A stretch of DNA of 64,000 bases from Clostridia bacterium. Lineage in GTDB: Bacteria; Bacillota; Clostridia; Christensenellales; Borkfalkiaceae. Position 1 is the first letter of the stretch, and every line of letters begins with the position of its first letter. Position numbers and translations under genes: made by a program. The stretch lies in assembly GCA_017399945.1 (NCBI GenBank), contig JAFQAQ010000003.1, positions 62,001-126,000 on the forward strand. The letters run 5' to 3'. This document shows, one piece after another, positions 1 through 64,000 of the stretch. Below the pieces are notes generated by a model. The model searched no databases and had not been told where the DNA came from. It was given only the letters and a program-made list of their open reading frames with translations.

Positions 1-141
1 TTTATACACTTCTTCTCGCTCTGTTATAGCCGTTAAATTAAACATTGAATTATAGTGAACCAAAAGACGATAGTATTTATCAAACTTTTCTAGTTGTTCG
101 TTGGATAAGGTTATATTATACCTTTCAAAAATTTCTTTCAT
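1..141 (-). CDS. rsmG: 16S rRNA (guanine-N7) methyltransferase RsmG, N-terminal part
   Basis: Only the first 47 codons are inside the window; the gene runs off the left edge. The translation begins MKEIFERYNITLS and contains the stretch NSMFNLTAITEREEVY, the conserved N-terminal block of RsmG/GidB just before the SAM-binding fold. RsmG methylates a guanine in the 530 loop of 16S rRNA. The ATG at 139-141 has no Shine-Dalgarno sequence; instead a -10 box lies 7 nt upstream, so the mRNA may be leaderless. The gene is divergent from dnaN and lies beside origin genes, as rsmG does in many Firmicutes. The identification rests on one short but distinctive motif. Confidence 0.8.
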   Translation of the reverse strand, partial: MKEIFERYNITLSNEQLEKFDKYYRLLVHYNSMFNLTAITEREEVYK

Positions 142-148
142 GGATAAA

Positions 149-177
149 ATTATAACACAAATTTTTATACATTACAA
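149..177 (-). promoter_or_regulatory. Promoter of rsmG, leaderless layout
   Basis: On the minus strand TTGTAA (172-177) and TATAAT (149-154) are separated by 17 nt. Only 7 nt separate the -10 box from the ATG at 141, so transcription should start at or next to the start codon. Confidence 0.6.
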
Positions 178-489
178 TAAAATTTTATACACCCTTTTAT
201 CCATACTAAAAGTGGATAACTTATTTTTAATAACGTAAAAAAATATTTTTTCATAAAATTTAAGTTTTATTGACTTTTATAAAGAAAAATAAAAAAGTTA
301 TTCATATTATAAAAATTTAATCCACACTCTATACACTCTTTATAAACATTTTATTCCACGTCGATTAAATAGGACTTGTCTAACACTTTTCAACTTATCA
401 ACTTTTCTACGTGCTATACTACTAATACTATACCAATTTTTAAAAAATTTAAATAAAAAGAAAACATACCCGAAAGCCCAAAAGTCTCT

Positions 490-518
490 TGATTTTTTTA
501 CTTATATATAGTATAATG
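490..518 (+). promoter_or_regulatory. Promoter of dnaN
   Basis: TTGATT at 490-495 and TATAAT at 513-518 are separated by 17 nt. A DnaA-box-like site (567-575) lies between this promoter and the dnaN ribosome binding site. Confidence 0.65.
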
Positions 519-587
519 TAAAAGGTAAATTAAAAGGGTGAAAACGGATTTTTTAAAATTTCGTTTTATGGATAAAAGGAGTTTTTT

Positions 588-1688
588 ATGAAGGTAATTT
601 GCGACGGATTAGATTTATCTGATGCAGTGTTAAAAGTAAGCAAAGCGTTATCGGTAAAAGCGGCTAATCCCGTGCTTGAAGGTATTAAAATTTCTGCCGA
701 AGGCGAAACTTTAAAACTTGTTGCAACGGATACTGAATTAACTATAAGCAAAACCATAAAAGCAGACGTTTTAATGGAAGGTGAAACGGTTGTAGTTGGT
801 AAATACTTCGTTGATTTCGTTAAAAAACTTGAAAAAGAACAAGTTGAACTTTCAAGACTTTACGACGCGCAATTACAAATAAAATATTCTGATAGTGAAA
901 GTGAACTTTCCGTTTTCCCTGCCGATAACTTTCCACAAATGGAAACGGCTGATTCTGAAAACACTTTTATTTTAACCCAAGGCGATTTCAAAAAGATAGT
1001 TGATAGAACGTCAGTTTCTTGTTCGACGGACGATAGCCGTCCTATACTTAAAGGTTGTTTATTTGAAATTGAAAATAACCTTTTAACAGCCGTTGCATTA
1101 GACGGATTTAGAATGAGCGTTGTTAAAAAACAAGTTAACGCAAGCGGTAATTTTAAGGCTGTTATCCCAAGTAGAACCTTGCAAGAAATTAGCAGACTTT
1201 TAGAAAAAGACGATAACGAACTTAAAATAAACGTTTCTCGCTCTGGATTAAAAGTAGAGCTTGATAACACGGTTATTTATTCAAGACTAATAGAGGGTGA
1301 ATTCGTTAAATACAACCATATTTTACCCACCAAGTTTGAAAACGTTGTTACCGTTAACAAAGAAAGTTTACTTAACAGTTTAGAAAGGGCGTTTATCGTT
1401 GCAAGAAACGACCGTTATCACGTTATAAAATTCGAAGTAAAGGAAGATATTTTAACCGTTTCGGCTAAATCGGAAGTTGGATTTGTAAACGAAAACGTTA
1501 ACGTTAATTTAGAAGGAAAGGATATTTCTATCGCCTTTAACGGAAAGTATATTTTAGATTACTTAAAAACGGTTAACGAGGATTTTGTTAAACTTAACCT
1601 AAACTCCCCCATAGATCCCTGCGTTTTAACCTCTGTTATAGACGATGGATTCGTATATTTAGTGTTACCCGTAAGAATTAGCGGTTAA
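588..1688 (+). CDS. dnaN: DNA polymerase III subunit beta (sliding clamp)
   Basis: This 366-residue protein matches the usual length of the bacterial beta clamp. The three-domain family pattern is visible: an N-terminal MKVICDGLDLSDAVLKVSKA block, central LTQGDFKKIVDRTSVSCS and DGFRMSVVKK, and a C-terminal VYLVLPVRISG ending that resembles the canonical MPMR terminus. The ring-shaped dimer tethers polymerase III to DNA and recruits repair and initiation-control proteins. A Shine-Dalgarno AGGAG at about 578-582 supports the ATG at 588. It is separated from dnaA by nearly 5 kb, whereas the two genes usually adjoin, and it heads the rpmH-rnpA-yidD-yidC-jag run. Confidence 0.96.
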   Translation: MKVICDGLDLSDAVLKVSKALSVKAANPVLEGIKISAEGETLKLVATDTELTISKTIKADVLMEGETVVVGKYFVDFVKKLEKEQVELSRLYDAQLQIKYSDSESELSVFPADNFPQMETADSENTFILTQGDFKKIVDRTSVSCSTDDSRPILKGCLFEIENNLLTAVALDGFRMSVVKKQVNASGNFKAVIPSRTLQEISRLLEKDDNELKINVSRSGLKVELDNTVIYSRLIEGEFVKYNHILPTKFENVVTVNKESLLNSLERAFIVARNDRYHVIKFEVKEDILTVSAKSEVGFVNENVNVNLEGKDISIAFNGKYILDYLKTVNEDFVKLNLNSPIDPCVLTSVIDDGFVYLVLPVRISG

Positions 1689-1693
1689 TTTAA

Positions 1694-1722
1694 TTGACAA
1701 AAGTCAAAAATATTTATAAAAT
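1694..1722 (+). promoter_or_regulatory. Promoter of rpmH-rnpA operon
   Basis: A perfect TTGACA (1694-1699) and TAAAAT (1717-1722) are 17 nt apart, just after the dnaN stop. It should drive rpmH and the following genes. Confidence 0.75.
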
Positions 1723-1764
1723 AGTAAATACTGATAAAAATAACCACTCAACAGGAGAATAAAT

Positions 1765-1899
1765 ATGAAACAGACTTATCAACCCAAGAAAAGACAAAGA
1801 AGCAAAGTTCACGGTTTTAGAAAGAGAATGAAAACCAAATCTGGAAGAAACGTTTTAAAACGTCGTCGTAACAAAGGTCGTCATAAACTTTCCGCATAA
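1765..1899 (+). CDS. rpmH: 50S ribosomal protein L34
   Basis: A 44-residue, strongly basic protein starting [20 protein letters not shown] and ending NKGRHKLSA, the full canonical L34 sequence pattern. L34 is a small protein of the large ribosomal subunit that binds 23S rRNA. AGGAG at 1753-1757 precedes the ATG. It lies immediately upstream of rnpA, as in nearly all bacteria, and has its own strong promoter. Confidence 0.97.
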
Positions 1900-1915
1900 C
1901 TTAAAGGGAAAACTA

Positions 1916-2251
1916 ATGCCTTTAGATTATAGGTTAAAAAAAGAAAAAGATTTCGAATTGGTTTTTAAAAAGGGAAAAAGAGTTTTTTCCCGTTCGCTAA
2001 CCATGATATATTTACCGGCAAACTCCACTAAGGTGGGGTTTTGCGTGAGTAAAAAACACGGCAAAAGCGTGCAAAGAAATAGAATAAAAAGGCTTTTAAG
2101 GGAATCTTTCAGAAGTTTTTTTCCTAATTTTGGGGAAAACTTCTTTTTTGTTTTTATACCGAAAGTAAACGAAATGCATAGCGTTGAACAATTCAAAAAA
2201 GATATGGCGTTTATGCTAGAAAAAAACCAATTAATTAAAAAAGATGCTTAA
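1916..2251 (+). CDS. rnpA: Ribonuclease P protein component
   Basis: This 111-residue basic protein has the RNR signature of RnpA (GKSVQRNRIKRLLRESFR, about residues 49-66) after the N-terminal LKKEKDFELVFKKGKR block. It binds the RNase P RNA (encoded at about 9.8-10.15 kb in this window) to mature tRNA 5' ends. It sits 16 nt after rpmH and overlaps yidD by 8 nt, so the three are co-transcribed and partly translationally coupled. Confidence 0.96.
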   Translation: MPLDYRLKKEKDFELVFKKGKRVFSRSLTMIYLPANSTKVGFCVSKKHGKSVQRNRIKRLLRESFRSFFPNFGENFFFVFIPKVNEMHSVEQFKKDMAFMLEKNQLIKKDA

Positions 2252-2477
2252 ATTTATAAGTATAAAACTTATCAGATTTTATCAAAAATATTTATCCAAA
2301 GGGACTTGCGCGTATATTCCTTCGTGTTCGGAATACACCTTAGAGGCCATCATTAAACACGGGTTTATAAAAGGTTGGGCGCTAGGTCTTTGGCGTATTT
2401 GTCGTTGTCATCCTTGGTGTAAGGGTGGGTTTGATAAAGTTCCCGATAAAAAAAGCGATTTAAAATGGGTATTATAA
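2244..2477 (+). CDS. yidD: Membrane protein insertion efficiency factor YidD
   Basis: A 77-residue protein with the conserved YidD pattern: IRFYQKYLSKG, then IPSCSEYTLEAIIKHGFIKG, then WRICRCHPWCKGGFDKVP. The cysteines and the CHPW..GG..D motif are intact. YidD is a small amphipathic membrane-associated protein that helps YidC and Sec insert inner-membrane proteins. It overlaps rnpA by 8 nt and ends 1 nt before yidC. Confidence 0.95.
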   Translation: MLKFISIKLIRFYQKYLSKGTCAYIPSCSEYTLEAIIKHGFIKGWALGLWRICRCHPWCKGGFDKVPDKKSDLKWVL

Positions 2478-2478
2478 A

Positions 2479-3984
2479 ATGGAAATTATAAACTTTTTAC
2501 CGCCAGAAAGCGGTAATTTTATAGTTAGAATAATTGCTTGGCTCGTATCCATAAGCGGTGCGGTTTGGCTAGGGATAGTATTATTTACTTTACTTATAAA
2601 AGTTATTTCTCTTCCCCTTGACTACGTTTCTAAGGCAAACATGCGTAAAAACAGTTTGCGTATGGAAGAAATGAGGGATGATTTAGAAAAACTTCAAAAG
2701 CAATACGCTAACGATAAAGAGCTTTATAATCAAAAAATGATGGCTCTTTATAAAAAGAACGGTTATTCTATGTGGGGCGCTTGCCTTCCCACCATTTTAA
2801 CTTTGGTATTTTTTATAATTGCAATAAACGGTTTTACTAACTACTCTAATATTCAAAACCAACAATACTTTTACGATATGAGTCTTGCGTTTAACTCGGT
2901 AGTATACGAAGGTTTTGAAGTAGACGGCGAAGTTATAAAAAAGAAGGCAGACGGTTCTTTAACTTTTAACGATAACTTAATTTACGCTGACGACGACGGC
3001 TTTATTCAATTAGTTAACGAAAAGGGCGAAAACTTTACCTTAAACCGTCAATTTATTGAAGAAAGTGGAGTTAAAAAACTAGTTGTTACCACCGATTCGG
3101 ATAATTCTTATTCTCAATACGTAAAAACTTACGAAGAGTTAACAGATGGTAGTATAAAGTTTGGTATAGTTGAATACAGACCGGTTTTAGATAAACTAAA
3201 AACTAGCGAACTTGAACTTAACGGCAAAAACTATACGGAATTTTTAGCCGACGCTGAGATAAAAGCACAAGAAAAAGGCGAGCCTATTGAAGAAATTAGC
3301 GTAGCAAAAGATTTTATTTTGCAAATTCAACAAACCCGTTCGGCTGAAACTTATAGAAGTGTTGAAGCAGGATTCTTCTGGGTTAAAAACGTTTGGGTTG
3401 CCGATAACGCGGCTAGACACCCGATTATGACTAGTTGGGACGAATTTAAAAATTCTTACGGATATGAAGATAACTCGGTTAACAAAGTTACTTCCGAAGA
3501 TTACTCTAACCTAATCAAAAAGTTAGATAAAGAAAAGACCGAGCCTAACGGTTATTATATTTTAGTTGTTCTAAACGCAGCGTCTTACTTTTTAATGCAA
3601 CTTGTGAACAACAAGGCTCAAAAAGCCCAAATGGAATTACAAACGGTTGACGGACAAGGCGCGCAAACTCAAAAGATGATGACGTGGATAATGCCTATTA
3701 TGATGGCGTTCTTTGCGTTTATGTACACGGCGGCTTTCTCAATTTATATCGTGTTAAGTTCGCTTATAAGTATGTTTACCACTTTGGGGATAAATGCAAT
3801 TATCGATAAAAGGTTCAAAAAAGAACAACAAGCAAACGGCAAAAAGAACGTCGTTCGTGGAAGAGTTTATACCCCAAAACAAGAGGAAAAGAAAGAACAA
3901 CCCAAAAAGAAAGGCGGTTTGTTTGGTAAAAAAGAACAACAGCCACAACAAGATTTCTTGACGGGTAAAATTAAGAAAAAATAG
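2479..3984 (+). CDS. yidC: Membrane protein insertase YidC/Oxa1 with an enlarged external loop
   Basis: At 501 residues this is far longer than the 250-300 residues usual for Gram-positive YidC. The core is recognisable: a first membrane segment (about 16-42) running into SLPLDYVSKANMRKNSLRM and a charged coiled-coil cytoplasmic loop, a second segment (GACLPTILTLVFFIIAINGF, about 99-118), the FFWVKNVWVAD motif near residue 300, and C-terminal segments around 355-440. About 160 hydrophilic residues (roughly 130-295) are inserted between the second segment and FFWVKN, where homologues have a short loop. The tail is Lys/Gln-rich, typical of ribosome-binding YidC tails. There is no obvious lipoprotein signal. 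The protein inserts membrane proteins, with YidD next to it. Confidence 0.93.
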   Translation: MEIINFLPPESGNFIVRIIAWLVSISGAVWLGIVLFTLLIKVISLPLDYVSKANMRKNSLRMEEMRDDLEKLQKQYANDKELYNQKMMALYKKNGYSMWGACLPTILTLVFFIIAINGFTNYSNIQNQQYFYDMSLAFNSVVYEGFEVDGEVIKKKADGSLTFNDNLIYADDDGFIQLVNEKGENFTLNRQFIEESGVKKLVVTTDSDNSYSQYVKTYEELTDGSIKFGIVEYRPVLDKLKTSELELNGKNYTEFLADAEIKAQEKGEPIEEISVAKDFILQIQQTRSAETYRSVEAGFFWVKNVWVADNAARHPIMTSWDEFKNSYGYEDNSVNKVTSEDYSNLIKKLDKEKTEPNGYYILVVLNAASYFLMQLVNNKAQKAQMELQTVDGQGAQTQKMMTWIMPIMMAFFAFMYTAAFSIYIVLSSLISMFTTLGINAIIDKRFKKEQQANGKKNVVRGRVYTPKQEEKKEQPKKKGGLFGKKEQQPQQDFLTGKIKKK

Positions 3985-4029
3985 GTTTTTAACCCCAACT
4001 AAAATGCGCAGTGGCGCAACGGAGGATAT

Positions 4030-4875
4030 ATGGAATTTAAAGCTAAAACGGTGGAAGAAGCCGTTGCTTTGGGACTTAGCGAGTTAAATTTAACCGAAGA
4101 AACCGCAAACGTTACCATTATCGAACAACCTGTAAAAGGTCTTTTTGGAAGACTTAAAGGTCAAGCAGTAGTAGAGATTACCCCAAAGCAAATTGAAAAA
4201 CAAGAACAACAAAATGACGTAGACGGCGAACAAAAGGCGGCGCAATTAGTAGAAAAGGTGTTATCCTTTATGGGAATTCAAGCAACCACTGAAATCTCCC
4301 ACGCCGACGGAAGAACTATCATTACCCTAAACAGTGAAGAAACTTCTTCGCTTATCGGTTATAGGGGTGAAGTTTTAGACGCGCTTCAAACTTTGGCAGG
4401 CGCTATGGCTAACGCAGGCAAAAAGGAATACGGTAAGGTAGTGGTTGATTGCGAAAACTATCGTGACCGTAGAGAAGAAACCTTAATCAAACTTGCAAAA
4501 CGTTTAGAACAAAAGGCAACTGAAATTAGACGTGAAGTTATTTTAGAACCAATGAGTCCTTTTGAAAGACGCATTATCCACACTGCTCTTGCTGACAGTC
4601 AAACGGTAACCACCACTTCTAACGGCAAAGAACCCAATAGATACGTGGTTATAGTTCCTAACGACAAGGACGAATATTCAAGACCTTATAACGCTGGCAG
4701 AAATAACGAACGCAGTTCTCGTCGTGGTGGCAAAAGAGATAACCGTCGTGACAATCGTCGTGATGGAAATAGGGGTGAAAGAACGGGTGCGAATAGACGC
4801 GTATCCCCATCAAAAAAACCCACCAAAATTTCTTTTGGAACTTATCTTGGCAACAGCCTTAAAGATAAAGAATAA
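4030..4875 (+). CDS. jag: RNA-binding protein Jag/KhpB (Jag_N, KH, R3H domains)
   Basis: The 281-residue protein has three parts: an N-terminal Jag domain (MEFKAKTVEEAVALGL to KGLFGRLKGQAVVEI, residues 1-50); a KH domain around 70-150 with SLIGYRGEVLDALQTLAGA as its RNA-binding loop; and an R3H domain around 155-215 (MSPFERRIIHTAL, then EPNRYVVIVP). A basic Arg/Asp/Asn-rich tail (about 225-265) probably adds RNA contacts. Jag/KhpB binds many RNAs and affects cell division and sporulation in Gram-positives. It follows yidC, the common arrangement, and is closed by a clear terminator. Confidence 0.93.
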   Translation: MEFKAKTVEEAVALGLSELNLTEETANVTIIEQPVKGLFGRLKGQAVVEITPKQIEKQEQQNDVDGEQKAAQLVEKVLSFMGIQATTEISHADGRTIITLNSEETSSLIGYRGEVLDALQTLAGAMANAGKKEYGKVVVDCENYRDRREETLIKLAKRLEQKATEIRREVILEPMSPFERRIIHTALADSQTVTTTSNGKEPNRYVVIVPNDKDEYSRPYNAGRNNERSSRRGGKRDNRRDNRRDGNRGERTGANRRVSPSKKPTKISFGTYLGNSLKDKE

Positions 4876-4891
4876 GAAAACAAAAAAAATA

Positions 4892-4916
4892 GACTAGCTT
4901 TGGGCTAGTCTTTTTT
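4892..4916 (+). terminator. Terminator after jag
   Basis: Stem GACTAGC (4892-4898) pairs with GCTAGTC (4904-4910) and is followed by six Ts. Confidence 0.85.
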
Positions 4917-4941
4917 AAAGGAATTCCACGAAGGTGGCTGT

Positions 4942-5175
4942 ATGGATTTAAATTCTGCGATTATAAAACGTATAGAAGAAATTTGTAACGAAAAGAAAAT
5001 TAATATTTGTGAAACGGCGTTAAACGGTGGCAAGTCGCCTTCTGCTATATATGATTTAATTAAAGGCAGAACAAAATGCTCTAAGGTATCTACTATTAAG
5101 GCTTTTTGTCAAGGGGCAGGTATAACCCTAGCTGAATTCTTTAATAAAGAATACTTTAACGAGTTTGAAGATTAA
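4942..5175 (+). CDS. Small Cro/C1-type helix-turn-helix protein
   Basis: A 77-residue protein that is essentially one HTH domain. The segment NICETALNGGKSPSAIYDLI resembles helices 2-3 of XRE regulators, followed by KVSTIKAFCQGAGITLAEFF, the usual helix 4-5 pattern in small phage-like and Clostridial regulators. It has no additional sensor domain. A Shine-Dalgarno-like AAGGTGG precedes the ATG, and it lies between two terminators, so it is transcribed alone. A DNA-binding role is inferred; its target is unknown. Confidence 0.75.
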   Translation: MDLNSAIIKRIEEICNEKKINICETALNGGKSPSAIYDLIKGRTKCSKVSTIKAFCQGAGITLAEFFNKEYFNEFED

Positions 5176-5187
5176 AGGTATAAAAAA

Positions 5188-5217
5188 ACCACGGGATATT
5201 ATCCTGTGGTTTTTTTT
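5188..5217 (+). terminator. Terminator after the HTH gene
   Basis: Stem ACCACGGGAT pairs with ATCCTGTGGT around a 3-nt loop and is followed by a T-run. It separates the HTH gene from convergent recF. Confidence 0.85.
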
Positions 5218-5330
5218 ATTACTTGATTTTATATTTTTAAAGGGAAAAAAATTTTTATAAAGGTTGTACAAAAACTGACATATAGATATTGCTTTTTAAA
5301 AATTTTGGGGTATAGTAATTATAGAGGCTG

Positions 5331-6431
5331 TTAGTTCTTAACCGATTTTATCCTACCGTTATCGATAACGATATGGCAAAAGTCTTTACTTTTAACCACG
5401 GTTCTGTCCACGTGGGTAGTTGTGAATATAGACTGCACGTTTTCCACCGATTTCATCAATACTCTTTGGCGGGGTTTGTCGAGTTCGGATAAAACGTCGT
5501 CCATAATCATAATAGGATATTCGCCAAAACGGTTATAGAAGGTTTCAGCTTCTGCAAGTTTAATGGAAAGAGCAACGGTGCGTTGCTGTCCCTGAGAGCC
5601 GAAGACACGCACGTCGTCACCGTTAAGTGTAAATTTAATATCGTCCCTATGTGGACCGATTGAAGTAAACCCTAATTTGATATCTTTTTCGAACGCAGTT
5701 TTAAGGTCTTCTTTTAGGGCGTAGGCTATATCCTGCTCACTACCAAAATAGCCACTTTCGGTCTTCATTTTAAGGATTTCTTTGCCCGAAGATAACAAGG
5801 AGTGTTTTTGCTCGGCAATGGGAGCAAGCTCCTTTAAAAAATCGTTTCTTTGGGCAATAATTTTGCCGGCTTCTTTGCATAGTTGTTCATCCCAAATGGG
5901 CAGAGTTTCCCTTATCAAACTAACGTTCGGCTCTTTTAATAGATTATTCCGTTGCGAAAGTATTTTATTATACCTTTGCAAGGCGTAAAAGTACGATTTA
6001 GACTTTTGCGAAAGGCTGATATTTAAAAATCTCCGTCTGTCTTCAGGGCTTTCCTGAACGAGTTTTAGTTCTGACGGGTTAAAGAATACGCTGTGGATAT
6101 TGCCTAGCAGTTCACCTATCTTTAACACCTTGATACCGTTGATAAAGATTTCTTTATTATCGTTTTTATAAAAATTAACTGCTACGCTAACTTCCCCGTA
6201 GCGTGATTGTGCCCTACCTTCTATCCGTGCCGTTTCTTCGCCGTTTTTGATAACGAGTTTATCTCTATTAGCGCGTGGAGAATATCCCGTGCATAGGAAA
6301 AAGATGGCCTCCGCCGCGTTGGTTTTACCTTGCGCGTTTGCACCCGTCAGAATATTCAGCCCGTTTTTAAATGTGAATTCTTGGTCACTGTAATTACGGA
6401 AATTTTTGAGTTTAAGATAGGTTATATACAT
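5331..6431 (-). CDS. recF: DNA replication and repair protein RecF
   Basis: A 366-residue SMC-like ABC ATPase of normal RecF length. Visible motifs are the start MYITYLKLKNFRNYSDQEF, Walker A GANAQGKT (residues 30-37), the ABC signature region FGSQGQQRTVALSIKLAEAE, and Walker B PIMIMDDVLSELD. RecF binds gapped DNA and promotes RecA loading. Here it is encoded opposite to dnaA and upstream of it; in most Firmicutes it follows dnaN on the same strand. It converges with the HTH gene and diverges from dnaA. Confidence 0.95.
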   Translation of the reverse strand: MYITYLKLKNFRNYSDQEFTFKNGLNILTGANAQGKTNAAEAIFFLCTGYSPRANRDKLVIKNGEETARIEGRAQSRYGEVSVAVNFYKNDNKEIFINGIKVLKIGELLGNIHSVFFNPSELKLVQESPEDRRRFLNISLSQKSKSYFYALQRYNKILSQRNNLLKEPNVSLIRETLPIWDEQLCKEAGKIIAQRNDFLKELAPIAEQKHSLLSSGKEILKMKTESGYFGSEQDIAYALKEDLKTAFEKDIKLGFTSIGPHRDDIKFTLNGDDVRVFGSQGQQRTVALSIKLAEAETFYNRFGEYPIMIMDDVLSELDKPRQRVLMKSVENVQSIFTTTHVDRTVVKSKDFCHIVIDNGRIKSVKN

Positions 6432-6470
6432 AATAAAAAAAAATTAATTTAAAAAAGTTGTCTTTTAAAC

Positions 6471-6499
6471 TTTATTTTCTACAAGATTTATTATATAAT
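6471..6499 (+). promoter_or_regulatory. Probable promoter of dnaA
   Basis: TATAAT lies at 6494-6499 with a weak -35 (TTTATT, 6471-6476) 17 nt upstream. The 105-bp recF-dnaA spacer shows no good DnaA box, which is unusual upstream of dnaA. Confidence 0.4.
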
Positions 6500-6536
6500 G
6501 ATTTGTACTTAAAAGCAACTTTTAAAGGAAAAATTC

Positions 6537-7874
6537 ATGGAAAGATACGAAATTATATGGAAAACAACCCTACCTGAACTAGAAAGGACGGTTAGTTCCA
6601 TTTCATACGATATGTACATAGTGCATTTAGTCCCCGTAGATATTATTGGGGATAAAATCGTGCTTTGTACCGAAAGTAGAATTTTTGCCGACCACGTTAA
6701 CGGCAAAATGCGCGAAAAAATTTGTAGCGCGCTTGAAAAGAGTGGTAGCGAAGTTACCGATTTTTCGGTTGTGGTTTGTAAAGACAAGGAAGAATACGAA
6801 AAGAAACTTGAAGAAGATAACGGAAACGATTTTTCACGTCACTCGGCATCTCCGCTCAACCCGAAATTTACTTTTGAGTCGTTTGTAGTGGGGGCTTCTA
6901 ACGAGTTTATATACCACGCGGCGAAAGCCGTTGCAGATAACCCCGGCGACGCTTATAACCCACTATTTATTTACGGTGGAACGGGGCTTGGCAAAACGCA
7001 TATTTTAATGGCGATTGCCAACCACTTAAAACTTCACAAACCGTCGCTAAACGTTTTATACGCCACTTGCGAACAGTTTACCAACCAAATGGTAGAAAGT
7101 TTAAGCCGTGGTAGACTTACCCCCGAAGATTTTAGGCGTAAGTTCCGTAACGTTGACGTGTTGCTTATAGACGACGTTCAGTTTTTATCCAAAAAACAAT
7201 CCACGCAAACTGAGTTCTTCCATACTTTTAACGAACTCGTTATGCAAAACAAACAAGTGGTTTTAACTTCCGATCGTCCACCCGAAGAAATCGAACTTTT
7301 GGAAGACAGACTACGCACTCGTTTTGCAGGTGGTTTGATTGCAGACGTTCAAACGCCCGATTTAGAAACTAGAATCGCTATCTTACGCAAAAAGTCCGAA
7401 GAACAAAAATGTTTGGTTGATATCAAGGTTTTAGGTTACATTGCCGAAAACAGCAACACCGATATCCGTTCGCTTATTGGAAAGTTAACGAAAGTAATCT
7501 TCTTTTCTAAACTACACGAAAGCGCAATTACCATCGATTTAGTAAAAGAAGCCTTAAAAGAATCTGCCGGCGAAAGACAAGAAGAACTTAAAGTAGACGA
7601 TATTATAAATTGCGTTTGCAATTTCTATAAAGTAAGCAAGTCCGATTTAATTGGCAAAAAGAAAAACAAGGAAATCGTAGAGCCACGCCAAATATGTTGT
7701 TATCTTATCGCCGACATGATGAGCGTGCCACTAGTTACCATAGGTAAATCGCTCGGTGGTAGGGATTATACCACCGTTATCTATGCGAGAGATAAAATTA
7801 GTGAACTTATTAAAACTAACGATAAACTAAGGGTAGAAATAAACGACATTAAAAAGATGTTGCTTAAACAATAA
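6537..7874 (+). CDS. dnaA: Chromosomal replication initiator protein DnaA
   Basis: A 445-residue AAA+ initiator with all four domains: an N-terminal helicase-loader-binding domain (about 1-80), a linker, the AAA+ core with Walker A GGTGLGKT (about 147-154) and Walker B DVLLIDDVQFL (about 206-216), and a C-terminal DNA-binding domain with GGRDYTTVIYARDKI (about 407-421), the DnaA-box recognition helix. It melts the origin and loads the helicase. The start has an AAAGGA ribosome site. The stop codon is directly followed by mnmG with no intergenic space, so the two genes are probably co-translated. Confidence 0.97.
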   Translation: MERYEIIWKTTLPELERTVSSISYDMYIVHLVPVDIIGDKIVLCTESRIFADHVNGKMREKICSALEKSGSEVTDFSVVVCKDKEEYEKKLEEDNGNDFSRHSASPLNPKFTFESFVVGASNEFIYHAAKAVADNPGDAYNPLFIYGGTGLGKTHILMAIANHLKLHKPSLNVLYATCEQFTNQMVESLSRGRLTPEDFRRKFRNVDVLLIDDVQFLSKKQSTQTEFFHTFNELVMQNKQVVLTSDRPPEEIELLEDRLRTRFAGGLIADVQTPDLETRIAILRKKSEEQKCLVDIKVLGYIAENSNTDIRSLIGKLTKVIFFSKLHESAITIDLVKEALKESAGERQEELKVDDIINCVCNFYKVSKSDLIGKKKNKEIVEPRQICCYLIADMMSVPLVTIGKSLGGRDYTTVIYARDKISELIKTNDKLRVEINDIKKMLLKQ

Positions 7875-7880
7875 TTGATT

Positions 7881-9734
7881 ATGAACACTTATATAGAAGG
7901 ACAATTCGACGCCGTTGTAGTCGGTGCAGGTCACGCCGGTTGCGAATCGGCGCTAGCGCTTGCAAGGACGGGCAACAAAACGGCTATGCTAACTATGAAT
8001 TTAGACAGCATAGCCTTTATGGCGTGCAATCCTTCTATCGGTGGAACGGCAAAAGGTCAAATAGTACGTGAAATAGACGCTCTCGGTGGTCAAATGGCAA
8101 TAAACGCCGATAGCGCGTTACTTCAAATACGTATGCTTAATCGTGGTAAGGGCGCGGCAGTGCAATCGCTTCGTGGACAAGAAGACAAAAACCTTTACCA
8201 CACCCTAATGAAAAAGACCTTAGAAAACACCCCTAACCTATATATTATCCAAGGCGAAGCAGTGGAAATTTTGGTAGAGGACGGCAAGGTCGCGGGGGTA
8301 AAAACTGCTTTCGGTGGTATATTAAAAGCCAAAAGCGTGGTGCTAGCAACGGGCGTTTATCTCAACGGCGAAGTTATTGCGGGCGAGTGGAAACGTTCGG
8401 CAGGCCCAAGTGGATTTCAACCGGCAAACGAACTCACTAAAAACCTTATAGAACTTGGGTTTAACGTAAGAAGATTTAAGACGGGAACGCCTGCACGTAT
8501 AGACGGCAGAACTATCGATTATACTAAACTAGAAATTCAAGAGGGCGAAAAGGTATATCCTTTTTCGGTAATGACCGACGGCGTTCCACAAAAACAAACT
8601 CCTTGTTATTTAACCTATACCAACGAAAAAACACATCAAATTATAAGGGATAACCTACATCGTGCCCCACTATATTCGGGTATGATAAAAGGCACGGGAC
8701 CAAGATACTGCCCGTCTATTGAAGATAAAGTGGTGCGTTTTGCCGATAAAGAACGCCACCAACTCTTTTTAGAGCCAGAAGGCGCAGACACGCACGAAGT
8801 TTACGTGCAAGGTCTTTCAACTTCCCTTCCACACGACGTTCAAAAACAAATGTATCGTACGGTAAAAGGACTAGAAAATTGTGAAATTATGCGCTACGCA
8901 TACGCTATCGAATACGATTGTATCGATTCGCTTGATTTATACCCTACCTTAGAATTTAAAAAGATACAAAATCTTTATTCGGCAGGTCAAATAAACGGCA
9001 CGAGCGGTTATGAAGAAGCCGCCGCGCAAGGGCTTATTGCAGGTATCAACGCAAACCTTAAAATGAAAGGTGAAAAACCTTTAATATTGGGTAGAGACGA
9101 CGGGTATATTGGCGTGCTTATCGACGATTTAGTTATAAAAGGCACTAACGAGCCATATCGTATGATGACTTCTCGCGCTGAATATCGTATAGTTTTAAGG
9201 CAAGATAACCCTGACCTTAGACTTACCGAAAAGGCGTTGTACACCGGACTTATTACCGGCGAAAGATATCAAAAGTATTTACAAAGAAAAGAACAGTATC
9301 AATCGGCAACTGCCGTGATGGAACAAAAACTTAAACCTAGCGTTGTTAACGACCTTTTGTTAAAACACGGGTTTTCTCCCGCGATAACTTCGCTTACCCG
9401 TGCCGATTTAGTTAGACGTGGTATTTCTATTAAGGAGTTACAACAAGCGCTCGGTGGACTTGAAGATATCGACTATCAAATTTTGGACACGGTGGAAATA
9501 GACGCTAAATACCAAGGATATTTACAAAAAGGGTTAGAACAAATCGAAAAGGCAAAACGCCTTGAAGAAAAAGAACTCCCAGACGATATCGACTACGCTA
9601 GTATAACGGGGCTTAGGATAGAAGCAAGACAAAAACTTGATAAAATCCGTCCTAAAAACCTTGGTCAAGCAGGCAGAATATCCGGCGTGTCCCCAGCAGA
9701 TATCGCCGTTTTGATGGTTTATTTATCTAGATAA
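7881..9734 (+). CDS. mnmG: tRNA uridine-5-carboxymethylaminomethyl synthesis enzyme MnmG (GidA)
   Basis: The protein has 617 residues, the usual length. It has the FAD-binding motif VVVGAGHAGCESALALARTG near the N-terminus, MTSRAEYRIVLRQDNPDLRLT in the middle, and a C-terminal helical domain ending GRISGVSPADIAVLMVYL. With MnmE it modifies the wobble uridine of several tRNAs. I choose the ATG at 7881 (MNTYIEGQFDAVVVG) over the in-frame TTG at 7875, because the family starts with a few residues before the FAD motif. No Shine-Dalgarno is seen, and the gene abuts dnaA, suggesting translational coupling. No mnmE is in the window. Confidence 0.96.
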   Translation: MNTYIEGQFDAVVVGAGHAGCESALALARTGNKTAMLTMNLDSIAFMACNPSIGGTAKGQIVREIDALGGQMAINADSALLQIRMLNRGKGAAVQSLRGQEDKNLYHTLMKKTLENTPNLYIIQGEAVEILVEDGKVAGVKTAFGGILKAKSVVLATGVYLNGEVIAGEWKRSAGPSGFQPANELTKNLIELGFNVRRFKTGTPARIDGRTIDYTKLEIQEGEKVYPFSVMTDGVPQKQTPCYLTYTNEKTHQIIRDNLHRAPLYSGMIKGTGPRYCPSIEDKVVRFADKERHQLFLEPEGADTHEVYVQGLSTSLPHDVQKQMYRTVKGLENCEIMRYAYAIEYDCIDSLDLYPTLEFKKIQNLYSAGQINGTSGYEEAAAQGLIAGINANLKMKGEKPLILGRDDGYIGVLIDDLVIKGTNEPYRMMTSRAEYRIVLRQDNPDLRLTEKALYTGLITGERYQKYLQRKEQYQSATAVMEQKLKPSVVNDLLLKHGFSPAITSLTRADLVRRGISIKELQQALGGLEDIDYQILDTVEIDAKYQGYLQKGLEQIEKAKRLEEKELPDDIDYASITGLRIEARQKLDKIRPKNLGQAGRISGVSPADIAVLMVYLSR

Positions 9735-9765
9735 CGTAAACATTAAATATAAAAGTATAATAAAA

Positions 9766-9795
9766 GCGCCTTGCAAGGTTTAGCCTTGCGAGGCG
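9766..9795. terminator. Bidirectional terminator between mnmG and rnpB
   Basis: A long GC-rich hairpin (GCGCCTTGCAAGG at 9766-9778 pairing with CCTTGCGAGGCGC at 9783-9795) has a T-rich tract on the plus side (TATCTTTTT) and on the minus side (TTTTATTATAC). It can end both mnmG and the convergent RNase P RNA. Confidence 0.85.
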
Positions 9796-9806
9796 CGTAT
9801 CTTTTT

Positions 9807-10157
9807 AAGACGGTCTATAAGCCGGGTTCTGTCTAGTGCGATCATCTATCTAGACGCAAAGTTCCCAATGCGTTCGAGCGATATTTTATTAAGTCCTTAA
9901 AGTGGAACTCCTTATATAAAGGACTTGTCAATCTTGCTTTGGGTGGGGTTTACATTGCCTCCCACGTTACCGTGCGAGCGGTGAGCTCTTACCTCGCCTT
10001 TTCAACCTTACCAATAAATTGGCGGTAATTTTCTGTTGCACTTTCCTTAAAGTCACCTTCACCGGGATTTCTCCGGCACCCTGTTCCTATAAAGCCCGGA
10101 CTTTCCTCACGGGCAGTTTCTCTCTGCCCCCGCGACCGCACAACCGACTTAAAAAGT
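9807..10157 (-). ncRNA. rnpB: RNase P RNA (bacterial)
   Basis: On the minus strand the RNA begins near AAGTCGGTTGTGCGGTCGCG and contains the universal P4-region block GAGGAAAGTCCGGGCT (near 10090-10110). It continues with CAACAGAAAATTACCGCC and ends with the conserved ACAGAACCCGGCTTATAGAC block near 9815-9833. The 5' and 3' ends pair to form P1. The length of about 345 nt fits. It is the catalytic subunit that cleaves pre-tRNA leaders; its protein partner is rnpA at 1.9 kb. The exact 5' end is uncertain by several nt. The family subtype (A or B) was not determined. Confidence 0.95.
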
Positions 10158-10163
10158 AAGGTA

Positions 10164-10192
10164 ATTTTAACCCTTTTTATAAGTTTTGTCAA
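10164..10192 (-). promoter_or_regulatory. Promoter of rnpB
   Basis: On the minus strand TTGACA (10187-10192) and TAAAAT (10164-10169) are 17 nt apart, placing the start about 7 nt before the conserved 5' end of the RNA. Confidence 0.8.
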
Positions 10193-10204
10193 GGAAAAAT
10201 AAAA

Positions 10205-10239
10205 AAGACGTAAATATACCGTTGGTAAATTTGCGTCTT
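10205..10239 (-). terminator. Terminator downstream of the amino acid kinase operon
   Basis: An imperfect hairpin (AAGACGTAAATATACC against GGTAAATTTGCGTCTT) is flanked by A and T runs on both sides. It would end the minus-strand kinase/small-ORF transcript. The 10158-10266 spacer otherwise holds the rnpB promoter only. Confidence 0.7.
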
Positions 10240-10266
10240 TTTAGTTTAAGGTGTGCAGTTAATCTT

Positions 10267-10444
10267 TTATAAATCGTCTGCATCCTGAACCGGTTTTTCG
10301 TATTTATCATAAATATCCACACCGGTATAGCTACCGTTTACGTCAAAACAGCTTGACTGATTACTTACAGTTTTTACAGGCTTTTTGCTTTGATGCGGTA
10401 GTAGTCTTTTTGTTTGCTGACTTTTTACTTTTAGTATCCTTCAT
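10267..10444 (-). CDS. Small ORF, complete only with a change of reading frame
   Basis: An ATG at 10442-10444, preceded by a strong AAGGGGG ribosome site, opens a 27-codon ORF (MKDTKSKKSANKKTTTASKQ, then KACKNCK, stop at 10361-10363). The other frame continues with a protein-like sequence, SSCFDVNGSYTGVDIYDKYE then KPVQDADDL, to a stop at 10267-10269. The NGSYTG and PVQDADDL blocks look like those I recall from short Clostridial hypothetical proteins. Joining the frames near the A-run at about 10382-10387 would give a protein of about 58 residues. The cause may be a sequencing error, a mutation or programmed frameshifting. The function is unknown. It follows the kinase gene. Confidence 0.5.
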
Positions 10445-10504
10445 AACTTCCCCCTTGGTAGTATTATGTGTAGGGAAAAAAGTTATATACACGATTTATA
10501 AAAA

Positions 10505-11329
10505 TTATTTTACGCCGATACGGGTTGCCCTTGCCTTACCGGACAAAATATCTTTTAAGGTATGTTTAGCAGAAGCGATAATAACGGTAGTGCCTTGTTT
10601 TACTGCGTCCTTAACGTATTCTAACTTTGCTTTTGCGCCGTTAGCGCCTGCCCTAGACGCGCCGTTGCAGTAGTTTTCGCACTCGTTAATATTTTCAAGC
10701 ACTTCGTAAACGTCCTTACCACTAATACTTTCAATTAAAGTGTCGGGGTTTTTGCTGTCTTTATAAATACCTTCGGTACTAGTTAAAATAAGCAAGGTCT
10801 TTGCCTTAACTAAACAAGCTATTTGCGAAGCAGTTTCATCGTTATCCACGCACTCAACCACCTTTGCGTTTTTGGTTTTTAGCGATTGTATCTCAAATCT
10901 TCTGCTTTCTTCGGTGCTTATAGCGTCGTTATAGTTAATAATAGGTATAGCGTTTTGCTGTTTACAACGAACGAGCATTTGTTTTAAGTGTTCGCGTTTT
11001 TGTGGGTCGTTAAAATGTTGGTGTTCAACCAAAACTTGACGGATAGAATACTTGGAATCTACGTATTGACGATAGGTTGCCATCAAAATAGATTGACCTT
11101 GCGCCGAATAATCGGTTTTAACGTCTTCGGGATCTCCTTTAAGTTCCTTGCCCGTTCTTTTAACGTAGTCTAGCCTACCCGTTTCGGTAGCGCCACTAGT
11201 AACCCAAACGTATCCGGGGCGAAGCTCGGAAGAGAGTTTTGCAATCAAAGTATAGTCCAAGATATTGCGCTCCTTATCAATAAGCGCCATCGAGCCGATT
11301 TTTCCAACTAATTCGGTATCGAATTTCAT
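10505..11329 (-). CDS. Amino acid kinase family protein, glutamate 5-kinase-like
   Basis: A 274-residue single-domain amino acid kinase. Family motifs are VWVTSGATETGR (phosphate-binding glycine loop), IPIINYNDA, VDNDETASQIACLVKAK, LLILTSTEGIYKD, and a C-terminal GANGAKAKLEYVKDAVKQGT block in the place of the substrate/ATP lid. The overall order resembles ProB (glutamate 5-kinase, proline synthesis), but the C-terminal PUA domain is absent and proA and proC are not nearby, so the substrate is unsure. It has an AAGGAG site, starts 18 nt after the dipeptidase stop and is followed by a small ORF, so the three probably form an operon. Confidence 0.7.
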   Translation of the reverse strand: MKFDTELVGKIGSMALIDKERNILDYTLIAKLSSELRPGYVWVTSGATETGRLDYVKRTGKELKGDPEDVKTDYSAQGQSILMATYRQYVDSKYSIRQVLVEHQHFNDPQKREHLKQMLVRCKQQNAIPIINYNDAISTEESRRFEIQSLKTKNAKVVECVDNDETASQIACLVKAKTLLILTSTEGIYKDSKNPDTLIESISGKDVYEVLENINECENYCNGASRAGANGAKAKLEYVKDAVKQGTTVIIASAKHTLKDILSGKARATRIGVK

Positions 11330-11347
11330 ACGTAATCTCCTTAAAAC

Positions 11348-12622
11348 CTATTTTATAAGATTTATAAACGCGTTTTTATAAATTTGGTAACATTTATTAA
11401 TATTTTCTATACTAACGTGTTCGTTAGGTTGGTGGGCAACTTCGCTATCTTGTGGAAACCCTGCGCCGAACGCGCAACCATACTTAAACGCGCGCGCAAA
11501 AGTAGAACCACCCATACTAACCGGTTTTGCGTCGCTTTCGCCCGTAACTTTTTTATAAGCGTCCATAAGCGCGCTGACGAACCAACCGTCCTTTGCCGTG
11601 TGCATAGGGGGGTGTTTTAGGTCGGTGGTATAATCAACGGCAAATAAATCAAACTTTTGGGTTATATCCGTTTGGGTAAAAGGATATGGCACTCTCACGT
11701 CGCAAACAAGTTCAACTCCAAGCCTACTAGTTTTAATAACGTTAGGCGAAATGGTAACACAGCCTTGCTCGCTAACTAGTTTGGTTATATTATATTTATC
11801 GTAAAAAAGCCCGTCTAAAACCTTTTTAACTTTTTCCCCTTTATAAAGCAAATACTCAAAAAGAGGTTTTAACGCGTTTTTGCCCTTTTCGGGAGTAGAG
11901 CCGTGCGCCGTAATTCCGTACGATACGATTTTTCCATTTTCAAAAGAAAGTCCAAACTCGTCAAGTTCTTGTTTTGTGGGGATAAAGGTGGGGACTGTAA
12001 AAGCATAATCACAAACGGCGTTTATTGCGTTTCCACCTTGAATTTCGCTAAAAAGTTTTAATTTAGGCAAAAAGAAAGTGGTTGGCATAACGCCCTTTTC
12101 GGCGTAGCTTACGGGGAAATCTCCGTCGGGCGAAAAGCCGTATTCTGGGAAACTGCCTATTTTTTGGTAATATTCAATATCGCCCCAACCCGTTTCTTCG
12201 TTAGTGCCGGCAAAAAGCCTTATGGTTTTGTTGAATTTATATCCGCTATCAACCAACTCTTTTAGCGCGTAAAGACAAATTAAAAGCGGGCCTTTGTCGT
12301 CGCTAACTCCCCTTCCGTAAACGATTTGGTCTTTTACGGTAAGGTCAAAGGGTGGATAGTCCCAATTTTTTATATCCCCTTCGGGAACGACGTCTAAGTG
12401 ACCGATAACCCCTACTTGCTCTCCGTTTCCAACGGTAATCTCAGCAATATAACCTTGGTGGTTAACGGGGGTAAAACCAAGTTCGGTGGCAATAGCACAA
12501 AATTCAGACAAGGCAAGCGCCACCCCTTCGCCAAAAGGTGAGGTTTTTGTAGGCGAGGACTCGGCGCTGTTTATTTTAACCAAACGTTTAAGGTCTAACA
12601 AGAACTTGTCTAAATTAAGCAT
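11348..12622 (-). CDS. M20-family metallopeptidase, PepV-like dipeptidase
   Basis: This 424-residue protein has the M20 metal-site motifs: GHLDVVPEG (His75, Asp77), GRGVSDDKGP (Asp108 or 109), NEETG (Glu142-Glu143) and a final His near the C-terminus (AHQPNEHVSI). The W-DYPPF stretch after the first His is typical of the PepV/Sapep Mn/Zn-dependent dipeptidases. They hydrolyse dipeptides in the cytoplasm. It heads the minus-strand set that includes the amino acid kinase, which might link peptide use and amino acid metabolism. A TATAAT box lies about 26 nt upstream of the ATG; no Shine-Dalgarno is clear. Confidence 0.85.
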   Translation of the reverse strand: MLNLDKFLLDLKRLVKINSAESSPTKTSPFGEGVALALSEFCAIATELGFTPVNHQGYIAEITVGNGEQVGVIGHLDVVPEGDIKNWDYPPFDLTVKDQIVYGRGVSDDKGPLLICLYALKELVDSGYKFNKTIRLFAGTNEETGWGDIEYYQKIGSFPEYGFSPDGDFPVSYAEKGVMPTTFFLPKLKLFSEIQGGNAINAVCDYAFTVPTFIPTKQELDEFGLSFENGKIVSYGITAHGSTPEKGKNALKPLFEYLLYKGEKVKKVLDGLFYDKYNITKLVSEQGCVTISPNVIKTSRLGVELVCDVRVPYPFTQTDITQKFDLFAVDYTTDLKHPPMHTAKDGWFVSALMDAYKKVTGESDAKPVSMGGSTFARAFKYGCAFGAGFPQDSEVAHQPNEHVSIENINKCYQIYKNAFINLIK

Positions 12623-12748
12623 AGTTTACCAATAAAAAGTTTTTATTTATTATATACCAAAAGCCTTTGTTTGTCTAGTGTATTGTACGATTGCACTTTA
12701 TGGAAAAAAATTGTTTTCTTTTGCAAAAAAATATGTTACAATACTATT

Positions 12749-13579
12749 ATGAAAGAGATTGACAATTTACACTCAGGGCATCGCCAACGCTTGCGGGACA
12801 AGTTTTTGTCTTCGCCCGAAATTATGAGCGAGCACGAGTTGTTAGAAATAATATTGTTCGACCTTCTTCCAAGAAAGAACACCAACGAACTAGCCCACAA
12901 ACTTTTAAGGGTTTTTGGAAGCATAGAAGGTGTTATGTTTGCAAAAGCAGAACAACTTATGCAAGTGGACGGGATTGGCAAGAACATAGCTACGAAGCTA
13001 GTTACTATGGGTGTTTGGATAAACACGCTAACCGAAAACCGTTGGAAAAAGGTTTTAGATAACGCTTCTTTTTCCTTTCCGCTAGTTCGCGAAAGAATCG
13101 TAAAGGAACTTACCGATCGTCCTACCGAGAACATGCTTGCTTATATGTTCGACGAAAACGATAATCAAGTTGGTATAATAAAGTTTTCCGAAGGAACGGA
13201 AACCAATATCAAAATAGATTACAAGGCGCTAATCAACGGTTTTATTAAAGGTAAAGTAAGTGGAATTATCGTTGCCCATAACCATCCGAGTGGGTATACG
13301 AAACCTAGCGAAGAAGACGACGCTGCTACTAGAAGGCTTCTTGCCATACTAGCCTTACACGGTGTAGAGTTTATCGACCACGTTATAGTGGGCAAAAACC
13401 AAGCGTTTAGTTATTTTCTTTCGGGAAGACTGCAAAGAATACGCGATAGGTCGGATTTAGTTACCGCGTTAACTTCAACCGACGATATCGGTGATTTAGA
13501 CAACTACGATCCAAGTGAATATTTGCGTTTTAAGAACGCGCCTTATAGAGACAAGTCAAAAAAAGGAGTAAAAAAATGA
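12749..13579 (+). CDS. radC: RadC family JAB1/MPN-domain protein
   Basis: The protein has 276 residues from the ATG at 12749. It shows the N-terminal HSGHRQRLRDKFLSS block, a helix-hairpin-helix region (DGIGKNIATKL) and a C-terminal JAMM metalloprotease-like motif HNHPSG followed by the conserved Asp (about residues 177-190), then GVEFIDHVIVG. RadC proteins were named for DNA repair but their biochemical role is unsettled. An in-frame TTG 78 nt upstream is unlikely because the family starts near HSGHR. A TACAAT -10 box (12737-12742) lies 6 nt before this ATG and there is no Shine-Dalgarno, so the mRNA may be leaderless. It overlaps gltX by 4 nt. Confidence 0.9.
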   Translation: MKEIDNLHSGHRQRLRDKFLSSPEIMSEHELLEIILFDLLPRKNTNELAHKLLRVFGSIEGVMFAKAEQLMQVDGIGKNIATKLVTMGVWINTLTENRWKKVLDNASFSFPLVRERIVKELTDRPTENMLAYMFDENDNQVGIIKFSEGTETNIKIDYKALINGFIKGKVSGIIVAHNHPSGYTKPSEEDDAATRRLLAILALHGVEFIDHVIVGKNQAFSYFLSGRLQRIRDRSDLVTALTSTDDIGDLDNYDPSEYLRFKNAPYRDKSKKGVKK

Positions 13580-15012
13580 ACAAGGTAAGAACACGTTTCG
13601 CACCAAGCCCCACGGGTTATTTGCATATAGGTGGGTTGAGAACGGCACTTTACGGGTTTTTGTATTCTAAAAAACACGGTGGCGATTTCGTTTTAAGAAT
13701 AGAAGATACCGACACGGCACGTTACGTTGACGGCTCGGTAGAAATTATTTATTCCACCATGCGTGACAGTAAAATTATGTACGACGAAGGTCCGGACGTT
13801 GGTGGCGATTACGGTCCTTATATTCAAAGCGAAAGAAAGAATATATATAAAGAATACGCCGAAAAACTGGTTGAACTAGGTGGCGCTTATTATTGTTTTT
13901 GTTCGCCCGAACGCATTGCATCACTTAAAGACGAAGAAGGTAACGTTCGTTACGACAAGCATTGTTTAAGTTTATCAAAAGAAGAAATTGCTCGCCGTAT
14001 TGCTAGTGGAGAGCCTTACGTAATCCGTCAAAACGTTCCAAAAGAAGGCGCGGGCACTTATAACGACCTTGTTTACGGGGAAATCAAAGTTGATTATAAA
14101 GATATCGAAGACGGTATTTTACTTAAAAGCGACGGAATGCCCACTTATAACTTCGCTAACGTTATAGACGATCATTTGATGGGTATTACCCACGTTATTC
14201 GTGGTACCGAATACCTTTCTTCTACCCCTAAATATAATTTAATGTACGACGCGTTTGGTTGGGAACGCCCTGAATATATTCACCTTCCCCCTATTATGAA
14301 AGACGCGCAACACAAACTTTCTAAACGTAACGGCGACGCTAGTTACGAAGATTTCGTTAAAAAAGGATACGTTAAGGAAGCTATCGTAAACTATATCGCC
14401 CTTCTCGGCTGGAACCCAAAAACCAACCAAGAAAAGATGAGTTTAGATGAACTTATCCAAAACTTCTCGCTTGAAGGCATAGGTAAATCTCCTGCTATTT
14501 TCGACGACGTTAAGTGCAGATGGTTGTCCGGCGAATATATTAAAGAAATGTCGTTTGAAGAATTTAAGCAAAACGCATTGCCTTTCTTAAAAGAAAGTAA
14601 AGCATACGGTAAATACGATGAAGACAAGCTTTTATCGTTGGTTAAAGGCAGAATACAAATTTATAGCGAAATTGCTGAAAAGATAGACTTTTTAGAAGAG
14701 TTCGGCGAGTTTGACCTTTCTCTTTTTGAAAACCAAAAACAAAAAGCAAGCGTTGAACTTGCAAAAGAGATTCTTCCTAAAATAAAACAAGCGTTACTTT
14801 TAGTAGAAGATTGGTCTAACGCCAACTTATTCGACGTGTTAGTAAAACTTTCCGAAAGTTTAACCGTTAAAAAACAAGCAGTTTTATGGATAGCGAGAAT
14901 TGCTATCACTGCAAAACAAGCAACTGCTGGTGGCGCTACCGAAATTGCCGAACTTTTAGGTAAGGAAGAAACTATCAAAAGACTTGATTTTGCAATTAAT
15001 CTTATCGGCTAA
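13576..15012 (+). CDS. gltX: Glutamate--tRNA ligase
   Basis: This 478-residue class I aminoacyl-tRNA synthetase has the HIGH-type motif in APSPTGYLHIGGLRTALYG (His17-Gly20), the GluRS RIEDTDTARY block, and the KMSKS-type loop HKLSKRNGD near residue 245. The C-terminal half is the helical anticodon-binding domain. It charges tRNA-Glu (a tRNA-Glu gene is at 32.55 kb here). It starts inside the radC stop (ATGA overlap) with AAAGGAG before it. Specificity for Glu rather than non-discriminating Glu/Gln charging cannot be decided by eye. Confidence 0.95.
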   Translation: MNKVRTRFAPSPTGYLHIGGLRTALYGFLYSKKHGGDFVLRIEDTDTARYVDGSVEIIYSTMRDSKIMYDEGPDVGGDYGPYIQSERKNIYKEYAEKLVELGGAYYCFCSPERIASLKDEEGNVRYDKHCLSLSKEEIARRIASGEPYVIRQNVPKEGAGTYNDLVYGEIKVDYKDIEDGILLKSDGMPTYNFANVIDDHLMGITHVIRGTEYLSSTPKYNLMYDAFGWERPEYIHLPPIMKDAQHKLSKRNGDASYEDFVKKGYVKEAIVNYIALLGWNPKTNQEKMSLDELIQNFSLEGIGKSPAIFDDVKCRWLSGEYIKEMSFEEFKQNALPFLKESKAYGKYDEDKLLSLVKGRIQIYSEIAEKIDFLEEFGEFDLSLFENQKQKASVELAKEILPKIKQALLLVEDWSNANLFDVLVKLSESLTVKKQAVLWIARIAITAKQATAGGATEIAELLGKEETIKRLDFAINLIG

Positions 15013-15039
15013 AAGTTTTTAAGATTACCAAGGAAAAAG

Positions 15040-16167
15040 ATGATGAGCGTGCAAATAAAAGAAGTTGTAAACAAAAAACAACTTAAAACATGGGTGCAGT
15101 TTCCCAACAAAATGTATAAAGATAACCCTAATTTCGTTCCCTTTTTAAGCATGGACGAAATGGATACCTTTAATCCAAAGAAAAACCCCGCATACGAGTT
15201 TTGCGAAACTAGACTTTTTCTTGCGTATAAAGAAGGCAAGGTCGTTGGAAGAATAGGTGGGCTTATAAACCACGCCTACAACAAAAAATGGAACAAAAAC
15301 GCAATTAGATATACTCGTTTTGATTTTATCGACGATTTTGAAGTTTCTTCCGCGTTATTTAACGCCGTTGTTTGTTGGGGAAAAGAACGTGGATATACCG
15401 AGATTATGGGACCGATTGGTTTTACCGATATGGACCACGAAGGTATGCTCGTTGAAGGGTTTGACCAATTTAATATGTCCATAACCTTTTATAACCACCC
15501 TTATTATATCGACCACATGGATAAATTGGGGCTTAGAAAGGATATCGATTGGGTGGAATATTTACTCACCGTTCCAGAAAAACCAGACGAGCGTATGAGT
15601 AGGATATCAGAGCACGTTCTAAAAAAGAACGGGTTGACCTACGTTACTTATAAAGACAGAAAATCGTTAAGGGCGGACGTAAAGGAAGCGTTCGAGTTAG
15701 TAGACGTTTGTTTTTCGGTGCTTTACGGAACCGTACCACTTACCCCCAAGGTAATCGATAAAGTTGCCGACGATTACGTTCCTATAATAAATTTGGATTA
15801 CGTTTGTTCTATAAAAGACCGTGAGGGAAAGATAATCGGGTTTGGCGCGCTTTGTCCTTCAATGGCAAAAGCCTTAAAGAAATCTAACGGAAAGTTATTC
15901 CCCTTTGGTATGTTTCGCGTGCTAAAAGCCTTAAACGGTAAAAACGACGTGCTAGAAATGTATTTCGTTGCAGTTGCGCCCGAATACCAAAAACTTGGTA
16001 TTCCCGCCATTTTGATTAACGGATTACTTGCAAAATGTATAGAAAACGGCGTAAAATACTGCGAAACCGGACCTGAACTAGAAACCAATGCAGACGTTCA
16101 AAGCATGTGGAAAACTTTTGAAAGCAAACAACACAAACGTCGTCGTTGCTTTATAAAGGAGATTTAG
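15040..16167 (+). CDS. Acetyltransferase-like (GNAT fold) protein of unknown substrate
   Basis: A 375-residue cytoplasmic protein. It has a GNAT-like core: FLAYKEGKVVGRIGGLINHAYN in the first half, and MYFVAVAPEYQKLGIPAILI near residue 310, resembling the acetyl-CoA-binding A motif (Q-x-x-G-x-A/G). The MGPIGFTDMDHEGMLVEGF block is typical of a conserved family often labelled N-acetyltransferase in anaerobes. Function is unknown. A start at 15043 (second ATG of the pair) is equally possible; AAGGAAA precedes both. It follows gltX after 27 nt and its stop overlaps the region before the GtrA-like gene, so an operon is likely. Confidence 0.65.
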   Translation: MMSVQIKEVVNKKQLKTWVQFPNKMYKDNPNFVPFLSMDEMDTFNPKKNPAYEFCETRLFLAYKEGKVVGRIGGLINHAYNKKWNKNAIRYTRFDFIDDFEVSSALFNAVVCWGKERGYTEIMGPIGFTDMDHEGMLVEGFDQFNMSITFYNHPYYIDHMDKLGLRKDIDWVEYLLTVPEKPDERMSRISEHVLKKNGLTYVTYKDRKSLRADVKEAFELVDVCFSVLYGTVPLTPKVIDKVADDYVPIINLDYVCSIKDREGKIIGFGALCPSMAKALKKSNGKLFPFGMFRVLKALNGKNDVLEMYFVAVAPEYQKLGIPAILINGLLAKCIENGVKYCETGPELETNADVQSMWKTFESKQHKRRRCFIKEI

Positions 16168-16169
16168 GT

Positions 16170-16625
16170 ATGGCAAACAAAGAGTTTATAAGAACTGTTA
16201 AGTTTACCCTTTTTTCCATTAGCGCAGGCATTATACAAATTGGTCTTTTCACGTTAATGGAAGAAGTGTTCAAGATAGATAATTATTGGATTTGTTATTT
16301 AACTAGTTTAATTGCATCTGTCTTGTGGAACTTTACAATAAACAAAAAAGTGACTTTCAGGTCGGCAAGCAACGTTACCGTTGCGATGACGTTGGTTTTA
16401 TGTTTTTATTTGGTGTTTACCCCCGTTTCCACCGTGCTCGGTAACCTTGCAGAGATAAACGGTGTTAATGAATACGTTGTTCTTGCAATAACCATGATAG
16501 CCAACTTCGTGCTAGAATATTTGTATACGAGATATTTCGTATATAAAAACTCTTGCGACACGGCGGTGGATAAAACCAAGCAAGACGTTATCAAAGACGG
16601 ACAAAAAGAAAATAATAATATATAA
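16170..16625 (+). CDS. GtrA-like integral membrane protein
   Basis: A 151-residue protein with four predicted membrane spans. The pattern FTLFSISAGIIQIGLFTLM, YWICYLTSLIASVLWNFTIN (with NFTINKKVTF) and a C-terminal NFVLEYLYTRYFVY is the GtrA/DPMS-like signature, in which the fourth span ends in an aromatic-Arg-Phe-Val motif. Such proteins are thought to flip or transfer polyprenyl-linked sugars. I choose the ATG at 16170 with AAGGAG 8 nt upstream rather than an in-frame TTG at 16146. The ATG is 3 nt after the preceding stop. A soluble acidic/basic tail follows the last span. Confidence 0.8.
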   Translation: MANKEFIRTVKFTLFSISAGIIQIGLFTLMEEVFKIDNYWICYLTSLIASVLWNFTINKKVTFRSASNVTVAMTLVLCFYLVFTPVSTVLGNLAEINGVNEYVVLAITMIANFVLEYLYTRYFVYKNSCDTAVDKTKQDVIKDGQKENNNI

Positions 16626-16637
16626 TTAAAGTATAAA

Positions 16638-16666
16638 CTCGCCCCTAAAAATCGGGCGAGTTTTTT
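16638..16666 (+). terminator. Terminator after the GtrA-like gene
   Basis: CTCGCCC (16638-16644) pairs with GGGCGAG (16654-16660), followed by TTTTTT. Confidence 0.85.
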
Positions 16667-16734
16667 ATTGGCAAAAAAGTATTTTTTTATAAGGGTTTGT
16701 ATGACGGGCAATATAAAGGGCTATACGCGTCCAC

Positions 16735-17298
16735 TTAAAAATTTTCTTCCACCGAAGGATAGGAAAAGTTTTGATGCAAACTTTTTATATATTCTTCCAC
16801 TCCGTTGGCAATTATTTCTGCCATTTTATAAATTAAGTTTAATCTAGTAAGGTTATATAGATTATAATTTTGCAAAGATTTTCCTGCCACCACGCCAATT
16901 ATTGAAATATCGCCTAGTTTCCCAAGACGTTTGTTTACGCCAAGACCGGGATACAGCCCGTCTTCAACCACTTTTATAATACCAACGTCCTCTTGGCAAC
17001 CGACTGCCGCGTCGATTGCGATAGAAATTGTGTTCGGGTGCATTTTTTTATAAAGCACTTGGGCGTAAGAAATCTCTTTTGCGGTGAGAGGATAGTTTAG
17101 CGTGCCGTATACGTAGGAGTCCACCTTGCGTTGTTTTAGCATCGTCCCAACCAGTGGACCAAGACTGTCCCCCAAAACCATATCACTCCCCACGCAAATA
17201 ATCACGGGGGTTAAAGCTTTTGGATTAAGGTTTTCTATTGCGGTGCAAATTCCCTTGCTAGAAAATTTGTTAAAAGAGCTAAAAGTATAGTTTTTCAT
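16735..17298 (-). CDS. yyaC: Spore protease-related protein YyaC
   Basis: A 187-residue protein with the YyaC (DUF1256) pattern: PVIICVGSDMVLGDSLGPLVG, then VYGTLNYPLTAKEI, IAIDAAVGCQEDVGIIKV, and GLYPGLGVNKRLGKLGDISI. YyaC is related to the germination protease GPR and is found in spore-forming Firmicutes, often close to parB and the origin. It suggests that this lineage sporulates or descends from spore formers; the biochemical substrate is not known. A GGACGG site precedes the ATG. It is convergent with the GtrA-like gene and divergent from the CvpA-like gene. Confidence 0.85.
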   Translation of the reverse strand: MKNYTFSSFNKFSSKGICTAIENLNPKALTPVIICVGSDMVLGDSLGPLVGTMLKQRKVDSYVYGTLNYPLTAKEISYAQVLYKKMHPNTISIAIDAAVGCQEDVGIIKVVEDGLYPGLGVNKRLGKLGDISIIGVVAGKSLQNYNLYNLTRLNLIYKMAEIIANGVEEYIKSLHQNFSYPSVEENF

Positions 17299-17430
17299 AT
17301 AATTCCGTCCGTTTTTTACCCTTTTTATTGCCTAAAACTATATATTTATTCCCTTTCGACAAAAAGATTGTAATTTATATAATTATGTGTTAAAATGATT
17401 AAGTAGTTAATAAATATTATTGGAGTGTGT

Positions 17431-18183
17431 ATGCAAAATTTATTGTACCCGACCTTAAATATAATAATAGACGCAGTTGCGTTGGTCGTTTTAATCGTGT
17501 ATATAGTGCTTGGCATAAAACACGGGTTTGTAAAAACTTTCTTTAAGTCTTTCGGCACTATAATAGGTTTTATCGTTGCCGCGTTGTTATGCTCTACCGT
17601 TGCAAACTTTTTGGAAAACCAATGGGGGCTTGCAACCACGATTGGTGGTTGGTTTAAGGGTGTTTTAACCAATTTGTTTGGCGACGGATTAATGAACACC
17701 TCCGTTAACGACGTTACTGCCGATATGATGCAAAAAGGCGGTGTTTCGGCTTGGCTTGTCGATACGGTTATTAATATTGCCCAAAAGAACAATATTCCCC
17801 AAGACGTAACGTTAAGTCAAGTAATATGTCCGGTAGTTGGTTTTTACGTTTCTTGCGCGCTTGCCTTTATAATCGTGTTTATTCTCACCAAGATAATCTT
17901 GTGGTTAGTTGGCGAATTAGTTCAAAAACTCCACACCATAAAAGTTATTGGCGTAGTAGACAAAATCTTGGGTATCGTATTTGGTATAATTAGGGCTGTT
18001 TTATTGCTAGATATTATAGTAATGATAATAAACTCACTGCCCATATCCTTTATACACACGGTTGCCTTGGCAATTCCACAAACCTATCTATGTAATTTCT
18101 TAGTAAGCACTAACGTAATTGGCTTAATCTTTGATTTAGTGGTAAACAACGGCATAGCCAACATGATCGCCACCTTGTTCTAA
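17431..18183 (+). CDS. CvpA family membrane protein
   Basis: A 250-residue integral membrane protein with about four hydrophobic spans: residues 8-30, 35-55, 140-165 and 190-215. The order IIIDAVALVVLIVYIVLGIK, HGFVKTFFKSFGTIIGFIVA, a soluble loop, then VVGFYVSCALAFIIVFILTK fits CvpA (colicin V production-like) proteins, whose role may involve the cell envelope. The start is the ATG at 17431 with GGAG 5 nt upstream; an in-frame GTG at 17425 overlaps that site and is unlikely. The gene ends at a bidirectional terminator. Confidence 0.8.
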   Translation: MQNLLYPTLNIIIDAVALVVLIVYIVLGIKHGFVKTFFKSFGTIIGFIVAALLCSTVANFLENQWGLATTIGGWFKGVLTNLFGDGLMNTSVNDVTADMMQKGGVSAWLVDTVINIAQKNNIPQDVTLSQVICPVVGFYVSCALAFIIVFILTKIILWLVGELVQKLHTIKVIGVVDKILGIVFGIIRAVLLLDIIVMIINSLPISFIHTVALAIPQTYLCNFLVSTNVIGLIFDLVVNNGIANMIATLF

Positions 18184-18220
18184 ACTTAGATAAAATATAA
18201 AAAATTTTATAAAATGATAA

Positions 18221-18250
18221 AAAGGATAGCAATTTTGCTTGCTATCCTTT
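18221..18250. terminator. Bidirectional terminator between the CvpA-like gene and the HD gene
   Basis: AAAGGATAGCAA (18221-18232) pairs with TTGCTATCCTTT (18239-18250), with U-tracts usable in both directions. A second short hairpin (CCGACGAT / ATCGTCGG, 18270-18289) lies between it and the HD gene stop. Confidence 0.8.
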
Positions 18251-18295
18251 TATTTTCCCTATATAAATTCCGACGATGGCAATCGTCGGTATTTT

Positions 18296-18724
18296 TTATT
18301 CTTGCAAAATTTTTAACGCTTGGGCGTATTTTTGATTGCGTTTTTCTGCCCATTCGTCAAAAACGTCCAGCCTTGTTATATCGCTATTGTGTTTAAGGTC
18401 GGAAATCTTTACTTTTACAGCCGTTTTGTTGCCCTTAATCTTTTTCACGTAATCTATATACGGTGTATCGTCGTTATGTGTTAAAAGTTTTAAGACTTCT
18501 ATTGCTTCGCTTGGGAAACCCATGGTTAAAAGGTCGTTAAAAGTCAGGTCGGTATCTTCCACAACGTCGTGTAATAATGCACAAACGGTAGAAATTTCGT
18601 CGTCCATTTGTTCTGCTAAATGAAATGGATGAAATACGTATGGGAGTCCCGTTTTGTCAACTTGGTCTTTATGTGCGTCAAAACAAACTTTCAGTGCTTT
18701 TTTGGTTAGTTTGGTATAAATCAT
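18296..18724 (-). CDS. HD-domain hydrolase, SpoT/RelA-type (ppGpp hydrolase-like)
   Basis: A 142-residue single HD domain. Metal-site motifs are visible: FDAHKDQVDKTGLPYVFHPF (His with the HP pair), ALLHDVVEDTDLTFNDL (HD-x3-ED), and VKISDLKHNSD (the final Asp). This is the order found in the hydrolase part of RelA/SpoT and in small Mesh1-like alarmone hydrolases. No synthetase domain is present. It may degrade (p)ppGpp or related nucleotides. The ATG has AGGGA before it. It lies beside the large parS region, transcribed away from it. Confidence 0.75.
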   Translation of the reverse strand: MIYTKLTKKALKVCFDAHKDQVDKTGLPYVFHPFHLAEQMDDEISTVCALLHDVVEDTDLTFNDLLTMGFPSEAIEVLKLLTHNDDTPYIDYVKKIKGNKTAVKVKISDLKHNSDITRLDVFDEWAEKRNQKYAQALKILQE

Positions 18725-18925
18725 AATAAAAATTCCCTATTTAATAAATACAACTCGTAATATGCTATAATCGCTATTTCTATTTGATAGTAACACTAAT
18801 AAAGACAAATTGCAAGAATATTTAAATACATTTTTGTTAGCAAATAGTATAGTTTTATCGTATATTATTCCAATTTAATTTAGTATGGAAAAACAAAAAA
18901 CGCCATAGACATATAGCGCTAAATA

Positions 18926-18940
18926 TTTTGCTTGCGCTAT
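18926..18940. repeat. 15-bp inverted repeat, left copy
   Basis: TTTTGCTTGCGCTAT is repeated exactly as its reverse complement at 19540-19554, flanking most of the DnaA-box and first parS segment. Confidence 0.7.
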
Positions 18941-19375
18941 AAATAAATATTTACAACGCAACCTTAATGCGCTATTGAAAGGTTTAACAAACGCATGCTT
19001 TGCATTTATTTATTCTAACGCCATTTGTCTCATTTTACTGTAAAATATTGTTATAAACTATTTTCTTTTTAGCAAGATAAAAGTATAAGAGAGCGTTTAA
19101 TTGAATTTCTATATAAAATCCTTGCGTCTTTATACGCGATATAGGGCTTGCTAATCTTTCGCGAAATTCAATAATTGGTTGATTATATAAAATTATATTA
19201 ACTACCCTATTTATCAGCTTGAACGTGCACAACCATTTACTATCTTATAGTGTTAGTCTTTAAGTAATTATTATATAAGGGATTCCTTCGCTTGCTTTAT
19301 AACGCATCGTTTTGCCAGAATGCCATACGATTGTTTATATATAGTGCAAGCCTTCTTGCAATAAAACCCAAAAAA

Positions 19376-19405
19376 TTATCCACAATATTGTTCGGTTTAT
19401 CCACT
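19376..19405 (+). promoter_or_regulatory. Pair of DnaA boxes
   Basis: A perfect TTATCCACA (19376-19384) is followed 12 nt later by TTATCCACT (19397-19405) in the same orientation. The spacing of 21 bp start to start is two helical turns. The first parS site begins 37 bp downstream. Confidence 0.7.
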
Positions 19406-19441
19406 TATCAATATTTTATACAAACAATACCACCATCAAAA

Positions 19442-19457
19442 AGTTTCACGTGAAACA
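19442..19457. promoter_or_regulatory. parS site 1
   Basis: AGTTTCACGTGAAACA matches the parS consensus TGTTTCACGTGAAACA in 15 of 16 positions, with an intact palindromic core. It is the expected binding site of the ParB encoded at 23.9 kb. Confidence 0.9.
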
Positions 19458-19645
19458 TAAGTTTTTGTATAATTACCTTTCAAACACAATTTTTTACAAG
19501 TTTATTATTTATTTTTTCCAATTATTTACGATTTATGCAATAGCGCAAGCAAAAATTAAAGCAAATTAGGTATTTATCCTTATATAAACTCGGGCAGAAG
19601 GTTGATTATTTAACCCCTTTTTTCTTTACATTCTAATAATCATTA

Positions 19646-19661
19646 TGTTTCACGTGAAACA
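19646..19661. promoter_or_regulatory. parS site 2 (perfect)
   Basis: TGTTTCACGTGAAACA is an exact match to the 16-bp consensus parS palindrome. Confidence 0.95.
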
Positions 19662-19859
19662 TTATATATTAAACAAACTATTTGTTTAATCTTTATTTTT
19701 ATCAAAAAACATAATATTTGCATAAAAATAGGTTAATAAACACTTTGCGCTTATGATTTTACTATGTATTTTTGATAAAATCTTACTGTATTATGGGTGT
19801 TCAATGTTCTTATTTTTGCCTTTTTCTTTGTCCCATTTTTAAAGGGGTGTTTTTTAACA

Positions 19860-19875
19860 CGTTCCACGTGAAACT
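19860..19875. promoter_or_regulatory. parS site 3 (variant)
   Basis: CGTTCCACGTGAAACT keeps the core GTTCCACGTGAAAC but differs at both outer bases and has C for T at position 5, a position known to be tolerant in parS. Confidence 0.75.
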
Positions 19876-20651
19876 TTTTTGCAAAAATTATTGGCTTGTT
19901 ATAAAAAATATCGGTCTTGTCAGACAGAATGGGCGGAAAAATTTCCAAGGAAAAATTTTTACCATTCTCTCTCAATGCGTTAAAATGACAATTTTTTATG
20001 TCGTTTTAATGCTGATTTTTTGTCTATTATTAGCTAATTGTCAGGCGTTTAACGATGGGGTGTGGTTTATTGTTGTATGCCGATTGTATCATTTTAGGGA
20101 AGTAGTTTGATTTTTTTCACCTTCTTTTGGGGTTTGTGTGCTGTGGATTTGTCTGTGCGTTGTTTTAATTTTTTAAAATTAAACAATTTTGGTGCAATTA
20201 AAAAAATTAGTGCTTAATTTTTAAATAACTCTTTGCGTTTAATTTTTGCGTTAGCGTTTGAATATCTAGTATTTTTTGCGCTTATTAATTTAGTTTTCTT
20301 TAATTTTCTTCGCGCCTATTAGTTGTGATAATATTCATATATTTGCAAAGGAATTCCATTGTTATTGATAGTTTTTGTTCGTTTACCGATAAAAATGTAA
20401 ATATAAATTTGGATAACTTCATAAGGTTTTTTCTAACACTACCACGCTTTCAACGGTAATAATAAGTAGGTAATATCTTATTTTATAAGAATGATTGTTG
20501 ATTAATAAGTAAGAAGTTAAGTTGTTTTTCTAAATTTTGTGTTTAACAAAAAAATTTTAAGTTAGGACGGCTGTTTGTATTAATCGTCAATACCTTAATC
20601 TAAATTTAATAATTATTTTGCACTACTAAAAATTATTTGGTTAATAAATAG

Positions 20652-20680
20652 TTAGCGCTAAAAAAATAATTTAGCGCTAA
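20652..20680. promoter_or_regulatory. Twin palindromes upstream of ftsH (operator-like)
   Basis: The perfect palindrome TTAGCGCTAA occurs at 20652-20661 and 20671-20680, 19 bp apart, about 46 bp upstream of the ftsH -35 box. The core TAGCGCTA also occurs at 18914-18921. Confidence 0.55.
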
Positions 20681-20725
20681 GCAAAAACTATTTGGTAAAA
20701 AACGGAAAAAACTTTTAAAATTAGA

Positions 20726-20754
20726 TTGTTTTTTGCAGAGTGATATAGTATAAT
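20726..20754 (+). promoter_or_regulatory. Promoter of ftsH
   Basis: TTGTTT (20726-20731) and TATAAT (20749-20754) are separated by 17 nt, giving a 5' leader of about 100 nt. Confidence 0.6.
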
Positions 20755-20862
20755 ATAAAAAGAATTATTTATAATATATAATGTTTATTTTCGTTTGATA
20801 TTTCAAGTTATTTTAAATGTTGAACTGATATAATTTTATTACTAACTTATAGGAGCATTATT

Positions 20863-23001
20863 TTGGAAAGAAAAAAGAATAAATCGTTATGGGTTATCCT
20901 AACTATAATAATTGCTATCATTGCAGGTCTTTCTTTAATGAACTGCATTAACGATAGTCAAGTGGTGGATACTTCTGAATTTGATTACGTTGTTAACGAA
21001 GCGTTAATAGACGACGGGGGTGGATTATTATCCACCGGTTCGCTCGATAACGCAAAAGCAAGCGTTATTAAGAAAACCTTGAATAAAGCAAGTTTTTCTT
21101 CTTCTCGCCACTCTGTTTATTTAAAAGACGTTTTGTTTGACGATTACGTTGTAACTTTTAGTCTTTATTTATATAACGGAACTATGGATAGTGGTTCTAT
21201 CTATGCAAGGATAGAATTTACCACTAATTATAGTAGGTCGACGGGCGTTGTTGACGGACTTCAAGAAAACTTAGCAAAAGCAGGCGTTCATTATAATTAT
21301 ACCGATCCTAACGCAGGCTCTATTTGGTCGTCTATTTTACCCTTGCTTGGTTATATAATAATCTTCGTGGTATTCTTCCTTTTGATGATGCAAACGCAAG
21401 GCGGCACCAAGAGCGCTATGAACTTTGCAAAAACCAATGCGCGCGTTAACCAAAACTTAAAAGTAAGGTTTAGCGACGTTGCCGGCGCAGAGGAAGAAAA
21501 AGAAGAGCTTAAAGAAGTTGTTGACTTTTTGAAAAACCCAAGAAAGTTCTCCGACATCGGCGCAAGAATCCCTAAGGGCGTGCTTTTAGTAGGGCCTCCC
21601 GGAACGGGTAAAACTTTGTTTGCAAAAGCAGTTGCAGGCGAAGCGGGTGTTCCTTTCTTCTCCATTTCCGGTTCGGATTTCGTGGAAATGTTCGTCGGTG
21701 TGGGTGCTTCTCGTGTAAGAGATTTGTTCGACGTTGCTAAAAAGAGCATGCCTTGTATCGTGTTTATTGACGAAATCGATGCGGTTGGCCGTCAACGTGG
21801 CACCGGTATGGGTGGCGGACACGACGAAAGAGAACAAACCCTTAACCAATTATTAGTACAAATGGACGGTTTTGAAACTAACGACGGAATTATCGTTATG
21901 GCGGCAACTAACCGTGCTGATATTTTAGACCCTGCGTTACTTCGTCCGGGTAGATTCGACCGTCAAATTTACGTTAACGTTCCAGACGTTCGTGGTAGAG
22001 AAGCTATTCTTAAAGTACACGCAAGAAATAAGCCTATGGCAGAAGACGTTAGCTTTAAGACGGTTGCTCGTATGACCAGTGGGTTCTCCGGCGCAGACCT
22101 AGAAAATCTTCTTAACGAAGCAGCCATTTTAGCCGCGCGTCAAAATAGAAAATGTATTACCAATAAAGACCTTTACGAAGGTATTAACAAAGTGTTATTA
22201 GGACCACAAAAGAAAAGTCGTTTGGTTACCGAAACGGATAAACGTATTACGGCTTATCACGAGGCAGGCCACGCAATACTTGCAAGACTTTGCCCGCATT
22301 GTGATCCCGTTCACGAAGTTTCTATTATTCCACGTGGTCAAGCGGCAGGTTATACTATGACTAGACCTGACGACGACGATAACCATATCACCAAGGCTAA
22401 GTTATTAGACGATATCGTTATGACTTTGGGTGGTAGAGTTGCCGAAGAACTTATTATAAAAGACATTTCGGCAGGCGCATCGGGGGATATCCAAGCAGTA
22501 AGCAAACGCGCAAGACTTATGGTTACCGAATGGGGTATGAGCGATAAGGTAGGTCCTATTTCATATTCTTCCGAACGCGAAATCTTTATCGGAAGAGACA
22601 TGGCGTCGCACGTTACGTATAGCGAACAAACGGCTGCTATTATCGACGAAGAAGTTAGACTTATTATCGACGGTGGACTTCAAAGAGCAAGAGAATTGCT
22701 TAAAGCAAACAAACACTTGCTTGATAACATGGCAAGACTTTTAGTTGAAAGAGAAACTATTTTCTCTGATGAAGTTGATATGCTTATGGAAGGCAAATCG
22801 GTAGAAGAAATCATGGCTTTTATGGACGAGAACGAACGTACTTTAAGGGAAAATCCTTTTGGTAGAAACAAGAAAAACAAGACTATCGTTCCCGACCAAA
22901 AAGAAAAAGAACCCGTTTCGGGAAAAGAAACGAACGTCAACACCGACGATAAATCCGAAAGCCCCAAAGAAACCGAAGAAAACCAAGATAAACCTGAATA
23001 A
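20863..23001 (+). CDS. ftsH: ATP-dependent zinc metalloprotease FtsH
   Basis: This 712-residue membrane protease has a first membrane span (about 9-28), an external domain, a second span (about 153-177), and the AAA+ domain with Walker A GPPGTGKT (244-251), Walker [10 protein letters not shown] and the Arg-rich second region of homology ([11 protein letters not shown]). The M41 zinc motif HEAGH is near 466-470. The C-terminus is a long acidic, low-complexity tail. FtsH degrades misfolded membrane proteins and regulators. The start is a TTG with AGGAG 7 nt upstream. Placement next to parA-parB and the parS region is unusual; ftsH is more often near tilS-hpt. Confidence 0.97.
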
Positions 23002-23084
23002 TATTATTAAAGTTTTTTAACAAAACAAAAAAGCAACTTACTAAATCTTTTAGCATTTATATAAGACTTACGGAGAAAAACACG

Positions 23085-23867
23085 ATGGGAAAAATTATTG
23101 CTTTTTCAAACCAAAAGGGCGGTGTGGGAAAAACAACCACTTGCGTAAACTTAACCGCGTATCTTGCCACTAAGGGTTACAAATGTTTAATCGTTGACTT
23201 AGACCCACAAGGCAACGCGACTAGCGGTTTGGGTTTTGCAAAAAGCGAAGTTAAAAGTTCTGTTTATAACGTTATGATAGACGATGCGCCTATTGAAGAC
23301 GCAGTTGTTAAAACACAAGTGGAAAACTTGGATATTTTGCCGTCTAGCATAGATTTAGCAGGCGCCGAAGTAGAACTGGTTTACGTTAAGGCGAGAGAAC
23401 ACGTGCTAAAACGCGTGTTAGAACGCGCGCGCGGAGTGTACGATTTTATCACTATCGACTGTCCGCCTTCGCTTGGACTTTTGACCATAAACGCGCTAGC
23501 TTCTGCCGATACGGTTATTATTCCTATACAAAGCGAATACTACGCGCTTGAAGGTTTAAGCCAACTTATGAACACTATTAAACTAGTCGTAAAACATCTT
23601 AACCCCAACTTAAAAATCGAAGGGGTAGTGCTTACGATGAGTGATAATAGGGCGATTATATCCAGACAAATATCGTCGGAAATACGCAAGTTTTTTGGTA
23701 AACGCGTGTACGATACGGTTATTCCAAGAAACATTCGTCTTGCCGAAGCGCCAAGTCACGGCAAACCCATTATGTTACACGATACCAAATGCTCGGGCGC
23801 AAAAGCTTATCTTGCATTAACCGAAGAATTCTTAGAAAAACAGCCGAAAAAACCGGCTAGAAACTAA
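23085..23867 (+). CDS. parA: Chromosome partitioning ATPase ParA (Soj)
   Basis: A 260-residue deviant-Walker ATPase: KGGVGKTTTCVNLTAYLA at residues 10-27, DLDPQGNATSGLG, and ITIDCPPSLGLLTINALASA. The protein lacks the N-terminal HTH of plasmid ParA, as expected for chromosomal Soj. It forms DNA-bound dimers that with ParB-parS move the origin region and, in Bacillus, regulate DnaA. It is followed by parB after 18 nt. The parS sites lie about 3.2-3.6 kb upstream. Confidence 0.96.
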   Translation: MGKIIAFSNQKGGVGKTTTCVNLTAYLATKGYKCLIVDLDPQGNATSGLGFAKSEVKSSVYNVMIDDAPIEDAVVKTQVENLDILPSSIDLAGAEVELVYVKAREHVLKRVLERARGVYDFITIDCPPSLGLLTINALASADTVIIPIQSEYYALEGLSQLMNTIKLVVKHLNPNLKIEGVVLTMSDNRAIISRQISSEIRKFFGKRVYDTVIPRNIRLAEAPSHGKPIMLHDTKCSGAKAYLALTEEFLEKQPKKPARN

Positions 23868-23885
23868 TACGGAGAGTATTTAATA

Positions 23886-24791
23886 ATGAAACCCAACAGA
23901 GGATTAGGAAAAGGTTTATCTGCTTTGTTCGTGGAAACGGGCGAAGATTACGGTAGAAGTTTGATTTTTGACGAAGAACCCGTAAAGACGGGTGAGGGCG
24001 TTACCGAAATAGAAGTAAGTTCAATTTTTGCTAACCCCAACCAACCAAGAAAAGTTTTTGACGAAACTGCCTTAGAAGAACTTGCTTCTTCAATAAAAAA
24101 ACACGGTGTTATAATGCCGATTATCGTCAACAAGAGTGGCGATAGATATATGATTATTGCCGGCGAACGTCGTTTTAGGGCAAGTAAAATTGCAGGGCTT
24201 GACAAAGTTCCCGTAATTATCAAAAATTATAGCGACCGTCAAATTAAGGAAATTTCTCTTATAGAAAACTTGCAAAGAGAAGACCTTAACCCAATCGAAG
24301 CTGCAAACGCAATGCGTTCGCTTATGAACGATTACGGTCTAACCCAAGAAGACCTTGCCGACCGTATCGGTAAATCTCGTCCTGCAATCGCAAATACTTT
24401 AAGGCTTTTGTCCCTAGACCCTGTCGTTATGAAAATGGTAGAAGACGGAAGGCTTTCGGCAGGTCACGCGCGTTCGCTAGTTTCCGTTCCACAACCAGAC
24501 CAAATCAAAATTGCCCAATCGGCAGTTAAAGACGGCGCGTCCGTTCGTGAAATTGAAAAACGCGTTAAAGATTATTTCTTACCGCCCGAAGAAAAAGAAA
24601 AGAAAAAACGCAAACTTGAACTTTCAGCCGAACTTAAAGACCTTATCGGTCAAATGCAACGCACTTTCGGCACTAAGGTAAACGCAATCGGTAACGATAC
24701 AAAAGGTAGAATTTATATCGATTATTATACGAGAGACGATTTAGATAGACTTGCCGAAATCGTTGAATATCTAGAAAAAAACAAAAAATAA
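23886..24791 (+). CDS. parB: Chromosome partitioning protein ParB (Spo0J)
   Basis: A 301-residue ParB with the CTP-binding N-terminal domain (NPNQPRKVFDETALEELASS, then the GERRFRASKIAGL box) followed by a central HTH region (GLTQEDLADRIGKSRPAIAN) that recognises parS, and a C-terminal dimerisation domain. ParB loads at parS, spreads along DNA as a CTP-dependent clamp and recruits condensin. The C-terminal linker is Lys/Glu-rich (KEKKKRK). The three parS sites at 19.4-19.9 kb are its predicted targets. Confidence 0.96.
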   Translation: MKPNRGLGKGLSALFVETGEDYGRSLIFDEEPVKTGEGVTEIEVSSIFANPNQPRKVFDETALEELASSIKKHGVIMPIIVNKSGDRYMIIAGERRFRASKIAGLDKVPVIIKNYSDRQIKEISLIENLQREDLNPIEAANAMRSLMNDYGLTQEDLADRIGKSRPAIANTLRLLSLDPVVMKMVEDGRLSAGHARSLVSVPQPDQIKIAQSAVKDGASVREIEKRVKDYFLPPEEKEKKKRKLELSAELKDLIGQMQRTFGTKVNAIGNDTKGRIYIDYYTRDDLDRLAEIVEYLEKNKK

Positions 24792-24798
24792 ACCACTC

Positions 24799-24824
24799 GA
24801 ACCCCTTGTTTAAAGGGGTTCTTT
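24799..24824 (+). terminator. Terminator after parB
   Basis: GAACCCCTT (24799-24807) pairs with AAGGGGTTC (24813-24821) and is followed by TTTA. It lies immediately upstream of the next gene. Confidence 0.75.
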
Positions 24825-24841
24825 ACTATCAGGAAGTTTGT

Positions 24842-26242
24842 ATGCTTGAATTTTTACCATTAGAGAACAACCTTAATATACTTAAACGATACTTGCCGTA
24901 CGAAAAAAGTGGATTTTGCGAACTTTCGCTTGGCGTAAAACACGCGTGGCGCAAGGTAATTTGTACCAAATACGCCGTGGTGGATAACACTCTTATACTA
25001 AAAGAAAGCAGTCCCGTTTATAAAAACACCTTTTATTATCCCTTGGGCGAAAACGTAAATAACGCACTTTTAGAAATAGAAAACTACTGTATCCAAAAAG
25101 GATTGCCGTTATTATATTGTTGTTTAGACCAAGAACAACTATCCTTTCTTAAAAATCGTTATCCTAACGTCCAAAGTTACTACGACCGTGATTGGAGCGA
25201 TTATATCTATCTTGCCGAAAGTTTTAAAACGTACTCGGGCAAAAAACTTTCAGGTCAACGCAACCACGTTAACAAATTCAAAAAAACCTATCCTACGGGA
25301 AAGTTTAAGTTAGCCACCGAAAAGGATATTCCAAGACTTATAGAATTTACCGAAAAGTTAAACGCTCAAACGCAATTTTCCAGCTGGACGGCAAAGGTTG
25401 AAGCCCAAAGTATAGTCGATTTTTTGCAAAACGCTTTTAAGTTAGACCAACTTATAGGGTACGTGGAAGTGGACGACGATATAGTTGCTTTTTCAATGGG
25501 CGAAAGGGTAAACGATTATCTTATCGTGCACGTGGAAAAAGCCCTTAAAGAATACCAAGGGGCGTATCCTTTCGTTGCAAGCGAGTTTGCAAAAGCTTTT
25601 GCAACCGACGGCGTGAAGTATATCAATCGCGAAGAAGATTGCGGTGACTTGGGACTAAGAACTTCCAAAACCCAATACCACCCACTTTTAATTAAAGAAA
25701 AGTTTTATCTTAAAGCCTTTTCTCCCATAGATTATATTAACCCCGATATTTGTCTTACGGCAGGCGACTTAACCATAACTGCTATTAAAGAACAAGACAA
25801 ACAAGATTATTATAATCTATACGTAGACGAAAAACTAAACGAACTATGGGGTTACGATTATAAATCAGACCTAAACGGCAAAAAGCCTACCCCCGAATAT
25901 TTTTACGATTTTCAAAACTCCTTAAAAGAAAAAAGGGAAGAATTTAGTTTCGCCGTTAGACTAAACGGCAAAATGATAGGCGAAATCCCACTATATAACT
26001 TTGATTTTTTTGGTGGTGGCGAAATAGGTTACAGGTTTTTTAGCGAGTATCAGGGCAAAGGATACGCAACGATTAGCGCAAACGCCGTTAAGGAATACTT
26101 TTTTACCGTACTAAACGGAAAAAAACTTAAAACCCGTTGCTATAAACAAAACGCAAAAAGCCACGCGTTAATAGAACGCCTTGGGTTTAAGCTGTCGCGC
26201 CAAGACCAAACGCATTTTTATTTTGAAATGCAAATTGAATAG
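24842..26242 (+). CDS. DUF2156 (lysyltransferase-like) and GNAT fusion protein
   Basis: A 466-residue protein with two parts. Residues 1-290 resemble DUF2156, related to the phosphatidylglycerol lysyltransferase C-terminal fold: YDRDWSDYIYLAESFKTYSG and KKLSGQRNHVNKFKK, then INREEDCGDLGLRTSKTQYH. Residues about 305-466 are a RimJ/RimL-type GNAT acetyltransferase, with FAVRLNGKMIGEIPLYNFD, GEIGYRFFSEYQGKGYAT and NAKSHALIERLGFKLSRQ. There is no membrane segment, so it is soluble. The substrate is unknown. The ATG at 24842 is chosen with AGGAAG upstream; longer in-frame starts lie in the terminator of parB. Confidence 0.75.
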   Translation: MLEFLPLENNLNILKRYLPYEKSGFCELSLGVKHAWRKVICTKYAVVDNTLILKESSPVYKNTFYYPLGENVNNALLEIENYCIQKGLPLLYCCLDQEQLSFLKNRYPNVQSYYDRDWSDYIYLAESFKTYSGKKLSGQRNHVNKFKKTYPTGKFKLATEKDIPRLIEFTEKLNAQTQFSSWTAKVEAQSIVDFLQNAFKLDQLIGYVEVDDDIVAFSMGERVNDYLIVHVEKALKEYQGAYPFVASEFAKAFATDGVKYINREEDCGDLGLRTSKTQYHPLLIKEKFYLKAFSPIDYINPDICLTAGDLTITAIKEQDKQDYYNLYVDEKLNELWGYDYKSDLNGKKPTPEYFYDFQNSLKEKREEFSFAVRLNGKMIGEIPLYNFDFFGGGEIGYRFFSEYQGKGYATISANAVKEYFFTVLNGKKLKTRCYKQNAKSHALIERLGFKLSRQDQTHFYFEMQIE

Positions 26243-26302
26243 TAACAAAACCCATTACCTTTTGATTTCAAAAAGGGGGGAGCGTTTTAGATAAAACAAA
26301 AA

Positions 26303-26329
26303 AAAGCAAGGATTTTCCTTGCTTTTTTG
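26303..26329. terminator. Terminator between the DUF2156-GNAT gene and the rhamnosidase
   Basis: AAAGCAAGGA (26303-26312) pairs with TCCTTGCTTT (26316-26325), with A/T runs on both sides, between two convergent genes. Confidence 0.85.
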
Positions 26330-26351
26330 ATTATTAAGGTTTATGGATAAC

Positions 26352-28553
26352 TTAAATTACGGTTACGGTAAAGCCTGTGTTTTCTAGTATTTGAACGTTG
26401 GGTTTTCCGTCTGTGATTTCTACCGTGTATTTTAAGCTTTTGCCCATTTTGTTGTAGGTGCAATTTACCTTGTTTATTCCTTCAAACACGAGTGGGTTAA
26501 TTACCAAGTTGAGAGGGCTATTCATATCGGGGTTAACCTTTAACCCTGCGATATACTTATAGAAAAATCCCGAAACGAAACCCCAGAAGTGATGGTTATG
26601 GCTTCTTAGATAGCCACCGTGTCTTGGGAAAGTGGAGTTGTCGGCGAGTTCATAAAATTCCTCTGCCAAGGTGGTGAATCCTCTTTTTACCCAATCGTAG
26701 TATGATGGGAACTTGTCCTGAGTGATAAGTTTTAGCGCTAAATCGTGGTGTCCGTTATCTGCAAGAACTTCAAAAAGCACCCTTGCACCGGCAACGCCAA
26801 CTTGCATAACGCCTCCGTCCTCGTTGATAATTTCTATCAAGTTATCAACAGCCTTTTTAAGTTCTTCTTGGCTGAAAATACCTGCCGAAATTGCCCTTGC
26901 TTGCGCAGTTTGTTTTCTAACGGTTACGAACAAGTTTTGGTCTACCCAAGTTTTTCTAAACGTTGCTCTAAGTTGGTTAGCGAACTCGTCTAGTTGCTTA
27001 ACGTAATCGGTATCTCCGATTATGGTGAATATGGTTTTTGCCTTTTCTAGCATACCGATTACCACCAAAGTATCGGTAATTTCTATTGGGGTATTGGGTT
27101 TTTTAAGTCCTTCCCAACGCGCTTCGCACCAATCGGGAATTCCGTATTCTAAAAGACCGTTTTCTTTTACCTTACATTCTTTTACGTACTTAAAATATTT
27201 CTTTAAGTGGGGAGCAAGATCGTGCAAAAGTTCTTTTTTGCCGTAAGTTTTATAATCAAAGTAGGGGAGTTCGGTTATAGCAAAATCTTCCACGGGACCG
27301 TTACCCCATTCGTAACCCCACTCGGCAGTAGGAACGATTCCGGGGATTGCGCCTTGCTCGTTTTGGCATAGCGCAATGTTAGTAAGCCATTCTCTTATAT
27401 CCTTTCCGCACCCGAAATTATAATAAAGTTGTTCGGCAGAAAGCGCTGCGTCGCCAAGCCAACCGTTCTTTTCTCTATGTGGACAATCGGTTGGAAAATA
27501 CTGGAAGTTTCCTTTGTCGGCTTCAACCGTCATTTGTTGAATTTTGTTGGCTACTTGGTCGTTACAAGAAAACTCGCTTTGGTCTTCAAAATCACTGTGA
27601 TATACCTTTAAGGTCAAAAAGTCAGGCGTTGCTTGCGCTCCGTCAATACCTTCAACGAAAACGTATCTAAATCCGTGATAGGTAAAGTGTGGCTCGTAAA
27701 TTTCGGGCGAGCCGTCGTCTTTCGTCCAATAAATATCCGTTTGCCATTTATCTAAATCAAACAAAAACGGCACGCAAATATTCTTTTGGTATAAAACTCG
27801 GTTGTCAAGCAAAATTTCCCCGTGGTGTAAAATAAATCTTTGGTGGGGTGCGTAAAACTCTTTTAGGTTAAGTTCCACAACGCCCGTGTAGTTAGCGCCA
27901 AAGTCGAACACGTTACCACACTCGGTACGCCAAATTTTTACCGGTTTAACTATTTTCGTGCATTTAATGGGGTTTGCCGTGCAAAGTTTTGCAACTCCTT
28001 TTGGGGTGGTTGCTTTTATACACTTTTTCCATTTAGAATCGTCAAAATCAATTTCTGCCCAGCCTTTAATTTCCTTTTGACCGTCGTATTCTTCGCCGAT
28101 ACGATAATCGTCGTAAATTATTGGAGAGGGCGCCCATCTAAAACTCTTGTCCGCTTCAAATAAAAGTTTGCCGTCTACGATAAAAGAAAGGGCGAGTTTT
28201 GGCGCTGAACGGTAAGAAGCCTCGTCAAAATGCCAAGGTTTACCACCTTCGTTATTTAAAAAACCGTTGCCTAGTATAAACGCAAAAACGTTTTTACCCT
28301 TTTTTAGATATGGCGAAAGGTCGTATTTATCGTAATAACAAACTTGGTTTGGGTTGGAAATATACGGGGCGAACTTGCCCTTCGTTATATTTTGCCCGTT
28401 AACGTAAATTTCATAAAAACCAAGACCGCAAACGTAAATCTCCGCCGTGGAAAAATCTTTTAGATTAAAGGTTTTTCTAATATACGGCGCGGGGATTTTG
28501 TTTTCTTGTGTAGAATAGTTTTTAGTTGCCGAAATAAATTTTTTGGAAAACAT
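26352..28553 (-). CDS. Alpha-L-rhamnosidase, GH78-like
   Basis: A 733-residue protein with the domain order of GH78: an N-terminal beta-sandwich with IYVCGLGFYEIYVNGQNITK, a second beta domain (EPHFTYHGFRYVFVEG, about 285-300), then an (alpha/alpha)6 barrel with FPTDCPHREKNGWLGDAALS, which carries the conserved acidic cluster. The end is a C-terminal beta-sandwich. It has no signal peptide, so it is likely cytoplasmic and hydrolyses rhamnosides from imported oligosaccharides. I choose the ATG at 28553 (AGGAG 8 nt upstream) over an upstream in-frame start. With the uxa operon at 57-63 kb it points to pectin use. Confidence 0.85.
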   Translation of the reverse strand: MFSKKFISATKNYSTQENKIPAPYIRKTFNLKDFSTAEIYVCGLGFYEIYVNGQNITKGKFAPYISNPNQVCYYDKYDLSPYLKKGKNVFAFILGNGFLNNEGGKPWHFDEASYRSAPKLALSFIVDGKLLFEADKSFRWAPSPIIYDDYRIGEEYDGQKEIKGWAEIDFDDSKWKKCIKATTPKGVAKLCTANPIKCTKIVKPVKIWRTECGNVFDFGANYTGVVELNLKEFYAPHQRFILHHGEILLDNRVLYQKNICVPFLFDLDKWQTDIYWTKDDGSPEIYEPHFTYHGFRYVFVEGIDGAQATPDFLTLKVYHSDFEDQSEFSCNDQVANKIQQMTVEADKGNFQYFPTDCPHREKNGWLGDAALSAEQLYYNFGCGKDIREWLTNIALCQNEQGAIPGIVPTAEWGYEWGNGPVEDFAITELPYFDYKTYGKKELLHDLAPHLKKYFKYVKECKVKENGLLEYGIPDWCEARWEGLKKPNTPIEITDTLVVIGMLEKAKTIFTIIGDTDYVKQLDEFANQLRATFRKTWVDQNLFVTVRKQTAQARAISAGIFSQEELKKAVDNLIEIINEDGGVMQVGVAGARVLFEVLADNGHHDLALKLITQDKFPSYYDWVKRGFTTLAEEFYELADNSTFPRHGGYLRSHNHHFWGFVSGFFYKYIAGLKVNPDMNSPLNLVINPLVFEGINKVNCTYNKMGKSLKYTVEITDGKPNVQILENTGFTVTVI

Positions 28554-28581
28554 AAGCAAACTCCTAATAAATCTACCTAAA

Positions 28582-28614
28582 ATAATAAAGCACCCCTTGA
28601 CTTTTGTCAAGGGG
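28582..28614 (-). promoter_or_regulatory. Rhamnosidase promoter embedded in an inverted repeat
   Basis: On the minus strand TTGACA (28605-28610) and TATTAT (28582-28587) are 17 nt apart. The -35 box lies inside a perfect inverted repeat: CCCCTTGAC (28593-28601) and GTCAAGGGG (28606-28614) around four Ts. The same repeat can form a hairpin followed by TGCTTTATTATTTT and may also terminate the upstream small gene. Confidence 0.6.
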
Positions 28615-28636
28615 AAATATTAAATTAATCGTACGG

Positions 28637-28918
28637 TTAATGCTTTTTTGATGAACTAGTAACTCTTTTTATAAATTCGTCGTGACCGTTCATAACTTTT
28701 ATCATATTTTCTTGCAAAGGTTTTGGCAAGACGTTGGGCGTGGTTTGTGCGTGTGGTTGACGGGGGTTTTGGCTAGCATTATCGGTCAAAACGACCGAAT
28801 GGGGCTCCTTTTCTTGCGAATTTTTGGAGTTTTGATTATTTGAAAAAAAATTATACCCGTGGGTTTTATAAAAGTCAGCCAAACTGCCTATCAACTTAAA
28901 AATGCCGAATTTATCCAT
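28637..28918 (-). CDS. Hypothetical small protein
   Basis: A 93-residue hydrophilic protein with no recognised domain. The N-terminal MDKFGIFKLIGSLADFYKTH is partly amphipathic. The middle is rich in Asn, Ser and Pro, and the C-terminus (MIKVMNGHDEFIKRVTSSSK) is basic. The start may instead be a GTG 15 nt upstream (28933). It lies immediately upstream of the rhamnosidase gene on the same strand, separated by the inverted repeat. No function is proposed. Confidence 0.5.
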   Translation of the reverse strand: MDKFGIFKLIGSLADFYKTHGYNFFSNNQNSKNSQEKEPHSVVLTDNASQNPRQPHAQTTPNVLPKPLQENMIKVMNGHDEFIKRVTSSSKKH

Positions 28919-28967
28919 AATTTGCTTTTCCACCTTATTAAAAAAGTTAAAAATGATTTGAAAACTA

Positions 28968-28996
28968 TTGCAAAAAAGATTTGTTTGTTATATAAT
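28968..28996 (+). promoter_or_regulatory. Promoter of the lipoprotein at 29.06 kb
   Basis: TTGCAA (28968-28973) and TATAAT (28991-28996) are 17 nt apart. The leader carries a hairpin: TTCGGGAA (29018-29025) pairs with TTCCCGAA (29038-29045), just before the ribosome site. Confidence 0.65.
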
Positions 28997-29061
28997 GTAC
29001 GGGTATAAATATATATATTCGGGAAGTATCAAAAAGTTTCCCGAACGGCTATGGAGATTTT

Positions 29062-30993
29062 ATGAAAAAATTATTACTCAAAATCCTTCTTTGCGTTATG
29101 TCCTTGTGCGTGCTTATCGGTGTTTCCGGTTGTAAGGAAGGGGATTGGCAAGGCACTTCCATGAAAAATTGGGGAGAAGTTGTTTCTTCTAACGCAGGGT
29201 TCATGGTAGAAACGGAAAATTATTTCTATTATATCAACGGCTACGCTTCTTACGGTGACGATAACACCTTCGGCACTCCCGTAAAAGGCGCGCTTATGGC
29301 TGTTGAAAAAGCTTCACTTTTAACAGATAACGTTAAGACCGAAGTCGTAGTACCCAAGCTTTTCGTTGCAAGCGATTATCAAGCGGGCGTTTACATCTAC
29401 GGCGACTACGTTTATTACGGAACTTCTAGTACCGATAAAAACAACCAAGGCGAAATCGCCGTTAGTGAACTTACCTTTACTAGAACTAAGTTAGACGGCT
29501 CGGCCACCGAAAAATTCTTTACCGTTGATTCTCTTTCCACTCAATACAGATTCGTGGAAAACGACGGTAAGGTATATCTCGTTTGGTACGATGCTGAAAA
29601 CACCGCTCTTAAAGTTTATAACACTTCTACTAAATCAGAACAAGTTATCGCTAAAACCGATTCCACTACCAAAGGTAAGTTTGAATCCCTTGCAGAATAC
29701 AAGTTCGTAGAAGGCGAAGGTTATAACGGCGTTTCGGTTATCTATACCGTAACCGTTTACGAAGAAGATTATTACGAAAAGGCTGCCGAAAAAGAAGGTT
29801 ATTCTAGGGCAACTGCAAGCTATAACAAAGTTTACGCGTACTCTGCTGGCGACGGCGTTAATGAAGGCAACGAGTTTAGGGGACAATGCGTTCTTAACGG
29901 TATTGCCGATAACGATAACGACGGGAAGGCAGACGATTGTTCTTACCAAGTAACTTTGGTAAAAGACGGTTTCGTGTTCTATACCCAAAACGAACTAGAC
30001 GGTAGCGTAAAGACCTTTGGCGTTGACCTTAAATCAGCTGATAAACAAGACTTGTTTGCAGACGCAGTTAAAATTATTAACGACGAGGCTATCGCAGAAG
30101 ACACCTTGTTCGTTTCCTTTGAAGAAGTTTATCAATTATTTGCTTTCGACGAATCTGACGAAACTCAAAAACATATCGTTAGAACCACTCTTTTAGACGA
30201 TGCTGACGAAAAATGGTTAAAAATTGCCTTCGTTGGTGGTGCTAGCGACGTTATGGCTGTTAGAAAAGACGCAGGCAAAGACTACGTTTATTATATTAAC
30301 GAAAACAACGCAATCGCTCGTGTAGAAGTTTGTGAAGAAGGCGTAGACGAATTCGCTAAGGAAGAAAGAGTTTCGGACGGTGGCGTCGTTTATACTTGGT
30401 ACGCACCCGAAATCCACAATGTTGGCGAAAAAACTTTCGTGTTCTACGCAGACAACACTTCTCGTGGTGGCGCTTACGTTAAAATGGTGGAAATTAGCCA
30501 ACAAACTACCGGAGAAGAAGATACTAACGACGACGGCGAAATCGACGTTAGATTCCTAGAAAACTCCAAACTTATCGGCAAGATTACCGAAGAAGATAAG
30601 GCTGTATTCGCTATCGCAATCTTAAACGAAATCACCTCTCCGTTAGAATACGAAGAAGTTGACGGCGTTGCCGTTTGCAAGGCTGTCGTTGAAGCTAGGG
30701 AAGCTTACGACGCGCTTAGCGAAACTGCAAAAGAATTCTATACCGAAAACGATTTAGAAGTTCTTGAAAGAATGGAAACTGCGGCTAACGCAATTAAATA
30801 TTTAGTTAAACTTAAAGGTATCGAAAACTACTATTTCGTGGACGAAACGGCTCAACAAGCTTTCAAAGACGCTTACCTTGCCGCTAAACCCGTTATGGAC
30901 GAAATCAACGCAGACGAGGACGTGTTAAATCTTATCGAAAACAACCTTAAATGGAGTTACTATAACAAGGCTATCGAACTCTTTGCAAAATAG
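29062..30993 (+). CDS. Large predicted lipoprotein of unknown function
   Basis: A 643-residue exported protein. The N-terminus is a signal peptide with lipobox VSGC (Cys about 24). The next 450 residues are beta-rich, with repeated short YYINGYASYGDDNTFGTP-like and YYGTSSTDKNNQG-like strands that suggest a propeller of the DUF5050 or PKD-like kind. A C-terminal helical region (about 510-640) contains AREAYDALSETAKEFY and ENDLEVLERME, resembling the alpha-helical repeats seen in other Firmicutes surface proteins. It lies upstream of the FAD oxidoreductase. It may bind an extracellular ligand; this is only an inference from layout. Confidence 0.6.
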   Translation: MKKLLLKILLCVMSLCVLIGVSGCKEGDWQGTSMKNWGEVVSSNAGFMVETENYFYYINGYASYGDDNTFGTPVKGALMAVEKASLLTDNVKTEVVVPKLFVASDYQAGVYIYGDYVYYGTSSTDKNNQGEIAVSELTFTRTKLDGSATEKFFTVDSLSTQYRFVENDGKVYLVWYDAENTALKVYNTSTKSEQVIAKTDSTTKGKFESLAEYKFVEGEGYNGVSVIYTVTVYEEDYYEKAAEKEGYSRATASYNKVYAYSAGDGVNEGNEFRGQCVLNGIADNDNDGKADDCSYQVTLVKDGFVFYTQNELDGSVKTFGVDLKSADKQDLFADAVKIINDEAIAEDTLFVSFEEVYQLFAFDESDETQKHIVRTTLLDDADEKWLKIAFVGGASDVMAVRKDAGKDYVYYINENNAIARVEVCEEGVDEFAKEERVSDGGVVYTWYAPEIHNVGEKTFVFYADNTSRGGAYVKMVEISQQTTGEEDTNDDGEIDVRFLENSKLIGKITEEDKAVFAIAILNEITSPLEYEEVDGVAVCKAVVEAREAYDALSETAKEFYTENDLEVLERMETAANAIKYLVKLKGIENYYFVDETAQQAFKDAYLAAKPVMDEINADEDVLNLIENNLKWSYYNKAIELFAK

Positions 30994-31048
30994 TTGGTGG
31001 CAGTTGTCAGTTAAGTTTTTGTAGGTTTTTAGGAGAGATTAAAAGATT

Positions 31049-32284
31049 ATGGATAAAAAGCTTATAATTGAAAAGGAAAGGACACTTCCCGTTGCCGGCG
31101 AATACGACGTCGTCGTGGCGGGTGGTGGTGTTGCCGGTATTGCGGCGGCGCTCGCTTCTGCAAGAAACGGTGCGAAAACCCTTTTGCTTGAAAGAACTTA
31201 TATGCTTGGTGGTCTTGGAACGGCGGGGCTCGTAACCATTTATTTGCCTATTTGCGACGGTATGGGCAGACAGGTTAGTTACGGCATTGCCGAAGAACTT
31301 TTAAGACTCTCTGCAAAACACGGCGCAGAACCCAACTTTCGTGTGGACGGTAGACATACCGGAAAAACTTGGTTGGAAGAAGGGCACTCAATCGAAGAAA
31401 AGAAAAAAGACCGCTTCGACGTGCAATATAACGGTTGCGTATTTGCTATTTTATGCGAGCAATTACTTATCGAAAACGGTGTTGATATCCTTTATGGAAC
31501 GACCGTTGCTTCGGCGTGTGTTGATAACGATAAAATTACTGCCGTTATCACTGAAAACAAGAGTGGCAGACAAGCCTTTTTAGGCAAAAACTTTATAGAC
31601 GCTTCCGGCGATGCCGATCTTGCGTTGCAATCGGGCGCACAAACCGAAGAATTTAAACAAGGAAACGTTCTTGCGTCTTGGTATTACGAACTTATAGACG
31701 GTAAATTCAAACTTAATATGCTTGGTTTTGCCGATATTCCGGATAAATATAAAACAAAAGAACAATTGGAAAATAAAGGCAAAAGATTTAAGGGGTTGGA
31801 GGGCAAAGAACTTTCGTCAATGGCCGTTCAATCGCACGCTAGTCTTTTACAAGATTTTCTTAAAAAGGGCGAGATAACCGAAAACCACGCTCTTGCTCAA
31901 ATTGCAACTATTCCTCAAACTAGAATGACAAGGCGTATAGAAGGTAGGGTAGTTTTAGACGACGAACCCTTCAAATCCTATGAAGATAGCGTTGGTTTAA
32001 TTAGTAACTGGCGTAAGGCTGGTCCTGTGTTTGAAGTGCCTTACGGCTCGTTGATTTCTAAAAATATCAAAAACCTTTCGGCTTGTGGAAGATGTATATC
32101 GGCAACGGACACTATGTGGGAACTATCTCGCGTAATTCCTTGTTGTGCGGTTACTGGCGAAGCAGTGGGAACGGCTGCCGCAATGTTCCAAGATTTTCAC
32201 TCGGCAGACGTAAAAGCTTTGCAAGATAGACTCAGAAAGAACGGTTTAAGGGTAAAATACGAAGAATTAGAACCTTTACAATAA
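31049..32284 (+). CDS. FAD-dependent oxidoreductase
   Basis: A 411-residue protein with the N-terminal Rossmann motif YDVVVAGGGVAGIAAALASA and the LLLERTYMLGGLGTAGLVTI block that follows in the FAD-dependent oxidoreductase family (Pfam12831-like). GNLSACGRCISATDT-type residues occur near 330-345 (NLSACGRCISATDTMWELSR), and the C-terminal CAVTGEAVGTAAAMFQD is the FAD-closing motif. The reaction is unknown; close families oxidise small carbohydrates or amino acids. It begins 55 nt after the lipoprotein stop, with AGGAGA upstream. Confidence 0.8.
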   Translation: MDKKLIIEKERTLPVAGEYDVVVAGGGVAGIAAALASARNGAKTLLLERTYMLGGLGTAGLVTIYLPICDGMGRQVSYGIAEELLRLSAKHGAEPNFRVDGRHTGKTWLEEGHSIEEKKKDRFDVQYNGCVFAILCEQLLIENGVDILYGTTVASACVDNDKITAVITENKSGRQAFLGKNFIDASGDADLALQSGAQTEEFKQGNVLASWYYELIDGKFKLNMLGFADIPDKYKTKEQLENKGKRFKGLEGKELSSMAVQSHASLLQDFLKKGEITENHALAQIATIPQTRMTRRIEGRVVLDDEPFKSYEDSVGLISNWRKAGPVFEVPYGSLISKNIKNLSACGRCISATDTMWELSRVIPCCAVTGEAVGTAAAMFQDFHSADVKALQDRLRKNGLRVKYEELEPLQ

Positions 32285-32344
32285 ACCTGAAAGAATATAT
32301 AAATAAATAAAACAAAAAATTTTTGCTAAATGGTTAAAATATAA

Positions 32345-32373
32345 TTGACAAGATTTTGTTTTTTGTATATAAT
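32345..32373 (+). promoter_or_regulatory. Promoter of the tRNA-Met/tRNA-Glu operon
   Basis: A perfect TTGACA (32345-32350) and TATAAT (32368-32373) are separated by 17 nt. The transcript should begin about 30 nt before tRNA-Met. Confidence 0.85.
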
Positions 32374-32410
32374 ACATAAGCATTTAGCGATTAAACGTTG
32401 GATGCCACAT

Positions 32411-32487
32411 GGCGGCGTAGCTTAGTTGGTTATAGCGGCCGGTTCATACCCGGCAGGTCGTTGGTTCGAATCTGACCGCCGCTACCA
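32411..32487 (+). tRNA. tRNA-Met (anticodon CAT), probably elongator
   Basis: A 77-nt cloverleaf with the acceptor stem GGCGGCG/CGCCGCT (one G-U pair at the end), D arm GCTTAGTTGGTTATAGC, anticodon stem GCCGG/CCGGC with loop TTCATAC (anticodon CAT at 32445-32447), and T loop TTCGAAT. The CCA end is encoded. Initiator hallmarks (mismatch at 1-72 and three consecutive G-C anticodon pairs) are missing, which favours elongator Met; a lysidine tRNA-Ile cannot be excluded. Confidence 0.9.
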
Positions 32488-32552
32488 CTACAACACACGG
32501 CGTAGTCCGTTTCATAGATAAGTGGACCTGCTCAGGCAGGCACCCACACCAA

Positions 32553-32627
32553 GGCCCCTTGGTCAAGCGGTTAAGACACCACCCTTTCACGGTGGTAACA
32601 TGGGTTCGATTCCCGTAGGGGTCACCA
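32553..32627 (+). tRNA. tRNA-Glu (anticodon TTC)
   Basis: A 75-nt cloverleaf with acceptor GGCCCCT/AGGGGTC, anticodon stem CCACC/GGTGG and loop CTTTCAC (anticodon TTC at 32586-32588). The T loop is TTCGATT and CCA is encoded. It is charged by gltX of this window. It follows tRNA-Met after 65 nt, under the same promoter. Confidence 0.95.
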
Positions 32628-32635
32628 AAAAAGAC

Positions 32636-32665
32636 AAACACACTCAAACGAGTGTGTTTTCTTTT
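32636..32665 (+). terminator. Terminator after tRNA-Glu
   Basis: AAACACACTC (32636-32645) pairs with GAGTGTGTTT (32650-32659), followed by a T-run. Confidence 0.85.
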
Positions 32666-32666
32666 T

Positions 32667-32701
32667 GCAATCCTAACGGATTGCCGAACCCATAGGGTTC
32701 G
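32667..32701. repeat. Two adjacent perfect hairpins
   Basis: GCAATCC/GGATTGC (32667-32684) is directly followed by CGAACCC/GGGTTCG (32685-32701). They resemble a REP-like or stem-loop element and lie just beyond the tRNA terminator. The 32628-32994 spacer also has short hairpins at 32731-32748 and 32767-32781 and the promoter of the next gene; no gene is seen in it. Confidence 0.5.
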
Positions 32702-32730
32702 GCTTTGCCATCGCAGTGAAACGGAGATGC

Positions 32731-32743
32731 TTCCCGTAGGGGT
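32731..32743 (+). repeat. 13-bp copy of the tRNA-Glu 3' region
   Basis: TTCCCGTAGGGGT is identical to positions 32610-32622 in the T arm and acceptor of tRNA-Glu. It might be an old attachment-site scar, though this copy also forms part of a local hairpin. Confidence 0.4.
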
Positions 32744-32886
32744 GGGAAAAAGCGGTATTTGAACCTTAGGGGGTAAGGCAAGAAAAAATTTAAACTTGTC
32801 AAAAGGTGCCGAAGAGTATTATTATAAAGTAAATAAACTAAAAAGAAAGAAAAGGTCTTGTTAGAAATTTAATTAACAGTAAGTAA

Positions 32887-32915
32887 TTGATTTTTGTTCT
32901 ACAATTAGATATAAT
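32887..32915 (+). promoter_or_regulatory. Promoter of the LRR lipoprotein
   Basis: TTGATT (32887-32892) and TATAAT (32910-32915) are 17 nt apart, about 80 nt before the ATG. Confidence 0.65.
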
Positions 32916-32994
32916 AAAGACAACCATAAGGAGTGCGTTAGGGACAGCCCCTTTGACCACACAGCTTGTTTTTTGCGAAAAAGGGAGAAGATTT

Positions 32995-34203
32995 ATGAAA
33001 AAGAAAATCTTATCAATTTTAATAACAATACTTGCAGTTTGTACGCTTATGCTTACAATGACGGCTTGTACAAACAAGGTTGAGTTTAAGATTAACTTTT
33101 TTGTTGACAATGAAATTTATGCAACTATTGATACAAGTGGTGCGGAAAAAATTCAAATGCCCGAAAAACCTACTAAAGAAGATTATATTTTTTGTGGTTG
33201 GTTTTGGGATAAAGACGTTTGGGAAAAGCCGTTTACGGCAAAGTCACTTTTAGACGCACCACTTTTAAGCGATATTAGCGTTTATGCAAGGTTCGCCCCT
33301 ACCGAAATAATGGCAAACTTTAACTTTACGTTAACGTCAACTACTTTTTCAATTACAGGCATAATAGATAAAACTATAACAGAAATTATTGTGCCTGATT
33401 GCGTAACGTCAATTTCTCAAGGAGCGTTCGATGGTTGCGACTCATTAACAAGCATAGAAATCCCAGATAGTGTAACAAGTATAGGTAAGTATGCGTTCTC
33501 TGGTTGCAGTTCATTAACAAAAGTAAACTATACAGGCACTATAGACCAATGGGTAAAAATTAGTTTTAGTGATTTTGATTCAAACCCATTATATTATGCT
33601 AAAAACTTATATATAAATGATGTATTAGTTACAGAAGTAAATATAACTAATGCAACTAAAATTAATTCTTGTGCGTTCTCTGGTTGTAGTTCAATATACA
33701 GCATAGTAATAGGCGATAGCGTAACATATATAGGGTCTTGTGCGTTCTATGGTTGCGACTCATTAACAAGCATAGAAATCCCAGATAGCGTAACAAGAAT
33801 AGGTGTAGGTGCGTTCTCTGGTTGTAGTTCAATATACAGCATAGTAATACCCGATAGTGTAACAACTATAGGTCCGTATGCGTTCGATGATTGCACTTCA
33901 CTATACAGCGTAGTAATAGGAGATAGCGTAAAAAGGATAGGTAATGAAGCGTTCAGGGGTTGCAGTAAATTAACAAGTATAGTAATACCAGATAGTGTAA
34001 CAAGTATAGGTGATTATGCGTTCTCTGGTTGCAGTTCGTTAACAAGTGTAACTTTTAAGGATACGAGCACTTGGTATATAACAGCAATTTTAATTGACTG
34101 GCAAAACAATACAGGTGGTACGATAACAAGCGTAACAAATTCATCAACCAATGCTACCTATTTTAAGTCAACTTATTGTGGTTATTATTGGTATAAACTC
34201 TAA
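32995..34203 (+). CDS. BspA-type leucine-rich-repeat lipoprotein
   Basis: A 402-residue surface protein. It has a signal peptide with lipobox MTAC (Cys about 22), an InlB-type B-repeat (INFFVDNEIYATIDTS, then YIFCGWFWDKD, residues 28-90), and then about eight TpLRR/BspA repeats of roughly 23 residues built on IPDSVTSIGDYAFSGCSSLT (about 130-365). Such proteins are common surface binders in host-associated and gut bacteria. The start is the ATG at 32995 with AGGGAG upstream. The DNA between 33.4 and 34.1 kb is internally repetitive because of the repeats, and may recombine. Function is not proven by sequence. Confidence 0.85.
   Translation: MKKKILSILITILAVCTLMLTMTACTNKVEFKINFFVDNEIYATIDTSGAEKIQMPEKPTKEDYIFCGWFWDKDVWEKPFTAKSLLDAPLLSDISVYARFAPTEIMANFNFTLTSTTFSITGIIDKTITEIIVPDCVTSISQGAFDGCDSLTSIEIPDSVTSIGKYAFSGCSSLTKVNYTGTIDQWVKISFSDFDSNPLYYAKNLYINDVLVTEVNITNATKINSCAFSGCSSIYSIVIGDSVTYIGSCAFYGCDSLTSIEIPDSVTRIGVGAFSGCSSIYSIVIPDSVTTIGPYAFDDCTSLYSVVIGDSVKRIGNEAFRGCSKLTSIVIPDSVTSIGDYAFSGCSSLTSVTFKDTSTWYITAILIDWQNNTGGTITSVTNSSTNATYFKSTYCGYYWYKL
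33400..34060 (+). repeat. Tandem LRR-coding repeats
   Basis: About eight units of roughly 69 bp, each including variants of GATAGTGTAACAAGTATAGG and GCGTTCTCTGGTTGCAGTTC. They encode the BspA repeats of the lipoprotein. Confidence 0.8.
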
Positions 34204-34287
34204 CACAATAAAAACACTAAATAGGCTTTTGTATAGTTCTTAAAAACGAGAAAAGACCCAAAAAAAGTTATATTCATTGCAAAGAAA

Positions 34288-34330
34288 AATGACTGATACA
34301 TTATTTTGTACCAGTCATTTAACATTTTTA
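34288..34330 (+). terminator. Terminator after the LRR lipoprotein
   Basis: AAATGACTG (34288-34296) pairs with CAGTCATTT (34313-34321), with inner pairs, and is followed by a T-rich run. The rest of the 34204-34481 spacer holds the next promoter only. Confidence 0.75.
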
Positions 34331-34444
34331 CCTAAAATAATCTGCAAGTTTCAATTAGGTCAACCTAACACCCTGCCGTTTGTTTTTGGAAATGCAGTAA
34401 ACTTGAAGAATAAATAAGACGAAGGGGTTGGAAATATTTACCGG

Positions 34445-34474
34445 TTGACTGGGGATATTAGGGTAAGTTATAAT
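34445..34474 (+). promoter_or_regulatory. Promoter of the NlpC lipoprotein, leaderless layout
   Basis: TTGACT (34445-34450) and TATAAT (34469-34474) are 18 nt apart. The ATG begins at 34482, 7 nt after the -10 box, and no Shine-Dalgarno is present. Confidence 0.6.
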
Positions 34475-34481
34475 ATAATTG

Positions 34482-35261
34482 ATGAAAAAATGTATTGTTT
34501 TATTTTTGTTGATTATAACTTTTTCTTTTTGCGGTTGCATGCAAAAAGGCGACGGGTTGGGGCAAGGATATTTGCCACCAATCGACCTTGAACAAGACTT
34601 TAACGATAGCGAACAAGAAAAGCAAAACAAAAAAACTTACGCTATTTCTAAGGTAGATGGGTTGATTGTTAGAAGTGGGCCAAGCACTTCTTCTTTTGTG
34701 TTGGGCAGTCTTGACAAAAACGATGCCGTGTTGTGTTTGAACAAGCAAAATGGTTTTTACCAAACGACTTTTAAGGAGCAAACGGCTTACGTTTGGGCAG
34801 AATACTGCACGACTATGGACGTTGAAATTGACCAAAATTCTGCAACCGAAAAAGCCATTGATTTTGGTGCGACCTTGCTTGGTTATCCTTACGTTTGGGG
34901 AAGTCAGCGTTATCATTGGGGTAACGGAAAACTTAACGCCAACTTTGTAAACGGGCAGTTTGACTGTTCGGCGTTGGTGCAGTACGTTTACTTTAAAACA
35001 AACGGCGTGTTGCTTAACCTTACTTCAAGGGAGCAATCGCTTAACGGCACGCAAGTTGACAAAAACAACTTACGCCGTGGCGACCTTATGTTCTTTACCA
35101 ATGCGTCAAGAAAAAACAAGACGGGTATTGAAAGGATTGGACACGTGGGAATTTATTTTGGCAGCAACTATATTCTTCACACGGCAAGCGACCATGCCGT
35201 TATAGAGCCGATTTCAAGCGTTAGATGGAGTTATTATATAACTGCAAGGCGAGTTGTATAG
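34482..35261 (+). CDS. SH3 and NlpC/P60 domain lipoprotein (cell wall hydrolase)
   Basis: A 259-residue lipoprotein with lipobox FCGC (Cys about 19), an SH3-like domain (YAISKVDGLIVRSGPSTSSF, about 53-110) and a C-terminal NlpC/P60 domain with catalytic Cys in GQFDCSALVQYVYF, His in IGHVGIYFG, and a third polar residue (HTAS). It likely cuts peptide cross-links of peptidoglycan outside the cell. The length of the NlpC domain is normal and all three active-site residues are present. The ATG has no ribosome site; see the promoter. Confidence 0.88.
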   Translation: MKKCIVLFLLIITFSFCGCMQKGDGLGQGYLPPIDLEQDFNDSEQEKQNKKTYAISKVDGLIVRSGPSTSSFVLGSLDKNDAVLCLNKQNGFYQTTFKEQTAYVWAEYCTTMDVEIDQNSATEKAIDFGATLLGYPYVWGSQRYHWGNGKLNANFVNGQFDCSALVQYVYFKTNGVLLNLTSREQSLNGTQVDKNNLRRGDLMFFTNASRKNKTGIERIGHVGIYFGSNYILHTASDHAVIEPISSVRWSYYITARRVV

Positions 35262-35347
35262 ATTTTTGCAAAAGTGGTTAAAGGCGTTGAAAATTTGTGG
35301 GGTTCGTGGTAAAATTAGTTTGTAAAAAACTTGTGGAGGGACTTTTG

Positions 35348-35587
35348 ATGGAATATAACGATAGGACTGCAAAAGTTATTTTAGATGAAGATAGGTATCC
35401 CGACGGGGCGAACTGTCCCACTAGGCATATAGAGTACCTTTGTCCGTGTGGAAAGGGCAAAATCATCAACGAAAGGGTGATGGGTTTTGGCGAAAACTAT
35501 GCTTGGATAGAGTGTAAAAAGTGCGCAAAAAAGTATGAAGTGGTTACCGGTTGTGGATATTTTTGGGAACTTGAAGAAATAGACTAA
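35348..35587 (+). CDS. Small zinc-ribbon-like hypothetical protein
   Basis: A 79-residue protein with two cysteine pairs, CPCGKGK (around 31-37) and CKKCAKKYE (around 60-68), which could bind one zinc as a treble-clef or zinc ribbon. The flanks are ordinary soluble sequence. I choose the ATG at 35348 with GGAGG upstream; longer in-frame starts reach into the promoter (TTGAAA 35286-35291, TAAAAT 35309-35314, spacing 17). It is followed 7 nt later by the FliB-like gene, so the two are probably co-transcribed. Function unknown. Confidence 0.65.
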   Translation: MEYNDRTAKVILDEDRYPDGANCPTRHIEYLCPCGKGKIINERVMGFGENYAWIECKKCAKKYEVVTGCGYFWELEEID

Positions 35588-35594
35588 AAAAATT

Positions 35595-36533
35595 ATGAAA
35601 GAATACCGTTTAAGTTATTACTCAAAGTTTAAGTGTGTTGCGAGTGATTGCAAGCATACTTGTTGCGCTGGGTGGGAAATGTGTATTGACCAAACCACGC
35701 TTGAACTTTACAAAAACCATAATTCTGATTTTTCGGCGTTTTTAGACAAGGGAATAAATTACAAAAAAGCCAAGTTCAACTGCCAAAAAGGTGGAAGATG
35801 CGCTTTCCTTAACCAAGACGGGTTATGTGAAATTATTATAAATTTAGGGGAAGATTATTTGTGTCAGGTATGCCGTGATCATCCTAGGTTTAGAAGTTTT
35901 TTTGCCGACCGTGTGGAGATGGGGCTTGGGTTTTGTTGTGAAAAGGCAGCCAAAATCGTTTTAGGGTGTCAAGATAAAATTACCCTCATACCGACAAAGG
36001 ACGATAACGCCACTTGCGAACTATCTTTTGTTCAAAAGAACGTGCTTGAATTTAGGCAACGCGTGTTGGATATTTTGCAAGATAGAAAAACGCATATACA
36101 AGACAGAATAAAAAATATAGTTAGTCTTTGTCGTTCGGAGATAAAAGAAGAAAACTTTAAAAAGATATTAAAAACCTTTTTGTCTTTTGAACGCATTGAA
36201 AAGGGGTGGACTAAACGGCTTAAAACCATAAAAAAATCGTTTAGTTTAACCACCGACCAAAAACACGATATTATATGCGAACAATTTTTGGTTAACTCCT
36301 TATATCGACATTTATCCGACGCAGAAGACACCCTTTGGGTAAGGGCAAGAACGCTTGCGTGCGTTTATTCTTGGTGGATAATAAACTCTATCGAGAAAAT
36401 AGAAAAGGGGCAATTTGCCGACGAGTTTTCTGCTTTTTGTGATATAGCAAGGCAGTTTTCTGCCGAAGTGGAATATTCGCAAAAGAATTTAGATAAACTT
36501 TATTCTGCTTGTTATAAACTTATTAATATATAA
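35595..36533 (+). CDS. Flagellin lysine-N-methylase-like protein (FliB family)
   Basis: A 312-residue protein with the N-terminal cysteine cluster of FliB proteins: CVASDCKHTCCAGWEMCID (Cys14, 19, 23, 24, 30), then CAFLNQDGLCEI and YLCQVCRDHPRF. Such clusters bind iron-sulfur or zinc. FliB methylates lysines of flagellin. No flagellar gene is in the window, and many Clostridia carry this family away from flagellar loci, so the target is uncertain. The ATG lacks a clear ribosome site but follows the zinc-ribbon gene after 7 nt, suggesting coupling. Confidence 0.75.
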   Translation: MKEYRLSYYSKFKCVASDCKHTCCAGWEMCIDQTTLELYKNHNSDFSAFLDKGINYKKAKFNCQKGGRCAFLNQDGLCEIIINLGEDYLCQVCRDHPRFRSFFADRVEMGLGFCCEKAAKIVLGCQDKITLIPTKDDNATCELSFVQKNVLEFRQRVLDILQDRKTHIQDRIKNIVSLCRSEIKEENFKKILKTFLSFERIEKGWTKRLKTIKKSFSLTTDQKHDIICEQFLVNSLYRHLSDAEDTLWVRARTLACVYSWWIINSIEKIEKGQFADEFSAFCDIARQFSAEVEYSQKNLDKLYSACYKLINI

Positions 36534-36649
36534 ATAACGAAATGAAAAATGCTAAAAAACAAAATGTTTTTTGTTAAAGACAAAAGCGTTATTGTAAATA
36601 TAATGAATTATATAAAAAATATTATATAATGATTATAGGAGTGCGATAA

Positions 36650-37486
36650 ATGAGAAAGGCTATTCAGCTAGCATACGACGATTTGTTTGACCTTAATTGT
36701 GGATTTGCAAAAAAAGCAGGGTTTAAGGAAATTTCTATTATTCTTGCCGATATTATGGACAAAACCCAAGACGAATGGGATAGAGAAATCGATAAGATGG
36801 GCGAAATTTTAAGTAAGCACGGGTTATGGTGCAGTCAATCTCACCCGTATTTTTACGATTTGCGTGTTTCTTCCGAAAAGACCATGGACAACTGCGAATT
36901 TTCTATGCAACAAGCAGTTAGGGCGAGCGCAAAACTCGGCGCAGAGTGGTGTGTTTTTCATCCAAGAACTTCTATCACCACCGGTTTTTCCACCAAACAA
37001 GCTTTTGAAGATAACAGACGGTCAATATCCACTTATTTAGAAGTTGCAAAAAAATACGGTACGGGTATTGCCATAGAAAACCTTTCTATTTTTAGCGAGT
37101 TCGTGCCGATGATTTTAACTTATTCTTGCGTGACTGAAAATTTGGTTGAGTTATGCGATAGTTTTAATGATAAAAGCGTGGGTATTTGTTGGGATACCGG
37201 TCACGCTAACTTAATGCCTTACGACCAAGCCGAAAAGATAAGGTTGGTTGGCGAACGTATTAAATGCACGCATATCCATAACAACTTTGGTATACGCGAT
37301 ACCCACCTTACCCCCGACCAAGGTAATATCCCTTGGGAAAAGGTTATGCACGCGTTTAAGCAAGTGGGGTATAACGGCTCGTTGTGTTTAGAAACCCACT
37401 GCCGTTACAATGAGCCTAAACTTTTAGAAGATTTTACTAGATATAACTATAACTGCTTAGAATTTTTGGATAGATTGTATAAATAA
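36650..37486 (+). CDS. Sugar phosphate isomerase/epimerase-like TIM barrel
   Basis: A 278-residue xylose-isomerase-like TIM-barrel protein. Metal-ligand motifs are visible: GIAIENLSIF (Glu), VGICWDTGHANLM (Asp, His), IKCTHIHNNFGIRDTHLTPD, and a final SLCLETHCRY. The protein lacks membrane or signal sequence. Such proteins isomerise or epimerise sugars or inositols, or cleave bases as in endonuclease IV relatives. It has TAGGAG before the ATG and begins 15 nt before the AAC(3)-like gene, suggesting an operon. Its substrate is unknown. Confidence 0.8.
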   Translation: MRKAIQLAYDDLFDLNCGFAKKAGFKEISIILADIMDKTQDEWDREIDKMGEILSKHGLWCSQSHPYFYDLRVSSEKTMDNCEFSMQQAVRASAKLGAEWCVFHPRTSITTGFSTKQAFEDNRRSISTYLEVAKKYGTGIAIENLSIFSEFVPMILTYSCVTENLVELCDSFNDKSVGICWDTGHANLMPYDQAEKIRLVGERIKCTHIHNNFGIRDTHLTPDQGNIPWEKVMHAFKQVGYNGSLCLETHCRYNEPKLLEDFTRYNYNCLEFLDRLYK

Positions 37487-37501
37487 TCGGTTGGAGATAT
37501 T

Positions 37502-38281
37502 ATGAGTTCATTAGATATTATAGTTAAAGACTTAAAAAAACTAGGAATAAAGCAAGGGGATACGGTAATCGTGCATTCTTCCTTAAAGTCTATGGGACAA
37601 GTCGAAGGTGGCGCTGATACCGTTATAGACGCACTTATTGAAGTGGTTGGCAAAGACGGAACGGTTATGTTCCCTGCGCTTTCCTTTTTCCCTTGTTGCA
37701 ACACCCTTAAATTCGATATGCTAAACACACCTTGTTGCGTGGGAGCTATACCCGAAACGTTTAGAAAAAGAAAGGGAGTTATAAGGAGTTTTCACCCCAC
37801 GCACTCGGTTTGCGCTTACGGGAAACTTGCAGTTGATATAACCAAAGACCATAAACTAGACGATACGCCGGTTGGCGAAAACTCGCCGTATAGAAAACTT
37901 ATTGGACTTAACGGCAAAATTTTAATGCTAGGTTGTGGACTTAGACCAAACACCTTTATGCACGGAGTTGAAGAAGTTGGTAACGCGCCTTATTGTTTAG
38001 GTCCAACCCAAACTTTTGAAATGACGGACGAGAACGGAAAGGTCGTTAAAAAGGATATTAAAGGACATTATTTCCATCGCCCAGAAGGGAATTTCGTTCA
38101 GCAATACGACAGAATAACCCAAGTGCTTGATAAAGACGTGGATTATTTTGAAGGTAAAGTTCACGGCGCAACGGCGTATTTGATAAATGCAAAAACCCTT
38201 TGCGAAAAGGCGGCGGAAAAAATGAAAACTTCCCCTTGCTTTTTCGTGGACGACCTTGGTGGTATTTACGATAAAAAATAA
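37502..38281 (+). CDS. AAC(3) family N-acetyltransferase-like protein
   Basis: A 259-residue protein of the aminoglycoside 3-N-acetyltransferase family: VIVHSSLKSMGQVEGGADTV near residue 24-43, TVMFPALSFF, FHPTHSVCAYG (the conserved HPTHS motif), DDTPVGENSPYRKL, and a C-terminal GAPYCL-like stretch. Many chromosomal members do not confer resistance and act on unknown amino sugars, so I do not call it a resistance gene. It forms a pair with the upstream isomerase and is closed by a bidirectional terminator. Confidence 0.82.
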   Translation: MSSLDIIVKDLKKLGIKQGDTVIVHSSLKSMGQVEGGADTVIDALIEVVGKDGTVMFPALSFFPCCNTLKFDMLNTPCCVGAIPETFRKRKGVIRSFHPTHSVCAYGKLAVDITKDHKLDDTPVGENSPYRKLIGLNGKILMLGCGLRPNTFMHGVEEVGNAPYCLGPTQTFEMTDENGKVVKKDIKGHYFHRPEGNFVQQYDRITQVLDKDVDYFEGKVHGATAYLINAKTLCEKAAEKMKTSPCFFVDDLGGIYDKK

Positions 38282-38309
38282 AAAAGCCTTGCTAAAAAGC
38301 AAGGCTTTT
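38282..38309. terminator. Bidirectional terminator
   Basis: AAAAGCCTTGC (38282-38292) pairs with GCAAGGCTTTT (38299-38309), between convergent genes. Confidence 0.85.
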
Positions 38310-38321
38310 ACTTTTATAAGA

Positions 38322-38705
38322 TTAGTTTTGTTCTTTTTGTTCGCAGTTTTCTTCTTTTTTAGGCTCGGTTGGTTGAGCTGGTTGTTCTTGCGGCTGTTGA
38401 ACTTTCTTTTCGGGAATTTTTCTTTTTGTTGGTGTTAAAGATTTTTCCCCTGCAAGATACATTGCTAAAAGCCCAAACAAAACTAGACAAGAAGTTATAT
38501 AAATTAGTATTGGGAAAAATTCCTTATAAAGGAAATTGCATATTGCGGAAGCCGTGTCGCCACCGATAATTAAGGCTAAAAGATAACCGATAAAGGTAAG
38601 TCCGCCTAAAAACAAGGTTATCATTACGCCGTAACCGAAAATGAGTTTACATACGCTAGATATTTTTTTGCAAGTGGTTTTGAATTTATTTTCTTTGTTA
38701 CTCAT
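38322..38705 (-). CDS. Small membrane protein with charged tail, TRAP-linked
   Basis: A 127-residue protein with two hydrophobic spans (about 25-48 and 66-86) and a C-terminal Pro/Gln/Glu/Lys-rich tail. No family is recognised. It lies 12 nt after the TRAP-type permease gene on the same strand and so is probably co-transcribed with it; it might be an accessory subunit in place of a typical four-span DctQ. Confidence 0.5.
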   Translation of the reverse strand: MSNKENKFKTTCKKISSVCKLIFGYGVMITLFLGGLTFIGYLLALIIGGDTASAICNFLYKEFFPILIYITSCLVLFGLLAMYLAGEKSLTPTKRKIPEKKVQQPQEQPAQPTEPKKEENCEQKEQN

Positions 38706-38717
38706 AACTACACCCCC

Positions 38718-40076
38718 TTATAGACCTATAATGGGCAACCAACCCATCAAAACGATTATTTGTAAAATAAACTGAGCGGCAACCCACCACATATTATTTT
38801 TAATCGTCTTATCAAAATCCGATTCGGCAAGAGCCATACCCGTGTAAATCCCAAGACCGAGTGGTGGAGTGATTCCACACATAACCCCACATATACAAGG
38901 CAACATACCTGCCGCTAAAACGGGGTTTACGCCAACGCTCATTAGCATGGTTATAAAAAGTGGACCAAAGGTAACTACTATGGTAGAACCGGGGATAATC
39001 ATACCCAAAATGCAAGTGATTATGCAAACGACGATTACAAGCCAAAGTTTACCCATGCCGAGGCTTGCAAAAAAGACTTCTAATTCACCGGTAACGTTAA
39101 GGTCGGCGAAAAGTTCGCCAATCATATACCCAAACACGCACACGCCGATGGTGGGAGCAATACTTTTAACCCCGTCGGCAAACATTTTTGCTATTGAGTG
39201 AGAAGAAACTTGTTTTTTGTCTTTTGCAAGTAGGCAAGTGATTATTGCCGAAAGACCTGCAACGAACAATAGTAGCGATTTAGAAAGTTGACTTGCACCT
39301 TTTGCACCTAAACGTGAAGTAAAGAAAGTGTCCTTAAACAAATAGTCCAAAAGGAAAGGCGCGATTATAATAACGGGTAGAAGTAACCCTTGCCAACCAG
39401 CCTTTAACGCGTCCCTAAAACGGGGGAGTTCTTCTTTTGGAATAGGTTTAACTTTATAGCGTTTACAAAAGATTAGCACCATAACAACCCTTTGAATTAT
39501 AAACCATAAGGATAAGCCCCACATTATAATCCAAAATTGACCTTGGCTAACTACTGCTAACGGTGCGGCAACTGCCAACGCTTCAAGGGCGGCTAGAATA
39601 TTGTTTGAAGGTGGAATCATGTTTCCTAGATAACTTGAATTGCTTTGGATGTTAGCGGCAAGTTCGGCTGGAAAACCAGATTTTTTCATTGCGGGAATAG
39701 TCATAACTCCCGTAGTCATAACGTTTGCAGGGCCAGAACCAGAAAGCGCACCCATAAAACTTGCAGCCGCAACGGTTACGTAACCTGCGCCACCGGTAAA
39801 ACGACCGAGTAGCGAAAGAATGATTCCCACGCAACTATCAAGAATTTTGGTTTTTGTCATTATCATACTCATCGCAACGAAAGCAACCATCGAATACAAA
39901 AGAGACGTGGAAAGCGCTCCGTCGATATAATCGCCAACCTTACTCCATTTGCCCGTAACGGCAATCAACACGATAAAACTTAAAAGCACTGCTTCGTACA
40001 CAGGTCTTTTGAAAACTATAAACCATACGCATACGACGACTAGCAATATGCCAAGATAAATAAATGCAGACGGCAT
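38718..40076 (-). CDS. TRAP-type transporter large permease (DctM-like)
   Basis: A 452-residue membrane protein with about 11-12 hydrophobic spans and TRAP large-subunit motifs: ASFMGALSGSGPANVMTTGV, SNSSYLGNMIPPSNN, IPGSTIVVTFGPLF and CGVMCGITPPLGLGIY. The double GxSGSGPAN and ITPPLG motifs are the two pseudosymmetric elevator-fold loops. TRAP transporters move organic acids using ion gradients. No binding protein or usual small subunit is in the window; a 127-residue 2-span protein follows. AGGAGG precedes the ATG. The substrate is unknown. Confidence 0.85.
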   Translation of the reverse strand: MPSAFIYLGILLVVVCVWFIVFKRPVYEAVLLSFIVLIAVTGKWSKVGDYIDGALSTSLLYSMVAFVAMSMIMTKTKILDSCVGIILSLLGRFTGGAGYVTVAAASFMGALSGSGPANVMTTGVMTIPAMKKSGFPAELAANIQSNSSYLGNMIPPSNNILAALEALAVAAPLAVVSQGQFWIIMWGLSLWFIIQRVVMVLIFCKRYKVKPIPKEELPRFRDALKAGWQGLLLPVIIIAPFLLDYLFKDTFFTSRLGAKGASQLSKSLLLFVAGLSAIITCLLAKDKKQVSSHSIAKMFADGVKSIAPTIGVCVFGYMIGELFADLNVTGELEVFFASLGMGKLWLVIVVCIITCILGMIIPGSTIVVTFGPLFITMLMSVGVNPVLAAGMLPCICGVMCGITPPLGLGIYTGMALAESDFDKTIKNNMWWVAAQFILQIIVLMGWLPIIGL

Positions 40077-40108
40077 AACAACCTCCTAATTTAATCAGTT
40101 CGTTATAC

Positions 40109-40137
40109 ATTATATAATCAAAAGATTATAATGTCAA
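40109..40137 (-). promoter_or_regulatory. Promoter of the TRAP permease gene
   Basis: On the minus strand TTGACA (40132-40137) and TATAAT (40109-40114) are exactly 17 nt apart, about 33 nt before the ATG. Confidence 0.75.
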
Positions 40138-40162
40138 TTATTTTTTGGTAAATAAACGTAAA

Positions 40163-40188
40163 AAAACTCCCTTTTTATAGGGAGTTTT
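40163..40188 (-). terminator. Terminator after the LysR gene
   Basis: AAAACTCCC (40163-40171) pairs with GGGAGTTTT (40180-40188), with A/T runs on both sides. Confidence 0.75.
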
Positions 40189-40211
40189 GAGTTTTTTATA
40201 AAATTTTTTAT

Positions 40212-41117
40212 TTACAAAAAGGTTTTTTGTAGCAAGGCTATAAAATCTTTTGCTATTTTTGGTAGGTAAGAGTCCTTTCTATAAACGGCGTAAATATCGC
40301 GTTTTGCAAGGTTTTGTTTTAGGCTAAGGTAGGTTACCTTTTGGTCGCTTTGTTTTTTAGCGCCCGTTGGAATAAGGGCTGCGCCCAAACCCATTTTAAC
40401 TAGTTCTAGTTGAACTTCAAGTCTTTTTACGGTGATTTGTGGTTTTATGGTAACGCCGTTTTCTTCAAGTAGCCTATCTAGTGCCGTTTGTACCGTTTGG
40501 TTGCTTTCGCCAACGATAAACTGTTTGCCGTCAAGTTCTTTAATGTCTATAACGGGATAGCGCCTATCCTTTTCGGTTGTTGGGCAAAGGTCTTTTACCC
40601 ACGCAGTCGGAAGAGCAAGCGTAAGTTCTTCGTCCATAACTTTATGGGTATTAAAAATACTAAGGTCAACGGGGTGTGGGATAATCGCAAGGTCAAACTC
40701 ACCGTGTTCGGCGCCTTCAATTACTTGGCTCAACGTCCTTTCGTCTATAACAAGGTTAACGTTAGGATACAGACGCTTGAAGGGTTGGGCGATTTCTTTT
40801 AAGATATCGTTAGTTCTAAAATGGGACATACCAACGGTAAGAGTCCCCACCTTTTCTTGCTTTACGTCTAGAAGTTGGTTTTCCAAATCTTTTTCGATAG
40901 AAAGCATTTTTTTGCCCGCTTGGATATAAAACTTGCCTGCATCAGTAAGCTTTACGTATCCACCCGTCCTTTCAAATAGGGGAACGCCCACTTCCGTTTC
41001 AATCTTTTTAACGTACTGCGAAAGGGAAGGTTGGGAAATATTAAGTTGACTTGCCGCTTTGGAAAAGGACTTTGTTTCAGCCAAAACCATTGCGTACTTT
41101 AACTGCTTAGTATTCAT
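40212..41117 (-). CDS. LysR family transcriptional regulator
   Basis: A 301-residue LysR regulator. The winged HTH is MVLAETKSFSKAASQLNISQ followed by PSLSQYVKKIETEVGVPLFE, and the C-terminal periplasmic-binding-like domain has two halves (VGTLTVGMSHFRTNDIL, then KMGLGAALIPTGAKK). It lies upstream of the TRAP permease on the same strand with its own terminator, so it might control that permease; no binding site was seen. A TATAAT box sits 7 nt before its ATG with no Shine-Dalgarno, suggesting a leaderless mRNA. Confidence 0.9.
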   Translation of the reverse strand: MNTKQLKYAMVLAETKSFSKAASQLNISQPSLSQYVKKIETEVGVPLFERTGGYVKLTDAGKFYIQAGKKMLSIEKDLENQLLDVKQEKVGTLTVGMSHFRTNDILKEIAQPFKRLYPNVNLVIDERTLSQVIEGAEHGEFDLAIIPHPVDLSIFNTHKVMDEELTLALPTAWVKDLCPTTEKDRRYPVIDIKELDGKQFIVGESNQTVQTALDRLLEENGVTIKPQITVKRLEVQLELVKMGLGAALIPTGAKKQSDQKVTYLSLKQNLAKRDIYAVYRKDSYLPKIAKDFIALLQKTFL

Positions 41118-41124
41118 ATTAAAA

Positions 41125-41153
41125 ATTATATACTAAAACCTTAAAAAAGGCAA
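41125..41153 (-). promoter_or_regulatory. Promoter of the LysR gene, leaderless layout
   Basis: On the minus strand TTGCCT (41148-41153) and TATAAT (41125-41130) are 17 nt apart, and the -10 box is 7 nt from the ATG at 41117. Confidence 0.55.
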
Positions 41154-41167
41154 CTTTAAGATAAAAA

Positions 41168-41989
41168 TTATTTTAACGCCTCAATAAGTTTGGGTAAACT
41201 TGGCTCGAAAATAGCGCCGTACCAATGTTCGGGGTGGTCTTGGGTTTTGGCAATACAATCTAAAACGTAGTTAGCGGCAATACTTGCAGAGGTGAAAGCG
41301 TCCTTACCGTTAAGCAACGCGCCAACGAAAGCAGATGCGTAAATATCCCCCGTGCCGTGCGCGCCTTTGGGCATTTTTTTGTGTTCGTAATACTTATACT
41401 CGCCATTTTCAAATACCACAACACCTGTCGTTTCGGGGGTGTATGATACGCCCGTTAATATAACGTTTTTGCAACCGATTTCCACAAGTTTTTGTAAAAT
41501 CAAGTCGATATACGCCTTGTCGTATTCTTGTTTGTATTCAACGCCGGTTAAAAAACAAGCTTCGGTAATATTAGGCAAAAGGTAATCTGATTTAGCGCAA
41601 AGTTTTGCCATTTGTTTAACGAAAGCGTCGTCAAATCCGTAATATAAATTTCCGTTATCAGCCATTGCAGGGTCAACGACCACTTTGCCTTTAACTAATG
41701 GGATAAGGTCACTAACGTATTCTATTTGTTTGGTGCTTCCAAGATACCCCGTGTAAAGACAATCAAAAGTGATGCCTTCTTTTTGCCAATGGGCGTTAAT
41801 CTTGGGTATTTCTTCGGTAAGGTCGGCAAAAGTAAACCCCTTAAACCCGTAAGTGTGTGTGGATAGCACTGCGGACGGCAACACGCAAGTTTCGTGTCCG
41901 CATGCTGAAAGTATGGGAAGGGCAACCGTTAGTGAACATTGCCCAACGCAAGAGATATCTTGTACCGTTAAAACTTTTTTATAAGCCAT
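41168..41989 (-). CDS. pdxY: Pyridoxamine kinase (PdxY-like)
   Basis: A 273-residue ribokinase-fold kinase with LTVQDISCVGQCSLTVALPI, VLSTHTYGFKGFTF, VVVDPAMADNGNLYYGF, DYLLPNITEACFLTG and the anion-hole region AHGTGDIYASAFVGAL. These blocks fit PdxY/pyridoxamine kinases. It would phosphorylate pyridoxal or pyridoxamine in vitamin B6 salvage. It is divergent from a PdxR-like regulator 92 bp away, which strongly supports a B6 role. The ATG has AAGGAG. A TTTACT-TATAAT promoter with 17-nt spacing lies in the shared spacer. Confidence 0.88.
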   Translation of the reverse strand: MAYKKVLTVQDISCVGQCSLTVALPILSACGHETCVLPSAVLSTHTYGFKGFTFADLTEEIPKINAHWQKEGITFDCLYTGYLGSTKQIEYVSDLIPLVKGKVVVDPAMADNGNLYYGFDDAFVKQMAKLCAKSDYLLPNITEACFLTGVEYKQEYDKAYIDLILQKLVEIGCKNVILTGVSYTPETTGVVVFENGEYKYYEHKKMPKGAHGTGDIYASAFVGALLNGKDAFTSASIAANYVLDCIAKTQDHPEHWYGAIFEPSLPKLIEALK

Positions 41990-42081
41990 AAAAATTCTCC
42001 TTTACAACTAATTACCTTTGTATTATAATGTAATCGTGGTATTAAGTAAATAATCAAAAACGGAGAATTTTATAAGACCAG

Positions 42082-43131
42082 ATGAGAGAAAAAAAGTATT
42101 ATTCATTATATAAAAGCGTTAAGGACGATATAATAAGTGGAAAGTACGCCCCAAACAGCAAACTTCCGTCTAAAAGGGTTATGGCGGATAGGTGGGGGTG
42201 TTCTATCGTAACGGTGGAAAACGCTTACGGCATGCTTTACGAAGAAGGGTATATCGACTGCAAAGAAAGGAGTGGTTATATAGTAAAAAGCGTGCAAGGA
42301 ATTGCCCCTTCGGATAAAAGTGGCAAAGTGCTTGACCTTTTGCCTTGCGAAAAGGTAACTAACGAACAGCCGTTTGAATATTCTTCTTGGGCAAAAACGG
42401 TTAGAAAGGTTGTTAGCGAGCGTGGTAGAAGTTTGTTTATAAAATCGCCCGTAGAAGGAATAAGTTTTTTAAGAAACGCAATCGCCCAATATCTTTTAAG
42501 GTATCGGGACATATTTACCCAACCAAAAAATATAATTATCGGCTCGGGAGCAGAGCAACTTTATGAAAACGCAGTAAAAATTTTGGGTAGAGAACGCGTT
42601 TTCGGTATAGAAAACCCTTGTTATAAAGGGATAAAAGCCGTTTATCAAGGCGAAGGTGTAAAAACCGTCGATTTGGATATGGGAAAGGACGGAATTTTGT
42701 CTAGCCAACTAAAAAAAGATTTTTCGGTTTTGCACGTTACGCCTTTTAACAGTTATCCGTCGGGAATAACGGCAACGGCAGGCAAACGTTTTGAGTATCT
42801 TGCTTGGGCAAACCAAAAACCTGATAGATATATTATAGAAGACGATTTCGCAAGCGAATTCTTTATGCCCGGTCACCCGATAGACTCGCTTTTTTCTACC
42901 GACGGGGGAAAGAAAGTGGTGTATATAAACACCTTTTCTAAAAGCCTTTCTCCGTCAATGCGTATAGGGTATATGATATTGCCGGACAACTTACTCGACC
43001 AATACTACGAAAAATTGGGTGGATTTTCTTGTTCGGTGCCCGTGCTAGACCAATACGTGCTTGCTGAATTTATATCGTCTGGCAGTTTTGAACGCCACCT
43101 AAACAAAACCCGAAGAAAACTTAACAAATAG
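42082..43131 (+). CDS. GntR/MocR (PdxR-like) regulator, C-terminally shortened
   Basis: A 349-residue protein. The N-terminal 70 residues are a GntR winged HTH (YSLYKSVKDDIISGKYAPNS, KLPSKRVMADRWGCSIVTVE). The rest is a fold-type I aminotransferase domain with IIGSGAEQLYENAVKI and the PLP-lysine region INTFSKSLSPSMRIGYMILP (Lys about residue 287). MocR/PdxR proteins are usually 450-500 residues; here the sequence stops after ERHLNKTRRKLNK, where the last 100 residues of the aminotransferase domain should start. It faces pdxY and may sense PLP. Either it is a shorter functional form or a truncated gene. Confidence 0.8.
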   Translation: MREKKYYSLYKSVKDDIISGKYAPNSKLPSKRVMADRWGCSIVTVENAYGMLYEEGYIDCKERSGYIVKSVQGIAPSDKSGKVLDLLPCEKVTNEQPFEYSSWAKTVRKVVSERGRSLFIKSPVEGISFLRNAIAQYLLRYRDIFTQPKNIIIGSGAEQLYENAVKILGRERVFGIENPCYKGIKAVYQGEGVKTVDLDMGKDGILSSQLKKDFSVLHVTPFNSYPSGITATAGKRFEYLAWANQKPDRYIIEDDFASEFFMPGHPIDSLFSTDGGKKVVYINTFSKSLSPSMRIGYMILPDNLLDQYYEKLGGFSCSVPVLDQYVLAEFISSGSFERHLNKTRRKLNK

Positions 43132-43224
43132 ATAAAAAATTGCTATTGAATTTTTGGTTTTTAAGTGGTAAAATAAAAAAGGCGATTATGCAAGAATTTT
43201 ATGGGCTTGCAAAGGAGAAAGTTT

Positions 43225-44016
43225 ATGGATTTTGAATACGTTTTTCACAGTAGTGGGATTTTTGGCTACGGCGAAGAAGGGGATTTTACCTATTGGTCGT
43301 TTGCACATTTTGCGCCCCTTATCGTACTTGCTTTGGCAATTTTTTTGGTTTATCGTTATCGTGAAAAGTTGCGCAACTGGAAAGGGGAAGAAAATTTTAG
43401 GTTTGCCATCGGTTTAACCTTAATTTTGATAGAATTTTTCTATTATTGCAGGCTTTTATACGTTGGAAACGGCGGGAACGGTAAACAGTTGCTTACAAAA
43501 CTACCCTTTGAAGTATGCGAGTGGGCTGCAATTTTAACTGCTTTTATGATTATGAAAAAAGGTAAAAGCCTTTTTCAATGCAGTTTCTATATATGTTTAA
43601 CCTTAGGCGTAATTCCTTGGTTTATGCCTGCCGTTATTACCGACGCCGGCCCAACCTATTTAAGATATTATCATTTTTGGCTAGAACATACCTTACCCGT
43701 GTTTGCAGTTTTTTATATGATATTCGTGCACGGGTTCCGTCCTGATTATAAACAAGTGTATAAACCGTTTATATTCTTGGGGGTTTTGGCTGGTTTTGCA
43801 ATTCCACTAAACTATGCGATTCCGGATGCAAACTTTATGTATCTTGCATCCGGCACGACGGGTAATTCTATTGCAAACGTGTTGCCACAAAGCATACCCG
43901 TAAGATTATGCCTATTTATAGGTATACTGTGCGTGCTTTTCGCCCTTATTTCTCTACCACAAATCATAAAACAAATTAAAGAGAAAAAGAAAACTGCGCC
44001 ACCCGACCAAACGTAA
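43225..44016 (+). CDS. YwaF/TMEM164-like membrane protein
   Basis: A 263-residue protein with about seven membrane spans. Motifs FTYWSFAHFAPLIVLALAIF, PFEVCEWAAILTAFMI (conserved Cys), and YHFWLEHTLPVFAVFYMIFV with a conserved His-rich fourth span, then the LNYAIPDANFMYLA region, fit the YwaF/TIGR02206 family. Human TMEM164 is a fold relative that acylates ether lipids. The role in bacteria is unclear. The ATG at 43225 has AAGGAG; an upstream in-frame ATG is in the leader. No terminator follows before the next promoter. Confidence 0.75.
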   Translation: MDFEYVFHSSGIFGYGEEGDFTYWSFAHFAPLIVLALAIFLVYRYREKLRNWKGEENFRFAIGLTLILIEFFYYCRLLYVGNGGNGKQLLTKLPFEVCEWAAILTAFMIMKKGKSLFQCSFYICLTLGVIPWFMPAVITDAGPTYLRYYHFWLEHTLPVFAVFYMIFVHGFRPDYKQVYKPFIFLGVLAGFAIPLNYAIPDANFMYLASGTTGNSIANVLPQSIPVRLCLFIGILCVLFALISLPQIIKQIKEKKKTAPPDQT

Positions 44017-44076
44017 ACGGCAGTAAATTAAAGGGACAATTTAATAAATTCAATGCAAAAATCAAAAAAAAGCATA

Positions 44077-44105
44077 TTGACAGTTTTTTATACCTATTAT
44101 ATAAT
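44077..44105 (+). promoter_or_regulatory. Promoter of the GLUG-repeat lipoprotein
   Basis: A perfect TTGACA (44077-44082) and TATAAT (44100-44105) are 17 nt apart, about 105 nt before the ATG. Confidence 0.85.
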
Positions 44106-44144
44106 GTATATATAAAACTTAACGACATACTTTTGATTTCTTGC

Positions 44145-44193
44145 GGGGAAGGACTTGAAAGCCCTTCCCCCTTTTAATTAAAAGGGGCGTTTT
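44145..44193 (+). promoter_or_regulatory. Leader with two mutually exclusive hairpins
   Basis: GGGGAAGG (44145-44152) can pair with CCTTCCCC (44163-44170). The next palindrome CCCCTTTTAATTAAAAGGGG (44168-44187) overlaps it by three bases and is followed by CGTTTTT, like a terminator. Only one can form at a time. The ribosome site AGGAGG follows at 44201-44206. Confidence 0.5.
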
Positions 44194-44211
44194 TAGATTT
44201 AGGAGGAATAT

Positions 44212-47169
44212 ATGAAGACTTTAAGAAAGATTCTTATTGCAGTTCTTTCGGTATGTATGCTGTTTTCTTTTTCCATCGTTGCTGCTTGTGGTGGTGGCGA
44301 CGAGCCCACGAACACGGCAACTAAATACCAAGTAACCTTTATGGTGGAAGGTCAGCAATACGGTCAAGTTCAAAAGGTTGTTAAGGGCAGAAGGGCAACT
44401 GAACCTGCTACCCCCACCTTCTCGGTTGAAGGATACGTGTTTACCGGTTGGTACACGTCAGAAACCTTTGAAGAAGGCACTCTTTGGAATTTTAGCACGG
44501 GCACGGTTAAATCGGATATTATCTTATACGCTGGTTATAGAGTAGTTTCCGTTTACGTATCAGACGTTAAGATGGCAGAAGAACCTTTAACAAGCAAAAT
44601 CGTTTGGACGCAAGCGGCTATGTCGCAAGCAACCGACTACGTTGTAACCATTTCTGACGGTGTAAGCGCCGCTCTTCCCGTAAACGGTACGTTTGCTTTT
44701 GACGACAAAAACTTTGTTGTAACCTTTACCCCAGACCAAATTCCACAAGGTGGCGAATACACCGTCAGCGTTGTGGATAATAGTAAAACTCAACCTGCAT
44801 GCGTTGCAGAAGGTTTGCTTTTTGGTGGCGAAGGCAGTGAAGCTAACCCATACCTAATCGATTCTAATTTAGATTTCGTTATGGTTAACGGCGCAAACGT
44901 TGCTGAAAACACTTTCTTTAAGTTGATTAAGGGTATTACCTTAGAAACTTCTAGGGCAGACCAACAAGGTTTTGAATTCAACGGCGTTTTAGACGGCAAC
45001 AACAGAACTATTACCTTGGCAAACTCTAACAGTGCGGCTATTTACAAAATTGGCGCAAACGGTTTGGTAAAAGATTTAGTAATGGCAGGTAAAGTTTCTT
45101 CTTCTAACAATAGTTTAGGTACGGTTGCAGATTTTAACGCAGGTAAAATCCAAAACGTTTACGTTACTGCAAACGTTGAAAGCACTGGTGGTTCTACCGG
45201 TTCTTCTAGTATCCAAAGCGTTTTAGTTGCAGATCCTACTCAAGCAGTTGGCGTTGCAGGTGGCGTTGTTGGTACTAACCTTTCCACCGGTATTATTACC
45301 GATTGTAAAATTTCTACTTTAGAAGACTCTTCTACCGGTACTATCAAAGCGCGTATTGCAGGTGGTTGTATCGCAGGTATTAACTACGGCAAGGTTGAAC
45401 TTTGCGTGGGCGACGGTTGTTTCGGTGCGTGGAATGCAAACGAAACGGGTAAATCCACAAGTAATTATAGTTACAGTGGTGGTATCGTTGGTATTAACGC
45501 AGGTATCGTAGAAAAGTGCGTTGTAGCAGACAGTGGTAAAGTTCTTGCGCAAAGATATGCAGAAGATTCACAAGCAGTTGCAGCAGCAGGCACTACTAAT
45601 ATTAATATTGGTGGTATCGTTGGTTATAACGTGAGCAACGCAGTCGTTTCTCAATGTTCTTTCGCAGGCGTACGTGTACACGGCGACGAAAACGTTGGTG
45701 GTATCGTTGGTCTAAACGAAGGTACGGTTACCGATTGTTATGCAGAAGGCGTTTTACAATCAACCGATATTTTAGTTTACGTTGGTGGAAGAACTAACGT
45801 TGGTGGTATCGTTGGTAAAAACGTTAACGGCACGGTCGTTAATTGTTTCTCTACTGCAAACGTGTTTGCTTACGGCGAAAACGCAGTTGCATACGCACTT
45901 GCAGAAAACGCAACAAACAGTGTTTATATTACTGCTAACCCCAACACCAAGAGTAGAGACGCTAACAATAAAGAAGAAGGCAACCCCTCTCCCGTAGCAA
46001 TCATTGCTCCTAAGGGCGAAGGTAACGTTGCTATTACCGTAGCTGGCGGTTCTTTCGACGGTACTACTAACAATATGGTAGTTGCTGAGGAACATTTAGT
46101 AGTTATTAACGGCAACAACGCATACGTATTTAACGGCACGACCATTAAACTTGCTTTCGCTGTTGATACTGCACCTGAAAGTTCTGTAACGGTAAGTTTA
46201 TACGACAACCTTGGCGAATTGGTTGATAGCGTGGAAGTTTTTGAAAGCGCAAGCGTAATCGAAGGCTTTGCTCCTTCCGGTTACAAGTTCGTTGGTTGGG
46301 CAACCCAACTTAACGGCGAAATGGTGTTCAAGAAAGACGACGTTATCAGTCTTTACGACCTTGTTGATTACGAAGACAACGATGGCAACATCAAGTTATA
46401 CGCAGTGGTTGAAGAAGACCTTGTTACCTTAAACACCACCGTGAAAATCTCAGTTTGGGGCAATGCAGGCACTTGGATTACTGATACTGAACTTGAACAA
46501 ATCAAGAGTGGTTTCCTTGCTTATCTTGCTCAACAAGAAATTGACACTACTACCTTGACCATCACTTACGTTGAATCTGAAAAGACCAAGGTTGCCGACC
46601 TTGGCGCAGAAGTTAACGAGGCAGGCGACTTCGATATCATTATCGGTTGTGGCTCTAACGTTACCACTAAGGGTGGCGTTGAAGTTATCGAAAAGGCAGA
46701 TATCGCTTCTATCTACGTTGGTGCAGGTAGAATGACTGCTAGAATTACCGATAACACTTTGGCAGTTCAATTATACGAATATCTAACCCAATTCGACACC
46801 CAACTTAAAGTTTCGGTATGGGGCAACTCAGGTACTTGGGTTACTGCAAATGAATTAGAAGATATCAAGAGTGGTTTCTTAGCTCATCTTGCAGACCTTG
46901 GCGTTGACGTTAACTCTTTGACTATCACTTACGTTGAATCTGAAAAGAGCAAAGTTGCTGATCTTGGCGCAGAAGTTAACGAAGCAGGCGACTTCGATAT
47001 CATTATCGGTTGTGGCTCTAACGTTACCACTAAGGGTGGCGTTGAAGTTATCGAAAAGGCAGATATCGCTTCTAACTACGTTGGCGCAGGTAGAATGACT
47101 GCTAGAATCACTAATAACGATTTAGCAATACTTCTTTACGATTATTTAATTACCGTAGTTGGTGCTTAA
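44212..47169 (+). CDS. GLUG-repeat surface lipoprotein with a duplicated C-terminal module
   Basis: A 985-residue lipoprotein: signal peptide with lipobox VAAC, an InlB B-repeat-like segment (YQVTFMVEGQQYGQV, then YVFTGWYTSE, about 40-110), a short beta domain, and about eight GLUG-type repeats (about 260-560) such as GGIVGYNVSNAVVSQCSFAG and NVGGIVGLNEGTVTDCYAEG. A second B-repeat-like stretch (FVGWATQLNGEMVFK) lies near 700, then two nearly identical modules of about 120 residues (about 744-862 and 865-985), with KISVWGNAGTWITD and FDIIIGCGSNVTTKGGVEVI in each. Probably a cell-surface adhesin or carbohydrate binder; the duplicated module is unrecognised. Confidence 0.8.
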   Translation: MKTLRKILIAVLSVCMLFSFSIVAACGGGDEPTNTATKYQVTFMVEGQQYGQVQKVVKGRRATEPATPTFSVEGYVFTGWYTSETFEEGTLWNFSTGTVKSDIILYAGYRVVSVYVSDVKMAEEPLTSKIVWTQAAMSQATDYVVTISDGVSAALPVNGTFAFDDKNFVVTFTPDQIPQGGEYTVSVVDNSKTQPACVAEGLLFGGEGSEANPYLIDSNLDFVMVNGANVAENTFFKLIKGITLETSRADQQGFEFNGVLDGNNRTITLANSNSAAIYKIGANGLVKDLVMAGKVSSSNNSLGTVADFNAGKIQNVYVTANVESTGGSTGSSSIQSVLVADPTQAVGVAGGVVGTNLSTGIITDCKISTLEDSSTGTIKARIAGGCIAGINYGKVELCVGDGCFGAWNANETGKSTSNYSYSGGIVGINAGIVEKCVVADSGKVLAQRYAEDSQAVAAAGTTNINIGGIVGYNVSNAVVSQCSFAGVRVHGDENVGGIVGLNEGTVTDCYAEGVLQSTDILVYVGGRTNVGGIVGKNVNGTVVNCFSTANVFAYGENAVAYALAENATNSVYITANPNTKSRDANNKEEGNPSPVAIIAPKGEGNVAITVAGGSFDGTTNNMVVAEEHLVVINGNNAYVFNGTTIKLAFAVDTAPESSVTVSLYDNLGELVDSVEVFESASVIEGFAPSGYKFVGWATQLNGEMVFKKDDVISLYDLVDYEDNDGNIKLYAVVEEDLVTLNTTVKISVWGNAGTWITDTELEQIKSGFLAYLAQQEIDTTTLTITYVESEKTKVADLGAEVNEAGDFDIIIGCGSNVTTKGGVEVIEKADIASIYVGAGRMTARITDNTLAVQLYEYLTQFDTQLKVSVWGNSGTWVTANELEDIKSGFLAHLADLGVDVNSLTITYVESEKSKVADLGAEVNEAGDFDIIIGCGSNVTTKGGVEVIEKADIASNYVGAGRMTARITNNDLAILLYDYLITVVGA
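46441..47166 (+). repeat. Tandem 363-bp duplication
   Basis: Positions near 46456 recur at 46819, an offset of 363 bp (121 codons). A block of almost 90 bp (about 46622-46711 and 46985-47074) is identical at the DNA level, so the copies are recent or homogenised. Confidence 0.85.
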
Positions 47170-47186
47170 TACTAATTAAAAACTTG

Positions 47187-47214
47187 AACGGCGGAAAGGC
47201 TTCTTTCCGCCGTT
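47187..47214 (+). terminator. Intercistronic hairpin
   Basis: AACGGCGGAAAG (47187-47198) pairs with CTTTCCGCCGTT (47203-47214). No T-run follows (TGAAAAAT), so it is more likely a processing or stabilising hairpin between two co-transcribed genes than a terminator. Confidence 0.5.
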
Positions 47215-47235
47215 TGAAAAATAAAGGGATAAATT

Positions 47236-49377
47236 ATGCAAAAAATAAAAGACTTTTTTATAAAGGTTGGAAAGGGTATCGTCGGTTGGTTTACCAACTG
47301 GAAAAAAGCCAAAACGGCACTTTGCATTGGGCTTTGTTTGGTGCTTGCAGGCGGGTTTTTAGGCTCTCTTATTCAAACCGACTTTTTTAGAGTTTCTATT
47401 GAAACCAAATCTATTGAAATTGACATTTCCAAAACGGGCGACGCAACGTCGACTGCTATTCAACAACAAATAAAGACGGGTGTTTTAACTAAATCCGTTG
47501 CCGACGTTTACAAACCTAAATACGCATCTAGCGAAAACCCAGTTCCTATGATTTTGGTTGCGCCCGGTATTCAACGCACTAAGGAAACGCAAGCATCTTT
47601 CTGTATAGAACTCGTTCGCAGAGGTTACGGCGTTATTTGTTTAGACCCTTATGGGCAAGGGGAATCCACCCCTTCTTATGAAAAACAATCGGCGACCAAG
47701 GAAGGTTACGGATTGTTCCATTGGATGGATTATATGCACACCGAAGAAGGTTTGGAATACTTCGATTGGGTAGATTACGACAAAATCGGCGCAACCGGAC
47801 ACTCGGCAGGTGGTAACGGCGCGCAAAAACTTGCCGAAAGAGAAGGTAAAATTGCTAACGATAAAAAAGCACCTTCTCGTCTTGCGGCGATTTACGTTAC
47901 CGGTTATATTCGTGGTTGGTCTTGGACTAATACCCAATGTAATATCGGTATAAGTTATTCTAAAAACGACGAAGGCGCATATCAAAACGACACGGCAGTT
48001 AAAAAGGCTGAAATTCAAGAAAAGTTAGATAAAGGAGAAAAGATAACCGAAAAGGAAGAATGGTGGCTTACCGTTGGTAATGCAGACCTTCGTTATGCGC
48101 CCGAATCTATTGAAATAGTTAACTATCAATTAAAACGTAACAACGAAACGCAAATTGACGAAGTCGTTATTGGTGAAGGTTACGGCAACCCTTATACGGG
48201 CACTTATGCAGTAATTAACAACGAAAGTTGTTTACACGCATTGCAACCTTACGATACCGATACCCTTGCTAATATGGTGGGCTTTTTCGGTTACGTGTTT
48301 GAAAACACAGACGATTTAGGGCTTCAACGTGGTCTAAAAGACAACCAACACGCATGGCTTTGGAAAGAAATTGGCGGCGGTATGGTGCTTGCAGGTGGGT
48401 TCGTGTTTATTATGGCGCTTTTCGTGTTGTTGCTCGGAACTAAGGCGTTTGCAAGTCTTAAAAAGCCTATCCCACAAAGAACGGGCGACCAAAAGATTAA
48501 AGGTAGAATTGCTTTCTGGATTTCATTTGTGATATCGGGCATTCTTGCTTGCGTGCTTTATATGGTTGCGGTTACTTGGTCGGTTGAGTGGTTCCCAGAC
48601 GCTTCTAACAGCGTGCTCGGTTGGTTCTTCCCACAACGTTTTACCAACGCAATTATGATTTGGGCAGTGGTAAACGGCATTATCGGTACGATAATTTACT
48701 TTATTACCCTAGGCGTGGAATTCTTGATAGATTACCTTCGTGCTAAAAAATCAGACGTTGCAAGTGGCAGTGAGACTTTACCGTTAGCAAGTCAAGTTAA
48801 AAATACTTATATTTCTAAACTTGATCCGTTAAAGTTAAAGGGCAGTGATTTTTGGAAAACGCCACTCATGGCTGCAATTTTGATTTTAAGTTTCTTTGCG
48901 CTAGACGGTCTTTGCTATGCTATATTCCACGTGGATATGCGTTTCTTCTTCCTATCGGCAAGATTTACCTTAAATCCAAGAGCAATACTTGCAATGGCAA
49001 TGTATTTACCTTTCTTCTTCATATTCTATATGTCCAACTCTTTAAGGGTAAACTGCGCTATGCGTCCAAGCAACTGGGGCGAAGGTTTAAGCCAAGTTAT
49101 CTCGGTTTTAGGTAACACCTTAGGTTTAGTTGCTATCGTAATTATCCAATACGCAGGTTTTGCTTCTACAGGTGTGGTAGGATACACGGGTAGTGTTGGT
49201 CCACAATGGTTGTTCGTAAACATGTTGTTTAGCATTATTCCTATGATGGCGGCCCTTCCTTTACTTAACAGATGGTTCTTTAACAAATCTGGTAGAGCGT
49301 GGATTGGCGCTATGGTAGTTTGCGCAATCTTTATTATAATGTCCGGTAGTGGAACTACAATTTATTACGGGTTATAA
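47236..49377 (+). CDS. Membrane-bound alpha/beta hydrolase with multi-span C-terminal domain
   Basis: A 713-residue protein. It starts with one membrane span (about 30-52). An external alpha/beta hydrolase domain (about 65-360) follows, with MILVAPGIQRTKETQASFCI, GVICLDPYGQGESTPS and the nucleophile elbow GATGHSAGGNGAQKL (Ser near residue 190). The C-terminal half has about eight spans (377-400, 425-445, 470-490, and others) and no recognised family. The combined layout suggests an esterase acting on an extracellular substrate, anchored by a membrane domain. The gene lies between two surface lipoprotein genes and overlaps nothing; the next gene starts 3 nt later. Confidence 0.65.
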   Translation: MQKIKDFFIKVGKGIVGWFTNWKKAKTALCIGLCLVLAGGFLGSLIQTDFFRVSIETKSIEIDISKTGDATSTAIQQQIKTGVLTKSVADVYKPKYASSENPVPMILVAPGIQRTKETQASFCIELVRRGYGVICLDPYGQGESTPSYEKQSATKEGYGLFHWMDYMHTEEGLEYFDWVDYDKIGATGHSAGGNGAQKLAEREGKIANDKKAPSRLAAIYVTGYIRGWSWTNTQCNIGISYSKNDEGAYQNDTAVKKAEIQEKLDKGEKITEKEEWWLTVGNADLRYAPESIEIVNYQLKRNNETQIDEVVIGEGYGNPYTGTYAVINNESCLHALQPYDTDTLANMVGFFGYVFENTDDLGLQRGLKDNQHAWLWKEIGGGMVLAGGFVFIMALFVLLLGTKAFASLKKPIPQRTGDQKIKGRIAFWISFVISGILACVLYMVAVTWSVEWFPDASNSVLGWFFPQRFTNAIMIWAVVNGIIGTIIYFITLGVEFLIDYLRAKKSDVASGSETLPLASQVKNTYISKLDPLKLKGSDFWKTPLMAAILILSFFALDGLCYAIFHVDMRFFFLSARFTLNPRAILAMAMYLPFFFIFYMSNSLRVNCAMRPSNWGEGLSQVISVLGNTLGLVAIVIIQYAGFASTGVVGYTGSVGPQWLFVNMLFSIIPMMAALPLLNRWFFNKSGRAWIGAMVVCAIFIIMSGSGTTIYYGL

Positions 49378-49380
49378 TTT

Positions 49381-50610
49381 ATGAAAAAACTTTTAAGTAT
49401 AATACTTTCTATTTTGGTATGCATGGGCGGTATGTTAACCTTTACCGCCTGCCAAAAGCAATTGCTTGGGCAAACCCTTTCGGGCGAAGATTTCTTATCG
49501 AACGAGCCTTATATTAAATGGGAAGGCAGATACGATTATACCGAAAGTGACCAAAACGCCCCGTCAAGGATAAACCTATACCACACGGCAAGTGGGTTTA
49601 CGGTTGATTTTTACGGCAGTGAACTTAAAGTTGATTTCTATTCGGTTATAAGTGGAGATAGCAAAAACCATTATCCATATTACAACGTTGCCTTAGACGA
49701 CGAAGTTATCCCTACCGTTAACCCAGATAGAACCTTTTATCTTTCGGGTGGAAGTCAAACGATAACTATCGTTTCTGGGCTAGAAATTGGCTATCACACT
49801 ATAAAATGCCTTAAAATGAGCGAGCCTTACGATGCTTTAACTTCTATCGTTAAAGTGCAAACGGACGGCAATTTCGTTAAACGTGACCTTGAATTTGACC
49901 AAGGCAACTTCCGTTTTATGTTCGTTTGCGCGTCGGGTGGTTCGGGGCACGGCTCGTTAGGGTATTCAGACGACGGCAATGGCAGTATGGGTAGAAATAC
50001 CGAGAATAGTTCTTCCTTACACTCTTTTAATTATCTCACCGCAAGAAGTATCGGCGCTGACGTGCAGTTCGTTGCCAATAGTGGTTGGGGTGTTAAATAT
50101 CCTAACGGAAAATCTATTTTAGACGTTTTTGATTATGCAGGCATAACCACTTCGAATAACGTTGACGGCGCAAAAACCACTGCAAAGTGGGCGCATGCTA
50201 ATTGGGTGCCGGACGTGGTTATATTTAATATCGGTGGTAACGATACCACTGCCAGTGGTTTTAATGAAAGCGTTTACAAGCAAAAATGCGTTGAACTCGT
50301 TGGTAAAATACACGGCCTTTATCCAAACGCTAAAATGATTTGGACGCACACCGTTTCCAATGCGGGAAAATATGCGATAAGCGCCCTTAACGACGCAGGT
50401 TATCTTAAAGACGGGTTTATAAAGGAAGTTATTATTCCCAAAGTAAACAACGAAAACGGCACGGTTGGTGCTAACGGGCATAATAGTTTTTTAACCCATA
50501 TTCAATCGGCAGATATTTTGCTTGATGCCCTTAACGAGCATTGGGGATATACTACACTTTATCCAAACGTCAAGTTAGAAGATTATCAAAGTCAATTAAA
50601 ACTATTTTAA
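49381..50610 (+). CDS. SGNH-hydrolase-like lipoprotein (CE2-like)
   Basis: A 409-residue lipoprotein with lipobox FTAC (Cys about 24), an N-terminal jelly-roll-like domain (YIKWEGRYDYTESDQNAPSR to YHTIKCLKMS, about 40-150) and a C-terminal SGNH fold. Block I is unusual, FVCASGGSGHGSLGY instead of GDSIT. Block III NIGGNDTT (Gly-x-Asn-Asp) is conserved. Block V GANGHNSFLTH keeps the His but lacks the usual Asp. This matches carbohydrate esterase 2-like proteins that deacetylate surface or plant polysaccharides. It may work with the upstream hydrolase. The active-site changes leave catalysis uncertain. Confidence 0.72.
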   Translation: MKKLLSIILSILVCMGGMLTFTACQKQLLGQTLSGEDFLSNEPYIKWEGRYDYTESDQNAPSRINLYHTASGFTVDFYGSELKVDFYSVISGDSKNHYPYYNVALDDEVIPTVNPDRTFYLSGGSQTITIVSGLEIGYHTIKCLKMSEPYDALTSIVKVQTDGNFVKRDLEFDQGNFRFMFVCASGGSGHGSLGYSDDGNGSMGRNTENSSSLHSFNYLTARSIGADVQFVANSGWGVKYPNGKSILDVFDYAGITTSNNVDGAKTTAKWAHANWVPDVVIFNIGGNDTTASGFNESVYKQKCVELVGKIHGLYPNAKMIWTHTVSNAGKYAISALNDAGYLKDGFIKEVIIPKVNNENGTVGANGHNSFLTHIQSADILLDALNEHWGYTTLYPNVKLEDYQSQLKLF

Positions 50611-50620
50611 TATAAAAAGA

Positions 50621-50646
50621 AAAACGATGTAAGTTTACATCGTTTT
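50621..50646. terminator. Bidirectional terminator overlapping a stop codon
   Basis: AAAACGATGTAA (50621-50632) pairs with TTACATCGTTTT (50635-50646). The convergent acyltransferase gene ends inside the hairpin (stop at 50635-50637). Confidence 0.8.
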
Positions 50647-51471
50647 TTTATAGTTATCAATGTTTTGGTCGGTGTTATAAGTGGGATCGCCGGGGTGAAT
50701 ACCAACAAGTCCTTGTACCACGTGATAGGCTTCGCGATGCAATTTATCGGTAGCCTCTGGGATAGAAAGTGTTTTGTCGGGGAACAAGGGCTCGCCCACG
50801 GTAACGTCAACTAACGGAGTTTTACCCCAAAGTTTATAAATACCTTTTCTTTCTCTAAACGAAATGCCGATCGGGATAACGGGCTTATCGTATCTTACGG
50901 CATACTTAAACACTGCTTTTTTGAAAGGGCGAACGTCGGGATAATAATACCACATAGAGCCTTCTGGGAAAAAGTGTAGCCAATGGTTGTTTTCAAGCAC
51001 TTCGCCGATAGCTTTTTGGAACTTTGCCATTGCGCGCATATTATCGGTTGGAATAGGTATGCCACCAACGAAACGTATAAACCCTGCGTTTGGACCTTCA
51101 AAATTGGTTTTCCAACCGGGGTGGTATTGTAGGTGTGGTCTAATTGCTTTTAGAACGCATACGTAGTCCCACGTAAACACGTGATTGGCAACGGTTATCG
51201 CGCCCTTTTTAAACTCTTTTTTGTATTTTTTAAGTATTTTTCTATTATGGATTTTAACCCCGTGACGAAAGGTGCATATAGGAAAGGCTATTAAGTTTAG
51301 CGCTAGCCATAGTATTCCGCGTTTTATCTTATGCCAAAACCCTTTGGGGAGATACTTATAGTTCTCATCAAAGTGGGTGTCCCTTAAATGCTTTACTTTA
51401 AGCATATGCTCGTCACTGCGTTCGGGATAATCAAAATGTAGTTCGTGTCTATAATATTCAAGTTCTTTCAT
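50635..51471 (-). CDS. Lysophospholipid acyltransferase family protein (PlsC-like)
   Basis: A 278-residue peripheral-membrane acyltransferase. The catalytic NHxxxxD box is ANHVFTWD (about residues 95-102), the glycerol-phosphate motif is FPEGS, and FVGGIPIPTD and KPVIPIGISF complete the pattern. It would acylate lysophosphatidic acid or a related lipid. A short hydrophobic segment (WLALNLIAFPICT, near 55-67) may dock the membrane. The transcript is predicted to be leaderless. It converges with the SGNH gene. Confidence 0.88.
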   Translation of the reverse strand: MKELEYYRHELHFDYPERSDEHMLKVKHLRDTHFDENYKYLPKGFWHKIKRGILWLALNLIAFPICTFRHGVKIHNRKILKKYKKEFKKGAITVANHVFTWDYVCVLKAIRPHLQYHPGWKTNFEGPNAGFIRFVGGIPIPTDNMRAMAKFQKAIGEVLENNHWLHFFPEGSMWYYYPDVRPFKKAVFKYAVRYDKPVIPIGISFRERKGIYKLWGKTPLVDVTVGEPLFPDKTLSIPEATDKLHREAYHVVQGLVGIHPGDPTYNTDQNIDNYKKTM

Positions 51472-51477
51472 ATTTAT

Positions 51478-51506
51478 ATTTTATCATAGAAAAGGCGTGT
51501 TTTCAA
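51478..51506 (-). promoter_or_regulatory. Promoter of the PlsC-like gene, leaderless layout
   Basis: On the minus strand TTGAAA (51501-51506) and TAAAAT (51478-51483) are 17 nt apart. Only 6 nt lie between the -10 box and the ATG at 51471, and no Shine-Dalgarno exists. Confidence 0.7.
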
Positions 51507-51615
51507 TACAAAAACAACGGTCGCAAGGTAATTTTTATTACAAAAGGAAAACTTTTGTTAAAAAACTATGCAAAACCGCACTTTTATAGTATAATTATCC
51601 GTAGGAGAAATTGTT

Positions 51616-51909
51616 ATGATAGATAAACCCACCTTAATGATAATAATCGGGGCTATAATTGCAGTCCTTTCTTTAATTTGTTTTATTTTATACGCAGTCG
51701 ACAAAAACAAAGCTCGCCAAAACGAGTGGCGTATTCCTGAAAAGGTGCTGTTACTAGTTGGGCTTTTCGGTGGCGCGCTCGGTGGAATTTTGGGCATGCG
51801 CACCTTCCGTCATAAAACTAAACATTGGTATTTTTGGGTAATAAATATTTTAGGACTTATTATCCACGTTGGCGTTTTACTTTACGTTTGGTTCTTTTTG
51901 AAAATATAA
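51616..51909 (+). CDS. DUF1294 family small membrane protein
   Basis: A 97-residue protein with three spans (about 6-27, 43-62 and 73-93). The central VDKNKARQNEWRIPEKVLLL followed by LFGGALGGILGMRTFRHKTK is the DUF1294 signature. The function is unknown. AGGAG precedes the ATG. A terminator follows. Confidence 0.88.
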   Translation: MIDKPTLMIIIGAIIAVLSLICFILYAVDKNKARQNEWRIPEKVLLLVGLFGGALGGILGMRTFRHKTKHWYFWVINILGLIIHVGVLLYVWFFLKI

Positions 51910-51913
51910 AAAG

Positions 51914-51943
51914 ACACCCCCAAGTTATCTCGGGGGTGTTTTA
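51914..51943. terminator. Terminator after the DUF1294 gene
   Basis: ACACCCCC (51914-51921) pairs with GGGGGTGT (51932-51939), followed by TTTTATT, between convergent genes. Confidence 0.85.
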
Positions 51944-51958
51944 TTAGGTATGAATTAT

Positions 51959-52270
51959 TTATTTGTGTGCGATAACGCCGATAAGGTTAGAATAGGTGTC
52001 CGGGAAGAATAGGAATACCACGATTATTGCACATAGAATAAGGAATATTAACTTAAAAATAAAGTTGCGTTTAGACATTGCTTCAAGCCCAACTACGCCT
52101 ATTAGTACTAACGAGCCGTACGTTCTTAAAATATCAAAGATTTTTAGCACGGTTACGTTACCGATAAAGTTAAAGTTAGCGTTAAGAATTAGCAACGCGT
52201 AAACTACCACTAAAACCACGGCGAGAATTTCGCCTATGATATCCCAAATTTTTTCCATTACTTTAGACAT
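51959..52270 (-). CDS. Small three-span membrane protein
   Basis: A 103-residue protein with three hydrophobic spans (about 12-31, 50-68 and 73-92). No family is recognised. The spans are short and typical of small envelope or transport accessory proteins. TATAGGAG lies before the ATG. A probable structured RNA with a terminator lies upstream on the same strand (52330-52607), so its expression may depend on that element. Confidence 0.55.
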   Translation of the reverse strand: MSKVMEKIWDIIGEILAVVLVVVYALLILNANFNFIGNVTVLKIFDILRTYGSLVLIGVVGLEAMSKRNFIFKLIFLILCAIIVVFLFFPDTYSNLIGVIAHK

Positions 52271-52329
52271 TTTCTTTTTTTCTCCTATATATTAACGGAT
52301 TTCCGTTTTTCTTGGCGTTATCATTTATA

Positions 52330-52607
52330 AAGGTCGGGTAAACCACCCGACCTAGTATTTATTATTTAATTTTGGCTTGCCGACACTTGCCGAGAGTTGG
52401 TAGCCATATTATTACTTACTATTCCCTCAGGAACTAAATATACCACTCGGACTACTTAAAGCAAGCAGATAAACTGTTGATTGGTGGATACCTCCGTTAT
52501 TTATTTGTTGGGTTAACTAGTACATTGGACCGTCTCCTTATAATTTATTTGGTGTGGAGAACAACTCTGTTCATTGGTCCAACCCTCCTTGACTTAGTTT
52601 TATTTTC
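52330..52607 (-). ncRNA. Candidate structured RNA or leader, unidentified
   Basis: On the minus strand a consensus promoter (52614-52642) is followed by about 278 nt with no long ORF and many paired arms. TTGGACC (52576-52582) pairs with GGTCCAA (52525-52531), with AACCC/GGGTT (52581-52585, 52510-52514) next to it. TTCC/GGAA flanks a loop at 52422-52433. GGCT/AGCC (52374-52377, 52402-52405) encloses a tandem repeat of CTTGCCGA. A terminator-like hairpin GGTCGGGT/ACCCGACC (52332-52352) closes it. Three direct repeats of GGAG...CCAAT occur at 52573-52588, 52524-52537 and 52480-52495. It matches no riboswitch, 6S, tmRNA or T-box that I can recognise. Confidence 0.5.
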
Positions 52608-52613
52608 AATTAC

Positions 52614-52642
52614 ATTTTAATATAGCCTATAAAACTTGTCAA
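52614..52642 (-). promoter_or_regulatory. Promoter of the candidate RNA
   Basis: On the minus strand TTGACA (52637-52642) and TAAAAT (52614-52619) are exactly 17 nt apart. Confidence 0.75.
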
Positions 52643-52778
52643 TACGATTTTAAAAAATTTTGATAATTTTATTTTTTAAAAACCCCTTGAAATTTGTTTT
52701 CAAATATGAGAAAATAAAAGGGTGGGGAGTATAGGTGATAAACTCCCCCGTTTTTGTTAAATTTTAGGAGCAAGTAAA

Positions 52779-53936
52779 GTGGACGTTTCTTCTACCGTAA
52801 AATATATTGGCGTAAACGATTATAATATAGACCTTTTTGAAGGGCAATACGTAGTTCCAAACGGCATGGCGTATAACTCGTACGTTATCTTGGGCGATAA
52901 GGTTGCCGTGTTTGATTCGGTTGACCAAAACTTTAAAAACGAGTGGCTTGACAATCTAGAAAAGGCGCTAGACGGAAGGATTCCCGATTATCTTATCGTA
53001 TCGCATATGGAACCCGACCACTCGGCGAATATAGTTGCGTTTGCAAAAAAATATCAAAACGCTATAATCGTTGCCGAAAAAAAAGCGTTTACTATGATGG
53101 CAAACTTTTACGGCACGGATTTTAACGGAAGAAATCTTGCCGTATCAGACGGCGATACGCTTGATTTAGGGGATAGGGTATTAAAATTCGTTACAGCGCC
53201 TATGGTACACTGGCCGGAAGTTATTATGACTTACGACCAAAAAGATAAAATACTTTTTTCCGCCGACGCGTTCGGAAAGTTCGGCGCGACGACTGCCGAC
53301 GAAGATTGGGCGTGCGAAGCAAGACGTTATTATATAGGTATAGTAGGTAAATACGGCGCGCAAGTTCAAGCAGTTCTAAAAAAATTGTCTGGTTTTGAAA
53401 TTAAAACCATTTGTCCGTTACACGGTCCCGTGCTAAAAGATAATTTGGGGTATTATATAAACCTATATAATATATGGTCGTCTTACGGAGTGGAAACCGA
53501 CGGGGTTTGTATTTTCTACACTTCGGTTTACGGCAACACTAAAAAGGCAGTTTCTATACTAGCAAAAGAACTTGAAGAAAAAGGTTGCAAAAAGGTTGTG
53601 GTTAACGACCTTGCACGTTCGGATATGGCAGAGTGCGTTGAGGACGCTTTCCGCTACGGAAAAATCGTGCTTGCTACCACCACTTATAACGCCGACGTCT
53701 TTCCGTTTATGAGAGAGTTTATTAATCATTTAGTAGAACGCGGTTTTAAGAATAGACAAGTTGCGTTTATAGAAAACGGAAGTTGGGCGCCCACTGCAAC
53801 CAAGGTTATGCAAACTATGCTTGAAAAATGCAAGGACTTAACCTACGCAAATAATAACGTAAAAATACTTTCGGCAATTAATAATCAAAACCAAGAACAA
53901 ATAAAAGCGCTTGCCGATGAACTTGTTAACGGATAA
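52779..53936 (+). CDS. Flavodiiron protein (FprA family)
   Basis: A 385-residue flavodiiron protein starting with GTG, with AGGAGC upstream. The metallo-beta-lactamase-like diiron domain has SHMEPDHS (His76, Glu78, Asp80, His81) plus a second set (HWPEV and PLHGP), and the C-terminal flavodoxin-like domain starts near residue 247 with VCIFYTSVYGNTKKAV. Such enzymes reduce oxygen to water (or NO) and protect anaerobes. The electron donor is probably the rubredoxin encoded 40 nt downstream; a rubredoxin reductase is not in the window. Confidence 0.93.
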   Translation: MDVSSTVKYIGVNDYNIDLFEGQYVVPNGMAYNSYVILGDKVAVFDSVDQNFKNEWLDNLEKALDGRIPDYLIVSHMEPDHSANIVAFAKKYQNAIIVAEKKAFTMMANFYGTDFNGRNLAVSDGDTLDLGDRVLKFVTAPMVHWPEVIMTYDQKDKILFSADAFGKFGATTADEDWACEARRYYIGIVGKYGAQVQAVLKKLSGFEIKTICPLHGPVLKDNLGYYINLYNIWSSYGVETDGVCIFYTSVYGNTKKAVSILAKELEEKGCKKVVVNDLARSDMAECVEDAFRYGKIVLATTTYNADVFPFMREFINHLVERGFKNRQVAFIENGSWAPTATKVMQTMLEKCKDLTYANNNVKILSAINNQNQEQIKALADELVNG

Positions 53937-53975
53937 AAATAAATTAAAATATAATATATAAAAGGAGAAAACATT

Positions 53976-54134
53976 ATGAAATACGTTTGTGACGTTTGTG
54001 GTTGGATTTACGACGAAGCTGAAGGTTTGCCCGAAAAGGGTATTCCTGCCGGAACTAAGTTCGAAGATTTAGGTGACGACTTTGCTTGCGAGCTTTGTGG
54101 AGTTGGCAAGGAAAATTTTTCTAAGGTAGAATAG
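53976..54134 (+). CDS. Rubredoxin
   Basis: A 52-residue protein with the rubredoxin fold pattern: [17 protein letters not shown] and [18 protein letters not shown]. The iron ligands are Cys5, Cys8, Cys38 and Cys41. It passes single electrons to the flavodiiron protein, from which it is separated by 39 nt. AAAGGAG lies 9 nt before the ATG. A strong terminator follows. Confidence 0.95.
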
Positions 54135-54156
54135 TTTTTTCATAAAGATTTTAAAA

Positions 54157-54181
54157 AAAGCCGAGCGACGCTCGGCTTTTT
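54157..54181 (+). terminator. Terminator after rubredoxin
   Basis: AAAGCCGAGC (54157-54166) pairs with GCTCGGCTTT (54170-54179), followed by TT. Confidence 0.85.
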
Positions 54182-54233
54182 GCTCGCTAAAAAAGGAAAA
54201 TGAGCAAAATTTTAAGCAAAACGGGTTTTTTAC

Positions 54234-54262
54234 TTGAAATTATTTTGCGTTTGTATTAAAAT
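54234..54262 (+). promoter_or_regulatory. Promoter of the second LysR gene
   Basis: TTGAAA (54234-54239) and TAAAAT (54257-54262) are 17 nt apart. Confidence 0.65.
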
Positions 54263-54315
54263 CTAAGTGTAGAAAACGCTTGCAACCAAAAGGTTGCCGT
54301 ACCTAAGGTGGATAA

Positions 54316-55239
54316 ATGAACGTTCTTCATATGAAATACGCGGTGGAAATTGCAAACGCCGGTTCAATAAACAAAGCTTCGGAACAGCTTTTTATTGCCC
54401 AACCTAATTTAAGTAGGGCGATTAAGGAGTTGGAGAGTGATTTAGGCATAACTATATTCGAGCGTTCGTCCAAAGGCATTAAAACTACGCCCGAGGGCGA
54501 GGAGTTTATCGGGTATGCGAAAACTATTCTTGCAAAAATGGACGAAGTGGAGTATATGTATAAGCATCGCTTTGCCGTAAAGAACAAGTTTTCCGTTTCG
54601 GTGCCGAGGGGTTGTTATTTTTCGGATGCGTTTGCCGATTTTTCTACCACTATTCCAAAACAAGCAACCGAAATTTATTATCACGAAACCGATTCCTTGC
54701 AGGCAATAAACAATATATTGCAGTCTGATTATAATCTAGGTATAGTAAGATACTCGGAAAAGTTCGATAAATACTTTACTTCTATGTTTGAAAAGAACGG
54801 GCTTAGTTACGAAGTGCTTACCGAGTTTAGATATACGCTTATAATGAACAAGGATTGTCCGCTTGCAACCAAACAAAACATTTATTTAAGGGACTTAAAA
54901 AACTATATTGAAATAGCCCATTCTGATTTGTTCGTTCCCTCTTTGCCGTTAATTACCGTTAAACAAGAGGAATTAGATAACGATATTTCAAGAAGAATTT
55001 TCGTTTTTGAACGCGCTAGTCAGTTTGATTTGCTTTCTAAAAACACCGAAACGTTTATGTGGGTTAGTTTAGTTCCGGAAAAGGTTCTTTCCCGTTACGG
55101 ATTGGTGGTTAGAAACTGCGTGGAAGAAAAACCTACTTATAAAGACGTGCTTTTATATAAGAAAGAATATGCGCTTACCGAACTTGATAAATCTTTTATC
55201 AACACCTTAAAAATCGCTAGGGAACGTTATCAAAAATAA
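54316..55239 (+). CDS. LysR family transcriptional regulator
   Basis: A 307-residue LysR regulator. The HTH is AVEIANAGSINKASEQLFIA then QPNLSRAIKELESDLGITIFE; the C-terminal sensor domain begins near KNKFSVSVPRGCYF. It lies between the rubredoxin and the orphan lipoprotein, with its own promoter and terminator. Its regulon is not evident from the sequence. Confidence 0.9.
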   Translation: MNVLHMKYAVEIANAGSINKASEQLFIAQPNLSRAIKELESDLGITIFERSSKGIKTTPEGEEFIGYAKTILAKMDEVEYMYKHRFAVKNKFSVSVPRGCYFSDAFADFSTTIPKQATEIYYHETDSLQAINNILQSDYNLGIVRYSEKFDKYFTSMFEKNGLSYEVLTEFRYTLIMNKDCPLATKQNIYLRDLKNYIEIAHSDLFVPSLPLITVKQEELDNDISRRIFVFERASQFDLLSKNTETFMWVSLVPEKVLSRYGLVVRNCVEEKPTYKDVLLYKKEYALTELDKSFINTLKIARERYQK

Positions 55240-55276
55240 AAATTTATTAAAAACACAAAAAAATACTAGAAAAAGG

Positions 55277-55299
55277 CAAGGGGTTTACCCTTGTTTTTT
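55277..55299 (+). terminator. Terminator after the second LysR gene
   Basis: CAAGGG (55277-55282) pairs with CCCTTG (55288-55293), followed by six Ts. Confidence 0.75.
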
Positions 55300-55377
55300 A
55301 TTGGCTTAAAGATGGCGTTTTGATAGTGTTTAACTAAAAAATTTTGTTATTATACAAAAAAATTTTTAAAAAGTGTA

Positions 55378-55407
55378 TTGACAAGTGCTTTTTTTGTCCC
55401 TTATAAT
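55378..55407 (+). promoter_or_regulatory. Promoter of the orphan lipoprotein
   Basis: TTGACA (55378-55383) and TATAAT (55402-55407) are 18 nt apart. Confidence 0.75.
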
Positions 55408-55446
55408 AAAATTACAAACATAAAATATATACAAAGGAGAACGACT

Positions 55447-56979
55447 ATGAGAAAATTTAAGAAATTGTTAGCTGTTATTTTGTCGGCTTTCATGGCTCTT
55501 TCTTGCGGCTTATTCCTCACGGGTTGCAGTGATGAGTGTGAACACGACGGCAATATCACTTGCAGTCTATGTGGAGAAGTAGTTCTTGGGGACGACTTCT
55601 TTGTAAATTACGTAGACTCGCAACTACAAGATTTTGGTCTTGGCAAGGGCGTTTCCGTTGACGTTAACGCAAGCGCCGAACTAAATAGCACCCAAGAAAC
55701 CCCGCAAAATAGATATTACTACGACGTTGCGTTAGGGCAAGAAGTGTCGCAACCACTTTCCAAGATGACCGTTAGTATCGAAGGCGAGGATATAATCGTC
55801 GGCGTTGACCAATACGGTATTTTATACGCGGACGGGGCAATCGACGTTGCTATTAGCGAGTTTGATATGGAAGGCGAAATCTTCTATAAAGCTTCGGCTA
55901 CTATAACTGATTTTGCTATTAGAGGCGAACTAATTACCGGTATTCTAGTAGATAAAACCGAATACGTTGGTCTAAGCACTGAAAATAGGGCTGAAAACGA
56001 CGAACAAAACGAAACGGCGATAGAATTTGCTTTATCCAGCATAGAAGAAATAAGCGAATACGTTCCAACGGTCGTTTACGGCGTACTCCCAATGGTTTTA
56101 GAAGTTTATGAACAAGCAATTCTTCCTTACGTTCAAAATAATATTTTAACCGTTAACAAAAAGGACATAAACGATACGTTAGCGCATGCTATCGACGCTA
56201 TGTATAAGGTTAAAAAAGTAAATTCCGGTTATGAATTTACTATGGACGGTCTTGGCGACAGCATAATCGCAATAGAAAACGCCCTTGATATGACTATATT
56301 AGAATTGGTTGACTCTATTATCGGCGACGGTCAATACGAAAAACTACCTGATAAAGTTACTGAAATACTCGGTATGACCATTGAAGAAGTGCTTGCAGAA
56401 GTTGCTAAAAAGGGAATTACCGTTGATAATCTTATTGAACTTGGCGACAAGATAGCAAAGATTATTACCGACGACGATACCATGACTTTGAACGCGTTTA
56501 TTCAAATGGTTACCGAATCGGAAACTCCTATCGATATTAAAGCAATGATAGAAGAATACAAAACGCTTACCGTTAAGACCATACTTAAAGGTGTGTTAGG
56601 TGTTGAAGATGCCGACATCGACCAAGGAATACTTGATATTGCAGCGGCTTTAAATACTTATAAAGACGTTACTATTTATCAATTACTTGAAGTTGACGAG
56701 CAAACCAAAACTCTTATAGGCACTATCGTTGCGAAAGTTGCGCCCGCATTGGACGAAATTATCCTTTCTAAGATTAATACCGACGCAAAGGGCAACTTGA
56801 TTTCTGCTGAATTCGGGCTAGTTTACGACTACGATAACCTTGCAACCAAATCGTTAATTAATTGGCTTGCTGAGACTGACGTTGAAAGTAATTACACCTT
56901 CTTACAAAACGCTGACCTTAGCATATCTATAAAGGTTTCGCCCGTAAAAGTTGAAAATAACGACGTTATACCAGAATAA
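55447..56979 (+). CDS. Predicted lipoprotein of unknown function
   Basis: A 510-residue exported protein. Its signal peptide ends in lipobox LTGC (Cys about 27), and the next stretch has four cysteines in CEHDGNITCSLCG. The rest is acidic and largely helical, with repeated short TVKTILKGVLGVEDADIDQ-like and TILELVDSIIGDGQYEKL-like units that may form helical repeats. No domain is recognised. It has AAAGGAG and its own strong promoter, and stands alone between a LysR gene and the uxa operon. The ATG at 55447 is chosen because the signal peptide starts there. Confidence 0.6.
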   Translation: MRKFKKLLAVILSAFMALSCGLFLTGCSDECEHDGNITCSLCGEVVLGDDFFVNYVDSQLQDFGLGKGVSVDVNASAELNSTQETPQNRYYYDVALGQEVSQPLSKMTVSIEGEDIIVGVDQYGILYADGAIDVAISEFDMEGEIFYKASATITDFAIRGELITGILVDKTEYVGLSTENRAENDEQNETAIEFALSSIEEISEYVPTVVYGVLPMVLEVYEQAILPYVQNNILTVNKKDINDTLAHAIDAMYKVKKVNSGYEFTMDGLGDSIIAIENALDMTILELVDSIIGDGQYEKLPDKVTEILGMTIEEVLAEVAKKGITVDNLIELGDKIAKIITDDDTMTLNAFIQMVTESETPIDIKAMIEEYKTLTVKTILKGVLGVEDADIDQGILDIAAALNTYKDVTIYQLLEVDEQTKTLIGTIVAKVAPALDEIILSKINTDAKGNLISAEFGLVYDYDNLATKSLINWLAETDVESNYTFLQNADLSISIKVSPVKVENNDVIPE

Positions 56980-57020
56980 TTAAATTAATTATTTAACTAA
57001 TCTAAAAACTCCAAACAAAA

Positions 57021-57046
57021 AAACCACCGAATTTTCGGTGGTTTTT
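57021..57046. terminator. Bidirectional terminator between the lipoprotein and the uxa operon
   Basis: AAACCACCGA (57021-57030) pairs with TCGGTGGTTT (57035-57044), with A/T runs on both sides. It ends both convergent transcripts. Confidence 0.85.
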
Positions 57047-57068
57047 TATCTGTTTAATAAATTTTATA

Positions 57069-58091
57069 TTATCTTTGAACTCTGCCACTTGCGTTGCCAC
57101 CAGCCAAAGCTTTAACTTCGGCAATGGAAACTAAGTTATAGTCGCCTTCGATAGAGTGTTTTAAGCAACTTGCAGCAACTGCAAATTCGATTGCGTCTTG
57201 TGGTGCGTAATCGTTAAGTAAAGAGTAGATTAAACCACCGCCAAAACTGTCGCCCCCACCAACTCTGTCAACGATATGCATAGAATATTTTTTAGAAAAA
57301 TATGCGTTGCCGTCGGTGTAAAGCATTGCCGACCAATTGTTGTCGTTTGCAGAAAGACTTTCTCTTAAAGTGATTGCAACTCCCTTAAAGTTAAATCTAT
57401 CGGTAAGTTTTTGCGCAACCGAGATATAACCTTGGTGGTTAAGTTTACCACTATCGATATCGGTGTTGTCGGCTTCTATACCGAAAACGTCCTTTGCGTC
57501 TTCTTCGTTTGCAATACAATAATCAACGTAATGGCAAAGTTTATCCATAACTTCGCCTGCTTTTTGCTTGCTCCAAAGTTTTTTACGGAAATTAAGGTCG
57601 CAAGAAACGGTGATGCCACGTTGTTTTGCTTGTTTTAAAGCTTGTAGTGTAATTTCTGCCATTTGGTCTGAAAGAGCAGGGGTAATACCGGTAAAATGAA
57701 ACCAACTTACTCCGTCTAAAATAGCGTCCCAATCAAAGTCTTGCATATTAGCAGTTGCGATAGAAGAATTTGCTCTATCGTAAATAACCTTGCTAGGACG
57801 TTGGCTTGCGCCCTTTTCGCAGTAGTAAATACCAACTCTATCTCCACCACGAACGATTTTGGTGGTGTCAACGCCATATCTTCTTAAAGAATTAATTGCC
57901 CATTGACCGATTTCGTGGTCGGGCAGTCTAGATACGAAAGCAACGTCTACGCCGTAGTTAGCAAGAGAAACTGCAACGTTTGCCTCAGCCCCGCCAAAGG
58001 TAGATTGTAATTTTTCGCTTTGAACGAATCTTAAATAGTTTTCGGGTGCGAGTCTTAACATGAGCTCGCCAAAAGTAACGACTTTTTTCAT
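57069..58091 (-). CDS. kdgK: 2-dehydro-3-deoxygluconokinase (KDG kinase)
   Basis: A 340-residue PfkB-family kinase, starting KKVVTFGELMLRLAPENYLR. The second substrate-binding block is STFGGAEANVAVSLANYGVD and the nucleotide site ends DRVGGGDSFGGGLIYSLLND, with the catalytic Asp in the GGGDSFGGG motif. It phosphorylates 2-keto-3-deoxygluconate to KDPG. It is the last gene of the galacturonate operon, 24 nt after eda, with AAGGAG upstream. Confidence 0.92.
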   Translation of the reverse strand: MKKVVTFGELMLRLAPENYLRFVQSEKLQSTFGGAEANVAVSLANYGVDVAFVSRLPDHEIGQWAINSLRRYGVDTTKIVRGGDRVGIYYCEKGASQRPSKVIYDRANSSIATANMQDFDWDAILDGVSWFHFTGITPALSDQMAEITLQALKQAKQRGITVSCDLNFRKKLWSKQKAGEVMDKLCHYVDYCIANEEDAKDVFGIEADNTDIDSGKLNHQGYISVAQKLTDRFNFKGVAITLRESLSANDNNWSAMLYTDGNAYFSKKYSMHIVDRVGGGDSFGGGLIYSLLNDYAPQDAIEFAVAASCLKHSIEGDYNLVSIAEVKALAGGNASGRVQR

Positions 58092-58115
58092 ATTATTTAT
58101 TCTCCTTAGGCAAAA

Positions 58116-58691
58116 TTATTCGCCCATAACTTCTTTAATTTTTTTGCAGTTTTCTACTATATCACCCTTCATCATAAAACTACCGCCAACTGCATAAACC
58201 TTTTCAAAATCCAAAAATTCTTTAAGGTTAGTAAGGTCAGCGCCACCAGTTGGGATAAACTTAACTTGTGGGAATGGTGCTGAAAGGGCTTTAAGCGCTT
58301 TAAGACCACCGTATACGCCTGCTGGGAAGAATTTTACTATATCAATGCCCAGTTCTAACGCTTGCATGATTTCGGTTGGGGTAACGCAACCTGGGTAGTA
58401 GGGGATATTTTTCTTTTTGCAGTATTTTGCAACGCTTATGGAAAGCCCCGGTGACACGATAAACTTTGCGCCTGCTTTTAAGGCTTGTTTGCATTGTTCA
58501 AGGTTGATTACCGTTCCTGCGCCCACGTTCATTTGTGGGAACTTTTCAACTGCAAGGGCAATTGCCTCTTTTGCGCAAGCCGTACGGAAAGTGATTTCTG
58601 CGCAGTTGATTCCACCTTCGATTAAAGCGCTGAGGGTGGGTTCGGTATCTTTAAGTTCTTTAATTACTACTACGGGAATAATTTTATCCAT
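58116..58691 (-). CDS. eda: KDPG aldolase (bifunctional KHG/KDPG aldolase)
   Basis: A 191-residue class I aldolase. Motifs are MDKIIPVVVIKELKDTEPTL, GGINCAEITFRTACAKEAIA, VGAGTVINLEQCKQALKAGA and IVKFFPAGVYGGLKALKALS, where the Lys forms the Schiff base. It cleaves KDPG to pyruvate and glyceraldehyde 3-phosphate. I choose the ATG at 58691 with GGAG 6 nt upstream; an ATG 12 nt earlier overlaps that site. It follows uxaC after 16 nt. Confidence 0.92.
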   Translation of the reverse strand: MDKIIPVVVIKELKDTEPTLSALIEGGINCAEITFRTACAKEAIALAVEKFPQMNVGAGTVINLEQCKQALKAGAKFIVSPGLSISVAKYCKKKNIPYYPGCVTPTEIMQALELGIDIVKFFPAGVYGGLKALKALSAPFPQVKFIPTGGADLTNLKEFLDFEKVYAVGGSFMMKGDIVENCKKIKEVMGE

Positions 58692-58707
58692 AAAAATCTC
58701 CATTAAT

Positions 58708-60099
58708 TTAATTCATTTTAAGGTAGTTTATTGCGTTGTTATAACAAATATCTTTAACGACTTTGCCAACGAATTCAATATCTTGCGTCATTTCGCCCTT
58801 TTCCATCATGCCACCGAGATACGAACAAAGTATTCTCCTAAAATAATGGTGACGTGGATAGGAAAGGAGCGAACGGCTGTCGGTAAGCATACCAACGAAC
58901 ACACCCAAGTGACCGGTTGCAGTAAGGTCTTCTAAATGTTTTTCCATACCCACTTTGTTATCCAAGAACCACCAAGCAGGTCCGTATTGCAACTTGCCAC
59001 GAGCCTCACTTGATTGGAAACTGCCGATAAGCGTCATAATTTCGGTGTTCATTTTTGGGTTAAGATTAAACACGATTGTTTTTGGCAAACTATTTTCTCC
59101 GTCTAGTCTGTCGAACAACCTACTCATATTATAAATACTGTTGGCGTCCGAAATGCTATCGTAACCGGTGTCAAGTCCAAGTTTATTAAGCATTTTGGTG
59201 TTGTTGTTACGCATTGCGCCCACGTGTAATTCGGTTGCAATATCGTATTTTGCGTAAAGTTTAAATAGGAAATAAGTAAAATATCCTTTGAAGATTTCAG
59301 ACTCGGCAAGAGAAACTTGTTCGCCGTTAATAGCCTTTACAAACACCTTTTCGGCTTGTTCTCTATCGGCGATAGGACAAACTCTTTCCAAAGCAACGTC
59401 GGCTGCCGTAGTGCCTACTTTTATAAACTCGTTAAGTCTAATTTCAATAGCTTTTTCTAGGCTATCCATATCGATAACGGGGTGGGTTAAACTAGATAAC
59501 TTTTCCACGAAACCTTTATAACCCTTTGCTTCAACGTTCATAATCTTATCTGCACGAAAGGCAGGGATAACCTTAAACTTATAATCGGTTTTCGCTAACT
59601 TTTCAAAGGTAGTAAGGTCGTCGAAAATTTCGTTAGTGGTAAAAATATGGGTAACGTTAGATTTTTCTATAAGCGATCTTGGGGTAATGTGATTAAGTTT
59701 AATATAATCGTTACACCAATCCCAAATAAGATTAGCGTTTTCTTGGTTGATTTCTATTTCGCAGTTAAAAAATTCCTTTAATTCAACTTGCGACCAGTGA
59801 TACAAGGGGTTGCCGAAAGCCGTTCCAAGCACCTTGCAGTAGGTAAGGAACTTTTCTTTATTAGACTTATCGCCGGTGATGTATTCTTCGTCTATGCCGT
59901 AATTACGCATAAGTCTCCATTTATAATGGTCGCCTTTAAGCCAAATTTCAAAAATATCGTTAAACTCGGCGTTTTCAAGAAGCTGAGTTTCAGGCAAATG
60001 ACAGTGATAGTCGAAAATCGGCATGTCCTTTGCGTAGTTAAAATAAAGTTTTTCCGCCGTTTTAGTGGTTAATAAAAAATTATCTTTCAAGTAACTCAT
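58708..60099 (-). CDS. uxaC: Glucuronate/galacturonate isomerase UxaC
   Basis: A 463-residue TIM-barrel isomerase of the amidohydrolase superfamily. Family blocks are MPIFDYHCHLPETQLLEN, DHYKWRLMRNYGIDEEYITG, ELHVGAMRNNNTKMLNKL, and DSRSLLSYPRHHYFRRILC near the C-terminus. It converts D-galacturonate to D-tagaturonate (or glucuronate to fructuronate). It overlaps uxaA by 4 nt (ATGA), so the two are translationally coupled. Confidence 0.95.
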   Translation of the reverse strand: MSYLKDNFLLTTKTAEKLYFNYAKDMPIFDYHCHLPETQLLENAEFNDIFEIWLKGDHYKWRLMRNYGIDEEYITGDKSNKEKFLTYCKVLGTAFGNPLYHWSQVELKEFFNCEIEINQENANLIWDWCNDYIKLNHITPRSLIEKSNVTHIFTTNEIFDDLTTFEKLAKTDYKFKVIPAFRADKIMNVEAKGYKGFVEKLSSLTHPVIDMDSLEKAIEIRLNEFIKVGTTAADVALERVCPIADREQAEKVFVKAINGEQVSLAESEIFKGYFTYFLFKLYAKYDIATELHVGAMRNNNTKMLNKLGLDTGYDSISDANSIYNMSRLFDRLDGENSLPKTIVFNLNPKMNTEIMTLIGSFQSSEARGKLQYGPAWWFLDNKVGMEKHLEDLTATGHLGVFVGMLTDSRSLLSYPRHHYFRRILCSYLGGMMEKGEMTQDIEFVGKVVKDICYNNAINYLKMN

Positions 60100-61499
60100 A
60101 AGGTAACTCCCGTTTTATAAAAAGCAATTTCTCTCAAATCTTCGCTCTTGCACTTGTATTCGCCGTTAGCCGTTTTGATAAGTAAATCAAAAAGACCGTC
60201 CTCGTCCATAGAATAAGCGCAAAAATCTATCCAATTTTTCTTTAAGGAGGCAATGCGTTCGTTAGAAGCGATTTTCATCGTGGGAACGAAAGTAGAAAAC
60301 GGCGTGCCTCTACCGGTAGTAAACAACACTATTTGACAACCACTTGCCGCAAGCGCAGTTGCCGCAATAAGGTCGTTACCCGGAGCGTCTAGGGTAGATA
60401 CACCACGTTCTTTAACTTGTTCGCCATAGCAAAGCACGTCCTTAATTTCGCCCGTGCCTGCTTTTTCAATGCAACCCAAACTCTTTTCTTCCAAAGTGGT
60501 AATGCCACCTTTTTTGTTACCGGGACTTGGGTTTTCGTATACGGGGAATCCGTTATCAACGTAAAACGCCTTGAAATCTTCTATCATCTTTTTGTAACGA
60601 AGGAAGGTGTCTTGGTCTTTACATTTATTCATCAAAAGTTGTTCCGCGCCGAACATTTCGGGAACTTCGGTTAAAATAGCGCTACCGCCGGCGGCGGTGA
60701 TTTTATCGGTAACTTTACCAACTAGTGGGTTGGCGGTAAGACCGGAATATCCGTCGCTTCCACCACATTTTAAACCGATACAAAGTTCGCTAATATCAAC
60801 GTCTTCACGAACTAAAACGCTTGCTTTTTGCGCAAAATCTTTTAGGATGTTAAAACCGTATTCGATTTCGTCCTCAACTTCTTGGCAGTTAAAATAAGCG
60901 ATATTAGTTCTGCCTAAACCGTCTAGATAACTTTTAATACCTTCTAGCCCGTTGTTTTCGCAACCTAATCCAACCATCAAAACGAAGGTTGCGTTGGGGT
61001 TTAAGGCAATGCCACAAAGCAATTTTTTAATGTTTTCGTTATCTTTACCTAGTTGCGAACAACCAAATTGATGGGGTAGGGCAAAAATTCCGTCTATCGA
61101 ACCGGTAACCAAACTTTGCGCTTTCTTTTCAAGGCGTTTAACCACGTCGTTTACGCAACCTACGGTTGGAACGATATAAATTTCGTTTCTAATACCTGCG
61201 CGGTTATCGGCACGCTTAAATCCTTTGAAAGTAAATGGTTTTGCCGATTGAACGTTGGCAGAATATTCATAGGTATAAGTGGGCGTTTCGTCCAAATGAG
61301 ATTTTACGTTATGAGTATGCACCCACTCGCCCGTCTTGATATCGCAAGTTGCTCTGCCGATAACTTGACCGTATTTAATTATCGGTTCGCCCGTTTTAAT
61401 ATCCTTTAAGGCGTATTTATGTCCTGCGGGAATAAGGTCGTTTCCGGTAAGGTTTACGCCAACGTTATCTTTTTGGTTTATGATTACACAATCTTTCAT
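60096..61499 (-). CDS. uxaA: Altronate dehydratase
   Basis: A 467-residue UxaA of full length. Residues about 1-100 are the SAF-like N-terminal domain (GVNLTGNDLIPAGHKYALKD). The catalytic domain starts FKGFKRADNRAGIRNEIYIV and continues with KCGGSDGYSGLTANPLVGKV and DAPGNDLIAATALAASGCQI. It converts altronate to 2-keto-3-deoxygluconate, using iron. It overlaps uxaB by 4 nt. Confidence 0.95.
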   Translation of the reverse strand: MKDCVIINQKDNVGVNLTGNDLIPAGHKYALKDIKTGEPIIKYGQVIGRATCDIKTGEWVHTHNVKSHLDETPTYTYEYSANVQSAKPFTFKGFKRADNRAGIRNEIYIVPTVGCVNDVVKRLEKKAQSLVTGSIDGIFALPHQFGCSQLGKDNENIKKLLCGIALNPNATFVLMVGLGCENNGLEGIKSYLDGLGRTNIAYFNCQEVEDEIEYGFNILKDFAQKASVLVREDVDISELCIGLKCGGSDGYSGLTANPLVGKVTDKITAAGGSAILTEVPEMFGAEQLLMNKCKDQDTFLRYKKMIEDFKAFYVDNGFPVYENPSPGNKKGGITTLEEKSLGCIEKAGTGEIKDVLCYGEQVKERGVSTLDAPGNDLIAATALAASGCQIVLFTTGRGTPFSTFVPTMKIASNERIASLKKNWIDFCAYSMDEDGLFDLLIKTANGEYKCKSEDLREIAFYKTGVTL

Positions 61500-62878
61500 A
61501 GAATAACTTTTCCTGCGTTTATTTGCTCGATATATTCGCCGATTTTTTCAGCAAATCCGTTATAAGCGGTAAGGTCTTCACCCCAAACTTCCGTCTTTTT
61601 CATAAACTCGATGGGGCAACCACCGTTAGCAAAGAATTCAAGGTAGGGGATATCGTCCTTAATTTCGGTTTTTCCGACAGGAAGGTCACAATAATACTTT
61701 TCGCCTTCTTTATAAACACGGGTGTATAAAGCTAGTAGATAAGCAAAACCAACGGTGATAAGTGGCGCTATCTTGCCGTTTGCCGTGTAATAATCCTTAA
61801 AGCTTGGCAACACCCTTGCTTTCCACTTAGAAACGCTGTTAAGGTGTATGCTTATAAGTTGGTGATTTAAGTATGGATTAGAAAATCTTTCTATAATGCT
61901 ATCGGCAAAAACCTTGGTTGCGCTGATATCGTTTGAAACGAAAGGAACGATTTCGCTATCTAGCGTGTCGTTTAAGAACTTGCAAAGGGTTTTATCTTGC
62001 ATGCAATCGTAAACGGTGGTCGCGCCGAGCAATAACCCCGCAGAAACCAAGTTGGTGTGAGAACCGTTAAGCACTCTTACCTTACGTTTTTTGTAGTAGT
62101 TGATGTCTTTTGTTAAAACTACTTCAATGTTATGCACGCCGTCTTTAACGAATTTTGAGATTTCGCCTTTATCTTCAACAGCCCAAAGACCAAAAGGCTC
62201 GCCAATAGAAACCAAAAGGTCTTCTTTTCCGATAAGCGCTTTAATGCTAGCCTTGTCTTCTTCCGTTCTGGGTGCGCCCGAAACGATTCTGTCAACCAAA
62301 GTGTTGCAGAAGAACACTTTGTTGTCGATATAATCTTCAAATTCTTTGGGTAGATTCCAAAGAGCGATATACTTTTTAACGCAATCGTAAAGAGCGTCTG
62401 CATTGTTGTCGATAAGTTCAACGGGCATTAAATAAAGGTCGCTATTTCTTGCGTTTTCGTTAGCGTTAAAACGATGAAGTAAAAGTTTGGTGAGTTTTGC
62501 AGGGAAGGTGTTTTCAATAAACCCTTCGATTTTATCGTTGCCGTTATAACAAATACCCGCTTCGGTAGTGTTGGAAACGATAATCTTTAACTCGTTGTCG
62601 GCAAAAAGAGAACAAATACCGTCGTATTGTTCGGGTTCAAGAACGCTGTTAATAACGTTTACGGGATAAGCAGTTGCGTCTGCTTTGCCGTTCTTTACGC
62701 CACGAAGTACGATATTATACTTGTTGTTTTGTTTGATAAAGTTTTCCAAAGACCCAAAGGTGATTGGTTTAACGATATCAACTTGATAATTTCCACCTTC
62801 TTGATTCAACGTGTCGAAATACACGTCTACGAAAGTGCGTAAGAAATTGCCTTCTCCAAACTGAATAATTTTAATCAT
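61496..62878 (-). CDS. uxaB: Tagaturonate reductase
   Basis: A 460-residue protein of the long-chain mannitol dehydrogenase family. The N-terminal NAD-binding start is IIQFGEGNFLRTFVDVYFDT. The catalytic region has KVRVLNGSHTNLVSAGLLLG, with the family K-x-x-x-x-N-x-x-H pattern, and the C-terminal half is helical. It reduces tagaturonate to altronate. It is the first gene of the operon, with AGAGGAAA before the ATG; only 45 bp separate it from the upstream dagK-like gene, and that spacer has no clear promoter. Confidence 0.93.
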   Translation of the reverse strand: MIKIIQFGEGNFLRTFVDVYFDTLNQEGGNYQVDIVKPITFGSLENFIKQNNKYNIVLRGVKNGKADATAYPVNVINSVLEPEQYDGICSLFADNELKIIVSNTTEAGICYNGNDKIEGFIENTFPAKLTKLLLHRFNANENARNSDLYLMPVELIDNNADALYDCVKKYIALWNLPKEFEDYIDNKVFFCNTLVDRIVSGAPRTEEDKASIKALIGKEDLLVSIGEPFGLWAVEDKGEISKFVKDGVHNIEVVLTKDINYYKKRKVRVLNGSHTNLVSAGLLLGATTVYDCMQDKTLCKFLNDTLDSEIVPFVSNDISATKVFADSIIERFSNPYLNHQLISIHLNSVSKWKARVLPSFKDYYTANGKIAPLITVGFAYLLALYTRVYKEGEKYYCDLPVGKTEIKDDIPYLEFFANGGCPIEFMKKTEVWGEDLTAYNGFAEKIGEYIEQINAGKVIL

Positions 62879-62923
62879 AATTTTCCTCTCGTTTTCGGGA
62901 TAACCCCGTATTTTTATATTTTT

Positions 62924-63799
62924 TTAAGGTCTAAAAACCCTTAGTTTATCGGATACTATCCTAACTTCAAACGGCACGTTATAATAAAGTTCGCCGTCTA
63001 CGTTAACAGCGTAATCGCCTTCGGTGGTAATCTTAACGGATTTCATAGTTTGGTGTTTTGCTTGTTTTAAGGAAAGTAGTTTTCCCCCTTTAAGTTTAAG
63101 GAAAGCGCCAACGATTTTAAGCCCGTGTATCTCGTCCACCGTAACGAAATCGAGTTTGTTGTCCGTGGGGTTTGCCGGTGGGCAAATAGGAATTCCACCA
63201 CCGTATCTATGCCCGTTAGCAATGCAAGCGATAAACGAACGATGATGGGTTTTTATCCCTTCTATTTCCGAATCAAACTCGGCGTAGTTAACGTTAAACA
63301 AGGTTTGTATTAAACAAGTGGTGTATTTAAGTTTGGTTTTCCGTTTGGCTTTTGAATACCTTTTAAGAACGTCCACGTCCACACCCATACCTATTATGTT
63401 AAGTCCCCTAACGGTAGGCATTTGCATAAAATCGGTAAACTTTGGAACGCCGTCTAAAATCAAATCTAACGCTTCAACGGGGTCGGTGGGAAGATTAAGC
63501 GCGCTAGCAAAATCGTTACCCGTACCACAAGGGATAATGCCAAGGCTTACTTTATCGAAATTATCAAAACCGTTTATAACTTCGTGCAAAGTACCGTCGC
63601 CACCAACCACCACGATAGTGGTTGCGCCGTGACTAATAAGCGTTTTAGTAAGTTCGGTTGCTTGGTTAGGGCATTTGGTCATGTGGATAAGGTATTCTAC
63701 CTTTCTTTCGAGCAAGCGTTTTTCAAGTTTTGGAAGGGCTTTTTTTATTTTTTTGCCGTCTTTTCCGCCTGCTTTCGGGTTAATTATAAAATCTATCAT
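62924..63799 (-). CDS. Diacylglycerol kinase family lipid kinase (YegS/DagK-like)
   Basis: A 291-residue kinase with FIINPKAGGKDGKKIKKALP, the nucleotide-binding VVVGGDGTLHEVINGF and LGIIPCGTGNDFASALNLP blocks, and a C-terminal beta-sandwich (CIANGHRYGGGIPICPPANP). Such enzymes phosphorylate diacylglycerol or related lipids at the membrane. A GGGGG site lies about 11 nt before the ATG. It is 45 bp upstream of uxaB on the same strand and may share a transcript with the uxa operon. Confidence 0.88.
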   Translation of the reverse strand: MIDFIINPKAGGKDGKKIKKALPKLEKRLLERKVEYLIHMTKCPNQATELTKTLISHGATTIVVVGGDGTLHEVINGFDNFDKVSLGIIPCGTGNDFASALNLPTDPVEALDLILDGVPKFTDFMQMPTVRGLNIIGMGVDVDVLKRYSKAKRKTKLKYTTCLIQTLFNVNYAEFDSEIEGIKTHHRSFIACIANGHRYGGGIPICPPANPTDNKLDFVTVDEIHGLKIVGAFLKLKGGKLLSLKQAKHQTMKSVKITTEGDYAVNVDGELYYNVPFEVRIVSDKLRVFRP

Positions 63800-63897
63800 T
63801 AACCAAAATCCCCCACTATTACTTTATATTTAAAATTTTACTACAATTATTTTAAAATATCAAGTTTTTACCAAATTTTTGTGGTAAAATAGTATAT

Positions 63898-64000
63898 ATG
63901 AAAATTATATATGATAAGGCGTTAAAAAATCTTTCAAAAAGCCTTAATTCCCCATTGTATCTGGTGGGTGGCTACGTAAGGAATTTTTTAATCGATAAAA
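63898..64000 (+). CDS. Probable CCA-adding enzyme / poly(A) polymerase family, N-terminal part
   Basis: Only 34 codons are in the window. The translation MKIIYDKALKNLSKSLNSPL is followed by YLVGGYVRNFLID, the signature start of the class II tRNA nucleotidyltransferase/poly(A) polymerase family (LVGGxVRD). The ATG at 63898 has no Shine-Dalgarno, and a TAAAAT -10 box (63885-63890) lies 7 nt upstream, so it may also be leaderless. The -35 is weak. It diverges from the DagK-like gene. Confidence 0.7.
   Translation, partial: MKIIYDKALKNLSKSLNSPLYLVGGYVRNFLIDK

Follow-up and report, generated by a model that had tools for sequence, protein, structure and literature searches.

A small bacterial gene probably expressed by programmed +1 frameshifting at an AAR-UAA stop

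The small gene at positions 10267–10444 of the 64,000-nucleotide stretch of DNA analyzed here (the window) is probably expressed through programmed +1 ribosomal frameshifting at an AAR-UAA sequence, as a single gene with predicted products of 27 and 58 amino acids. Ribosomes would initiate at a strong site, translate a first reading frame (ORF1) rich in Lys, Ser and Asn, and meet UAA with Lys-tRNA in the P site. A fraction would terminate there and release the 27-residue peptide, and another fraction would advance by one base into the second reading frame (ORF2), yielding a 58-residue protein with a C-terminal GSYTG..PVQDADDL domain. The same arrangement recurs in about 70 related genomes, and it is this recurrence that points to deliberate recoding rather than to a broken gene.

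ORF1 (10361..10444, minus strand; 27 codons plus TAA) encodes MKDTKSKKSANKKTTTASKQKACKNCK*, a Lys/Ser/Thr/Asn-rich peptide of 27 residues with the C-terminus CKNCK; AAGGGGGAAGTT lies directly 5′ of it, and an AAGGGGG ribosome-binding site, similar in relatives, occupies 10450..10456 (minus strand). Its last codon, AAG (10366..10364), and the TAA that follows (10363..10361) form the predicted +1 frameshift site AAG_TAA (10361..10366, minus strand), with the Lys codon in the P site and the stop in the A site. The +1 frame has no stop from just past the ORF1 ATG until 10269..10267, and it carries both NGSYTG and PVQDADDL. The part of it past the ORF1 stop, NQSSCFDVNGSYTGVDIYDKYEKPVQDADDL* (10267..10362, minus strand), is delimited as the ORF2 portion by family alignment, and its GSYTG motif (10321..10335, minus strand) is identical in all 19 members aligned. 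Shifting by +1 at the end of ORF1 joins 27 and 31 residues into 58. The description in the earlier note, of a 27-codon ORF with a strong ribosome site whose next frame reads on through NGSYTG and PVQDADDL to a joined protein of about 58 residues, is thus borne out. Between the ORF1 start and GSYTG, the window's ORF2 frame contains neither ATG nor GTG nor TTG. On one flank of the two frames lies a probable glutamate 5-kinase gene (10505–11329; named by eye) and on the other the RNase P RNA (9802–10151), directly upstream of which is a strong promoter-like TTGACA-N17-TAAAAT (window positions 10192..10164, minus strand). An inverted repeat read in the sequence, AAAAGACG..CGTCTTTT (10201..10244, minus strand), is a possible terminator downstream of ORF2; a scan for consensus terminators did not pick it up.

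Homologues, for which the earlier note had suggested a search, show the two-frame layout recurring within the genus and in other genera, beyond chance. A DNA search of 61 genomes, including the window's own, gave a match in 22, several of them full-length, and most of the genus members viewed share the two-frame layout. A profile of ORF2, built from 19 C-termini, found matches in 33 of the 44 genomes in the window's genus (18 of 18 good-quality ones) and, over 15 of 18 genera, in 339 of the 398 genomes in its family, Borkfalkiaceae. Among the GTDB contigs, relatives are encoded in at least 244 of the 596 pattern matches listed, of which 80 were kept; titles among the matches listed include Candidatus Borkfalkia, Candidatus Coproplasma, Candidatus Gallimonas, Christensenella, Oscillospiraceae and Oscillibacter. 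In our labels g1 is the window's genus, g28 is tied to Coproplasma, g29 to Gallimonas and g26 to Borkfalkia; NCBI taxonomy places Borkfalkia under Christensenellaceae and Coproplasma under Eubacteriales incertae sedis. The named genomes are largely metagenome-assembled (MAGs), and the loci compared below come from part of the 339 matched genomes; for g28, 70 loci were fetched and the ORF2 pattern matched in 54.

The ORF2 family is undescribed. The window's ORF2 matched no Pfam or NCBIfam model and its ORF1 no Pfam model, three ORF1 peptides that were scanned had no Pfam match, and one single-ORF relative gave weak, sub-threshold Pfam and NCBIfam matches; none of the Pfam or NCBIfam models tried makes a convincing known family for ORF2. 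PVQDADDL occurred in no paper found in the literature, nor did any paper found combine Borkfalkiaceae with frameshifting. Two further loci are of note: in one (L205, G209:C10) ORF2 appears to be tandemly duplicated, and in another, from a 58%-complete MAG (L007, G034:C12), codon 2 of ORF1 is TGA and the remainder is conserved.

The 176 distinct loci comprise 137 with two ORFs, 30 with a single ORF and 9 classed as unresolved, the last two groups being excluded from the two-ORF counts. Some relatives outside the genus (for example L115, L084 and L017) have a single ORF with a basic N-terminus continuous with the same C-terminus; in L115 the basic N-terminus leads straight to GSYTG. The window's own genome also holds a second copy, a single-ORF paralogue (L139, G000:C24) with the sequence MKKNKGSKSDTLGSYTGVPTDGGKPTQDADDL. 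The two-ORF loci divide according to whether the frame of ORF2 contains an ATG, counting from 30 nt upstream of the ORF1 stop. Where it does (65/137), ORF2 is found in frames 0, +1 and +2 in 4, 30 and 31 loci, respectively. Where it does not (72 loci), ORF2 is in the +1 frame in 71, distributed over five genera (48 in g28, 18 in g1, 3 in g42 and 1 each in g40 and g36), and in the sole exception, L137, a GTG overlaps the ORF1 stop. Stricter definitions give the same outcome: the +1 frame is used in 43 of 43 loci without ATG, GTG or TTG from −30 onward, in 71 of 71 without any of these from −8 onward, and in 22 of 22 without a start codon anywhere past the ORF1 start. The lack of start codons was rejected as stand-alone proof, since base composition predicts it in a fraction of 0.51 and it was seen in 43 of 70. 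Of the 52 two-ORF loci in g28, 24 carry a GTG or TTG in the frame of ORF2 at −30 or later, and 4 carry an ATG there; among the +1 loci of g1, 5 of 23 have an ORF2-frame ATG from −30 onward.

These counts bear on termination followed by reinitiation at a non-AUG codon near the ORF1 stop, which would make ORF2 a separate peptide. The ATG class has the look of ordinary translational coupling, its ATGs lying close to the ORF1 stop (for example, TAATG or TGATG), and reinitiation is the likely mode where the ORF2 ATG overlaps or directly follows that stop. Also in its favor, loci without an ATG carry F, I, L, S or A where others show M. In one +2 locus (L170, g30) the sole start candidates are a TTG at −7 and an ATG at −25, so that initiation with no ATG close to the stop is conceivable for it. 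However, reinitiation leaves the frame free, yet the class without ATG is in +1 in all but one of its members; and the junction has no shared start-like codon, the +1-frame codons there being AAT, AGT, GAT and a few others, followed by AAN in 68 of 70. We therefore regard reinitiation as an unlikely explanation of the window's layout.

Programmed frameshifting, by contrast with an independent start, ties the two frames together, and this is visible in the distance between them. An independent ORF2 start would leave the distance from the ORF1 stop free to vary by one or two bases, as it does in the ATG class. In the 70 loci used for this and the following comparisons (the 72 without ATG, minus L137 and the g36 locus L189, which has CGA_TAA), the linkers from stop to GSYTG are 25, 28, 31, 34, 37, 40, 43, 49 and 76 nt long, all 1 modulo 3. 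On a tree of the neighboring rubrerythrins, 44 g28 loci without ATG underwent about ten changes of linker length and no change of frame, whereas 8 g29 loci with ATGs underwent four changes of length, three of which altered the frame. Since 66 of the 71 cases come from g1 and g28, the independence of these cases depends on the linker changes and on the three smaller genera. The codon phase of substitution agrees with the linker lengths: across the 70 loci variable sites fall mainly on frame-0 third positions up to position −1, and in the GSYTG region past the stop they fall on third positions of the +1 frame. ORF1 of the relatives without ATG mostly ends in [ND]C[KR], and synonymous changes in ..[ND]-Cys-Lys-stop persist to its very end, so that frame 0 is the one in use throughout ORF1, as far as its stop. 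Taken at the level of sequence, the comparison shows that ORF2 is under protein-level constraint, that its frame is locked at +1 where there is no ATG, and that the constraint switches frame at the stop.

This switch also bears on two further explanations. In a single genome, the loss or gain of one base in a pseudogene or through an assembly error would look identical to the layout of the window, and the earlier note had accordingly left frameshifting, mutation and assembly error side by side. Programmed frameshifting is now strongly favored among them; since 71 genomes from five genera have this +1 layout, with coding constraint before as well as after the stop, mutation or misassembly is very unlikely for the window's genome. 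Transcriptional slippage on an A-run, giving a shifted mRNA, has a candidate in the window in the run of five A (10386..10382) about 20 nt upstream of the stop, near the position (10385) where the earlier note had placed the junction. That placement finds no support, as no homopolymer is conserved and the switch in codon phase is located at the stop codon, and a shift on this run was rejected. Moreover, between −12 and +9 the longest homopolymer is at most 5 in 70 of 70 loci and 2–3 in 32 of them, and from the ORF1 start to GSYTG only 2 of 70 have a homopolymer of 7; slippage is thus very improbable.

The ORF1 stop is TAA in 68 of the 70 loci and TGA in 2, and the codon before it, which would occupy the P site, is AAA in 38, AAG in 25, AGA in 4 and AGG, AAT and TCC in 1 each, so that AAA_TAA is found in 38 of 70. 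The A-site codon after a +1 slip would be AAN in 68 of 70. Among the considerations that count against frameshifting, the rarer P-site codons AGA, AGG, AAT and TCC would be expected to re-pair poorly in the +1 frame (TCC_TGA is the antizyme site), and UAA, which is recognized by both release factors, is normally an efficient stop. Additional signals were considered as triggers. SD-like 4-mers between −16 and −3 occur in 6 of 70 loci without ATG and in 16 of 65 loci of the ATG class; an internal Shine–Dalgarno sequence of the prfB type was rejected. Single-sequence folding of four stretches in the 70 loci gave mean z-scores of −0.24 to −1.25, with z < −2 in 4% to 21% of loci (21% for both the −40..+40 and the +3..+120 stretches), and by this measure there is no clear stimulatory RNA structure upstream or downstream; a weak or clade-specific structure may be present at the junction. 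The conserved Cys codon was rejected as a trigger, being replaced by Ser in three g28 loci (L234, L237 and L238) and by Asp (GAT) in L270 and L271, as was an unusual tRNA, none having been seen among the tRNAs in 30 of 39 matched loci.

We infer from these sequences that the slip takes place on the P-site codon beside the stop and that both products exist, in a ratio that is likewise inferred. The earlier note had considered two products possible because ORF1 has a plausible ending of its own, and this remains plausible: the ORF1 ending is conserved, and in one congener (L021, G002:C49) ORF1 (MRNKKKAAKNCGNKNKTESDCK) is kept together with a promoter-like stretch and a ribosome site, and ORF2 has decayed, the ORF2 profile giving no match in that genome. 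The latter locus suggests that ORF1 may have a role on its own.

Upstream of ORF1 in the window, a −35-like element of a sigma-G/F-type promoter, GTATA (10486..10490, minus strand), is separated by a 17-nt spacer from a −10-like element, CATAATA (10462..10468, minus strand), with a CATAATACTAYCAAGGGGG-type leader found in many loci of the genus; both elements are motif matches. The motif G[ACT]ATA-N15–19-CA[TC]N[ACT]TA, a pattern written after the g1 upstream sequences had been seen, was matched in 25 of the 32 two-ORF loci that belong to the genus, that of the window included, versus 0.6% of shuffled sequences. The window's genome encodes several sporulation-like sigma factors, the best of which scores 335 bits against TIGR02850 (sigma-G; curated threshold 457); PF00269, for alpha/beta SASP, has no match in this 93%-complete genome or in the window's ORF1 and ORF2. 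A similar leader, CATAATA..AGGGGGAAGTTATG (L027, G000:C1), lies some 4.5 kb away from the best sigma-G match, ahead of an unrelated protein of 54 residues, MNDKFFMGVILGMLGG.., which may belong to the same regulon.

In other genera the pair is linked to rubrerythrin. In g28 and g29, the end of a rubrerythrin gene and the start of ORF1 usually share a 4-nt overlap, and a rubrerythrin-like gene lies upstream in those loci of g42, g37, g38 and g36 whose flank is long enough. These genes were recognized by a C-terminal pattern, and the one copy scanned (L237) matched PF02915 at 78.5 bits, had a rubredoxin-like domain and scored 176 against the NCBIfam rubrerythrin model, below its cut-off of 200. 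The promoter pattern in its original form occurs in 7 of 31 rubrerythrin upstream regions; loosened (a relaxed −10, an altered start rule and an altered length examined), it occurs in 17 of 30 in other genera, a count that is less independent. The window's genome has a rubrerythrin on contig 17, with neither the motif nor an ORF1/ORF2 pair, and a second rubrerythrin match on contig 8. In Clostridioides difficile, the rubrerythrin CD2845 is under sigma-G control and belongs to the forespore, according to PMC3789822. It resembles the present case in that a sigma-G-like motif precedes the pair-linked rubrerythrin in those 17 of 30 loci of related genera, but differs in that the window's pair is set apart from rubrerythrin. 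The rubrerythrin neighbors, the sigma-G-type motifs and CD2845 are the grounds on which a spore protein tied to peroxide or metal handling is proposed. With low confidence, then, the window's gene would have become detached from a rubrerythrin-ORF1-ORF2 unit for peroxide defense or metal handling in the spore, and a sigma-G-type promoter, predicted from its motif, would direct its expression in the forespore.

On a further, tentative reading, a bare AAR_UAA slip of the kind that is nearly the default in Euplotes may serve a bacterial lineage as a forespore switch, extending a basic peptide of 20–40 residues into a rubrerythrin-linked spore protein; release-factor supply or the state of the ribosome might change in the forespore and so lead to a slip at UAA. 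If true, a case in some 70 genomes with UAA and with neither an SD nor an evident structure would mean that a much simpler signal suffices in bacteria, and it would link recoding to spore formation and to rubrerythrin. The ATG-bearing and single-ORF relatives are natural, ready-made controls.

The best-known cases of prokaryotic recoding, as listed in PMC3711429, are IS elements, prfB and dnaX. In PMC3711429 and PMC12421855, the prfB consensus is given as CTT_TGA_C with an internal Shine–Dalgarno sequence approaching AGGGGG. The window's own genome has a prfB with the classical +1 site CTT_TGA_C; at this gene (L288, G000:C14) the site is kept, and the preceding stretch, GGAAACGGGACACTCT, is without a good AGGGGG element. 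Like prfB, ORF1/ORF2 would be a bacterial +1 shift at an in-frame stop codon; unlike prfB, it has mostly AAR_TAA, no internal SD, a position at the end of an ORF of 20–41 codons and a gene of unassigned function, and a CTT P-site codon of the prfB type precedes the stop in 0 of 70 loci. Translationally coupled bacterial pairs are matched by the ATG-bearing relatives of ORF1/ORF2, but in the window's class ORF2 lacks a start codon and its frame is fixed at +1. For Euplotes, PMC10235951 describes +1 shifts at stop codons before which AAA is the commonest codon without being required, and for which stimulators were not found. The present loci share with the AAA_UAR sites of these ciliates the prevalence of AAA before the stop (38/70), the lack of an SD and the lack of clear structure by single-sequence folding; they differ in that Euplotes is a eukaryote with abundant sites, whereas here one bacterial gene family was examined. 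By analogy, Euplotes is the nearest described behavior to that predicted for the ORF1/ORF2 site.

Follow-up and report, generated by a model that had tools for sequence, protein, structure and literature searches.

On the evidence of the sequence, the intergenic stretch at positions 18725-20862 of the window (the whole stretch of DNA analysed, 64,000 nucleotides) would be a centromere, with the replication origin located elsewhere, 19 kb off at positions 142-587. We give this reading a probability of about 0.8. The window comprises positions 62001-126000 of contig C4, which has 146,603 bases and was used at its full length for the skew analysis. The parS and DnaA-box counts were taken over the genome, a 29-contig draft of 1.59 Mb. 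The comparison of parS loci covers 71 distinct loci; the loci of related genera come from records titled Clostridia bacterium or Candidatus Coproplasma, and their ParB proteins are ~60% identical to that of the query.

The parS sites and the ParABS operon

The region is bounded on the left by an HD-domain gene (RelA/SpoT hydrolase-like, 18296-18724, minus strand) and on the right by ftsH (20863-23001, TIGR01241), which is followed by parA (23085-23867) and parB (23886-24791), all three on the plus strand. The translation of parA, a Soj-type ATPase, contains the Walker motif KGGVGKTT, and the genes for ParA and ParB are found together, as in a ParABS system. The four ParB/Noc specificity positions of the query ParB are R-T-S-G (motif GKSRPAIANTLRLLS...AGHAR), that is, of the parS type (R173...G201) and not the QKKR of Noc (PMC7383237).

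Three parS palindromes (no strand assigned) are present upstream of ftsH-parA-parB: site 1 at 19442-19457 (AGTTTCACGTGAAACA, one mismatch), site 2 at 19646-19661 (TGTTTCACGTGAAACA, perfect) and site 3 at 19860-19875 (CGTTCCACGTGAAACT, three mismatches, with the GTTCCACGTGAAAC variant that is common among relatives). They are spaced by 204 and 214 bp and span 434 bp in total. With up to three mismatches allowed, no other credible parS is found in the 1.59-Mb draft, the three remaining matches being degenerate and all without the CACGTG core. The cluster lies 19 kb from the GC-skew minimum, and thus near the predicted origin. The first-pass annotation had described such a cluster, with one perfect palindrome, in AT-rich DNA beside ftsH-parA-parB, and this description holds in full (the stretch has 26% GC, and the genes follow directly). 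It had also called the stretch gene-free, which is correct in respect to protein genes and leaves out a conserved non-coding element of ~90 bp at ~19914-20000. The open stretches within 18725-20862 give only short and weak tblastn matches among relatives, which we take as conserved intergenic DNA.

Almost all congeners with a contig long enough to show it have the parS cluster upstream of ftsH-parA-parB. Within the genus, it lies between gltX, yyaC or cvpA and ftsH-parA-parB in nearly every sufficiently long locus, with the exception of one (L107) where the cluster is further upstream. The distance and orientation of the whole parS-ftsH-parA-parB block to dnaN vary among congeners. This conservation, together with the parS-type residues of ParB, strongly supports the earlier proposal of a centromere in the region, and we infer that ParB binds there.

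The conserved non-coding element (19914-20000, plus strand) carries ATTCTgtCTCAgagCGTTAAAATGACAATTTTT at its 3' end and occurs in about 25 same-genus loci, always directed towards ftsH, before parS in some loci and after it in others. Taken singly, the sequence is predicted to fold well (z -4.3). A small RNA was rejected, since no consensus fold is found among 24 aligned relatives and the Rfam search gave no credible match; the element is perhaps a promoter or another DNA site. Closer to ftsH, ~190-210 bp before it, two TTAGCGCTAA palindromes lie 19 bp apart at 20652-20680 (no strand). Akin motifs, often paired, occur upstream of ftsH in several congeners, and the pair looks like an operator, somewhat CIRCE-like with a different spacing. 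More AGCGCT palindromes are seen at 18914-18970, left of parS, and TAGCGC/GCGCTA words are enriched in the intergenic region relative to its composition.

DnaA boxes and the composite element of related genera

Two DnaA boxes on the plus strand precede parS site 1, a perfect one (TTATCCACA, 19376-19384) and one with a single mismatch (TTATCCACT, 19397-19405). Apart from this pair, 18725-20862 holds one further weak match. DnaA boxes within a parS region are the arrangement of the Caulobacter type. The first-pass annotation had placed a perfect box and its neighbour 37 bp from parS. Both boxes do exist, and the quoted distance is that of the neighbour, since the one-mismatch box ends 36 bases before site 1 and the perfect box 57 bases before. 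In the whole draft TTATCCACA is found 30 times (~1 per 53 kb). Two perfect boxes 18 bp apart are also seen at positions 7880-7906 of contig C4, 54 kb before the start of the window.

In related genera the DnaA boxes and parS are linked, the linkage is real, and it is far stronger than in the query. Paired parS sites at exactly 43 bp account for 41 spacings there, in some cases followed by a third site after another 85-86 bp. The consensus reads GCG-TTT, parS, AAAAAATTTGGttGAA, parS, TTTTT and then GCGC, the latter being present 3' of the pair in all 40 of the 40 loci. Upstream of parS, the DnaA boxes take recurrent positions (e.g. -168, -95, -32 or -190, -117, -41), mostly in one orientation. 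In the 71 loci together, the 21 kb upstream of parS contain 58 exact boxes and the 1.5 kb downstream none, and nearly all of the 58 fall in the 300 bp before parS of related genera. Exact boxes are rare elsewhere: eight related stretches (~770 kb) hold 16, and parS is next to about half of these. The ordered row of boxes at the centromere of these related gut bacteria suggests a coupling of replication to segregation in these organisms. The tight parS pair by itself was ruled out as a lineage-specific trait, as pairs at 22-52 bp occur in 94 of 396 genomes of the order and 74 of 391 of the class. About a fifth of the sampled Clostridia genomes have such pairs.

Compared with this composite element, the query has the two boxes and a GCGC-like motif (ATAGCGCAAGCAAAAATT, 19540-19557, plus strand), which resembles the GCGC following the parS pair in related genera, and is without the 43-bp parS partner. 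Profiles of the related-genera flanks, built without parS, have their best matches in the whole of contig C4 at 19367-19416 and 19534-19577, on either side of parS site 1; both score weakly (E 0.03-0.09), and the upstream match is due in large part to the DnaA boxes themselves. In the closest sampled relative (G011) the parS spacing is also wide (235 bp), with two TTATCAACA words between the sites. The other congeners are without perfect DnaA boxes near parS. The query genome is nested inside its genus in the tree, therefore either the boxes disappeared repeatedly in the other lineages or the query regained them, and regain is equally possible because the query is a single nested lineage.

In the DnaA recognition motif (its residue numbering is general background), the query is the only one of eleven genus proteins examined that keeps both threonines (DYTTV), whereas the ten others have S or A in place of the first. 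The HTTV of domain IV is altered in these 10 of 11 congeners to ATV, STV or YSTV, some of them having short deletions. Fourteen DnaA proteins of related genera have HTT in the motif. The altered motif of the congeners may go with relaxed DnaA boxes, and the TT retention in the query fits with usable boxes having been kept.

A role of DnaA at the boxes beside parS would be consistent with these data, and we hold it at somewhat short of even odds. The region could instead be a plain ParABS centromere, in which the two boxes are due to chance or form a DnaA-titration site without a segregation role. This is rather unlikely. There are just two boxes, in one nested member of the genus, as such an explanation would have it, but when 19300-19480 is shuffled, an exact box or two boxes as observed arise in only ~0.2% of cases, and many related-genera loci have perfect boxes at comparable distances before parS. 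The DnaA of the query, moreover, keeps the TT pair that is changed in the ten other congeners.

Probable location of the replication origin

The replication origin is most likely the 446-bp gap between rsmG (minus strand) and dnaN (plus strand), at 142-587 (no strand). The cumulative GC-skew minimum of the 146.6-kb contig is at window position 488, inside this gap, and the best single skew breakpoint is at 501, while placing the breakpoint at the parS region costs 40-46 log-likelihood units. The skew is negative over the entire left arm of the contig and mostly positive rightwards. The first-pass annotation had proposed cumulative skew of the whole chromosome as the means to choose between the parS region and 0.1-0.6 kb, and on this contig the minimum is found at the latter. 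Four DnaA boxes with one mismatch lie within the gap, versus 0.13 per shuffle. It also contains a basal-unwinding-like signature (395-430, plus strand), with TTATCAACT at 395-403 and the trios ATA-CTA-CTA-ATA-CTA at 416-430, in the order known from the Bacillus-type basal unwinding signature. Strict trio runs are found in 8 of 41 rsmG-dnaN gaps versus 0.41 expected.

In most congeners with both loci on one contig, the cumulative skew minimum is inside the rsmG-dnaN gap or borders on it, wherever parS sits. For the other genera (eight genomes, ~90-100 kb each), it is likewise inside or bordering the gap in three and inside dnaN in a fourth, and three of the eight show no clear skew signal. In one genome of another genus (G064), the minimum is ~1.6 kb from parS and dnaN is 32 kb away. 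The GC3 or four-fold-site skew of single genes was tried for placing the origin in related genera and rejected as gene-specific and uninformative. The skew of the stretch between the rsmG-dnaN and parS gaps is mixed, and mostly, not always, favours the former.

The dnaA gene of the query lies 6 kb away. At 5331-7874 of the window recF is opposite to dnaA, and dnaA is apart from dnaN, an unusual order for Firmicutes. In related genera (e.g. G061-G078), dnaA is on another contig than dnaN in all 18 of the 18 genomes checked, therefore oriC is not beside dnaA there.

A bipartite origin, in which the boxes beside parS act like oriC1 of Bacillus or C. difficile and are looped by DnaA to an unwinding region in the rsmG-dnaN gap, is improbable. 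The ordered boxes beside parS in related genera are better than those of the rsmG-dnaN gap and mostly 3-6 kb from it, and the origin of C. difficile does consist of two parts, its trio lying in the part that precedes dnaN (PMC7561715). In the query, however, the distance is 19 kb and the boxes are only two, congeners without perfect boxes beside parS mostly keep the skew minimum at rsmG-dnaN, and the parS and dnaN gaps of one relative are 32 kb apart. Replication beginning within the parS region itself, as the first-pass annotation had supposed from the DnaA boxes in AT-rich DNA adjoining parS, is very improbable even with the minimum of G064 so close to parS, as a skew minimum at the parS region is absent in the query and in congeners with clear skew, strict trio runs in the 71 parS gaps are at chance level, no strict four-trio run is found in 18725-20862, and the skew minimum, the DnaA-box cluster and the trio-like run all point to 142-587.

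Proposed mechanism and relation to known systems

In the preferred reading of a centromere apart from the origin, ParB from the adjoining operon would load at the three parS sites and spread, ParA would move the ParB-parS complex, and SMC would probably be loaded at the parS region, while replication would begin 19 kb away in the rsmG-dnaN gap. The two DnaA boxes of the query may be what remains of the related-genera composite element, or a version of it that was regained. DnaA bound beside parS would probably couple the initiator to segregation, or keep DnaA near the origin, and would not serve the opening of DNA. We tentatively propose a family of uncultured gut Clostridia with a dedicated DnaA-controlled centromere, in which an ordered box array is locked to a phased parS pair, apart from oriC.

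How replication initiation is coupled to origin segregation is an open question in most bacteria. The full, reduced and lost forms of a conserved cis-element with initiator boxes in fixed geometry to the centromere, outside oriC, would provide a natural series where the coupling can be tested. The rsmG-dnaN gap is, in addition, an oriC prediction for a lineage in which dnaA and dnaN are often widely separated.

The system shares the ParA, ParB and parS families and the origin-proximal location with the Soj-Spo0J-parS of Bacillus subtilis and other Firmicutes. In Bacillus the parS sites are spread around the origin, whereas in the query they form one cluster beside ftsH-parA-parB. The DnaA-trio and unwinding region just upstream of dnaN resemble those of Clostridioides difficile (PMC7561715), where dnaA separates the origin halves; in the query dnaA is 6 kb away. 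The rctA/parS2 locus of Vibrio cholerae chromosome II is likewise a centromere locus that also binds a replication initiator, a site that holds back replication through titration (PMC6399470), but the initiator is RctB and not DnaA. The closest precedent is Caulobacter crescentus, with an origin-proximal parS cluster that has DnaA boxes and is separate from the origin. DnaA binds the parS region there, and a licensing role in segregation, distinct from replication, has been proposed for it (Mera et al. 2014, reviewed in PMC6399470). Caulobacter belongs to a different phylum, and the putative DnaA-bound element of the related genera differs in its ordered array, which stands at fixed positions relative to a 43-bp parS pair. 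The DnaA-controlled centromere proposed here might be an independent counterpart of the Caulobacter one, with the query as its reduced form, a view that we offer with reserve.

Follow-up and report, generated by a model that had tools for sequence, protein, structure and literature searches.

The window analysed here is a 64,000-nt stretch of a Clostridia bacterium genome, and an intergenic region on its minus strand, at about 52642-52331, holds an RNA of roughly 277 nt between a promoter and the end of a hairpin. A preliminary description made from the letters had proposed a structured RNA at this place, either an independent non-coding RNA or a riboswitch-like leader of the small membrane-protein gene that follows. 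Its promoter was borne out, with TTGACA-17-TAAAAT (52642..52614) scoring highest in the region, and so was its GC-rich hairpin at 52353-52331. The features, including those derived from the class A homologues described below, are as follows.

52614..52642, minus: sigma-70 type promoter TTGACA-17-TAAAAT, 11/12 matches; at the same place in class A homologues
52331..52607, minus: the RNA, with a predicted start about 7 nt past the -10 box, ending with the terminator-like hairpin; homologues L002/L047, L044/L050, L049, L051, L052, L057, L061 and truncated L003
52572..52590, minus: box 1, AAGGAGG-GTTGGACCA-ATG; anti-SD pairing -11.7 kcal/mol; conserved
52545..52574, minus: tiny frame 1, predicted MNRVVLHTK*; MNRFLHTKK*, MNRRIQTKK*, MNFILHKK*, MCIVLHNK* and MFVVLHNK* in relatives
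52523..52539, minus: box 2, AAGGAGACGGTCCAATG; anti-SD pairing -12.3 kcal/mol; conserved
52517..52525, minus: frame 2, two codons, predicted MY*; relatives have MY*, MFT*, MYK*, MW* or slightly longer frames
52479..52496, minus: box 3, CGGAGG-TATCCACCA-ATC; anti-SD pairing -12.4 kcal/mol; SD within a hairpin, AUC at the expected start-codon position
52452..52481, minus: possible frame 3 from AUC, (I)NSLSACFK*; weak
52460..52466, minus: P1 5' arm, pairs with 52375-52381; 98% of cells paired, with covarying pairs
52447..52450, minus: P2 5' arm CCGA, pairs with 52390-52393; compensatory change in 3/4 pairs
52441..52444, minus: P3 5' arm GGUA, pairs with 52399-52402; 56% of cells paired
52399..52402, minus: P3 3' arm UACC, partner of the P3 5' arm
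52390..52393, minus: P2 3' arm UCGG, partner of the P2 5' arm
52375..52381, minus: P1 3' arm; compensatory variants in L050, L061 and L057
52363..52374, minus: conserved single-stranded 3' motif CAAAAUUAAAUA, CUACAACUUAAUA / AAAACUGAAUA in relatives, from the alignments
52331..52353, minus: GC-rich terminal hairpin, terminator-like; weak U-tract (TTTATAAAT) in the window copy

The RNA has its own promoter and a terminator, as a dual-function small RNA should. In the window copy the terminal hairpin is missing from the minus-strand list of the terminator scan and its U-tract is weak, whereas several homologues (L049, L051, L052) carry a strong U-tract after it. The single-sequence folding energy of the window RNA is unremarkable (z = -1.42), and the structure was therefore tested by comparison with homologues.

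When 61 related genomes were searched at the DNA level, two homologues were convincing: L002, and L003, which is cut short by its contig. Scanning genome contigs for the pattern brought in L044, from a roe deer caecum metagenome-assembled genome (MAG). To gather class A, the 5' part was modelled by sequence (R1) and the 3' domain then by covariance (R2), the covariance models being run with short calibrations. Class A comprises nine members in three genera, namely the window RNA, L047 (= L002), L003, L050 (= L044), L049, L051, L052, L057 and L061; as in the other classes described below, all members are MAG sequences, and the counts depend on assembly completeness.

Compensatory changes were found in 10 of the 15 pairs of the class A alignment. 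In the 3' domain 84% of cells pair. Not one of 500 shuffles attained the covariation score, and the signal was lost when either arm was displaced by 1-3 columns. P1 and P2 are supported in all or nearly all members and P3 in about half. The closing helix P1 changes from GCUUGCU/AGCAAGC to GCUUAUC/GAUAAGC (L050), GCCUGC/GCAGGC (L061) and GCUUGU/ACAAGC (L057), while P3, GGUA/UACC in the window, occurs as GGCAC/GUGCU or GGCAG/CUGCC in relatives with slips of register. P3 and the hairpin that holds the last box are not uniform, the latter being poorly formed in L051/L052; in single-sequence folds this hairpin abuts P1. A tandem TCGGCAAG (CTTGCCGA) repeat that had been pointed out is indeed present, but it is not conserved: its two units are the 3' arms of P2 and P1, two different helix arms alike in this species only, and the tandem CTTGCCGA was dropped as a feature.

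Promoter and hairpin are kept in class A, and the neighbouring genes differ between groups. An amino-acid kinase gene lies upstream of the RNA in L002, L003 and L044, and the window RNA has a divergent flavodiiron-like gene as its neighbour. This bears on the suggestion that the RNA acts in cis on the membrane-protein gene, as its leader or riboswitch. In the window that gene is co-directional and begins 60 nt downstream, no promoter-like site is listed in between, and the weak U-tract would permit read-through; however, no such RNA was found upstream of seven homologues of the gene, and elsewhere the gene that follows the RNA is a different one or, as in L002, convergent. A riboswitch or cis-leader should keep its place ahead of a particular gene or pathway, which is not seen here. 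The non-conserved neighbours make a riboswitch or leader unlikely, and taken with the other findings they contradict this reading, which we regard as highly improbable; synteny with the downstream gene was likewise rejected as a defining feature. The 103-aa membrane protein itself (51959-52270, minus strand) has no Pfam match and is patchy in the genus (8/44 genomes), and transcription from the RNA promoter may run on into its gene, in the window genome only. A phage or plasmid origin was also rejected, as 52326-52650 of the window had no match in phages or plasmids and no exact pattern match was found in viral contigs.

On the opposite strand, a promoter-like site CCCCTTGA...GATAAT stands divergent to the RNA promoter in the class A loci L002, L003, L044 and the window (52660-52770). 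In three of these (L044, L002 and the window) a GC hairpin with a T-run lies within about 15-30 nt past it, an arrangement that would suit a very short divergent transcript.

The preliminary description could match the RNA to no known class and called for a search of Rfam. No Rfam 15 family reached its gathering cut-off on the window RNA, and permissive thresholds on classes A, B and C (the latter two are described below) gave only unrelated chance matches. The covariance model of 6S RNA (RF00013) had no match on the window RNA, and 6S RNA was over the cut-off at separate loci in the class C genomes G315, G217 and G204. No tmRNA was found at the window RNA with ARAGORN or RF00023; tmRNA is a separate gene in the window's genome (G000, C10:105904-106253, 145 bits). 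The raiA motif/ModT (RF03072) had no match up to E 10 on the window RNA, or at E 5 or 1 in further searches of the classes. No description of such an RNA appears in the open-access literature searched, nor in the main text of the RNA-discovery papers and the microbiome-wide survey covered. As a separate observation, 6S RNA was undetected by Rfam in eight class A/B genomes tested, including the window's own, where it may be diverged or lost.

Covariation, the absence of a known class and the unconserved neighbours all favour the earlier proposal of an independent structured non-coding RNA with a promoter. The small RNA gene seen here is real, comes from uncultured gut Clostridia and had not been catalogued before; it belongs to a much wider family that the first reading had missed.

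Three GGAG...CCAAT direct repeats had also been noticed, and all three were recovered, at 52590-52572, 52539-52523 and 52496-52479. We infer from their sequence that they are translation-initiation boxes with tiny reading frames, a relation overlooked before. Their anti-SD energies, computed against a generic 16S tail rather than the organism's own, lie at the top of the window range (median -7.2 and best -12.6 kcal/mol for 45 long ORFs), and three such sites were reached in 1 of 452 window stretches of equal length and in 1 of 500 mononucleotide shuffles. Among the members the consensus reads AAGGRGG, 2-4 variable bases, GWCC, R, AUG, WAC. Among 63 boxes that have a start codon and were collected by hand from members of the family, the second codon is AAC/UAC in 50 and NAY in 57, versus 2 and 6 of 33 long ORFs of the window; because the boxes are mutually related, this bias measures constraint and is not an independent test. 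The GGTCC of box 2 could pair with the GGACC of box 1 in several class A members, but this GGACC/GGUCC helix was not counted as a general feature because it is absent in L051/L052.

What recognises the boxes is suggested by their variation. A/G swaps inside the SD (GGAGG/GGGGG) preserve anti-SD pairing across members, which argues for recognition by ribosomes rather than CsrA; members with a GGGGG box have no GGA there and keep the pairing, and CsrA-type GGA sites were ruled out. The boxes could in principle act on DNA as operator sites of a transcription factor, since they recur in direct orientation at intervals of about 50 bp, close behind a promoter. However, the covarying helices, the anti-SD-compatible A/G swaps, the start codon at a nearly fixed distance and the strand polarity contradict an operator, and we give this reading practically no credence.

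The frames span 2-20 codons across members. In class A box 3 the start position is AUC in 7/8 copies and AUU in 1/8, and AUG in none (0/8). The SD and GACC are retained and the start codon gone not only in this box but also in L063 boxes 1-2 and L175 box 1, so that, as in Stab-SD elements, a strong SD is found that does not need a start codon.

One alternative is that the RNA is a tiny mRNA, with short peptides (MNRVVLHTK, MNSxxEISxHPN...) as its product, the remainder a structured UTR, and the frames a mini-operon whose stops overlap the next SD. Indeed, in L148, L150, L051 and L050 a frame ends with a stop codon that falls within the following box (GGAGGUAUAG), and the frame of the sister class B scores as coding by column permutation (P 0.002-0.004), as does class A frame 3 more weakly (P 0.0065-0.03), both in small, post hoc tests; the GCU UGC codons of this frame 3 are also the 5' arm of P1. 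The corresponding value for frame 1 was not relied on, its row having been trimmed by hand with one lysine codon omitted from L047. On the other hand, the peptides are wholly different between classes and genera, none being common to different classes, and many frames have just 2-3 codons (MY*, MNR*, MH*, MN*). A one-base deletion in L103 shifts the frame amid nucleotides that are otherwise still conserved, some boxes lack a start codon, and the helices covary. We consider the tiny-mRNA reading unlikely.

A second set of RNAs in the same genus, class B, was drawn in by the class A model search. Its members carry a single box, a hairpin whose UAAAGAA loop is invariant, the 3' motif AACUGAAUA and, last, a terminator. 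All 6 pairs of the hairpin covary, changed on both sides, with 29 compensatory cells. The class B model (R3), run against 398 genomes of the family, gave 18 strong matches in the genus (E < 1e-11). Class B lies divergent to a rimK-like ATP-grasp gene, its RimK domain identified by Pfam, in 10/10 loci first examined and in six more genomes. rimK is present in every class A genome and class B is beside it in none, the two classes occur together in none of the genomes examined, and neither form is at the rimK locus in the genus members G015, G062, G024 and G030. In most class A genomes the best match of the class B model is the class A RNA itself (G016 7e-11, G061 6e-7, G065 5e-6). The 3' domains of the two classes align poorly. 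Since the classes are mutually exclusive and their boxes homologous, they are probably alternative forms of one RNA gene.

Weaker matches in other genera of the family, with a layout read by eye, form class C (L142, L144, L148-L151, L153-L164, L166-L168, L170 and L171). The layout runs from a promoter through two or three boxes, with their tiny frames, and a structured part to a AAAACUGAAUA-like motif and a terminator, and one locus each with a similar layout was found in two other families of the order (L175, L178). Model scores for class C and the out-of-family loci are modest (19-33 bits), the case resting on boxes, 3' motif and layout; this layer is therefore a probable rather than proven part of the RNA family. 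Other, weak out-of-family model matches (L177, L179-L186, L188, L189), together with G000:C14:23535, were rejected because they look like ordinary coding sequence, and L176, which has the box pattern, because it seems to head a normal coding gene. The conserved AAAACUGAAUA before the terminator in classes B and C (e.g., L053, L055, L149) resembles the segment after boxA in Firmicutes rRNA operon leaders.

The explanation we favour, and consider fairly likely, is that of a stand-alone RNA of about 280 nt, of an undescribed clostridial-lineage family, with boxes that engage ribosomes, a foldable 3' core and a possible function as a sensor or buffer of initiation. The family, the fold, the stand-alone context and the conservation of the boxes are well supported by the comparisons; ribosome binding at the boxes and translation of the frames are inferred, and the proposed cellular role, sensing or buffering initiation capacity, is speculative. 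Transcription would be driven by the RNA's own promoter and end at the terminal hairpin. In the 5' part, 1-3 copies of the box would bring 30S subunits or ribosomes to frames that are 2-20 codons long, and the 3' part would supply the conserved fold and the constant single-stranded motif just before the terminator. Because the hairpin that contains the last box abuts P1, ribosome loading there and folding would compete. Such an RNA would have two states, ribosome-occupied and folded, and could thereby sense or buffer initiation capacity. Like Stab-SD elements, the boxes may also shield the RNA against 5' exonuclease; in Bacilli, RNA is stabilised by a strong SD even where no start codon follows it (PMC3997798). 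More tentatively, this could be a new class of bacterial RNA, combining repeated standard ribosome-landing boxes with a foldable core, in which ribosome loading is the signal, acting as an initiation sensor or buffer across the lineage; we hold this broader claim as possible rather than probable.

The shielding might also be the whole function, with the boxes serving solely to keep RNase J off a non-coding effector RNA and the frames accidental. Loss of the start codon with the SD kept, in three unrelated places, and the stabilising effect of start-less SDs in Bacilli agree with such a device, but it leaves the strict GWCC-R-AUG-WAC around the start codon and the coding signal unexplained, and we consider it unlikely.

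Several known systems resemble parts of the favoured arrangement. Dual-function small RNAs include B. subtilis SR1, S. aureus RNAIII and E. coli SgrS. Like them, the present RNA stands alone, has a promoter and a terminator, and joins a short SD-led frame to structured non-coding parts; unlike them, it has 1-3 copies of one initiation box, frames of 2-20 codons and some start-less boxes, and no homology to any catalogued RNA was found. The bar minigenes have two codons. Ribosome-dependent attenuator leaders contain uORF motifs (PMC8632094). Tiny frames, SDs overlapping RNA helices and a terminator-like end are shared with such leaders and minigenes, whereas here the RNA is stand-alone, with repeated boxes and no conserved downstream gene. 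The Stab-SD 5' stabilisers (cryIIIA and similar) are part of long mRNAs (PMC3997798). Both have a strong SD close to the 5' end, in some cases with no start codon, but here the SD is repeated, has the extended GWCC-R-AUG-WAC context and belongs to a short structured RNA. The raiA motif/ModT is likewise a conserved stand-alone structured Bacillota RNA with a terminator, of about 215 nt with 8 helices and 2 pseudoknots in the published model; however, its Rfam model has no match here, and repeated SD boxes are unmentioned for raiA in the part of that source covered (PMC11706538).

That Rfam lacks a stand-alone RNA gene which a large lineage of gut bacteria has retained represents a gap in the catalogue of bacterial RNAs. 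Its repeated boxes, with their near-fixed second codon and occasional loss of the start codon, permit a direct test of whether the loading of ribosomes onto an RNA that is no messenger can serve as a regulatory signal or stabiliser, and the covariance models and box consensus enable looking for the RNA in existing metatranscriptomes.

Some further observations concern the surroundings of class B. A sub-threshold match to Gut-1 RNA lies just downstream of one class B RNA (L067:373-445, minus strand; 40.6 bits against a cut-off of 50, E 1.2e-4), and in class B the site corresponding to the divergent promoter-like site of class A faces rimK. Beyond the rimK-like gene, genes that we take from their sequences to be hsp20 and htpG follow in 9/10 loci first examined. 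The constant divergence from rimK, mostly within an htpG-hsp20-rimK cluster (e.g., L093, L089, L091), may hint at a link to heat or ribosome stress.
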